From: Chloroflexota bacterium
GTDB taxonomy: Bacteria > Chloroflexota > Chloroflexia > Thermomicrobiales > CFX8
NCBI GenBank assembly: GCA_003577355.1
Contig: QEUZ01000002.1
Coordinates: 1 to 34,793, forward strand
Direction: 5' to 3'
Length of the DNA: 34,793 nt
The notes beneath the pieces are model-generated. The model saw only the letters and a list, made by a program, of their open reading frames with translations. It had not been told where the DNA came from and did not search any database. Within the stretch, counting starts at the first letter, position 1. Every line of letters starts with the position of its first letter. The translations under genes were made by a program, and so were the position numbers. Shown piece after piece: positions 1 through 34,793 of the stretch.

Positions 1-437
1 GAACCGATCGCGAACCGTGTCGGTGATTCCGCGCCAAACACGACGTCGAAGTCTTCTCCGCGCGCCTGGCGCATCTCTGCGAAATGCGCCGGAATGGTCC
101 GTACCGCCCGCGGGCCAGACCCCTCATGCAGGTTCGCGGCATCCTCCAAAACTAAGCTCGGACGCACGATCGCGGCAGCATAGGTGTGAATCCCACGCAA
201 TGCAGACTGGAGAAAGGTGGATTCAGCCGGAGGATCAGCGGTCACGGCCGGATCGGTGGAACGTAACTGGAGGTCGGAAACCAAACTGAAATAGCGGTTG
301 CGCTCACCCTCTAAGACGACGAAGCTGCCGACCTGCAGCTCTTCAGGCAGCGCGCCATCGAGTCTCACTGTCAAACCGGCAGTGAAGCTGCCGTCGGTGA
401 CAACTCCAAGACGCTGGTTTCGCCCAACCTGCGCCAC
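1..437 (-). CDS. HerA-like ATPase, N-terminal HAS-barrel part (cut by window edge)
   Basis: About 145 codons of a larger protein that continues left of the window. The visible N-terminus reads as a HAS-barrel: 'RLGVVTDGSFTAGLTVRLDG', then 'VGSFVVLEGERNRYFSLVSD', then 'PAHFAEMRQA' and 'FGAESPTRFAIGS'. This matches the domain that precedes the RecA-like motor in HerA/DUF87 ATPases, which are DNA translocases in archaea and some bacteria. The motor with its Walker motifs lies outside the window. The start is GTG at 437-435, or the adjacent GTG at 440-438, behind AGGAGG at 447-442. An in-frame TGA just upstream excludes a longer start. No NurA-type nuclease partner is visible. Family assignment is by recognition of the N-terminal pattern only. 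Confidence 0.82.
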   Translation of the reverse strand, partial: MAQVGRNQRLGVVTDGSFTAGLTVRLDGALPEELQVGSFVVLEGERNRYFSLVSDLQLRSTDPAVTADPPAESTFLQSALRGIHTYAAAIVRPSLVLEDAANLHEGSGPRAVRTIPAHFAEMRQARGEDFDVVFGAESPTRFAIG

Positions 438-475
438 CACTCCTCCTGGCGTTCAGAGTGTCCGTACGCCACACA

Positions 476-484
476 ATTGTATCA
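476..484 (-). promoter_or_regulatory. Candidate extended -10 promoter for the HerA-like gene
   Basis: On the minus strand the sequence reads TGATACAAT, an extended -10 (TGn-TACAAT). It lies about 40 bases upstream of the GTG start, in the 87-base gap between two divergent genes. No good -35 is seen at 17 bases, which extended -10 promoters often lack. Confidence 0.38.
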
Positions 485-524
485 TTCGGCGAACTCTCGC
501 CCGCGAGGACAGGAAGATCGGGCA

Positions 525-2432
525 ATGGCAGAATCACGGACACCATTCGACGCGGCACACGCACTGATTGAAAGTACTGCGAACGCTACCGCCGATGTCA
601 CGCATGCGCGGCGAGCCGCGTACCGTCTCGGCGAGGCAAGCGCCGAGCACGACTTGACCATTGAAGAAACCTTTCAGCTACTGGAACGCGAGGCCGGCGA
701 CATCCTCACCGACCTTTCCGCGGAAATCCTTGGCTCGATCGTCAGAGGCTATGTCGATCGGATCGTGCGGACCCGCGGCGTCACCCGCAGCCGCTCTGCT
801 GGCCGGCTGTCTTCCCACGTCGCTCGGCTCGCGGCCCTACACCGCATCAATCGTGCCGCGACGGGCAGTCTGCATCTCGATGCGATGCTCTCAACCGTTG
901 TCGAAGTTGTCGCGGAAACGATCCAGGGTGATGCCTGCTCCGTTTGGCTCAGCGACGACATGACCCAAACGCTGATGTTACGCGCCACAGTTGGCCTCAA
1001 CCCGGGCATCGTCGGCAGGCTGACGATCCGCGCTGATGCCGGAATAACTGGGCTAGCCGCCACCGAACGCCGCACCCAGATCGCGGTGGATGCGCCGCAT
1101 CATCCCGCGTTCTTTACGTACCCCCACGTTGGAGAGGACCCCTATTCATCGCAGGTGTCGATTCCACTTCTTCTGCGCGAGCCGGAGCGTCTCGTTGGCG
1201 TTATGAATATCCAGACGATTGAACCGCGTGATTTCGACGAGGACGAAATAACCTTCCTCGAGACCGCAGCCGGAGAGCTAGCGATAGCGATCGAGAACGC
1301 CCGCCTCTACAGTCAGACCGACGCAGCGCTCAACCAGCGGCTGACCGAACTACACGTGCTCCAATCGGTAACTCGCTCGATCGTATCGACACTGCAGCCC
1401 GATACCTTGCTGCCTATGATCGCCGAACAGGCCGCGCACATCATTGGAGGCGGCGATGCTGCAATCTACCGCGTCGACATCTCAAGAGACCCGCCGGCGA
1501 TCCAGGTGCTTGCCAGCGCGACCGATGGCCGTGGACGTGCTGTCGACGAGTTCCCGTTAGACTTCGTCACACGGTTATGTTCGTCACGCAGCGCCATGGT
1601 GTTGAACGCCACGACACCCGCTGAGCATGGGGAACTCCTCTTCGGTGCACCACTTATGACGCGGCACGGGGTCCTCGGTGCGATCTGCGTCACTGCTCCA
1701 GCCGGTCCCAACCACCACGACGAACGGTTGCGCCTGTTCCAGGCATTTGCCGATTCCGCGGCGCTCGCGTTGGAGAACTCAGACCTCTACGATGAAGCAC
1801 GCCGAAATTTCCACACCGCGTCAGTCCTGCTGCAAGAAATGCACCATCGCGTTCGGAACAATCTTCAAACGGTCGCCGCGCTCCTATCGATGCAGGCGCG
1901 CTACGCGGGCTACGCGGAATGGACGGCGCCGCTGCAAGAGGCTGTCGCCCGTGTGCAATCCATCGCTGCTGTCCATAACCTGCTCTCGGGTGACAGCCTG
2001 ACATCTACAACCGTGTCAGCGATCGCCAAGCAGGTGGCTGATGAGGCGACCGTTAATGTCGTACCACCTGAGCTATCGCTCAAAATCCGCGTCGAACCGG
2101 ACGAGGTCGCTATTCCCTCGCGCCAAGCGACGATACTTGCGCTGTTGATCAACGAATGCCTGACAAACGCGATCGAGCATGGCATGCGCGACCGAACAAC
2201 GGGCGAGGTCGTCGTGAGCGCTGCACTGCACGACGGCATCATTGAAGTTGCAATCGCCGACGACGGAAACGGACTGCCGCCGGACTTCGACCTCAACACG
2301 CGACACACGCTCGGACTGCGGATCGCCCGAACACTGGCGGTCTCCGATCTGAAAGGTACATTCGAGCTGCAACCCGGCCCTCTGGGGGGCGCGCGCTCGG
2401 TGATCCGGTTCCCGCAAGTCGCCGATGCCTAA
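525..2432 (+). CDS. Sensor histidine kinase, two GAF domains plus HisKA_2/HATPase
   Basis: A 635-residue soluble kinase with no membrane segment visible. An N-terminal helical stretch of about 95 residues is followed by GAF 1 (roughly 100-265) and GAF 2 (roughly 275-430). A HisKA_2 dimerisation domain then carries 'EMHHRVRNNLQ', with the likely phosphoacceptor at His440. The ATPase domain shows the N box 'LLINECLTNAIEHG' and G1 'ADDGNGLPPDF'. This H-box type is found in PdtaS-like kinases, which often signal to ANTAR RNA-binding regulators; no response regulator is in this window, so the partner is unknown. The ATG at 525 follows AGGA at 511-514; an in-frame ATG at 477 gives 16 more residues but looks unlikely. 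The gene converges on glcF with a 4-base overlap of their 3' ends. Confidence 0.9.
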   Translation: MAESRTPFDAAHALIESTANATADVTHARRAAYRLGEASAEHDLTIEETFQLLEREAGDILTDLSAEILGSIVRGYVDRIVRTRGVTRSRSAGRLSSHVARLAALHRINRAATGSLHLDAMLSTVVEVVAETIQGDACSVWLSDDMTQTLMLRATVGLNPGIVGRLTIRADAGITGLAATERRTQIAVDAPHHPAFFTYPHVGEDPYSSQVSIPLLLREPERLVGVMNIQTIEPRDFDEDEITFLETAAGELAIAIENARLYSQTDAALNQRLTELHVLQSVTRSIVSTLQPDTLLPMIAEQAAHIIGGGDAAIYRVDISRDPPAIQVLASATDGRGRAVDEFPLDFVTRLCSSRSAMVLNATTPAEHGELLFGAPLMTRHGVLGAICVTAPAGPNHHDERLRLFQAFADSAALALENSDLYDEARRNFHTASVLLQEMHHRVRNNLQTVAALLSMQARYAGYAEWTAPLQEAVARVQSIAAVHNLLSGDSLTSTTVSAIAKQVADEATVNVVPPELSLKIRVEPDEVAIPSRQATILALLINECLTNAIEHGMRDRTTGEVVVSAALHDGIIEVAIADDGNGLPPDFDLNTRHTLGLRIARTLAVSDLKGTFELQPGPLGGARSVIRFPQVADA

Positions 2433-3793
2433 TTCGCCGCGGCAGCAGTGACGTCGAGTGCGGCATACGCGCGGTCGAGCAACGTCATGATGTGGACAAC
2501 CTCAGTCTGTACACCCTTGCTGCGCAACCCCGCTGCCATCTGGAGCATGCAGCCGGGATTCGCGGAGACGATGATCGCCGCACCGGTCGAGGTCGCGTTG
2601 GCCAGTTTGCGTTCCAGCAACGCGCTAGACATCTCGGGCTGCAACAGGTTGTAGATCCCGGCGCTGCCACAGCACAACGCTGATTCCGGCATTTCGATCA
2701 ACTGTAGCTCCGGTATCGCGGCGAGTAGCTCTCGCGGCTGACGTGAAATGCGCTGCGCGTGCACCAGGTGACACGGTTCCTGGTACGTAACTGTCACCGC
2801 GAGAGGGCCAGGCGTCGCGACCAGACCCTGGTCCGCCAGGAACTCGGAGACATCGCGCACCTTCCCGGCGATGCGCCGCGCACGCTCCGCCCAATCCGGG
2901 TCATTCCGCAGCAAGAAGTCGTACTCGCGCATTGCGGCGCCACAGCCAGCGGCGTTTGAGACAACTGCGTCGATGCTTGGACTAGAGAATGCGGCGATGT
3001 TCGCCCGAGCAGCCGCTCGGCCAGCTTCAAGATCGCCACTATGGATCGCCAGCGCGCCGCAGCAACCCTGTCCGGGCGGGACAATGACATCAAACCCGTT
3101 GCGGGACAGCACACGAGCAGTGGCCCGATGCACTTCGGCGTAGGCGGTGCTCATGATGCAACCGGCCAGCAGCGCAACGGTCCCGCGCCGGACGCCTTCC
3201 GCAGGCCAAAACTCTTTGCCAGGTACGAGGAACCGCTCGCTCAGCTCCGGCAACAGCGCTTCCTTTTCGGCCAAACCCACGCGACGAAGCAACCCACTGC
3301 GTCGTACGAACCGCTGTGCGCCTGTCCGCTGATACAGCCGCAAACCCGCCGATGCAGCGCGAAAGCGCCGCGAGCTGCCGAACACCCCGCGGAACGCCGC
3401 GATACGAGCGGAACGCACTCGCAGCGTCCGTGGGGACTGTGCCTCAATCTGCGCCCGTGCGCTCTCGACGAGCTCGCCGTATTTCACGCCCGAAGGACAC
3501 GCAGCCTCACAGGCTCGACAGTTCAGGCACAGGTACATCTCGTCCTGAAAGGTTGGGTCCATCAGGTCGAGTCGACCTTCAGCCACGGCCTTGATCAATG
3601 TGATCCGCCCGCGTGGAGACGAACGCTCGCGGAGGGTGAGCTTGTATGTCGGGCACGCCGGTAGGCAAAAGCCGCAGTGTACGCAGGTGTTGATGACCTC
3701 CCACGGAGGCGCGTCGGGACCACTGAACCCAGTCAGAACCTCTGGCTGAACAACTGCGCTTGCCAAGACATGCTCGGCAACGGGGGCCGACAT
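2429..3793 (-). CDS. glcF: Glycolate oxidase iron-sulfur subunit GlcF
   Basis: A 454-residue protein, third gene of a glcD-glcE-glcF operon. Two ferredoxin-like 4Fe-4S clusters are visible: 'CVHCGFCLPACP' with Cys37, 40, 43 and 47, and 'CLNCRACEAACP' with Cys89, 92, 95 and 99. The C-terminal half has two cysteine-rich CCG domains ('GCCGALAIHSGD' and 'LCCGSAGIYNL'). It should pass electrons from the flavin subunits oxidising glycolate to glyoxylate on to the membrane quinone pool. The ATG start follows a strong purine-rich site (GGAGGAGC at about 3800-3807) in the 30-base gap after glcE. Related (S)-lactate or other 2-hydroxyacid oxidases share this layout, so the exact substrate is inferred from the gene trio. 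Confidence 0.93.
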   Translation of the reverse strand: MSAPVAEHVLASAVVQPEVLTGFSGPDAPPWEVINTCVHCGFCLPACPTYKLTLRERSSPRGRITLIKAVAEGRLDLMDPTFQDEMYLCLNCRACEAACPSGVKYGELVESARAQIEAQSPRTLRVRSARIAAFRGVFGSSRRFRAASAGLRLYQRTGAQRFVRRSGLLRRVGLAEKEALLPELSERFLVPGKEFWPAEGVRRGTVALLAGCIMSTAYAEVHRATARVLSRNGFDVIVPPGQGCCGALAIHSGDLEAGRAAARANIAAFSSPSIDAVVSNAAGCGAAMREYDFLLRNDPDWAERARRIAGKVRDVSEFLADQGLVATPGPLAVTVTYQEPCHLVHAQRISRQPRELLAAIPELQLIEMPESALCCGSAGIYNLLQPEMSSALLERKLANATSTGAAIIVSANPGCMLQMAAGLRSKGVQTEVVHIMTLLDRAYAALDVTAAAAN

Positions 3794-3823
3794 CTATTGC
3801 TCCTCCTCCGTACCAGTATCGCG

Positions 3824-5005
3824 CTAGAGGTGCAAAACGAATCTCCCAGGGTTCAACAGCCGCTCCGGGTCGAACGCCTGTTTCATCCGACGGATAACTT
3901 CCCCTGCAGCCGGTCGAACGCTTCCGAACACATCAATGCCCTCTTTGAGTGTTGCGGGAAGCGCAAGGAACGTCGGATTCTGTTGGGTCGCAATGACACG
4001 CTCGCGCCAATCAAACGTTGGAGGCCCCGCTACATACACCAAGCCAGAACCGAGATCAGCACAGACTGAGTCGTCCATCAAGAGCTCCACAACTGGGAGC
4101 TGTTGCGACGCCGGTACCGGGATGCGTGCGACACCCAGGCCTGCGCGCAAATCTGTCACATCAATGAACGGCGCAACCGCCTGGGCTTCATCAGCGAGGA
4201 TGTCGACTTGTGCCGGCGGAGCTGCTTCTGATGCGGTTGTGACCACCCGCTCGGCCAGTCGCTCGATCGCTGATGGCGGAGCGTCACAGCGGACCCGCAA
4301 GGTCCACGTTGGTCGGTTCCCAATGATCAGCGAACTGGGCTGCAGTTGAGAACGCAGAAGCGCGATCGCGGCAGCATAAGCATCTTGGGGCCGCTGATAC
4401 TGGATGACCACGGCGCGCGCTGGCCCAGGCGAGGGGAACACCTTCAAGTTGAGGCGCGTCACCACGCCAAACGCCCCGAGTGCGGCGTGGTGAACGTGCA
4501 TCATGTCGTAGCCAGTTACATTCTTGACGACCATCCCGCCAGCTTTGGCAACCACTCCGGAAGGACCAGCGGCTTCGACCCCGATCGTCCAGTCCTTGAG
4601 TGAGCCGCCGCCGAGTCGCCGCGGACCACTGAGGCCAGCAGCGTACGCGCCGCCAATCGTCGACGTGTCGGCTGCCGCCGCATCGAGCGCAAGCATCTGA
4701 CCCCGCTGCCCCAGAAGCTCGTGGACCTGAGCGATCGTGCAGCCAGGCTCGACTGCCAGAGTCAGGTCATCGGGCTCATAGTGCAGAATGCGGTTCAGTC
4801 TCCTCGTCGAGACGGCAACGTCGTACGGACCGCCCAGGTTTCCAAAGGCAAGCCGGGTGCCACCGCCGACGATCAGGATGCGTTGTCGGTCGCGCTGCAG
4901 GTCGCTGAGCGCTTCGCATAGCTCGTCAACAGTCTCAGGCACGAGAACACGCGGGATCTCAGCTCCGTCGACGGTAACTTTGGCGACCTCGGCATCAAAC
5001 GACAT
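3824..5005 (-). CDS. glcE: Glycolate oxidase FAD-binding subunit GlcE
   Basis: A 393-residue FAD-linked oxidase subunit. The PCMH-type FAD fold shows 'ILIVGGGTRLAFGN' near residue 43, 'EPGCTIAQVHELLG', 'STIGGAYAAGLSGPRR' and 'KAGGMVVKNVTGYDMM', all typical of GlcE. The C-terminus ends in the family's 'FDPERLLNPGRF' pattern. It is shorter than GlcD and lacks that subunit's full substrate-side domain, as expected. Its start overlaps the end of glcD by 11 bases, which suggests translational coupling. It works with GlcD and GlcF as one glycolate-oxidising complex. Confidence 0.93.
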   Translation of the reverse strand: MSFDAEVAKVTVDGAEIPRVLVPETVDELCEALSDLQRDRQRILIVGGGTRLAFGNLGGPYDVAVSTRRLNRILHYEPDDLTLAVEPGCTIAQVHELLGQRGQMLALDAAAADTSTIGGAYAAGLSGPRRLGGGSLKDWTIGVEAAGPSGVVAKAGGMVVKNVTGYDMMHVHHAALGAFGVVTRLNLKVFPSPGPARAVVIQYQRPQDAYAAAIALLRSQLQPSSLIIGNRPTWTLRVRCDAPPSAIERLAERVVTTASEAAPPAQVDILADEAQAVAPFIDVTDLRAGLGVARIPVPASQQLPVVELLMDDSVCADLGSGLVYVAGPPTFDWRERVIATQQNPTFLALPATLKEGIDVFGSVRPAAGEVIRRMKQAFDPERLLNPGRFVLHL

Positions 5006-6473
5006 ACATTCCGTCCCGCATCAGCGACTGCTGCTTGAGCTGGTTGACTTCACCACATGAGAACCCGCTGGGAAAGATTTTTTCCGGGTTGAACAGCTCG
5101 CGGGGGTCGAATGATCGCTTGAGCCCTGCCATCGCCCGCAAGTCATCGGTCGTGAAGCAGAGTGACAGCGCATCCTTCTTTTCCATGCCGATGCCATGCT
5201 CGCCACTAACAGCGCCACCAGCCGCGATGCAATATTCCAGCAGCGCATCTCCGGCCTCCAGCACACGCTGGATTGCGCCACGTTCGCGGCGATCGAAGAG
5301 CATGAGCGGGTGAAGATTTCCGTCTCCTGCGTGGAAGACGTTCGCAATCTCCAACCGGAACTCGCGGCCGAGCTGCCCGACAAACTCAAGCGCCGGCGGC
5401 AGCTTCGTGCGCGGGACAACGGTGTCCTGCAAGTAGTAGTTGGGCGCTAAGCGCCCGAGTGTCCCAAACGCCGACTTCCGACCCAACCACAGCAGGTCCT
5501 GCTCTGCTTTGGTCGTCGCATGGCGCACCATGGTTGCCTCGTGTTCACGGCACTTCCGGGCAACGATCTCGCCATGTTCGGCAACCGTTTCTGCAAGGCC
5601 ATCAAGTTCGACGAGCAGCACCGCTGCAGCATCGGTTGGATAGCCGCAATGAAACGCCGCTTCAACAGCTGAGATTGTGAGCGCGTCCATCATCTCCAAC
5701 GACGCTGGCAGGACTCCCGCTGCAACTATCGCCGACACGGCTCGGGACGCGGCATCCATACTCGGAAATGCCGCAAGCAGTACAGCAACCGCTTCGGGCT
5801 TGCGCGTCAACCGCACCATCGCCTTGGTCACGATCCCCAGGGTTCCCTCGGAACCAACAATCGCGCCGGTGAGGTCGTATCCAGACGTTTCTCCCGACGG
5901 TCCGCCAACCCAGGTCAGCTCGCCAGATGGCAAGACAACCTCGAGCCCGAGAATATGGTTGCTGGTAACTCCGTATTTGAGGCAGTGAGGGCCACCTGAG
6001 TTGTTCGCGATGTTCCCGCCGAGGGTACAGACCCGCTGGCTGGCCGGGTCTGGCGCGAAGAAATACCCCTGCTGAAGCAGCGTGTTCGACAGGTCCAGAT
6101 TGACGATGCCAGGCTCGACCACGGCATACCGGTCGATTTCGTTGATTTCGTGGATGCGCGTCATGCGGGTCATCACAATGAGAATACCCCCGCGCGCTGC
6201 GATTGCACCGCCTGCCAAGCCGGTGCCGGCGCCACGCGCAACCACCGGCAGGTCGTGGGCCAGAGCGAGGTTCACAACCTGCACCACTTCCTCGGCGCTT
6301 CCCGGCAAGACCGCAACGAGCGGAAGATGATGACCCGCAATTGCCTCGTCGGACGCGTCGAACTCGTATACCGCCAGCCCTGCCGCATCAGATGCGACAT
6401 GTGCTTCCCCGACAATCGCCGCCAACTTGCTGATGAGCGCTGATTTCGTAGCGGGACCCAATGCGGACGCCAT
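4995..6473 (-). CDS. glcD: Glycolate oxidase subunit GlcD
   Basis: A 492-residue FAD-linked 2-hydroxyacid dehydrogenase, close to the usual GlcD length. The FAD domain has 'VVARGAGTGLAGGA', 'EPGIVNLDL' and 'CTLGGNIANNSGGPHCLKYG'. The C-terminal domain has the conserved 'HAGDGNLHP' and 'SGEHGIGMEKKD', which carry residues for flavin and substrate handling, and ends 'FDPRELFNPEKIFP'. It catalyses glycolate to glyoxylate, feeding C2 carbon or detoxifying phosphoglycolate product. It is the first gene of the operon and diverges from the EVE-domain gene across a 95-base gap that should hold its promoter. D-lactate dehydrogenases are close relatives; the presence of glcE and glcF favours glycolate. 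Confidence 0.93.
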   Translation of the reverse strand: MASALGPATKSALISKLAAIVGEAHVASDAAGLAVYEFDASDEAIAGHHLPLVAVLPGSAEEVVQVVNLALAHDLPVVARGAGTGLAGGAIAARGGILIVMTRMTRIHEINEIDRYAVVEPGIVNLDLSNTLLQQGYFFAPDPASQRVCTLGGNIANNSGGPHCLKYGVTSNHILGLEVVLPSGELTWVGGPSGETSGYDLTGAIVGSEGTLGIVTKAMVRLTRKPEAVAVLLAAFPSMDAASRAVSAIVAAGVLPASLEMMDALTISAVEAAFHCGYPTDAAAVLLVELDGLAETVAEHGEIVARKCREHEATMVRHATTKAEQDLLWLGRKSAFGTLGRLAPNYYLQDTVVPRTKLPPALEFVGQLGREFRLEIANVFHAGDGNLHPLMLFDRRERGAIQRVLEAGDALLEYCIAAGGAVSGEHGIGMEKKDALSLCFTTDDLRAMAGLKRSFDPRELFNPEKIFPSGFSCGEVNQLKQQSLMRDGMYVV

Positions 6474-6568
6474 GCTCGCAACCCCTCTTGTCTCACGGTT
6501 CAGTTACACTACCGTATGAACGTACACTGTCTTGTTGCAACGCTTCGACCTTGTGCCGATGAACATGA

Positions 6569-7060
6569 ATGGAGTGCAGCGTGTCTGGTTCAGATCAAGC
6601 GTACTGGATCGTCGTCGGCTCACCGGAAAACTTTGCTGCCACTCGCGCGCATGGCTTTACCGTTCAAGGCTTGAAGAGCCGACATCGGAAAAAAGCCGAA
6701 ACGATGCGTCCGGGCGACAAGATTGTCTGGTACATCACTGGGCATAAGGCCTTCGCTGGTTATGCCACCATAACAACTACCTACTTCGAGGATCATACGC
6801 CAATTTGGAAGAGCCGCGATCCCAAGAAAGACGCCGAGGACTACCCGTGGCGCGTTGGAATTCGTCCTGACGTAACGCTGGCGGAGGATGAACTGCTACC
6901 AGCCGAGCCGATCGCCCGAAACATGGAACACGTCGCCAAGTGGCCCGCAGCGAACTGGACATTGGCGTTCCAAGGAAATGTCCACAAGATCAGTCGCGCG
7001 GACTTTGAACTGATTGCCTCCGCGCTGGAGGCTGCCGCTCACTCCGCCGCTGCCGATTAG
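6569..7060 (+). CDS. EVE (PUA-like) domain protein
   Basis: A single-domain protein of 159-163 residues. 'AYWIVVGSPENF' opens the fold, and 'MRPGDKIVWYITGHKAFAGYATI' is the characteristic EVE strand pattern; it ends soon after 'NWTLAFQGNVHKIS'. EVE domains are PUA-like folds that bind modified nucleobases in DNA or RNA, and some belong to restriction systems, but stand-alone copies like this one are widespread and of unknown role. No nuclease or methylase neighbour is present. Two starts are possible: ATG at 6569, or GTG at 6581 with GGAG about 9 bases upstream; the latter gives 'VSGSDQAYWIVV'. It is divergent from glcD. Confidence 0.85.
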   Translation: MECSVSGSDQAYWIVVGSPENFAATRAHGFTVQGLKSRHRKKAETMRPGDKIVWYITGHKAFAGYATITTTYFEDHTPIWKSRDPKKDAEDYPWRVGIRPDVTLAEDELLPAEPIARNMEHVAKWPAANWTLAFQGNVHKISRADFELIASALEAAAHSAAAD

Positions 7061-7139
7061 GGTAGGAACTGGTCGGTGCGCATGTTGCGGCGCTCTGTCA
7101 TTTTTACTGCGGTTGCAATCCAGCAGGAAGGGCCATGAG

Positions 7140-8129
7140 GTGGCGAACGCAAAGAACCAGCCGTCACTCGCAGATATACACGCCGCCGCCGTGCGCCTGC
7201 GTGACGTCGTGGTCCGCACGCCGCTCGTCCCACTCCATTCGTACGACAACCGGCGCGACATTCTGCTGAAGCCAGAGCTGCTCCAGCCCATTGGCTCGTT
7301 CAAGCTGCGCGGCATATTCAACGCCGTTGCAGCGTTGAGCAGTGAGGCACGCGCCGCCGGGCTGAGCACGACCAGTTCAGGCAACACTGCCCAAGCCTTA
7401 GCCTGGTCCGCTCGCTACTTCGGGACTTCGGCTCGGAGTCTGATGCCGGTCAACGCTCCTCAATCGAAGGTTGATGCGTTTCGCAACTACGGCGGTGAGC
7501 CGGTGCTTGTGTCGCGCGAGGAGCTATTCGCGTACATGCGTGACCACGGTTGGGAAGCCGAACCATATTCCTTTGTCCATCCCTGGACCGAGCGCGACGT
7601 CATGGCAGGCAACGGCACGATCGGGCTGGAAATCCTGGAGGATTGCCCCAACGTGCAGTCGATCTTTGTTCCAGTCGGAGGTGGTGGATTGATCGGGGGT
7701 ATCGGTAGCGCAGTTAAAGCGATGCGGCCCGACGTGCGCATCATCGCCGTGGAACCCGAGGGCTGCTGCGCGCTGAAAGCCAGCTTCGACGCTGGCCGGC
7801 CGATGTCAGCCCCGTGCGACACAATCTGTGATGGTGTGGCCGTCCCGCTGGTGGTGCCTGACGTGTTCGAGGTTCTCTCCCGCGTCGTCGATGAGGTCGT
7901 GCTCGTCAGCGAGAATGACGTGAAATCGGCGATGAAACGCCTGGGGCTCCGCAATAAGCTCATTGTCGAAGGTTCGGCTGCACTGGCTCCGGCAGCAGCA
8001 ATGCGCATGGCCCAAGCTGAACGGGGGCTTTCAGTCTGCATCGTGACGGGCGGCAGTATCGACCCCGAGCTACACGCCGCAATCATGGGAGATCCGACAG
8101 TACTGCCACTGGAGCCTGTCACGGCGTGA
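7140..8129 (+). CDS. PLP-dependent threonine/serine dehydratase-like enzyme
   Basis: A 329-residue fold-type II PLP enzyme. 'GSFKLRG' holds the lysine that forms the Schiff base. The phosphate or substrate loop reads 'TSSGNTAQALAW', where most dehydratases have SGNHAQ. The glycine-rich PLP phosphate site is 'VPVGGGGLIGGIGSAVKA', and 'IVTGGSID' lies near the C-terminus. The length fits catabolic threonine dehydratase or serine racemase, with no C-terminal ACT regulatory domain as in biosynthetic IlvA. The reaction is probably beta-elimination of threonine or serine to a 2-oxoacid and ammonia. The GTG start at 7140 has AGGAAGG about 10 bases upstream; the reading frame stays open further upstream but without homology. 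The gene converges on a GNAT gene 9 bases away. Confidence 0.82.
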   Translation: MANAKNQPSLADIHAAAVRLRDVVVRTPLVPLHSYDNRRDILLKPELLQPIGSFKLRGIFNAVAALSSEARAAGLSTTSSGNTAQALAWSARYFGTSARSLMPVNAPQSKVDAFRNYGGEPVLVSREELFAYMRDHGWEAEPYSFVHPWTERDVMAGNGTIGLEILEDCPNVQSIFVPVGGGGLIGGIGSAVKAMRPDVRIIAVEPEGCCALKASFDAGRPMSAPCDTICDGVAVPLVVPDVFEVLSRVVDEVVLVSENDVKSAMKRLGLRNKLIVEGSAALAPAAAMRMAQAERGLSVCIVTGGSIDPELHAAIMGDPTVLPLEPVTA

Positions 8130-8138
8130 CCAAATAGC

Positions 8139-8651
8139 TCACGTCAGTAATTTCGCCATATAGAACTCATCAACGAGCTTGCCGTCAACGAGCATGGCTG
8201 AGGTTCGCGTACCCTCGATCGTGAAACCACTCCGCTGGTAGAGGCGCACACCCGCTGTGTTGTGGGCCATAACCGTCAACTCAAGTCGAAGGATACCGTG
8301 CGCTCGGGCCCACGATTCCGCGGCTACAAACAACTGCGTGCCAATACCCTGGCCACCGAACTCTCGCAAGACACCGGCAACGATGTAACCGACATGGCGA
8401 ATGCGGCGAAACGCGCCCCGCTCGATGCCCACGTAGCCGACGATTCGTCCATCGACAACCGCGACGATCGCTACTCCTCGATCGCCGGAGGAGTCCGCTT
8501 CGATCTCCGCGCGCATCTCCTCAACCGTTGTGTTTCGCTCGCCTGGCTCGAACATCATGAACTGCGATTCAGTGTCGAGTTGCAGCTTCAGGGCAAGGAG
8601 TTCCGCTGCGTCTTCAGGAGTCGCCTCTCTCAGGACAATCGATGCACTCAT
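8139..8651 (-). CDS. GNAT family N-acetyltransferase
   Basis: A 170-residue GNAT enzyme. It starts 'MSASIVLREATPEDAAEL', and the acetyl-CoA pyrophosphate loop motif is recognisable as 'VLREFGGQGIGTQL'. The C-terminal 'VRLYQRSGFTIEGT' is typical of the family, closest to ribosomal-protein or small-molecule acetyltransferases. The ATG at 8651 has GGAGG six bases upstream and is preferred over an in-frame ATG at 8666. It lies downstream of ssrA and a strong hairpin, so it is probably transcribed separately or by read-through. Its substrate cannot be told from sequence. Confidence 0.85.
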   Translation of the reverse strand: MSASIVLREATPEDAAELLALKLQLDTESQFMMFEPGERNTTVEEMRAEIEADSSGDRGVAIVAVVDGRIVGYVGIERGAFRRIRHVGYIVAGVLREFGGQGIGTQLFVAAESWARAHGILRLELTVMAHNTAGVRLYQRSGFTIEGTRTSAMLVDGKLVDEFYMAKLLT

Positions 8652-8669
8652 CGTGCCTCCACACAAGTC

Positions 8670-8698
8670 AATGCCCGCCAGATCCTCTGGCGGGCATT
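8670..8698 (-). terminator. Strong hairpin after ssrA, probable terminator
   Basis: A perfect 12-base inverted repeat (AATGCCCGCCAG / CTGGCGGGCATT) with a 5-base loop lies between the tmRNA 3' end and the GNAT start. In the ssrA direction it is followed by GACTTGTG rather than a clean U-tract, so termination may be partial. It is well placed to define the tmRNA 3' side. Confidence 0.75.
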
Positions 8699-8711
8699 TG
8701 CTGCACTATTG

Positions 8712-9066
8712 TGGAGATGGGGGGAATCGAACCCCCGTCCAGAACTTTCAGCCGAAGATCTCCTACAGGCATAGTCGACTCTTTATCTCGCCAGCAGGAA
8801 CCGCTGTCGACCGCGTTTCCCGTGACATGCTAGATGATCTTTCGCGGACGTATCCAGCACTCAGTACCGCGGCATCCCGGCATTGTGGCGCTCGGTTCCG
8901 GCCCAGCCGGTCAGTGGGCCGGTCGAACGTCGCTAGCTAGTTAGACTAGGCAGCGAGGGCAAGCTGTGGCCTGCCGTTTATCTTTTCGCCCCGTTTTAAC
9001 GAGAGTCCGGGGCACCCTCGGCCCGCAATCCTCGCACTTACGGCCCTGTCGAAACCAGGCATCCCC
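8712..9066 (-). ncRNA. ssrA: tmRNA (transfer-messenger RNA)
   Basis: The 5' end reads GGGGATGCCTGGTTTCGACA, the hallmark of one-piece tmRNA. The 3' end carries a T arm (GGGGG-TTCGATT-CCCCC) and CATCTCCA, which pairs with the 5' GGGGATG as a 7-bp acceptor stem with one G-U pair. CCA is not fully encoded (the genome has ACA after CATCTCC), so it must be added. The tag reading frame ends 'NGRPQLALAA' followed by TAG at 8948-8946; the resume codon is uncertain, and ATA (8981) or a nearby codon is possible. The tag marks stalled nascent proteins for proteolysis. smpB, its essential partner, lies immediately upstream on the same strand. Confidence 0.96.
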
Positions 9067-9082
9067 GTAAAGCGCAAACCCA

Positions 9083-9111
9083 ATCTTACACCTTTAGTCG
9101 CGCCGACGCAA
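9083..9111 (-). promoter_or_regulatory. Candidate ssrA promoter inside the end of smpB
   Basis: On the minus strand TTGCGT (9111-9106) and TAAGAT (9088-9083) are separated by exactly 17 bases and lie 17 or more bases before the mature tmRNA 5' end. The -35 falls within the last codons of smpB. A short 5' leader would be removed by RNase P. Confidence 0.5.
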
Positions 9112-9594
9112 GGCCTGCTCGATTTCGCGCCGTGAGTCGCGCTCTGCCAGGGCGTCACGCTTGTCGTATGCCCGTTTGCCCTTGGCCAGTCCAATGTCGA
9201 GCTTCGCCTTGCCATTACGCAACACCAAGCGTAACGGCACGATCGTGTAGCCTCGGGCTTCGACCCGTTGCTGTAGGTAGCGGATCTGCGCTCGATGCAG
9301 GAGCAGCTTCCGAGGACGGTTCGGATCATGTTGGAAATAGTCGCCAGCCTGGCCGTATGGTGAAATGTGCATGCCGTAGAGCAGCACTTCGCCGTTCTCG
9401 ATCCGTGCGTGCGCTTCGCGGATGTTCACTCGACCTTCGCGAATCGACTTGATCTCGGTACCCGTCAGAACGATGCCTGCTTCAACCTCTTCTTCGATGA
9501 AGTAATCGTGCCAGGCACGCCGGTTCACGGTGACGACCTTTTCGCCACCGCGCGCGCGGGTTGTATGCTGTTGGTTCGCGTGTTTAGTATTCAT
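9094..9594 (-). CDS. smpB: SsrA-binding protein SmpB
   Basis: A 166-residue SmpB, near the usual 150-160. The conserved core runs 'NRRAWHDYFIEEEVEAGIVL' then 'TGTEIKSIREGRVNIREAHA', followed by 'LYGMHISPY', 'RPRKLLLHRAQI' and 'GLAKGKRAYDKRD'. The lysine- and arginine-rich C-terminal tail ('EQALRRRD') should enter the ribosomal mRNA channel. It binds the tRNA-like part of tmRNA and delivers it with EF-Tu to stalled ribosomes. No clear ribosome-binding site precedes the ATG at 9594; a GTG at 9528 with AAAAGG upstream is an alternative start that would remove 22 residues. The gene is divergent from glpD over 61 bases. Confidence 0.97.
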   Translation of the reverse strand: MNTKHANQQHTTRARGGEKVVTVNRRAWHDYFIEEEVEAGIVLTGTEIKSIREGRVNIREAHARIENGEVLLYGMHISPYGQAGDYFQHDPNRPRKLLLHRAQIRYLQQRVEARGYTIVPLRLVLRNGKAKLDIGLAKGKRAYDKRDALAERDSRREIEQALRRRD

Positions 9595-9655
9595 AACCGG
9601 CGCACTGTATCAATTGACACAGCCGGATGCAATTCGCTCCTCGTGCGAGTGTGGC

Positions 9656-11239
9656 ATGGCAACTGCGGTAGACGTTGTTGTACTTGGCGCAGGCATCAAC
9701 GGGTGCGGTATCGCGCGAGACGCTGCGCGCAGGGGCTTCTCGGTTGTGCTGGTGGACCGGAGTGATATTGCAAGTGGGACGACCGCCGCCTCGTCGCGTC
9801 TCATCCATGGCGGATTACGCTACCTCGAACAGTTCGACATGGCGCTCGTCCGAGAGTCGTTGCGCGAACGCGACGTACTGCTGCGCATCGCTCCTCACCT
9901 GGTAAAGCCGCTGCAGTTCGCCGTGCCGGTCTACCGTCACAGTCGCCGTAGCCTGGCACGCATCCGTCTGGGACTTCGAATCTACCAACTGCTCAGCTCC
10001 CGCGCGGCTCTACCCCACCCACAGGTGCTCGACCGAGCTGACGCACTGGCGCTTGAGCCCGGATTGCAGGAGCAACACTTGCTCGGGGCCGGGGTCTACT
10101 GGGATGCGCAAGCGCCATTCCCGGAGCGCTTGGCACTCGAAAACGCGCAAGATGCCGCAGCGCATGGTGCGACGATCATCACCTACGCGAATACCATCCG
10201 CGTTGGAGCGCAAGAGAACGGTCTGAGACGAGTCGAAATTGATTGCCAACAGCGCACCTATAACTTTCAAGCGCTGTTCATTGTCAACGCCACTGGACCA
10301 TGGGTGGACACGATCGCCGGCATCACACCGCACCGTCGACTGGTTGCGGGCTCTCGCGGGACCCACCTGACCGTCTCCAACTGGCGCGACGGACCCGTCA
10401 AGGCCGTATACGCCGAGGCGCTCGATCAGCGTCCATTCTTCGTCATCCCGTGGAACCAGATGCACCTTGTGGGGACCACCGACATTCACGTGAACGATGT
10501 CGAAACCCAACGCCATCCGACGGCTGAGGAAGTCTCATATCTCACACGCAGCACGCAGCAGCTCTTCCCCAGCATCTGGACGAGTGGCGCTGAGATTGCC
10601 TACGCGTACGCTGGGGTTCGCCCGCTGCCGGACACGTCACACCGCGATGCCGGCAAGGTCACGCGCCGCAGCACTGTTGTTATTCATACTGGCGATCTCG
10701 CAGGAGTGCTGACCCTGGTAGGAGGCAAATTGACCACCTATCGTCAGGTGGCGGAACAGGTCGTTGACGCAATTGCAGCCCGGTTGAACCACGATGCCCG
10801 CTCGGATACCGCCGAGACGCCGTTACCCGGCGCACGTGCACCTGAAGGCGTGGATTGGCGCGGTGTGCCGACCCCTGCGATCGACCGGTTGCTTTCTGTG
10901 TACGGGGGCATCGCTTGGGAAGTCGTGAGTAAGGGTACAGCTCACCCTGCGTTGCTGAACATGCTGGGCAACGACAACCGCACGATCGCAGCTGAAGTTG
11001 TCCACGCAGTCGAACGTGAAGGTGCGCGATCGATCGAGGACATCTTCCTGCGGCGAACGATGCTCGGCCTTGAACCTGACTTGGGCTTACGCCACCTGGA
11101 TTCCGTCGCTGCGGTGCTCGATGCGCACACGCGCTGGAAAGGTGAAGACATTGCGGCGCAGCGCGCTGCCTACCTTGCTATGGCACACGCGCGGCAACGG
11201 GCATGCACCACCACAGGAGACGTAGAATCATTGCCATGA
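9656..11239 (+). CDS. glpD: FAD-dependent glycerol-3-phosphate dehydrogenase
   Basis: A 527-residue aerobic-type enzyme oxidising sn-glycerol-3-phosphate to dihydroxyacetone phosphate with electrons to quinone. The N-terminal Rossmann motif is 'VVVLGAGINGCGIARDAARR', followed by 'SGTTAASSRLIHGGLRYLEQ', the typical GlpD flavin and substrate region. 'HLVGTTDIHV' and 'YAGVRPLPD' belong to the DAO domain, and 'LVGGKLTTYR' closes it. The last ~120 residues form the DAO_C helical domain. The ATG at 9656 begins at the Rossmann strand; the frame is open further upstream, overlapping the start of smpB on the other strand, but is not conserved there. TTGACA at 9614-9619 could be a -35, but no matching -10 is clear. 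Its stop overlaps the next gene as ATGA. Confidence 0.92.
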   Translation: MATAVDVVVLGAGINGCGIARDAARRGFSVVLVDRSDIASGTTAASSRLIHGGLRYLEQFDMALVRESLRERDVLLRIAPHLVKPLQFAVPVYRHSRRSLARIRLGLRIYQLLSSRAALPHPQVLDRADALALEPGLQEQHLLGAGVYWDAQAPFPERLALENAQDAAAHGATIITYANTIRVGAQENGLRRVEIDCQQRTYNFQALFIVNATGPWVDTIAGITPHRRLVAGSRGTHLTVSNWRDGPVKAVYAEALDQRPFFVIPWNQMHLVGTTDIHVNDVETQRHPTAEEVSYLTRSTQQLFPSIWTSGAEIAYAYAGVRPLPDTSHRDAGKVTRRSTVVIHTGDLAGVLTLVGGKLTTYRQVAEQVVDAIAARLNHDARSDTAETPLPGARAPEGVDWRGVPTPAIDRLLSVYGGIAWEVVSKGTAHPALLNMLGNDNRTIAAEVVHAVEREGARSIEDIFLRRTMLGLEPDLGLRHLDSVAAVLDAHTRWKGEDIAAQRAAYLAMAHARQRACTTTGDVESLP

Positions 11240-12030
11240 ACGACCCAAATGGTTCTGCGGCTGACCCGTATCATCTGTTCGCAAAGTTTTACGACCTCGA
11301 GTTTGCGGGCGTCGTGGACGACCTCCCGTTCTACCAACAATTCGCCGTGGAAGCAGGTGGGCCAGTTCTCGAACTCGGCTGCGGGAGCGGTCGGGTGCTG
11401 GAACCTCTGCTGGACGCAAACGTGCCACTGAGCGGCGTCGATAGCTCTCCTGCGATGTTGGCTCTCGCGCGCGATCGACTCAAGGACGCGGTGGAGCTCC
11501 ACCTCTGCCCGATGCAGGCAATCGCTTCTCTAGAGTTCCGCCACGCTCCGTTTTGGCTTGCGATCTGCGCGATCAACACGTTTCTGCACCTGCCAGGTAT
11601 CGAGGATCAGCTCCAGACGTTGCGGGCAGCACGGCAACTCGTCGTTCCCGGGGGGCTGCTGATCCTCGACGTGTTTGCCCCTGATCCCACCTACCTGGCC
11701 CATCTCGACGGACGGATCACCTGCGAGTTCTCAACCACGCTGGGCGATGGCAGCCAGCTTGATAAATGGGTTGCACGCACCCACGACCTGTCTGAACAGA
11801 TCATCGAGACGCAGGTCTGGTACGAGCTATGTTCTCCCAGCGACGGGTCGGTTCGACGCTTCGCAGACAGGTACGCGATGCGGTACGTCCACCGCTTCGA
11901 ATTGGAACATCTTCTTGCGCGTGCGGGATGGAGTATCGTTTCGCTGTTCGGATCGTATGATCTCGAAGCATACGGGCCGGATGCCGAGCGGATGCTCGTC
12001 CTGGCAACCTGGCACGAGAGCGAAGCATAG
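11236..12030 (+). CDS. Class I SAM-dependent methyltransferase
   Basis: A 264-residue methyltransferase. Motif I, which binds S-adenosylmethionine, is 'VLELGCGSGRVLE' at about residues 44-56, followed by the acidic loop 'LSGVDSSPAMLALARDRL'. 'FWLAICAINTFLHL' and 'LVVPGGLLILDVFAPD' are motifs II and III. The family methylates many small molecules, and nothing here shows the acceptor. Its ATG overlaps the glpD stop (ATGA), implying coupling, and the RmlC-like gene begins 13 bases later. The neighbouring nucleotide-sugar epimerase makes a sugar or glycolipid substrate possible, but this is only contextual. Confidence 0.85.
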   Translation: MNDPNGSAADPYHLFAKFYDLEFAGVVDDLPFYQQFAVEAGGPVLELGCGSGRVLEPLLDANVPLSGVDSSPAMLALARDRLKDAVELHLCPMQAIASLEFRHAPFWLAICAINTFLHLPGIEDQLQTLRAARQLVVPGGLLILDVFAPDPTYLAHLDGRITCEFSTTLGDGSQLDKWVARTHDLSEQIIETQVWYELCSPSDGSVRRFADRYAMRYVHRFELEHLLARAGWSIVSLFGSYDLEAYGPDAERMLVLATWHESEA

Positions 12031-12043
12031 TGGAGGGGTTCGC

Positions 12044-12514
12044 GTGGCGGCACGACGCAGGATAGAGGGAGTCGAAGTCAAACGCCTGATATCACACGCC
12101 GATGAGCGTGGTCACTTGACTGAGCTTCTCCGCAGAGACGACCCGATCTTCGAGACGTTTGGACAGGCATACTACTCAGTGTCGTACCCAGGCGTCATAC
12201 GCGGCTGGCACTATCACCGCAAACAAACCGACTACTTCTCGTGTCTTGTTGGCATGATCAAAGTCCCACTCTACGACATGCGCGAAGGCTCACCCACGTA
12301 TGGCGAGATCAATGAATTCTTCATCGGAGAAGACAACCGTATCGTGCTCAAGATCCCAGTCGGCGTGCTCCATGGGTTCAAGAACATCGGCGTCGTGCCG
12401 TGCGTATTGGTCAATTTCCCCACCATGCCATATGATCCCGCCGATCCTGACGAGTATCGTATTCCGTGGGATTCGCCTGACATCCCCTACGACTGGAACC
12501 TGACGTTCACATGA
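12044..12514 (+). CDS. dTDP-4-dehydrorhamnose 3,5-epimerase family protein
   Basis: A 156-residue cupin-type sugar epimerase, shorter than standard RmlC (about 180). The active-site histidine region is 'GVIRGWHYHRKQTDYFSCLV', comparable to RmlC's 'RGLHYQ'. 'IPVGVLHGFKNIG' and 'DPADPDEYRIPW' are also family features. It would epimerise C3 and/or C5 of dTDP-4-keto-6-deoxyglucose, the product of RmlB, whose gene is 6 kb away on the other strand. The GTG start at 12044 has GGAGGGG five bases upstream; the longer open frame upstream overlaps the methyltransferase and is not supported. It overlaps aroA by ATGA. Short versions may be 3- or 5-only epimerases. Confidence 0.82.
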   Translation: MAARRRIEGVEVKRLISHADERGHLTELLRRDDPIFETFGQAYYSVSYPGVIRGWHYHRKQTDYFSCLVGMIKVPLYDMREGSPTYGEINEFFIGEDNRIVLKIPVGVLHGFKNIGVVPCVLVNFPTMPYDPADPDEYRIPWDSPDIPYDWNLTFT

Positions 12515-13812
12515 ACGCAATTTCAACCCCAGTGCTCGAGGTCCCTCCAGCCGGCGGCCCTGTGCGCGCCGCAGTCAGCTTGCCTGGGTCGAAGAGCTAC
12601 ACGAACCGCGCACTTCCGATCGCCGCACTGGCGCGCGGCACATCACGTCTACTCGGAGCGCTGGACAGCGACGACACGCGCTACATGGTCGACGCGCTAC
12701 GCTCGCTCGGCATCGGGATCTCGGCCGATTGGCAGGCCGGAGAGCTATGCGTGACCGGTTGCGACGGAGCGTTGCCCGCGACCTCCGCCGACCTCTTTCT
12801 CGGGAACTCCGGCACATCAATGCGCTTTCTCGCCGCGCTGGTGGCGCTCGGCCACGGTACGTACCGCCTGGACGGCACAGAACGCATGCGCGAGCGGCCG
12901 CTTGGGCCGTTGATTGATGGGCTGATCTCGCTCGGCGTTGGTATTCGGGCTGAACGACAGCCCGGCTGCCCCCCGATTGTAGTCACCACCGACGGATTGC
13001 CCGGTGGCCGCATCACCATGCCCGGGGATGTGTCAAGCCAGTATTTCAGCGCGCTTGCCATGGTCCTGCCGTACGCCACCGGCGAGATCGTCGTCGAAGT
13101 CGCAGGAGACTTGGTCTCGAAGCCATATATCGACATGACGGCTGACACTATGAGGGCGTTCGGCGTCACGTTGCATTATGTCGGCTACCAGACGCTCAGC
13201 GTCGAACCGGGGCAACGCTATGTTGGGCGTGAATACGCAATCGAGCCAGACGCCTCAGCTGCCAGCTATTTTTTTGCCCTCGCTGCCGTCACCGGTGGCG
13301 AGGTTACCGTTGAGCGGCTTCCACCGACGACCCGGCAAGGGGATATCCACTTCGTCGACGTGCTTGAAACGATGGGCTGCGTTGTTGAGCGACGGCCCGA
13401 TGCGATTACTGTACGTGGACCACGACAGCTCCATGGCGCAGACATCGACATGAATGCAATCTCGGACACAGTCCAGACCCTTGCGGCAATCGCCCCGTTC
13501 GCCGATAGCCCGGTCAACATCCGCAATGTCCGTCATATCCGCTTTAAGGAAACCGACCGGATCGCGGCAGTTGCAACCGAGTTGCGGCGCATGGCTGTCC
13601 CGGTGGATGAACGTGACGACGGGCTGACGATCTACCCGGCACAACCGCAGCCGGCCGACATTTGCACCTACGACGACCATCGCATGGCAATGAGCTTTGC
13701 CCTCACCGGGTCCAAAGCTCCTGGTATACGCATCGTCGATCCCGGGTGTGTTTCTAAGACGGTGCCGGGTTATTGGGACCTCCTGTTGCCGCTCCTGGAG
13801 GGCACGCGGTAG
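12511..13812 (+). CDS. aroA: 3-phosphoshikimate 1-carboxyvinyltransferase (EPSP synthase)
   Basis: A 433-residue enzyme of the shikimate pathway, joining shikimate-3-phosphate and phosphoenolpyruvate. 'LPGSKSYTNRALPIAALARG' holds the N-terminal lysine, serine and arginine of the active site. 'LGNSGTSMRFLAALVAL' is the PEP loop, 'RERPLGPLIDGL' corresponds to the conserved RP motif, 'GDVSSQYFSAL' is the shikimate-phosphate site, and 'FKETDRIAAVATEL' and 'YDDHRMAMSFAL' are the C-terminal catalytic loops. All expected catalytic regions are present. It is the last gene of the plus-strand operon (ATGA overlap with the RmlC-like gene) and converges on aroC, which acts next in the pathway, 16 bases away. 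Confidence 0.96.
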   Translation: MNAISTPVLEVPPAGGPVRAAVSLPGSKSYTNRALPIAALARGTSRLLGALDSDDTRYMVDALRSLGIGISADWQAGELCVTGCDGALPATSADLFLGNSGTSMRFLAALVALGHGTYRLDGTERMRERPLGPLIDGLISLGVGIRAERQPGCPPIVVTTDGLPGGRITMPGDVSSQYFSALAMVLPYATGEIVVEVAGDLVSKPYIDMTADTMRAFGVTLHYVGYQTLSVEPGQRYVGREYAIEPDASAASYFFALAAVTGGEVTVERLPPTTRQGDIHFVDVLETMGCVVERRPDAITVRGPRQLHGADIDMNAISDTVQTLAAIAPFADSPVNIRNVRHIRFKETDRIAAVATELRRMAVPVDERDDGLTIYPAQPQPADICTYDDHRMAMSFALTGSKAPGIRIVDPGCVSKTVPGYWDLLLPLLEGTR

Positions 13813-13828
13813 CTCTCTCTTGTCTGAA

Positions 13829-14905
13829 CTACTCCCAATAGGCGCGGCTCATCCGGTTCCGTAAGTAGAGATCGCCCAGGACGAGGCACATCATCGCTTC
13901 GACAACTGCTACCGCGCGCGGCACAACGCAGGGGTCGTGGCGACCTTCGACCAATATCCTGCGTGGCTGCAGCGAGCGATCGACTGTCTCTTGCTCGCGG
14001 CTGACCGAGGATGTTGGCTTGATTGCGATGCGCGCGATGATCGGCTCACCCGTCGAGATCCCGCCCAGCATCCCGCCCGCCTGGTTGGTACGTGTGCGCA
14101 CGCGCCCCGATTCATCGACGAAAAAGGCATCGTTGTGGTCCGAACCGCGCATCGCAACTGCCCGAAAGCCGTGCCCGATCTCAACCCCTTTCACGGCTGG
14201 GATGCTGAGCATGGCTTGGCCGATCAACGCATCGAGTTTCTCGGCCGTCGGTTCCCCAAGGCCCGGAGGCACATTGTCGGCCCGCACTTCGACGATTCCA
14301 CCGAGGCTGTCCTTCTCCTCCTTGATGCGATCGATGGCCGCGATCATCGCTTCCGCAGCGTCGAGGTCTGCCGCACGCACCATATTCTCCTCGATCACGG
14401 AGCGGTCAAACTTCGTCGCGACAATGGTTCCGATTTGGACGGTATAGGCGTACACGTCGATACCGGCTGTCGCCAACAGCGCCCGTGCGATCGCGCCTGC
14501 TGCCACTCGCCCCCAGGTCTCGCGGGCACTCGACCGACCACCGCCACGATGGTCGCGATGGCCGTACTTGGCCCAGTAGGTGTAGTCGGCGTGACCAGGC
14601 CGGAACACATCGCGCAAGTTCTCGTATTTGCTCGAATCGACATCCTTGTTGTATGAGATCAGCGAGATTGGCGCGCCAGTCGTGTAGCCCTCGTAGACCC
14701 CCGAGAGGATCTGCACACGGTCCGCTTCGTTGCGTGGGGACGTCACTCGTGACTGACCGACCCGTCTACGGTCAAGGTCACGCTGGATCAACGCTTCATC
14801 GATAGCCAGGAGCGCGGGGCAACCGTCGACAACTGCCCCGAGAGCAGGCCCGTGCGACTCTCCCCAGGTTGTCACCCGAAACGCGGTTCCGTAGGTACTC
14901 GCCAC
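13829..14905 (-). CDS. aroC: Chorismate synthase
   Basis: A 358-residue enzyme that converts EPSP to chorismate using reduced FMN. Signatures in order: 'TWGESHGPALGAVVDGCP', 'SRVTSPRNEADRVQILSGVY', 'GYTTGAPISL', 'YGHRDHRGGGRSSARETWGR', 'MRGSDHNDAF', 'AGGMLGGISTGEPI' and 'GRHDPCVVPRAVAVVEAM'. These cover the FMN and substrate sites, and the length is standard. The start is GTG at 14905 with GGGAG eight bases upstream. It is the last gene of a minus-strand series and faces aroA, so adjacent pathway steps are encoded by convergent, separately promoted units. Confidence 0.96.
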   Translation of the reverse strand: MASTYGTAFRVTTWGESHGPALGAVVDGCPALLAIDEALIQRDLDRRRVGQSRVTSPRNEADRVQILSGVYEGYTTGAPISLISYNKDVDSSKYENLRDVFRPGHADYTYWAKYGHRDHRGGGRSSARETWGRVAAGAIARALLATAGIDVYAYTVQIGTIVATKFDRSVIEENMVRAADLDAAEAMIAAIDRIKEEKDSLGGIVEVRADNVPPGLGEPTAEKLDALIGQAMLSIPAVKGVEIGHGFRAVAMRGSDHNDAFFVDESGRVRTRTNQAGGMLGGISTGEPIIARIAIKPTSSVSREQETVDRSLQPRRILVEGRHDPCVVPRAVAVVEAMMCLVLGDLYLRNRMSRAYWE

Positions 14906-14917
14906 CAGCGGTCTCCC

Positions 14918-15829
14918 TTATCTTCCCAAAACGTCTGAATTATCTGCTGCATCGGCAGCGGCCGGGGCCAACCAGCGCCCGAAAACACTGTAATCCTGTG
15001 ATGGGGTGCGCTGGAACCCATACGACTCATACAGTCGCCGGCTGCGCTCGTTGCGGGCCTGGGTACTGAGCCCGATCCGTCGCGCTCCACTCGCTGCTAG
15101 CGTCATCACGGCATAGTCAAGAGCAACCCGTCCCAATCCACAACCCTGACGCTCCGGCGCCACCGCAATGCGGTCGAGATGACCCCATCCACGGAACCGA
15201 GTCGTCCCGACGTACGCTACCATCGTACCGGTGGCGTCGCGTGCAACATCAACGGCGACGCCCTCTACCCCGTGGTACAACGCGAACTCGCGTTCGTTGT
15301 TCCACCACAACCACGGAAAGGCGCGATGGTCGAGCTGTTGCAACTCCTCCAACGCCTGAGCATCTTCGAGCCGCAGCCGCTCGAACCGGAGCAGGGTGTT
15401 GCGGGTCTGCCCGCTCCGCACGCGGGGTAGCTCGTACACGACGATCCGCTCAAGCTCTTCCATACCGACGGCCGCGAAGAACTCGCGCTTACGGCGCTCG
15501 GCCTGCTCGGACGCGACGAGTAAACGCCTGCCATGCGCCTGGCACAACGCAGCAAGCCCGTGCACAACGTCAATTGCGCCCGAAGTCGCGGCGAGGTCGA
15601 CGATTGTCGCGATCTCCTGCCGGTGCCGCCAGTCTCCCCCAATGACATATTCCCCGGTTCGACAGTTCCAAACTGACAGGTTTGGTTCCGTTCGAGCGAT
15701 CTGCCGAAGCTCGTCAAGTGTAAAGCGGGCATCCCAGGGAATACGCAGATGCGGTACTGCATCCACGCTCAACGGCAGAATGTCTGGGGGCATAGCGATG
15801 AGCGTTGGTTCAGGCAGGAAGTCAGTCAC
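14918..15829 (-). CDS. GNAT acetyltransferase with extended N-terminal region
   Basis: A 303-residue protein with a C-terminal GNAT domain. 'HLDRIAVAPERQGCGLGRVA' is the acetyl-CoA binding motif A, followed by 'LSTQARNERSRRLYESYGF', a typical motif B. The first ~130 residues form a separate part ('LGVWNCRTGEYVIGG'-like region near 'NLSVWNCRTGEYVIGGDW') that may be a degenerate second GNAT half, as in tandem GNAT proteins. The GTG start at 15829 overlaps the stop of the upstream lipoprotein gene (GTGA), which supports it over longer upstream starts. The substrate is unknown. It precedes aroC by 12 bases. Confidence 0.78.
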   Translation of the reverse strand: MTDFLPEPTLIAMPPDILPLSVDAVPHLRIPWDARFTLDELRQIARTEPNLSVWNCRTGEYVIGGDWRHRQEIATIVDLAATSGAIDVVHGLAALCQAHGRRLLVASEQAERRKREFFAAVGMEELERIVVYELPRVRSGQTRNTLLRFERLRLEDAQALEELQQLDHRAFPWLWWNNEREFALYHGVEGVAVDVARDATGTMVAYVGTTRFRGWGHLDRIAVAPERQGCGLGRVALDYAVMTLAASGARRIGLSTQARNERSRRLYESYGFQRTPSQDYSVFGRWLAPAAADAADNSDVLGR

Positions 15830-17505
15830 CGACTGCCCGCAATCCAGACGTCTTCCAGCGAAAGGATCCCAATCGGGGTGATGGTGAGACCGTGCACCCA
15901 TGGCTTGACTAATGTGTAGTCCACATCATGGTAGAGTGGCAACAGGACGCCGTCGTCGATGAGCAACTGCTGGGCAGCCAAATACAGCTCTGCCCGACGC
16001 GCCTCGTCTGGCTCGACCTCAGCGTCATCCACCAACGCGTCGAATTCCGGGTTGCTGTACCGCATGTAGTTGTCAGGACTACCCGTGCGGAACATTGCAG
16101 TCAAGAAATTGGCCGGGTCAGGATAGTCAGCGATCCAGGTCAGCACACAAGCCGGCAGGCGTCCGGTGGTGAGCAGATCGGCAAACACGGGCCATTCGAC
16201 GTCAATCGCATCGACTTCGAGTCCAGCATCACGTAGCAGCACCTGTCGGAATGCCGAGCTGATCCCCCCTCCAGGCTCGAACAAGCGTGGCCGTTGTGCG
16301 ATTTCTCCCGAGGCAGCAATTGCAGCAGCAGCGCGACTGTCGACAGCTGGGTACTCTGCCGGCCAGTCGCGCTGCAAAATACCTGGTGGGACGAGCCCCT
16401 CGGCCAGGCGCACTTTGCCATCGAACATAACCTCGGCAACTTTTCTGCGGTCGAATGCTGCCAGCAGCGCTCGCCTGAGATCGGCATCGTCGTACGGAGC
16501 AGCGCCAACGTTCAGCGTGATAAAGGTTGTCGAAAGCTGTTCGACCACGACAAGGTCGGGGTGCAGACGATCACTTGGACTCAGCACCCGGTCCACCGCA
16601 TAGAATGGCACCGATGTGATGTCGATATCTCCTGCCTCGTACTGGTTGAGCGGCTGCAACGCATCCACACCTCCCCGAATCACGATCTCATCGAGTCCCG
16701 GTGCGCCGCCCCAAAATCCATCCCATCCAGAGAAGACGATACTCCCATCGTCCTTCAGTTGCTCAACCTTGAACGGCCCTGAGCCATTGGGTTCGCGCCA
16801 CCAGTTCGTGCCAGTCGCGGTATTGGTGTCGACCACCCACCCTGGTGAACCGGCCAACTTGAACAGGAAGCTCGCGACGGGTCGCTCCAGCGTGATGCGT
16901 AACGTGACATCATCGACGATCTGGATCCCTGCAATCTCGTCTGCTTGCCCAGCCAAGCGCTCTCGTGCGCCGAGAATGTCGATCAGGTAGATCGCAGCCG
17001 GCAGCGCGAACCCGTCCCCTCCCGCAAGTTCCGGGTCACACGCACGATCGAGTGATGCGGCAACCGCGGCTGCATTCAATGGCGTACCATCCTGAAACGT
17101 TGCACCCGCCCGTAGCGTGAATGTGTATTCCAACCCATTTGCAGATATCTCAACGCGCTCTGCGAGGTCCGGCTGCACCTGGAGGTCGTTGTCCAATCGA
17201 ACCAGCCCACGGAATACCTGGCGGGCCAGGAAGGCGGCGCCGGCATCGCGGAGCAACGCGGGGTCGAGCGTTACCGGGCCAGACGTCGATCCCGTCATCA
17301 CCAGGCGCTGCTCGTCGTCGACCGCGGGAGGATTGAACGGCGCTGGTGCGATCAGAACGCGCGTTCCGTCCGGCAGTAGCGTTGGCGTGGAGGATGGCGT
17401 CGCGGGGACAGAGGTTGCGCCAAACGGCGCCGCAGCTTCTCCGCAGGCCGTTAAGACAAATATGAGGAGGACCCAGAGGACGACGACGCGACGCAAACTC
17501 CGCAC
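15826..17505 (-). CDS. ABC transporter solute-binding lipoprotein, family 5 (peptide/nickel type)
   Basis: A 559-residue extracytoplasmic binding protein. The signal peptide has 'RRVVVLWVLLIFVLTAC', with the lipobox cysteine at residue 21, so it is membrane-anchored. The SBP_bac_5 fold shows 'LDPALLRDAGAAFLARQVF', 'YTFTLRAGATFQDGTPLNA' and the C-terminal 'YPDPANFLTAMF', as in oligopeptide-binding proteins. No permease or ATPase gene is next to it, so it is an orphan binding protein in this window. The GTG start has GGGAG six bases upstream. A low-complexity 'TSVPATPSSTPTLLPDGT' linker follows the lipid anchor. The ligand cannot be predicted. Confidence 0.9.
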   Translation of the reverse strand: MRSLRRVVVLWVLLIFVLTACGEAAAPFGATSVPATPSSTPTLLPDGTRVLIAPAPFNPPAVDDEQRLVMTGSTSGPVTLDPALLRDAGAAFLARQVFRGLVRLDNDLQVQPDLAERVEISANGLEYTFTLRAGATFQDGTPLNAAAVAASLDRACDPELAGGDGFALPAAIYLIDILGARERLAGQADEIAGIQIVDDVTLRITLERPVASFLFKLAGSPGWVVDTNTATGTNWWREPNGSGPFKVEQLKDDGSIVFSGWDGFWGGAPGLDEIVIRGGVDALQPLNQYEAGDIDITSVPFYAVDRVLSPSDRLHPDLVVVEQLSTTFITLNVGAAPYDDADLRRALLAAFDRRKVAEVMFDGKVRLAEGLVPPGILQRDWPAEYPAVDSRAAAAIAASGEIAQRPRLFEPGGGISSAFRQVLLRDAGLEVDAIDVEWPVFADLLTTGRLPACVLTWIADYPDPANFLTAMFRTGSPDNYMRYSNPEFDALVDDAEVEPDEARRAELYLAAQQLLIDDGVLLPLYHDVDYTLVKPWVHGLTITPIGILSLEDVWIAGSR

Positions 17506-17538
17506 TCAAACTCCCACACCGCTCCACACGTCGCTTCG

Positions 17539-17544
17539 ATTGTA
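17539..17544 (-). promoter_or_regulatory. Candidate -10 element before the solute-binding lipoprotein
   Basis: TACAAT on the minus strand lies 34 bases before the GTG start, in the short gap after the P-loop gene. No -35 at the right distance is convincing, so it may only supplement read-through. Confidence 0.3.
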
Positions 17545-17558
17545 ACAACGCGCGTGGG

Positions 17559-17942
17559 TCAGGGCGTGTCGCGTTCCGCAGCTCTCGCAGTCTGAACAGC
17601 CAGTTGGTCGAGGACGTTTTCCGTCACTTGCACGCAATCAAGCGTATCAGTACAGATCAGAATGTCAGCATGTGCCCGGGCATCCGCAAGTCGTAACTGT
17701 TGCAGTTCCCACAGGAACCGTGGCCACGTAGCGTCACGTCTGCGGCTGCGCACGACCTCCAGGGACGCATCAAGCAGCACGAGAACATCCGGCGACTGAT
17801 GCCGCCACAGGTCGGCAATGATGGAATGCTCCTGAGCGACAGGCCACGCGTCAATCCCGCGCGCTCGCAAGGCTCGCGCGAGCGTGCTCTTGCCGGCCGC
17901 ACACCCGCCGACGATTGCTACTCGTAATCCTGCGGTGCTCAT
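17559..17942 (-). CDS. Small P-loop NTPase/kinase-like protein
   Basis: A 127-residue protein with a Walker A motif 'GGCAAGKST' at residues 12-20. 'DVLVLLDASLEVVRSRRRDA' resembles the region after Walker B in small nucleoside or adenylate-type kinases, with basic residues that could form a lid, and 'ADILICTDTL' resembles the C-terminal part of such kinases. It is much shorter than typical kinases (180 or more residues). The ATG at 17942 overlaps the stop of the SpoIIE-like phosphatase gene (ATGA), indicating coupled translation. I do not recognise a named family; the substrate could be a nucleotide, a small metabolite or a protein. Confidence 0.72.
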   Translation of the reverse strand: MSTAGLRVAIVGGCAAGKSTLARALRARGIDAWPVAQEHSIIADLWRHQSPDVLVLLDASLEVVRSRRRDATWPRFLWELQQLRLADARAHADILICTDTLDCVQVTENVLDQLAVQTARAAERDTP

Positions 17943-18646
17943 TGCTCGATCATCCTCGAGAATAACGATCGTGACCTCGGGAGCACGGAGCCGACAGGCT
18001 CGCATGCAAGCACGACAACGGTCATGTCATCCGAGGGGCGGCCTGCGTCGGAGTTGATCGCCGCATCGAGAAGCCCATCGGCCGTTGGCTGCGCCGCGAG
18101 CGTTGGTTCTGCTGTGCGCAGCCAATGTTGTGGGTCAAACACCGGTCCAGGCCGTCCCCGTCCTCCAACGACCCCATCCGTAAACAGGGCCAGCTTGAGC
18201 TGTGGCGTTAACGGATACTCGCGCTGCGATATGCGCGGCGAGCGCAGGGTCCCGAGCGGTTCCGACCCCTCTCCCGAGAAGAGACAGTCCTGGCCAACAC
18301 GCACGATATACGGGGTTGGGTTGTTGCGCGTTACCCGAGCCAAACCCTGCTGTTGTTCAAGCGTCAGAATATCCAGCGTTGCCGATACTTGACCGCGTCG
18401 ATAGGCCAAAAGGAAGTCGGCAGCGGCCTGGGCAACGAGCAGATCGCGAATCCCATCGCGCAGCAACCCTGCCGAGCGGGCCGCCACGAGCAGAGCCAAT
18501 GCTTTTGCCGCCGGTCCTGAGCCTTGGCCGTCCACGATGACGACACTGATGCCTCCGCCAGGACGTTCGACCGTTTCAACCACGTCGCCGGAGGCGCCTG
18601 CCGCGTACTTTCCGACGCCAGCAATTGCAATCTCGCAGCGAAGCAT
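17939..18646 (-). CDS. SpoIIE-like PPM-family serine/threonine phosphatase
   Basis: A 235-residue stand-alone phosphatase domain. It has no sensor domain or membrane segment. 'VVIVDGQGSGPAAKALALLV' is the metal-binding motif near the N-terminus, 'LALFTDGVVGGRGRPG' is the middle motif, and 'SDDMTVVVLAC' is the C-terminal aspartate pair. These match the SpoIIE/RsbU type, which dephosphorylates anti-sigma antagonists in partner-switching systems. No anti-sigma or STAS gene is in this window. It starts three bases after the rmlB stop and overlaps the P-loop gene, so phosphatase and kinase-like protein are likely made together. Confidence 0.85.
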   Translation of the reverse strand: MLRCEIAIAGVGKYAAGASGDVVETVERPGGGISVVIVDGQGSGPAAKALALLVAARSAGLLRDGIRDLLVAQAAADFLLAYRRGQVSATLDILTLEQQQGLARVTRNNPTPYIVRVGQDCLFSGEGSEPLGTLRSPRISQREYPLTPQLKLALFTDGVVGGRGRPGPVFDPQHWLRTAEPTLAAQPTADGLLDAAINSDAGRPSDDMTVVVLACEPVGSVLPRSRSLFSRMIEQ

Positions 18647-18649
18647 CGC

Positions 18650-19675
18650 CTAACGCACCAGCTCTCGTCCCGCATAGTTTCGGCGGTAGTACTCTTCATA
18701 CTCGCCTGACTTTAGCGGCTCCCACCAACTGCGGTTGTCGCGGTACCAACGGATCGTTTCGCGCACTCCATCTTCAAACGGGATGCGTGGCTGCCAGCCA
18801 AGCGACCGTATCTTCGTCGTATCGAGCGAATAACGGATGTCGTGCCCCTGCCGATCGGTGACATGTGTGACCAGGTCCCGTGGCGCATCGAGCTCATCCA
18901 GAATGTACTCGACGATCAGCAGGTTCTCCCGCACGTTGCCCCCGCCGACGTTGTAGACCTCACCGGCCCGGCCCTCGCGCACCAGTAGTTCAATCCCCTC
19001 CGCGTGGTCACGCACGTGCATCCAGTCGCGCATCTGCCGGCCATTGCCGTACACCGGGATTGGACGCCCCTCGAGCACATTGGTGGTGGCCAGCGGCAGG
19101 AACTTCTCTGGGTATTGCCGCGGGCCATACGTATTCGAACCACGCGAAATTACCGCGGGCACACCATACGTCGCGGCATATGCCAGCACCATCATCTCAC
19201 CGCCGGCCTTGCTGGCCGAATACGGGTTGCGTGGTGAGAGCGCATCGGTCTCAACTGACGAGCCAGAAAGGATCTCACCGTACACCTCATCGGTACTGAC
19301 GTGCACGAACTTGGCCAGTCCAAACTTGCGCGCGGCTTCCAGCAGCACCCACACCCCAAAGACATCCGTCTGGATGAACTCCCCCGGATGGAGCAACGAG
19401 CGGTCCACGTGTGTTTCAGCAGCGAAGTTCACGACAATATCGGCATCCGCGAGCACCTCATCAACTCTGGCGGCGTCACAGATATCTCCCTGAACGAACG
19501 TGAACCCCGGGTACGCTGCAAGATCAGCGATGTTGGCAGGGTTACCTGCGTACGTCAGTTTGTCGAAGACTGTGACGCTCCGGTACCCACGCTCAACCAG
19601 TACCCGCGCAAACTCGCTGCCGATGAAGCCCGCCCCGCCGGTGACAACGACTCGAGCGCACGAAGGATGCTGCAT
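18650..19675 (-). CDS. rfbB: dTDP-glucose 4,6-dehydratase family protein
   Basis: A 341-residue extended-SDR enzyme. The NAD motif is 'VVTGGAGFIGSEFARVLVER', followed by 'VFDKLTYAGNPANI' and 'NFAAETHVDRSL', both strongly typical of RmlB. 'VHVSTDEVYGE' is the Thr/Asp/Glu dehydration site, and 'YSASK' (Tyr152, Lys156) is the catalytic pair. It makes dTDP-4-keto-6-deoxyglucose from dTDP-glucose for rhamnose or related cell-surface sugars. The ATG at 19675 has AAGGAG about 10 bases upstream; the longer open frame upstream is not conserved. The RmlC-like gene lies elsewhere in the window, and rmlA and rmlD are absent. Confidence 0.93.
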   Translation of the reverse strand: MQHPSCARVVVTGGAGFIGSEFARVLVERGYRSVTVFDKLTYAGNPANIADLAAYPGFTFVQGDICDAARVDEVLADADIVVNFAAETHVDRSLLHPGEFIQTDVFGVWVLLEAARKFGLAKFVHVSTDEVYGEILSGSSVETDALSPRNPYSASKAGGEMMVLAYAATYGVPAVISRGSNTYGPRQYPEKFLPLATTNVLEGRPIPVYGNGRQMRDWMHVRDHAEGIELLVREGRAGEVYNVGGGNVRENLLIVEYILDELDAPRDLVTHVTDRQGHDIRYSLDTTKIRSLGWQPRIPFEDGVRETIRWYRDNRSWWEPLKSGEYEEYYRRNYAGRELVR

Positions 19676-19792
19676 GAAAAAGTGGCTCCTTACCCTACCG
19701 TGTGTTGTGTGACGGCGCCGACAACCTGCACATGTCGCAACGTATGATAGTGCGCGAACCTGAGTTGATCGACCGAGCAGCCAAGGAGAACG

Positions 19793-20515
19793 ATGACAAA
19801 CGCGATCACTTTCGATTTTCACGACACGTTGGCATCGTGCGACCACTGGTTTCGCATTGAAGTGCGCGACCTCGTCCCCGAGGTGTTGGGTTGGTACGAC
19901 AGGCGCAACGACACGCGGCTGGCAGAGCGGTACGCCAGCGATGCGTACTCCGAATACCGCCAACTACGGAGGAGTGTGATCGCAGCTGGTGACGAGATCG
20001 ACGCTGTACGTTGCACTCAGCTCGTCCTCGAGCGCCTCGGATTGGCGTTTGAGGACGACGTACTCGAAGAGGCGGTCGATGCAGTCATGCAGAGTGCGCT
20101 TGCTGATGTCAGCCCAGTACCTGGCGCAATCGACGCTCTCCGAGAAATTGCTGAAGCAGGCGTACCCATCGGAATCGTCTCCAGCGCAGTTCACCATCGT
20201 TTTCTGGAGTGGACGCTCGCCGAGTTCGGAATTCGCGATCTCGTACAGTCAGTTGTTACGTCTGCAAGCTGCGGGTTCTACAAGTCGCGCACCGAGATCT
20301 ATACCCACTCAGTCGACGTGCTGGGGGTGTCGCCAGACCGCTGCGTCCACATTGGTGACTCATACGAATTCGATGTCCGCACCGCCGGCCGTGCGGGACT
20401 CAAGACGATTTGGTACCGAACGCAACCGAGCGTTGATCCCGGGGACGATGCAGACCTGATTGTTGATACCCTCGTCGGCGTTGCTCCACGCGCCTTGGCG
20501 TTGCTCGGTAGCTGA
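19793..20515 (+). CDS. HAD-like hydrolase
   Basis: A 240-residue haloacid dehalogenase superfamily protein with a helical cap after motif I. Motif I is '[11 protein letters not shown]': the nucleophile Asp8 is present, but the usual second Asp (DxD) is His10. Motif II is 'GIVSSA', the motif III lysine is in '[11 protein letters not shown]', and '[19 protein letters not shown]' is motif IV. It is probably a phosphatase of a small phosphorylated metabolite, but the motif I change could alter the reaction. GGAG lies upstream of the ATG. It is followed two bases later by trmD, so the two are co-transcribed. Confidence 0.87.
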
Positions 20516-20517
20516 AT

Positions 20518-21216
20518 ATGCGCATCGATATCTTCACGATCTTCCCAGGAATGTTCGACGGACCCTTTGGCGAGTCAATTATCCGGCGAGCCGTAGAGCG
20601 GGGGCTCGTCACGATCCAGCTGCACGATATCCGCGAACATGGGACCGGGCGTCATCGGTCAGTTGACGATACTCCCTACGGTGGTGGAGCGGGGATGGTG
20701 ATGGCAGCGCCGCCAATCTTTGCATCGGTCGAGCATGTGCTCGGCGACCACATCCGCGAAACCGAAATCATCCTCATGTCGCCGTCCGGCGAGCGGTTCA
20801 CCCAAGCGGTTGCGCAACAACTGAGCCAGCTTGATCGGCTGGCGCTCATTTGCGGTCGCTACGAGGGGGTCGATCAACGCGTGCGTGACCACCTTGTGAC
20901 GCGCGAGCTATCCATAGGCGATTACGTGCTGACCGGTGGAGAGCTAGCCGCGATGGTTGTCGTCGACGCAACGGTGCGCCTCGTACCTGGGGTCATCGAT
21001 TCGGCCTCGTTGGACGAGGAATCTCACGCTTCCGGCCTGCTGGAGTATCCACACTACACCCGTCCCTACGAGTTCCGCGGATGGACTGTGCCTGAGATCC
21101 TGCTAAGCGGTCACCACGCTGAGATTGCCAAGTGGCGCCATGCCCAGGCGCTCGCGCTCACCCGCCAACGCCGACCCGACATGCTCCCTGACGAGGAGCC
21201 CGCAGATAATCTGTAA
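20518..21216 (+). CDS. trmD: tRNA (guanine-37-N1)-methyltransferase TrmD
   Basis: A 232-residue SPOUT methyltransferase making m1G37 in tRNAs, which prevents +1 frameshifting. It starts '[20 protein letters not shown]', and then '[13 protein letters not shown]', '[13 protein letters not shown]' and '[17 protein letters not shown]' form the trefoil-knot SAM site. '[11 protein letters not shown]' and '[17 protein letters not shown]' are the conserved C-terminal part. Length and motifs are standard. Unusually, the common rpsP-rimM-trmD-rplS neighbours are absent; it sits two bases after a HAD gene with no clear ribosome-binding site, so translational coupling is likely. Confidence 0.96.
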
Positions 21217-21532
21217 GTACATGCGCCGGTGGAATTCGTTGTTCTCCCACTCGCGGGCAACGCGACCAGCTGAAAATCGTGACGTGTGAAGGCGCCCGGC
21301 TCCAGTCGTCTCGCCTGATCGACGTGCGCCCGTAAATCAACCTACCTCACTATTCAGATCCACTGTGTAGCCGAAAGTACGGTATCGACGTACTTGCGCA
21401 AGCGCCTAACAAATCGGCGCATTTCAGGACTGTGATGCTAGTGACGTGGGAATACACAGTCCCTACGCTAGGGAAGGTGCGTGCAGTTGTACGGCCACGG
21501 GGTGAGTTTGAATCGAGTGGGGATCCCAACAC
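21217..21532 (+). other. 316-base gap with clustered inverted repeats
   Basis: No convincing gene. The second half, before the AAA ATPase start, holds several dyads: AAGTACG / CGTACTT (21375-21381 and 21389-21395), GCGCC / GGCGC (21402-21406 and 21416-21420), GGACTGTG / CACAGTCC (21427-21434 and 21455-21462) and CCCTA / TAGGG (21461-21465 and 21469-21473). These could be operators or a structured leader. I do not recognise a known riboswitch. No good sigma-70 promoter stands out. Confidence 0.5.
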
Positions 21533-22870
21533 ATGGTCGTCACGACCCGTCCACAGCAACGTCCAGGCACGTCGTCGCTGAAACCGGGTACGTCTTCCCT
21601 AAAGACGAATGCTGTAGCAGCTCCGTTTGTCAAGGAACCAACCAGCATCGACGAGACCGGGCTAGACCTGAATTTTGTCGCCGACCTCGTCCTGAAGGTC
21701 ATTTACTTCAACTCGCTCACAACGGCACAGGCCATCGCTGATACCGTGTGTTTACCGTTCTTCGGCGTCGTCGATCGCGCACTCGTCCTGCTAAAGCGGG
21801 AGGAGATGATCGAAGTCGCCGGTAGCAACGGCTTTGGAGAGCTAGCCTACCAGTATTCAGTCACCCCGAAGGGTGGCGCAAGAGCACACGACCTGATCGC
21901 TCGCAGCGCATATATCGGCCCAGCGCCGGTAACGCTGGAGGCATACAAAGAGGTTCAGCGTTCGCAAGAAATCGGCAACGTGCGGGTGACGCCTGCCGAC
22001 GTCCGCCGAGCAACGGCGGATCTGGTCATCCCGGAGGATGTGCTGGACATTCTCGGGCAAGCTGTCAACACAGGGCGCTCACTGTTCCTGTTCGGTGAAC
22101 CCGGCAACGGTAAGACGATTCTCGCCGAACGCATCGCCGAGCTCCTCGGCGGCAGTGTCCTGATCCCTCATTGCATTCTCGTTGATGGTCACGTGATCAA
22201 GGTGTTTGACCTGCAAAACCATGTCCCAGTTGCTACAGGTAGCAATGGCACGAGCGCCGACCGGCGTTGGGTGCTGTGCAAGCGGCCAGCGGTGATTGTC
22301 GGTGGTGAGTTGCTTCTGCAAAGCCTCGACCTCGTCTGGGACAGCAACACCAACATCTACGAGGCCCCGTTACAGATGAAGGCGAATGGCGGGATGCTGC
22401 TCATCGACGACTTCGGCAGGCAGCAGGTACGCCCGCGAGACTTGCTCAACCGCTGGATCGTTCCCCTTGAGAAGCGTGTCGATTATTTGACGTTGCACAC
22501 GGGCAAGAAGATCGAGCTGCCATTCGATGAGATGATTGTGTTCTCGACCAACCTTGCCCCAAAAGACCTGGTTGATGAGGCGTTCCTGCGAAGAATTCAG
22601 AACAAGATTCAGATCAACAATCCGACTCTCGACCACTTCCGCGAGATCTTCCGCCGGCAGTGTGACCTGCTCAACATACCGTTCGATCAGAACGGGCTCG
22701 TCTATCTTTTGCGGGAATACTATGTCAAGCCAAAGCGAGAATTGCGGGCATGTCATCCACGCGACATTCTGCGCACGCTGATCGGCATTGCCCGCTACCT
22801 CGACCAACCGGCAACGCTGAGCAGCGACCTGATCGATCGCGCGTGTCGCACCTATTTCGTCGATCTGTAG
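21533..22870 (+). CDS. AAA ATPase with N-terminal winged-helix-like region
   Basis: A 445-residue soluble ATPase. Residues about 1-40 are low complexity with a repeated 'PGTSSLK' unit. Residues about 45-120 look like a winged-helix fold ('ADTVCLPFFGVVDRALVLLK' followed by a 'YQYSVTPKGGARAHDL' wing). The AAA domain has Walker A 'LFGEPGNGKTILAERIAELL', Walker B 'GGMLLIDDFGRQ', 'VFSTNLAPKDLVDEAFLRRI' (sensor 1 and arginine finger region) and 'CHPRDILRTLIGIARYL' near the C-terminus. The layout resembles a family found in Chloroflexi and other phyla with no established role; MoxR-like or pilus-associated roles are possible but unproven. No partner gene adjoins: trmD is upstream and a bPH2 protein converges downstream. 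Confidence 0.82.
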   Translation: MVVTTRPQQRPGTSSLKPGTSSLKTNAVAAPFVKEPTSIDETGLDLNFVADLVLKVIYFNSLTTAQAIADTVCLPFFGVVDRALVLLKREEMIEVAGSNGFGELAYQYSVTPKGGARAHDLIARSAYIGPAPVTLEAYKEVQRSQEIGNVRVTPADVRRATADLVIPEDVLDILGQAVNTGRSLFLFGEPGNGKTILAERIAELLGGSVLIPHCILVDGHVIKVFDLQNHVPVATGSNGTSADRRWVLCKRPAVIVGGELLLQSLDLVWDSNTNIYEAPLQMKANGGMLLIDDFGRQQVRPRDLLNRWIVPLEKRVDYLTLHTGKKIELPFDEMIVFSTNLAPKDLVDEAFLRRIQNKIQINNPTLDHFREIFRRQCDLLNIPFDQNGLVYLLREYYVKPKRELRACHPRDILRTLIGIARYLDQPATLSSDLIDRACRTYFVDL

Positions 22871-22881
22871 TCGGCTCGAGA

Positions 22882-23529
22882 TCAGGTTTGGCGCAGCAAC
22901 TGCCGTCTGCGCGCCTCGTACTCCTCTGGGCTGATCACACCCGAATCGCGCAGATCGGTTAGCGCCGCCAATAAGCGGGCTGCTTCCATGCCCTCGTCTG
23001 GCTGTTGGTCACTTGCGCGACGCGCATTCCGCCTCTCGTCCCGACCGATGCGGGCTTCGAGCAATGCCCGTTTGAACTCGAACGGCTTAGCCAGGCCCCA
23101 AAGCTTGTTGACCCCGATCTCCGACCCCGTGATGATCTCGAGGTCGCCATACCCAAACATACGCCCGAACATCGATTGGCGCATTTGGACATCGTTTACC
23201 TTGTCGAGCGCCGAATCAAACGTGTGTTTGTTGATGATGCCTTCCACCTGGATGATGCGGTGGTTGGTGACGACATACTCTTCGCGTCGCCATCGCAGAT
23301 ACTTTTGTAGCGCACTCCCCAACGGGACCAGTGAGCCGAGGAGCAACACAATCAGCACGATCGACTCGTTCCGCCCGTCCAACCGCGATGCCGCAAAACC
23401 GGCTGCTACCCACAAAGCGATGGTCAGCAGCACAAGCGGCAACATGGTCAGTGTTACGAACATCGGGTGTCGGTGCGCTTTGAGGATGACCTGTTCCTGG
23501 TCGGCGAGCAAGTTATCGAGGTAGCCCAT
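22882..23529 (-). CDS. Membrane protein with bPH2 domain and C-terminal SHOCT
   Basis: A 215-residue membrane protein. Two transmembrane segments lie near residues 22-48 ('TLTMLPLVLLTIALWVAAGF') and 54-77 ('SIVLIVLLLGSLVPLGSAL'). The bPH2 (DUF304/YdbS-like) part contains 'REEYVVTNHRIIQVEGIINK' and 'GYGDLEIITGSEIGVNKLWG'. The end, 'LTDLRDSGVISPEEYEARRR', is a SHOCT motif, a short oligomerisation element. The ATG at 23529 has GGGGGAG upstream and is preferred over an in-frame ATG at 23559. Function is unknown; bPH2 proteins are suggested to act at the membrane or in stress responses. Confidence 0.83.
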   Translation of the reverse strand: MGYLDNLLADQEQVILKAHRHPMFVTLTMLPLVLLTIALWVAAGFAASRLDGRNESIVLIVLLLGSLVPLGSALQKYLRWRREEYVVTNHRIIQVEGIINKHTFDSALDKVNDVQMRQSMFGRMFGYGDLEIITGSEIGVNKLWGLAKPFEFKRALLEARIGRDERRNARRASDQQPDEGMEAARLLAALTDLRDSGVISPEEYEARRRQLLRQT

Positions 23530-23597
23530 GAGAATGCTCCCCCCTCGATCATCGGACATTGGTCACGCTACTTCGCACTCTACGGCATAGCAGGATT

Positions 23598-24398
23598 CTA
23601 ATCCAGACGCAGTTCGTGAATGACACGCGGGGCGCTGAGTTCGCGGCCAGCGATACGCGCTATATAGGTATGGACGACCACTGCAAGCTCGCTCCAGACT
23701 GCCGCGCCGACCCTGAGCCGCAAGACCGGTTCAATCTCTCCACGATCGACCAGGCGGAGCAGTTTCTGTGCGTTCACGGAAAGCGGGATCAGTGCGTGGC
23801 GGGCGAGCGCGCATCCCTGGCACACCAGTCCACCTTCGACACTGAACGCGTTCGACACTGGCTGCAGCACCGCGTCACACACGATGCAACGATCGACTCT
23901 CGGGCGGTACCCGAGGCAACGCAACAGCCCCATCTCGAACACGAACGCGACCGATCGGGGATCGTACCCCTGATCGAGCAGTTCGAGTGCCGCCGTTGCC
24001 AGGGGAAACACCCCATCGACAACCTGTTCCTCAGGAAGCAGCAGGTCCAGCAACTCGCCAAAGTAGCCTGCGGTTGAAACGGCACGCTCGCTCTGTCGCA
24101 TCGCCGAAAACGCCGAGCGCAGTTCCGCCTGCGACACGATGTCGAGCCCACGGGTACGAGCAACCAGGATCTGAACGACTGAGAACGGTTCAAGGTGCCC
24201 GGCCATGCGACTTCCCGGGCGGCGCACACCCTTTGCGACGACTCTGGTTTTCCCGTGCGCTTCAGTGAGCAGCGTGAGAATGCGGTCCGCCTCTCCGGTG
24301 TCACGGCGGCGCAAGATGATCGCGTTGGACCGGTACAGGCGCGCGCGGTGCTGCTGCTGTGCGGATTCAAATTGCTCGGAAGGCGCGTCGCGGCCCAT
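23598..24398 (-). CDS. recO: DNA repair protein RecO
   Basis: A 266-residue RecO. The N-terminal OB-fold opens with 'YRSNAIILRRRDTGEADRIL' and continues with 'GKTRVVAKGVRRPGSRMAGH' and 'LEPFSVVQILVARTRGLDIV'. The helical C-terminal domain has the zinc site 'CIVCDAV' and 'LVCQGCALARHA'. RecO acts with RecR, also encoded in this window, and RecF to load RecA on SSB-coated single-stranded DNA. The ATG start has AAGGAA upstream. It is divergent from nadK over 184 bases, and the frame overlapping nadK's upstream region on the other strand is not coding. Confidence 0.93.
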   Translation of the reverse strand: MGRDAPSEQFESAQQQHRARLYRSNAIILRRRDTGEADRILTLLTEAHGKTRVVAKGVRRPGSRMAGHLEPFSVVQILVARTRGLDIVSQAELRSAFSAMRQSERAVSTAGYFGELLDLLLPEEQVVDGVFPLATAALELLDQGYDPRSVAFVFEMGLLRCLGYRPRVDRCIVCDAVLQPVSNAFSVEGGLVCQGCALARHALIPLSVNAQKLLRLVDRGEIEPVLRLRVGAAVWSELAVVVHTYIARIAGRELSAPRVIHELRLD

Positions 24399-24472
24399 GG
24401 GGATCGTGGTTCCTTCTACTCACCAGCTGAACTGTACCCCTACGGCACATGGCATGCACGTGGCGCGGTTCC

Positions 24473-24478
24473 TATACT
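24473..24478 (+). promoter_or_regulatory. Candidate -10 element for nadK
   Basis: TATACT matches a -10 hexamer in the recO-nadK divergent gap, about 100 bases before the nadK start. The sequence 17 bases upstream (TGGCAT) is a weak -35. Long leader implied. Confidence 0.3.
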
Positions 24479-24581
24479 CCACAGATACCGCACGGCAGCG
24501 CAGCCGTTGCGCAAGAGAGCCACGCCTCGCCGGCAATCGCAGCGGCGACCGGCGCCGAAAGGGAACGGACGCCGCCCGAGC

Positions 24582-25442
24582 ATGTCACAGATCAGCCCAC
24601 TCCAGCGCATTGCGATCATCCCCGCGCGCGACAAACCACAGGCCATCAACTTGGCTCCGCAGATCGCCGCGTGGCTGCGACAACGCGAGGTCCAGCCAGT
24701 TACCGAGGCAGAACTGCGCGACGGACATGGCGCCGACGCGCTCGTGGCACTTGGCGGCGACGGGCTCATGATGCGCATGGCACACACCTTCCCAAGCATT
24801 CCGTTGGTCGGGATCAACTTCGGCAAGGTCGGGTTCCTGGCGATGGTTGAACGCGCAGGGTGGCAGAACCTGCTGGAACACCTGATTGCTCGCGAGTTCC
24901 GGGTGAGCGAAGGCCCCACCTTGGCCGCAATTCTACGCCGCGACGGAGCCGCTTCTGACGCAGGCTGGGCGATCAACGATGTCGTCGTTCGCTCCGGCAT
25001 GCAGATGGTCGATGTCGAACTCTATGTTGACGGCAAGTATGTGAACACCTACCCAGGCGACGGGATGATTGTGGCGTCGCCGCAGGGAAGCACAGCCTAC
25101 TGTATGGCTGCCGGTGGCCCGATCCTCGCGGCCGGGGTACGCGGGTTTGCCGTAACGCCGATATCCGCGCACTCCCCAATCCGCTCGACCCTTGTCGTGC
25201 CGGAAGAAAGCACGATTGAACTCGTCATTGCCAACGACCATGAATCCGCATTGATTGTCGATGGAGTACCAGTCGCTGCATTACAGGCGGGCGACTTGGT
25301 CAGTGTGCGACGCGGTGAGCATCGGTTCCGCTTGATCGTAACGCAAGAAATGAACTTCTACGAAGCGTTTCGCAGCAAGTTCAACTACCTCATCCGTCCT
25401 GACGCTGTTCCTAGTTTGGGTCACGAACGAGAGCAGTCCTAA
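24582..25442 (+). CDS. nadK: NAD kinase
   Basis: A 286-residue NAD kinase that makes NADP from NAD and ATP. 'DALVALGGDGLMMRMAHTF' includes the catalytic GGDG with Asp60, followed by 'PLVGINFGKVGFLAM'. 'PGDGMIVASPQGSTAYCMAA' and 'GGPILAAGVRGFAVTPISAH' form the NAD site. The ATG at 24582 gives a normal N-terminus, although no strong ribosome-binding site precedes it. An open frame extends further upstream antisense to recO but has no family homology. It stands alone on the plus strand between recO and the minus-strand cluster. Confidence 0.95.
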   Translation: MSQISPLQRIAIIPARDKPQAINLAPQIAAWLRQREVQPVTEAELRDGHGADALVALGGDGLMMRMAHTFPSIPLVGINFGKVGFLAMVERAGWQNLLEHLIAREFRVSEGPTLAAILRRDGAASDAGWAINDVVVRSGMQMVDVELYVDGKYVNTYPGDGMIVASPQGSTAYCMAAGGPILAAGVRGFAVTPISAHSPIRSTLVVPEESTIELVIANDHESALIVDGVPVAALQAGDLVSVRRGEHRFRLIVTQEMNFYEAFRSKFNYLIRPDAVPSLGHEREQS

Positions 25443-25543
25443 TGTTCCAACCACTGTCCACTGTCGGGTCACGGTAACTCGCTTCGTCAGAAAAGAGCGC
25501 TTGCGGCATCGTGAGTGCTTTGGACACAGTCGATCCAACCACT

Positions 25544-25571
25544 GGTCACTCGTCACTCGTCACTGGTCACT
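25544..25571. repeat. Four tandem copies of a 7-base repeat
   Basis: Units GGTCACT, CGTCACT, CGTCACT and GGTCACT run head to tail, flanked on both sides by CCACTGG. An 11-base direct repeat TCCAACCACTG occurs at 25446-25456 and 25534-25544. The array spans the stop codon and last codons of the zinc-ribbon gene, so changes in copy number would alter its C-terminus. Confidence 0.8.
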
Positions 25572-26209
25572 CCACTGGTTCGTTCCATCGTCGCGTGGTC
25601 GGCAGCTTGCGCCCCAGCGTGCGCCGTTGCTGGCACAGTCGCGGTCGTTCCATTCGTGGGAGCCACATTCCCCGCTCGGGAGATCAACTGGCCCGATCCG
25701 GCAGATCCCTCCACAGAATCCGCATAGGGTGTCACGCCGTCCCAGGAGGCACGGTCGAACACCGAGGGTACGCTGATGCGGCCGTGTCCCGTTCGTCCAC
25801 AGTACGCACAGATTTCCCAGCTCAGGTCGGCGAGTCTTCCACAATCGGGGCAGGTGCGGCGCAATTCGAGCCGGCAGTGGGGGCAATACGCAAAGTCATC
25901 CCGAACCGGTCTGCGGCACGCGGGACACGCCGGAAACTCCTCCAAGTCCTGCACGAGATACTCTTCAGCCACGCTGCGTTGGTACGCCTCATCGAGGGTT
26001 TCCCGCGGCCGAAGCATCAGATAGATGACCGCTCCAGGCGCAAAAAAGAGCAGAACGATGAGCGTTGAGAACACTTGGACGAACGGGCTGGACGACCGGG
26101 CCGCAATGTCTCGCCACGTCCACAACACTAACGCGATCCACAAGGCAACAGTGTATGCAAGCCCAAACGCGATGAAACCCTGGACAAGGCGTGCGATCAT
26201 TTCTTCCAA
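25553..26209 (-). CDS. Membrane protein with double zinc ribbon
   Basis: A 218-residue protein. Two membrane segments lie near residues 8-31 and 43-66. Four CxxC knuckles follow (Cys95/98, 109/112, 120/123, 134/137), forming two treble-clef or zinc-ribbon units ('CPACRRP', 'YCPHCRLELRRTCPDCG', 'CAYCGRTG'). The last ~75 residues are Ser/Thr/Ala-rich and probably disordered. Starts are TTG at 26209 (AGGGA seven bases upstream) or ATG at 26200. It follows darA by 37 bases as the last gene of the minus-strand cluster. No function is known to me; it may be an envelope or regulatory scaffold. Confidence 0.78.
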   Translation of the reverse strand: MEEMIARLVQGFIAFGLAYTVALWIALVLWTWRDIAARSSSPFVQVFSTLIVLLFFAPGAVIYLMLRPRETLDEAYQRSVAEEYLVQDLEEFPACPACRRPVRDDFAYCPHCRLELRRTCPDCGRLADLSWEICAYCGRTGHGRISVPSVFDRASWDGVTPYADSVEGSAGSGQLISRAGNVAPTNGTTATVPATAHAGAQAADHATMERTSGVTSDE

Positions 26210-26246
26210 TGGTCGTCCCTTTCCTCAAGGGCGCCGGGAACCGAGT

Positions 26247-26582
26247 TCAGGAGACGATGCGCTCGAACCGGCTAACGTTACAAATAAACACCGCCGCACC
26301 TCCGACCTGCACTTCAACCGGGTTAGGCATGTAGAACTCACCCGGTTCCATGATCGGCAGCAACGGATTCACGTACTGCGTCCGCGTGTAGCACGTCTGC
26401 TTGATGATCCGCAGCACATCGGCCGTCTGGTCATCCTCAACGCCAACGAGGAATGTGGCGTTGCTCTCGCGCAGGAACCCTCCGGAGCTGTTGATCTGCG
26501 TCGTACGGTAGCCATGCGTCATGAGTGCAGAGCGCAGACTATCTGCGTCCTTCCCCTGGACAACGGCGAAGATCAACTTCAT
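26247..26582 (-). CDS. darA: DarA/PstA-type cyclic-di-AMP receptor (PII-like)
   Basis: A 111-residue PII-like protein. '[20 protein letters not shown]' and then 'INSSGGFLRESNATFLVGVE' are the family signature, with the expected nucleotide-contacting loop; 'ADVLRIIKQTC' follows. It ends 'GGAAVFICNVSRFERI', a typical C-terminal strand. Such proteins form trimers that bind c-di-AMP; the downstream targets are largely unknown. The ATG overlaps the tmk stop (ATGA). The tmk-darA order is also found in Firmicutes such as Bacillus subtilis (tmk-yaaQ), so this is a conserved pair. Neither the diadenylate cyclase nor a phosphodiesterase gene is in this window. Confidence 0.92.
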   Translation of the reverse strand: MKLIFAVVQGKDADSLRSALMTHGYRTTQINSSGGFLRESNATFLVGVEDDQTADVLRIIKQTCYTRTQYVNPLLPIMEPGEFYMPNPVEVQVGGAAVFICNVSRFERIVS

Positions 26583-27229
26583 CGTGCGAACCTCTCGAAG
26601 CTTGACTCGCTCGAGACAGCAAGGGCCTCGTGTACGTACTCAACCACGAGAGTATGCACCACGTCGATAGGCTGTGTCGCTTCGATAATCCTCCAGCGCA
26701 CCGGATCGTCACTGGCTGCTGCGCGAAACCAGGCGGCAACCCGTTCGTGGAATTGCGCTACTTCCCGGTCGATGCGGTTCACTCCCCCGTTGCGACCGCG
26801 ACGCTGTAGCCCAATCGCTGCCGGGACATCTAACAAGATCGTGAGGTCCGGCCAGATTCCTTGTACTGCGAGTTGTTGCAGTGCACGCAGGGCGTCTACG
26901 TCGAGTCCGCGACCTGCGCCTTGATACGCCAACGTTGAATCGACATAGCGATCGGACACCACGATGTCGCCGCGCTTCAGTGCAGGCTGGATCACGTCAG
27001 CAACATGTTGCGCGCGCGCGCCAGTCATCAGATACGCTTCGGCGGTCGCTGTAACGGAAACATGCGAGTCAAGCAGGAGAGTGCGCAGTTGCTCGCCCAA
27101 CGGTGTTCCACCTGGTTCACGAGTGACGACATGTGCGATGCATTGTCGCGTGAGCCATGCTGACAGGAGCGCCACCTGTGTGGACTTTCCTGATCCTTCA
27201 GCTCCTTCAAACGTGATCAGCACCGTCAC
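26579..27229 (-). CDS. tmk: Thymidylate kinase
   Basis: A 216-residue dTMP kinase. '[18 protein letters not shown]' is Walker A, '[18 protein letters not shown]' holds the DRX-type/EPGGT motif that contacts dTMP, '[19 protein letters not shown]' is the DRY motif, and '[12 protein letters not shown]' is the lid region. It makes dTDP for DNA synthesis. The start is GTG at 27229, overlapping the stop of the R3H-ATPase gene (GTGA), and its own stop overlaps darA (ATGA), so three genes are translationally coupled. All catalytic motifs are present and the length is normal. Confidence 0.95.
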
Positions 27230-28962
27230 TCCGCAGATGGGTCACGAAAGATCTCGACATGCCGGTAGGGTTCGCGACCTCGGCTACGTGACCCCAGGTT
27301 GTAGCGTTCCGCCAGCTGGTGTTGCAACCGCCGGATATACGGGGCCTGCGGACGCAGCTCCACCGGCGGTGCGCCAGACATTACCGCGTTGATTGCGTCT
27401 TCGACCTCGTACATTGCCATCGTCATCGCGTCGAGGTCGCTCGCATTTGGGGCTGCCTCAGGCTGTTCAGGAGCCATCTCAGCTTCTGGCCGCGCTTCAC
27501 GGATCAGGTCACGCAGGACATTCACCATTTGCACCACAGTGTTCGACCGCAGAACGAAGATGGACACTCCACGCGCTTCAGCATCGCGCAGTGGCTGCGG
27601 GCGCTGGCGATAGTAGTTCTTCAGTGTCAGCACCATGTCAGCCTCCGGCACGTCACGTACGATGATTGCCGGAAGCCCGACCATCCCAATTGCCTGTTCC
27701 AGGCGGTTACGACTCACGCCAAACGGGAAGATTCGCATCGGCCTGGTTTCGGTCCCCCGACCGCGCGTCAACGGGTTGCGCTGCGCGTTGCTTTCACCTT
27801 CCTCGTCGTGCTCGAACCGAGCGTCTTCCGCCTCAGCTCGACGCGGCTGGCGGATGCCTGCTTCGGCACGCTCGCGCAAACCGTTTGTCTGGCGATCGAT
27901 CCGAGCTTCGGTGACGACGACCGCGCCGTCCGCGGTGCGCTCGCGGATTTCCGGCCGAGGAGTCTGGCCCCGCAAGAGCGCGTCGACCGCCGCCGCGACA
28001 TCCAATACGATCGCGACCCGGTCGCGCTCCTGTATCTCGACCATGACGGTGAACGTCGGCGGCGCTTTGCGCTCGAGGATGGATTTCTGCGTCCCGCGCC
28101 GGCGGGCCTCTTCATCGCTGAGCGTCACCGACTGGATGCCGCCGATCAGGTCAGAAAGGGTTGGGTTCATCATCAGGTTTTCGAGGGTATTGCCGTGGGC
28201 GGTGCCAATGAGCTGCACACCGCGTTCAGCAATCGTCCGCGCCGCTGCCGCCTCGAGCTCCGTCCCGATTTCGTCGATGACAATGACTTCTGGGGTATGG
28301 TTCTCCACCGCTTCAATCATTACCGCGTGTTGCAGTGATGGCGTAGGGACCTGCATGCGGCGCGCACGACCGATTGAGGGATGAGGAATATCTCCATCCC
28401 CGGCGATTTCGTTGCTGGTGTCGACGACGATCACCCGTCGCGACAGATCATCCGCAAGGACTCGCGCGACCTCCCGCAGCATCGTTGTCTTGCCGACGCC
28501 AGGACGCCCAAGCAACAAAATGCTCTCGCCCGACTCGACGAGGTCACTGATGATCCCGATCGTGCCGTAGACTGAGCGACCTACCCGGCACGTCAGCCCG
28601 ACAATCTCCCCGGTGCGGTTGCGAATTGCCGAGATCCGATGCAATGTTCGTTCGATCCCAGCGCGATTGTCGTCTCCGAAGCGGCCGATGCGTTCGGCGA
28701 CCGAAGCGAGGTCGGCACGCGTAACTTCCCGGTCGCTCAGCAGTTCAGCGCCGCGCGGGAAACGCGCTTCCGGGCGGCGGCCGAGGTCCATAATCACTTC
28801 AATCAGGTCGGAATCGTCACGGTGCGACGAGGCCCGGATAATCGCTTCCTCAACCCAGTCCGGGAGGACGTGCAGCAAGTCATCGAGGTTGTCGGTGATC
28901 GCTATCTCATGAACGCCAGTCTGGATCAGTGAACGACGTGTGTGCTGCATCTCAGTGTTCAA
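27226..28962 (-). CDS. SpoIIIAA/Ycf45-like AAA ATPase with C-terminal R3H domain
   Basis: A 578-residue protein. The ATPase domain has Walker A '[20 protein letters not shown]' (about 152-160) and Walker B 'EVIVIDEIG' (226-232), with '[16 protein letters not shown]' following, as in Ycf45 and SpoIIIAA-like proteins. The middle region (about 360-400) is charged and probably disordered. The last 38 residues form an R3H domain ('[20 protein letters not shown]' and 'EPYRHVEI'), which binds single-stranded nucleic acid. The start is TTG at 28962, overlapping the upstream stop as TTGA; an ATG at 28950 is an alternative. The order between recR and tmk suggests a nucleic-acid role, but the biochemistry is unknown. 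Confidence 0.88.
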
Positions 28963-30128
28963 GACGCTTGTTGCTCCGATCGTTGAGCAGATGGTCTTCG
29001 AACCGACCCCGACGTGCCAACAGTGCGTAGCCCTCTCACCGATGTGGCATTGCGAAACAATGAAACCTTGTTACGCGCGCCAGATTGTGCCCGGATACTA
29101 AATGTCGGCGCCCCGCGCACAGCCCGCTCGGCAGCCTCAACCGCTGGAAGCGGGGAGAGACGCATTTGCACTGCCGGCGCCGTCGTGTGGCGGACCATCG
29201 CGATGCGCTCGTCTCGTAATGAAAAGCCGACCCGTTCAAGCGCTCCTACACACTCGGACTGATAACTCGGGATGTCAACTCGCACGATGGTCCCGCTGCT
29301 GACATGCGCTGTGTTGAGTGCCTCGAGGACAAACAGTCCTGCATCCACGCCGCTGACCGGATCTACGATGAGTTCGAGCCGGCAGGTTCGATCTTCTCGC
29401 CAGATCCTGCAATACGCATCGATCCCATGCTGCGAGTCGTACACGACGGCGAATTCTGCCGCACGCCCAACTGGTATGCGTCGCCGGCTGCGCGTGCCAG
29501 GGCATTCCCAATAGGAACTAGCCAGCGCTTCCGCAAACTGCACAGGACGTGGCGTCACTCGATGATAGAGATGATGGATTGACCAGACATCGCTCGGCTC
29601 CTGCTCGCGGACACCCCTCTGTGTTTCAATGGCTCCGGCGTTGTGACGTGTAGCAAGCGTCATGTGCGTCGTATAGCCTTCGAACCCGACGCGCAACAGA
29701 CTCTGATGCTCCGGTGTACCCTCACTGCAACCGGCAAATACACGCTTCGCGCCGTCTTCGCCAGCTCGCGCAATGGTGAACTCGAGCAAGCTCGTCCACA
29801 GTTCCTGTGCCTCGTCGTCGTGCGCTGCCAACTGTCGCGCGCCAGCGGCTAGCGCTAGAACGCGCCAGGCGAACCTCCCAGGATCGGGACGCGCGACGAG
29901 GTACGCGCACAGGACGTTATCAACAAGCGCGACATAGAGACGCACGCGCCGTCCGTCGCCGGGCGCCAACGCCGCCAGCGCGGACCGCACCGCACTGCAA
30001 TCGCCAAGACCACTGGAGCCTGGAGCGACATCAACCGTCACCCGCCGTGCGCGGCCGAGAGCGGGAAGATCGCGAACTATCGCTTGGCGAACGAGGAGCC
30101 GTGCCACGCCACTCCTTCTCGGCGGCAT
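28959..30128 (-). CDS. Tandem GNAT-like protein of unknown substrate
   Basis: A 389-residue protein, five bases after recR and overlapping the R3H-ATPase start (TTGA). Two GNAT-like halves can be suggested: residues about 10-165 ('[19 protein letters not shown]' ends the first) and about 185-320 ('[20 protein letters not shown]' and '[12 protein letters not shown]' end the second). Acetyl-CoA loops of the RxxGxG/A type are not clearly kept, so catalysis is doubtful. The last ~65 residues are basic and low complexity ('[20 protein letters not shown]'). No named family is recognised. Coupled translation with neighbours suggests a role in the same cluster. Confidence 0.68.
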
Positions 30129-30133
30129 ACGCC

Positions 30134-30742
30134 TTACAAAGCACGACGCCCAACGAGCGCGCGCCCCAACGTGATTTCGTCCGCGTATTCGAGATCGCCG
30201 CCTACAGGCAAGCCACTGGCCGGTCGGCTCGTTGTGATTCCTCGCGGTATCAACTGACGCGCGATGTACATCGCCGTAGCGTCTCCCTCGATATTCGGGT
30301 TTGTCGCGAGAATGACTTCCTGCGGTCGTTCTCGCTCGACGCGCTCGAGCAGTTCGCGGATCCGTAACTTGTCTGGCCCAATCCCATCGACCGGCGAGAT
30401 GGCCCCGTGCAAGACGTGATATAGCCCGCGATACTCGCCCGTTCGTTCGAGTGCTAAAGCATCTAGTGGTTCCTCAACGACACAAATGATCGAACGGTCG
30501 CGTGTCGGGTCGAGACACAATGCGCACGGGTCTGTTTCCGTGATGTTGAAGCACGTAGAGCAGAGAAACACACGCTCTTTGAGTTCCAGGATCGCTTCGG
30601 CAAGCGCCAATGCTTGCTCGCGTGAGGCACGCAGCAAGTAATAGGTCAGGCGTGAAGCTGATTTGGGTCCGATTCCCGGTAGCCGGCCAAGTTCGTCAAC
30701 CAGCCGGGAAACGGGTTCCGCGGTGAGTTTCGATGGACGCAA
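30134..30742 (-). CDS. recR: Recombination mediator protein RecR
   Basis: A 202-residue RecR. '[20 protein letters not shown]' is the helix-hairpin-helix DNA contact, '[16 protein letters not shown]' is the Cys4 zinc finger, and '[20 protein letters not shown]' begins the Toprim domain. '[19 protein letters not shown]' and '[20 protein letters not shown]' complete it. It joins RecO (23598-24398) in loading RecA. The start is TTG at 30742 with GGAG seven bases upstream. ftsK ends 65 bases upstream, so the two genes are probably co-transcribed. dnaX, its usual neighbour, is absent. Confidence 0.96.
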
Positions 30743-30807
30743 CGAGTATCTCCAACTGCCGCGACAGCGGTCGAAAGTATATCACTGGCCCCAAGTCGCT
30801 TCGGAAC

Positions 30808-33111
30808 CTAATCATCCCAGTCGTCGCGCGCGAGGAGTGTTCTGCCACGCGGACCATCCGCTGGCCCAATGAACCCTTCGGCTTCCATGGTCTCAATCAA
30901 CCGCGCGGCACGGTTGTAGCCGATTCGCAGCCGCCGCTGGAGCATCGACGCAGACGCGGTCCCCTGTTGCTTGACAATCTCTAACGCCTGCTCCAGCAGC
31001 GGATCATCGTCGGTTTCGTCCCCCGCGTCGCTTGATGGCAGATCGGCCCATTCAGCTTCGTACCGCACTTCCGGCGCCTGCAAGCGCCAGTGCTTCACGA
31101 GCTTGCCCAGGTCCTGATCGTCGATGTACGAGCCTTGGATGCGATGCGGCTTGGCCGCATCCGCGGGCATGAACAACATGTCGCCACGCCCGAGCAGGCG
31201 CTCTGCCCCCGGCATATCGAGAATGACGCGACTGTCGACCTGCGATGTGACCGCGAACGCAATGCGCGCGGGAACATTCGCTTTGATCAGCCCTGTCAGA
31301 ACATCAACAGAAGGCCGCTGCGTCGCGATCAGCAGATGGATTCCGGTCGCACGCGCCATTTGCGCGAGTCGTACGAGGATCGTTTCCACCTCGTCGGGTG
31401 TCGTCATCATCAGGTCGGCCAGCTCGTCGATGATGACGACTAGGTAGGGCATCTTCTCCAGTCCCGGCTCCGTCGAGCGACGCAGTTCATATCCGTCGAT
31501 ATTGCGAACACCGAGCCGGGAAAAGAGCTGGTAGCGTCGTTCCATCTCGCGCAGGACCATGCGCAGCGCTGCAACCACCTTGTCCATTTCGGTGACGACC
31601 GGCGCTTTGAGATGCGGGACCCCTTCATACCCAGCGAGCTCAACCATCTTGGGGTCGATCATAACCATCTTCAGCTCATCTGGGGTCCGAGTCAACAGGA
31701 ACGTTGCGATGATCCCGTTGATACACACGCTCTTACCGGAGCCAGTTGAGCCCGCGATCAGCAGGTGAGGCATCTTGGTCAGGTCGCCGATGATGAACCG
31801 ACCGTTGACGTCCCTTCCTAACGACAGCGGCAACTTCGCACTCGACTTGACGAATGCGGCGGATTCCAGCGTCTCGCGTAGCCCTACTGTCGATATGCTG
31901 CCATTGGGGATCTCGATTCCGACGCGCGCCATACCGGGAACTGGCGCTTCGATCCGGATTTGGGTCGCCGCCAGCGCGAGGGCCAGGTCGTTCTGGAGCT
32001 CAGTAATGCGGCGAACTTTGACGCCAGCCCCCGGTTCGAGCGTGAACAGTGTCACCGCTGGGCCGGGAAACACCTCACGCACTTTTGCTTCGACTTTGAA
32101 CGAGCGCAAAGACTCTTCAATGCGTCTCGCCTTCTCTTCCAGCTCCTTTCCGTTAGGCGCGCTGCTTTCATACAGGCTGAGTGCGTCGATCGATGGGAGC
32201 TTCCAACCACCCTTACGGACATCATCTGGCTTGCGTCCACCAGTGCCACTTTCCCAGGTTGAAACCGCCCGCCGGACATCGTTCACACCCGCCTCAGCAG
32301 TGACTGTGGCGATGACGGGTCGTGCACTTACTGCTGGCGGGTTGTGCTGCGCGCCCGACTCAGAGATGGTGGGAGCGGGGGGAAGCACATCGGTAATTGG
32401 AGTAATCGCATGCTGTTGACCTCCAGACTCCCCTCCCTCCTCTGCAACGACTGAAAATGCCTGGTCCTCCTGAAGTAGCTCGTGTGCGTACTGCCTGCGC
32501 GCACGGATCCGACGCCACGCTGCGACATACTCCCGTGAATCGCTCCCGCTGACCAACCACACACCGACGGTTCCGAGCGCCAAAAAGAGCAGCCCAGCCC
32601 CGACTTCACCCACAAGCGACTGCAGGAACAAGCTCGAGCCGTAGCCAACGTATCCGCCGGCGTCCCGAACCTCACGCTCCGGGTAAGTCTGGGCAAGCAG
32701 CCCAACACAGGCCGCCACGAGGACGATGCCGCCCAGCACCCGGCGGCTGCGGTGTCCTGCATCGCCCGATCGCCAAATCTCCACTGCGATAATCGAGAGT
32801 CCGAGTGGTACGGCGATCGCTCCAAGTCCGAGCAGTGCAGCGATACCGTCGCTCAGGTATTTCAACCCGCTACGCCCCGCGAGCCCAATGATCGGCAAGG
32901 TGGCAACAACCGCGAGCGTAAAGATCGCGAACGCCAGAATCTCCTCACGCAAGCGCTCGCTGACCTCGGCCCGGCCGACCCAGCCAGTGAAGCGCTTGAA
33001 CGCGCGTTTCCAGCGCGGCGGGCGAGTCGGCTCGAACAGCGCCGCTGGTCGAACCGCGACTCGCTCGGTGACCCGCTCAGTTTGCTTGCTTGTCTTCGCC
33101 CGAACCGCCAC
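30808..33111 (-). CDS. ftsK: FtsK/SpoIIIE family DNA translocase
   Basis: A 767-residue DNA pump. Four membrane segments lie near residues 57-79, 87-111, 124-142 and 166-189. A linker of about 110 residues leads to the alpha domain ('LQNDLALALAATQIRIEAPV'). The motor has Walker A 'LIAGSTGSGKSVCINGIIAT' (454-461) and Walker B 'YLVVIIDELADLMM' (557-564). The gamma winged helix ('ASMLQRRLRIGYNRAARLIE') recognises chromosome-orienting motifs. It helps segregate the chromosome terminus at the septum. The start is GTG at 33111 with GGGAG close upstream. A promoter and a long inverted repeat lie just upstream. Confidence 0.95.
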   Translation of the reverse strand: MAVRAKTSKQTERVTERVAVRPAALFEPTRPPRWKRAFKRFTGWVGRAEVSERLREEILAFAIFTLAVVATLPIIGLAGRSGLKYLSDGIAALLGLGAIAVPLGLSIIAVEIWRSGDAGHRSRRVLGGIVLVAACVGLLAQTYPEREVRDAGGYVGYGSSLFLQSLVGEVGAGLLFLALGTVGVWLVSGSDSREYVAAWRRIRARRQYAHELLQEDQAFSVVAEEGGESGGQQHAITPITDVLPPAPTISESGAQHNPPAVSARPVIATVTAEAGVNDVRRAVSTWESGTGGRKPDDVRKGGWKLPSIDALSLYESSAPNGKELEEKARRIEESLRSFKVEAKVREVFPGPAVTLFTLEPGAGVKVRRITELQNDLALALAATQIRIEAPVPGMARVGIEIPNGSISTVGLRETLESAAFVKSSAKLPLSLGRDVNGRFIIGDLTKMPHLLIAGSTGSGKSVCINGIIATFLLTRTPDELKMVMIDPKMVELAGYEGVPHLKAPVVTEMDKVVAALRMVLREMERRYQLFSRLGVRNIDGYELRRSTEPGLEKMPYLVVIIDELADLMMTTPDEVETILVRLAQMARATGIHLLIATQRPSVDVLTGLIKANVPARIAFAVTSQVDSRVILDMPGAERLLGRGDMLFMPADAAKPHRIQGSYIDDQDLGKLVKHWRLQAPEVRYEAEWADLPSSDAGDETDDDPLLEQALEIVKQQGTASASMLQRRLRIGYNRAARLIETMEAEGFIGPADGPRGRTLLARDDWDD

Positions 33112-33120
33112 AGTTGCTCC

Positions 33121-33157
33121 CAGTCGCCTAGCAGTGTACGTACACTCTACGCGACTG
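33121..33157. promoter_or_regulatory. 37-base near-perfect inverted repeat over the ftsK -10
   Basis: The left arm (CAGTCGCCTAGCAGTGTAC, 33121-33139) mirrors the right arm (33140-33157) with one substitution and one extra base. The central 14 bases, AGTGTACGTACACT (33133-33146), are a perfect palindrome overlapping the -10. It could be an operator or an RNA hairpin near the ftsK start; with no loop, a protein-binding site seems more likely. Confidence 0.72.
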
Positions 33158-33172
33158 GCGAAAACTGGTCAA
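33144..33172 (-). promoter_or_regulatory. Predicted ftsK promoter
   Basis: On the minus strand TTGACC (33172-33167) and TAGAGT (33149-33144) are separated by 17 bases, a good sigma-70-type match. Transcription would begin near 33137, about 26 bases before the GTG start at 33111. Confidence 0.68.
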
Positions 33173-33181
33173 GTCGGGGAT

Positions 33182-33196
33182 GTTGGCACTGCCAAC
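33182..33196. promoter_or_regulatory. 15-base palindrome upstream of the ftsK -35
   Basis: GTTGGCA-C-TGCCAAC is perfectly symmetrical and lies 10 bases upstream of the -35, a typical place for an activator or a second operator. It could also be part of the udg terminator, but there is no U-tract. Confidence 0.5.
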
Positions 33197-33310
33197 GGGT
33201 AATTACGGCTCGCCTACCCGCCAGGATTAGGGCATTGGCGACAGCCGCTCCGAGCAGGTCTCGCGTTCCCTCTCCTCTACGCTTGCCGGAGGAGATAGCG
33301 CACGGGAGGG

Positions 33311-33931
33311 TTAGAACAGGCGCAATTGTTCCGGCTCGTCGACTTGCGTTTCGTCAGCAGTGCGCTTCTCGCGCACTTCCGCGACGATGCGTGGTAGTTT
33401 CAGCATATCTGCCTGAATCGTCTCCTTGAGCGACGCTTGGTGCAGCGCTGCCGCTGGGTGATACATCGGAACAACGACGTGCTTACCGAAATCGCGCGGT
33501 TGTCCGTGTATTCTCGAGATCCGCTCATTGGGGAACCATTTGGCCATCGAGTAGCGCCCCAATGTGACGATCACAGGTGGGTTAATCGCCTCGATCTGTT
33601 CCTCGAGATAGCTACGACAGGCAGCGATTTCGTCGGGCAACGGGTCTCGGTTTCCCGGCGGTCGGCACTTGACAACGTTCGTGACATAGACATCGTCGCG
33701 AGTGAGATCAATTGCAGCTAGCATTTCGTTGAGGAACTTCCCGGCAGCCCCGACAAATGGAAGCCCTTCGCGATCCTCGTTCCAGCCGGGCGCCTCGCCA
33801 ATGAACATGATCTCAGCATGGGGGTTGCCATGTCCTGGCACCGCCAGTGTGCGGCCACGACACAATTCGCAGCGTGTGCAAACACGCACACGCGCCGCAA
33901 TTTCTTCAAGCGCGGCAACAGACCCACTCAT
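33311..33931 (-). CDS. Family 4 uracil-DNA glycosylase (4Fe-4S)
   Basis: A 206-residue type 4 UDG that removes uracil from DNA. 'CTRCELC' near residue 18 and Cys89 and Cys105 supply the iron-sulfur ligands. 'FIGEAPGWNEDREGLPFVG' contains the water-activating GEAPG motif, 'TNVVKCRPPGNRDP' follows, and 'VVVPMYHPAAAL' holds the conserved HPA motif. The last five residues, QLRLF, fit the sliding-clamp binding motif QLxLF, suggesting coupling to the replication clamp. The ATG overlaps the stop of the uvrC-like gene (ATGA). A 199-base gap separates it from ftsK, which has its own promoter. Confidence 0.93.
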   Translation of the reverse strand: MSGSVAALEEIAARVRVCTRCELCRGRTLAVPGHGNPHAEIMFIGEAPGWNEDREGLPFVGAAGKFLNEMLAAIDLTRDDVYVTNVVKCRPPGNRDPLPDEIAACRSYLEEQIEAINPPVIVTLGRYSMAKWFPNERISRIHGQPRDFGKHVVVPMYHPAAALHQASLKETIQADMLKLPRIVAEVREKRTADETQVDEPEQLRLF

Positions 33932-34793
33932 GCTGTAACCCTCTCTAACAACCCACGTTCCTCCTGCTGTTGCAGTAGCCAGGTTTCATTGTCGTCGTCC
34001 CTGGGTGCGCCAGTTCCATCGACCGGCGCTACGCCAAATGGCTGGGAGAGATCAACGTGCAAGATCTGCTCGGCAATCTGCGCTAGCGGAGCCATCGTCG
34101 CCGGAAGTGGTATCAGTGCAGGATGCTCCGGCGTCTTGCGCATAAATCGCGACAGTAGCGCGAGCTCATCAACGCTGTGATGGTTGGGGACGACTGAAGC
34201 GCACCCAGCCAGTGCTCGGGCGTGGATCGGTGCGAGGCGCTGGGCAAGGGTTGCAGGGTCTTCAGCATCTCGGACTGATAGAACAGCCCAACGCTGCCCA
34301 CGCACCAAATACCAGACTTCGCGCGAGCCAGGCTCGGCGCTTGCAAGCACCAGCAGGGCATGACCGTGCCTGGCTGCTTCGTTCAAGCGCACCTGCTCAA
34401 GGACGACGCGGTTGACGCGCTGGATCTGGTCCCGCAGGCGGGCCGCGCGCTCGAAATCCAATGTTGCAACCGTCTCCTCCAGTCGCCGGTGAAGGTGCTC
34501 GATGAGCTTGCTGGTGTCGCCACGGAAGAACGCTAGCACGTCCTGGATGTAGGACTTGTAGGCATCGCTATCCGCTGCACCGACACATGGCCCGGCGCAA
34601 CGCTTGAGACTGAGCTCAATGCACGGCCGGCCATATGAGCGCGAATCGGCAAAGGAGCGCTTGCATGTCCGCAACGGAAGGATGTCATTGACCAGGTCAA
34701 CCGCGTCGCGCACGTTCCCTGCCGAGTGAAAAGGCCCGAAGTAGATCGCGCCATCCTCAGCGCGGTCCTTACACGCAATCACCCGCGGCCACG
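33928..34793 (-). CDS. UvrC-like protein (GIY-YIG/UVR part), 5' end cut by window edge
   Basis: About 288 C-terminal codons; the gene begins beyond the right edge. 'YFGPFHSAGNVRDAVDLVND' and 'LPLRTCKRSF' match the end of the UvrC GIY-YIG domain, then a Cys-rich stretch 'RPCIELSLKRCAGPCVG', and then a UVR helix pair 'ETVATLDFERAARLRDQIQR'. The remaining ~160 residues do not resemble UvrC's RNase H-like half or its helix-hairpin-helix. This architecture fits the UvrC-like proteins that, in Actinobacteria and Chloroflexi, follow an N-terminal DEDD exonuclease domain. The latter would lie outside the window and is not seen. Its stop overlaps the udg start (ATGA), so two DNA repair genes are coupled. 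Confidence 0.84.
   Translation of the reverse strand, partial: WPRVIACKDRAEDGAIYFGPFHSAGNVRDAVDLVNDILPLRTCKRSFADSRSYGRPCIELSLKRCAGPCVGAADSDAYKSYIQDVLAFFRGDTSKLIEHLHRRLEETVATLDFERAARLRDQIQRVNRVVLEQVRLNEAARHGHALLVLASAEPGSREVWYLVRGQRWAVLSVRDAEDPATLAQRLAPIHARALAGCASVVPNHHSVDELALLSRFMRKTPEHPALIPLPATMAPLAQIAEQILHVDLSQPFGVAPVDGTGAPRDDDNETWLLQQQEERGLLERVTA

Follow-up and report, generated by a model that had tools for sequence, protein, structure and literature searches.

A palindromic operator-like site before ftsK that looks like one member of an order-wide cell-duplication regulon in Thermomicrobiales

The 14-base core of the inverted repeat before ftsK looks, on comparison of genomes, like one member of a cell-duplication regulon that spans the order Thermomicrobiales. 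This core is probably the operator of a dimeric DNA-binding regulator of the order, most likely a repressor. The site, its conservation, its shared targets, and its placement on promoters were observed directly in the DNA. The window, i.e., the whole stretch of 34,793 nucleotides that was analyzed, is one contig of a 4.43-Mb draft genome (G000), and its features are summarized in Table 1.

Table 1. Coordinates of the features in the window. Bit scores were obtained using a matrix that includes two ftsK sites.
Feature	Position	Strand	Remarks
Putative operator core AGTGTACGTACACT	33133..33146		Perfect 14-base palindrome
Whole imperfect dyad	33120..33158		39 nt; one mismatch and a one-base bulge (C33132)
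ftsK -10, TAGAGT	33144..33149	-	Overlapped by the core
ftsK -35, TTGACC	33167..33172	-	17-base spacer; 17–18 in four family relatives
ftsK	30808..33111	-	4TM, alpha, translocase, and gamma domains
recR	30134..30742	-	Next gene, probable operon
ORF without Pfam match	28959..30128	-	Probable operon
SpoIIIAA-like ATPase with R3H domain	27226..28962	-	Probable operon
tmk, thymidylate kinase	26579..27229	-	Probable operon
Cyclic-di-AMP receptor (CdAMP_rec)	26247..26582	-	Probable operon
Second operator-like site TATGAACGTACACT	6515..6528		17.2 bits
Possible third site AGTGTCCGTACGCC	457..470		15.1 bits; immediately upstream of a GAF/HisKA_2 histidine kinase ORF (477, +)
Match inside tmk	26629..26642		13.7 bits; best among 15 shuffled windows, 13.3

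The site before ftsK and its conservation

The sequence-only reading had described an inverted repeat with a perfect 14-base core that overlaps the -10 element of ftsK and the start of its transcript. Both the core and the dyad are present, and the overlap was borne out: the core shares 3 bases with the -10 element, and the expected start site falls inside it. The promoter (TTGACC-N17-TAGAGT) is of the sigma70 type and lies on the minus strand, and the start codon of ftsK is a GTG at 33111 (gene starts are our own ORF calls, not annotations). The outer arms of the dyad, CCAGTCGC (33120–33127) and GCGACTGG (33151–33158), pair with each other one base out of register with respect to the core. 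The -35 (TTGACY) and -10 (TARAGT) elements keep their position relative to the ftsK core in four other genomes of the family. The long dyad noted earlier is not what relatives have in common: the 14-base core is kept in them and the outer arms are not conserved.

The length of the palindrome alone is unremarkable: the window contains three perfect palindromes of 14 bases, and of 60 first-order Markov shuffles, 59 gave one of at least this length. Palindrome length was rejected as evidence because equal or longer palindromes arise in shuffles. The window contains 4 matches to the core within 3 mismatches vs. a shuffle mean of 0.58, and none of 100 shuffles reached 4.

A 900-base region that includes the expected start of ftsK was scanned using a weight matrix built from 46 non-ftsK sites. 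A score of at least 8 bits was obtained at 39 of the 41 scorable loci of the order vs. 1 of 45 loci from other taxa, and at 34 of 36 order loci when five duplicate records were left out. The scores of the order and of the other taxa differed with a Mann-Whitney p value of 1e-15 (41 vs. 45), in which related genomes are not independent observations. The close FtsK relatives were labelled Thermomicrobiaceae, Sphaerobacteraceae, and Thermomicrobiales, and a few just Chloroflexi, Chloroflexia, or bacterium; L075, L077, L078, L081, and L137 were assigned to the order by FtsK similarity rather than by label. Three of 44 order loci (L043, L053, and L078) and 6 of 51 others had too little upstream DNA to be scored, and L043 has a two-mismatch site. 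The order loci under 8 bits, L056 and L058 (6.4 bits, one genus), carry the variant TGCGAACGGACGCA, which overlaps a second variant in L056. Loss of the repeat upstream of ftsK and random placement, named beforehand as evidence against an operator, were looked for, and the site was found conserved order-wide and located at promoters.

The ftsK site is often doubled in other families of the order (several loci among L044–L067), with two palindromes 13 bases apart, and the doubled sites lie directly 3′ of a TATAC-type -10 element. The lone ftsK match outside the order among the 45 scored loci is L092 (10.1 bits), on an Anaerolineae contig.

Downstream of the site, the genes for FtsK, RecR, the ORF product, the SpoIIIAA-like/R3H ATPase, Tmk, CdAMP_rec, and a zinc-ribbon protein follow in this order on the same strand with close spacing. 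Because recR and the next genes closely follow ftsK on the same strand, it is plausible from the gene order that the single site could govern them if they are co-transcribed with ftsK. Elsewhere in the window, the second operator-like site sits between divergent genes for a FAD-oxidase (start 6473, minus strand) and an EVE-domain protein (6569, plus strand), and in G004, where the two homologs (79% and 73% identical) are likewise paired, AGTGAACGTACACT lies in between. The match inside tmk is probably incidental.

Recurrence of the site and the genes that carry it

A genome search for further copies at promoters had been proposed with the sequence-only reading, and copies recur at the promoters of replication and division genes. 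The G000 genome contains 4 exact and 10 one-mismatch copies of AGTGTACGTACACT. Two of the exact copies are 21 bases apart upstream of ftsA, and tandem copies of the site also occur 13 or 21 bases apart. With up to 3 mismatches the G000 count was 85 vs. 78 for the control, i.e., no excess, and weak matches therefore prove nothing. The degenerate word GTGTMCGKACAC was found 17 times in G000 vs. 0 for the reversed control, and 10, 11, 10, 10, and 5 times in five further Thermomicrobiales genomes vs. control counts of 0, 0, 0, 0, and 1. The counts of 10–11 belong to four genomes of another family and the count of 5 vs. 1 to a third family. Elsewhere in the phylum (245 genomes) the word was at background, with 66 copies in total (at most 3 per genome) vs. 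89 for the control (our own sums). Moreover, WGTGTACGTACACW within 2 mismatches was counted 41 vs. 8 times in G004, which belongs to another genus of the same family as G000, and GYGTMCGKACRC 15 vs. 2 times in G005.

To describe the gene set, sites were read together with their neighbours in G000 (within two mismatches; 33 sites at 32 loci), G004 (35 of the 41 sites), G005, G009, G014, and G006. A flanking gene family was common to 17 of the 32 G000 site loci and 16 of the 35 G004 site loci, where shared families are defined by blast at 30% identity or more and are not proven orthologs, and where about one pair would be expected by chance according to a hand estimate. The other 15 G000 loci had no counterpart among the 35 G004 loci. 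One of these is a fragment of a xer-type recombinase gene that ends at a contig edge and was too short to count; with its G004 partner (L014 and L181) it forms a further pair outside the 17 of 32.

The following genes with a site were confirmed by Pfam: dnaA, dnaN, dnaE, polA, thyX, a dgt-type HD hydrolase gene, and dcd for replication and dNTP supply; ftsA, a phage-integrase-family recombinase gene, mreB, and a bactofilin gene for division, segregation, and shape; the genes for D,D-carboxypeptidase, PG-binding/VanW proteins, and a LysM-peptidase for the envelope; and uvrC, alaS, uvrA, udg, and the genes for 3-methyladenine glycosylase and ribosomal protein L9 for repair and other functions. 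The site was found at dnaA in G000, G004, G005, G009, and G014, at dnaN in G000, G004, and G009, and at thyX in G000, G004, and G005; it was seen in one genome only at polA and the methyladenine glycosylase gene (G000) and at mreB and udg (G004). As expected of a cell-cycle-type system, genes for replication, division, and the envelope share the same site in more than one genus. Control had earlier been proposed for ftsK and perhaps its cluster; the regulon is far larger, with sites at many replication and division genes. Strong sites also precede genes off this theme, named by eye, for a methyltransferase (an exact copy, C219) and for SRPBCC-, VOC-, and YciI-like proteins.

Several further arrangements were observed at the site loci. 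Two operator-like sites, one with 3 mismatches, lie 82 bases apart on contig C116 of G000 (L006:1501–1600) and precede a SRPBCC-like gene and an ArsR-like frame, both named by eye. Some of the G000 VOC-/YciI-type site loci are on contigs of higher third-position GC. In G000, G004, and G009 (L005, L166, and L174), dnaN and an uncharacterised gene of about 200–240 codons diverge from the site between them.

Placement on promoters and proposed mechanism

A -35/-10 score of at least 8 of 12 was obtained at 26 of 47 sites vs. 1–5 of 47 in eight windows offset from the sites (one set had 46 instead of 47), and 21 of the 47 sites had no promoter with a score of 8. Among the 26, the end of the -10 element ranges from 22 bases upstream to 1 base downstream of the site centre, where the search itself covered only 25 bases upstream to 5 bases downstream. 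The -10 element overlaps the core in 10 of the 26, in which core letters can aid the score, and lies wholly upstream of it in 16. Many sites thus lie on or just 3′ of a -10 element, the classic place of a repressor, and the site was therefore taken as a repressor operator. The operator reading is supported by the order-wide conservation at ftsK together with the recurrence at promoters, both of which are features of the compared genomes. Protein binding, repression, the identity of the protein, and the signal that it would answer to are what we infer from them.

The tie of the sites to promoters would also suit a promoter class in which the site is read directly by an alternative sigma factor. 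We consider this very improbable, as the -35/-10 boxes are ordinary and sigma70-like and stand at varying distances from the site, and as the element is palindromic and is also repeated in tandem at a distance of 13 or 21 bases.

We also considered a role in chromosome organisation or nucleoid occlusion (a site of the SlmA/Noc type) instead of a promoter operator. E. coli SlmA reads a 12-base palindrome, GTGAGTACTCAC, which has the same outline as the site: GTGA-N4-TCAC is the SlmA form, and GTGW-N4-WCAC the form found here, with a link to division in both. The site here is found at promoters that belong to a coherent group of genes, and it recurs at the same genes across genera. Furthermore, all 36 TetR hits were compared, and none has a full-length relative with at least 40% identity in every one of the six genomes; the matches obtained were weaker or confined to the HTH. 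G005 and G009 have three TetR hits each. There is, accordingly, little chance that the site is of the SlmA/Noc type. The word GTGAGTACTCAC occurs in PMC3116907.

Under the repressor-operator reading, a regulator seated on the -10/start region of ftsK would block RNA polymerase, and its departure would permit transcription of ftsK and the genes behind it. The same operator would act on replication through dnaA, dnaN, dnaE, and polA (the last in one genome), on dNTP supply through thyX, dgt, and dcd, and on segregation and division through ftsK, the xer-type recombinase gene, and ftsA. Shape and envelope would be reached through the genes for bactofilin, D,D-carboxypeptidase, PG-binding/VanW, and LysM proteins and through mreB (in one genome), and repair through uvrC, uvrA, and udg.

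Candidate readers of the site

The regulator families surveyed were LexA, WhiA, GntR, TetR, and HTH_17. The reader of the site may belong to the MarR, ArsR, or XRE families, or still to GntR or TetR, in which no close candidate common to the six genomes emerged other than a MocR type. A MarR-type gene next to a transporter gene is divergent from dnaA in G005, G009, and G014; none was seen next to dnaA in the loci of G000 and G004. A WhiA operator was rejected as a candidate on the criterion of whiA presence, with whiA found in 0 of 9 order genomes tested and in 1 of 5 others.

In regards to LexA, the likeness to an SOS regulon lies in repressor-type operators on promoters and in some shared repair genes (uvrA, uvrC, udg, and tag are among the targets); moreover, a GAACN4GTTC box occurs within 60 bases of the site at three site loci. 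The operator itself differs. The sole LexA above the family cut-offs, that of G000, has GAACAGATGTTC, a canonical GAACN4GTTC box, in its own promoter, and the core is absent within 4 mismatches from the 3.2-kb lexA locus. The LexA boxes and the site stand side by side as different elements. Since LexA has its own canonical box, the site is not the SOS operator, in agreement with the earlier remark that it does not look like the Firmicute or actinobacterial LexA box; we regard an SOS operator of the Thermomicrobiales lineage as extremely improbable. The Sphaerobacteraceae were not analysed in a 2012 SOS survey (PMC3323433), which was restricted by the lack of a defined motif and/or of more than one complete genome.

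Two promoters at which both elements occur were observed in the course of this comparison. The first precedes the gene for a 63-residue hydrophobic protein in two genera (L013:175–430 on contig C468 of G000, and L180:1480–1742 on contig C20 of G004), where a GAACN4GTTC LexA box and an operator-like site are side by side. The protein had no Pfam match (L180 tested). SidA and YneA are small membrane division inhibitors induced in the SOS response, and by analogy the 63-residue protein could be an SOS-induced inhibitor of this kind. The second is the 3-methyladenine glycosylase promoter (L027:2001–2040), with the operator-like AGTGTCCGTACACA and the LexA box GAACACATGTTC.

The GntR-type proteins are of interest through AraR, which has a GntR-type DNA-binding domain. 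In PMC5289569, the AraR operator of Bacillus/Geobacillus is given as ATTGTACGTACAA, the core of which, TGTACGTACA, is identical to the core of the site; the targets of the site, unlike those of AraR, are not arabinose genes. The GntR-type survey (47 hits in six genomes) found that only the MocR type has relatives with at least 40% identity in all six genomes (41–79% identity), and FadR-type proteins at 31–32% identity were present in all six. A check of 13 genes of the MocR and FadR types found no upstream site, the best score being 6.2 bits. The MocR-type gene adjoins pdxT/pdxS homologs in G005, G009, and G026, a neighbourhood that we take to be the one expected of a pyridoxal regulator.

The best single candidate is a BldC-like winged-helix protein of the HTH_17 survey, family A (P0007; contig C156 of G000), which would read the site and repress itself together with the regulon. 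In 16 of 16 orthologs the gene is preceded by the word within 3 mismatches, and 15 of 15 distinct orthologs scored 11.9–23.1 bits (no more than 1 of 100 shuffles as good) vs. 2 of 34 other HTH_17 genes with at least 10 bits, using a matrix that was trained without the family A gene and includes two ftsK sites. In 4 of 7 neighbourhoods (G018, G022, G016, and G040), the gene adjoins one of the ftsW/rodA type, where the ftsW/rodA identity was established by Pfam in L348 only and the other three were matched to L348 by blast, and mreB is near it in G016 and, by homology, in G040. The best fold match of the family A model is BldC (6ama), followed by RacA.

The mean pLDDT of the same model is 68, and Foldseek gave no match at E ≤0.001. 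A search for true family A orthologs found none in G005, G009, G012, or G014, near-complete genomes that all keep sites, and the gene is missing from the ftsW/rodA-pdxT neighbourhood that is kept in G026; the family A gene was seen without an ftsW/rodA neighbour in G034, G000, and G004. Of the features expected of a BldC-type reader, a MerR-like winged helix and a site at its own gene were found, and presence in every site-bearing genome was not. The likeness to BldC of Streptomyces thus concerns the predicted fold of a protein with the site at its own gene; family A does not span the order, and BldC, according to PMC5859096, binds direct repeats rather than palindromes. Family A as the sole or universal reader is disfavoured by its absence from genomes that keep sites, and we judge it unlikely that this protein reads the site and represses the regulon. 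The family A gene is probably a target of the regulator instead, and its product perhaps a co-regulator. Another HTH_17 family (STEQVRRYLREG), of family f3, is preceded by an operator-like site in 2 genomes only (L240 and L248).

The Caulobacter cell-cycle motifs are TTAA-N7-TTAA or GANTC, and the site here is a palindromic 14-mer in a different phylum. The resemblance to the CtrA/GcrA/DnaA system is that one transcription-factor circuit ties replication, division, and envelope genes together (cf. PMC4287350). Nothing in print on such a Chloroflexota site was found among the matches listed in the open-licence literature.

Tentatively, and with a little less than an even chance in our estimation, the Thermomicrobiales may possess an undescribed master regulator of cell duplication, in which one LexA-independent repressor and one palindromic operator would couple replication initiation, the replisome, dNTP pools, segregation, division, and envelope growth, and a BldC-like accessory regulator would close a feedback loop within part of the order. 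To our knowledge, few bacterial lineages are known in which the genes for replication initiation, the replisome, nucleotide supply, division, and the envelope share a single operator. If true, this would be an order-wide case in Chloroflexota of one operator over the genes of cell duplication. The 14-base core provides a defined bait for capture of the regulator, and the coordination of growth and division in Thermomicrobiales would thereby become directly testable.
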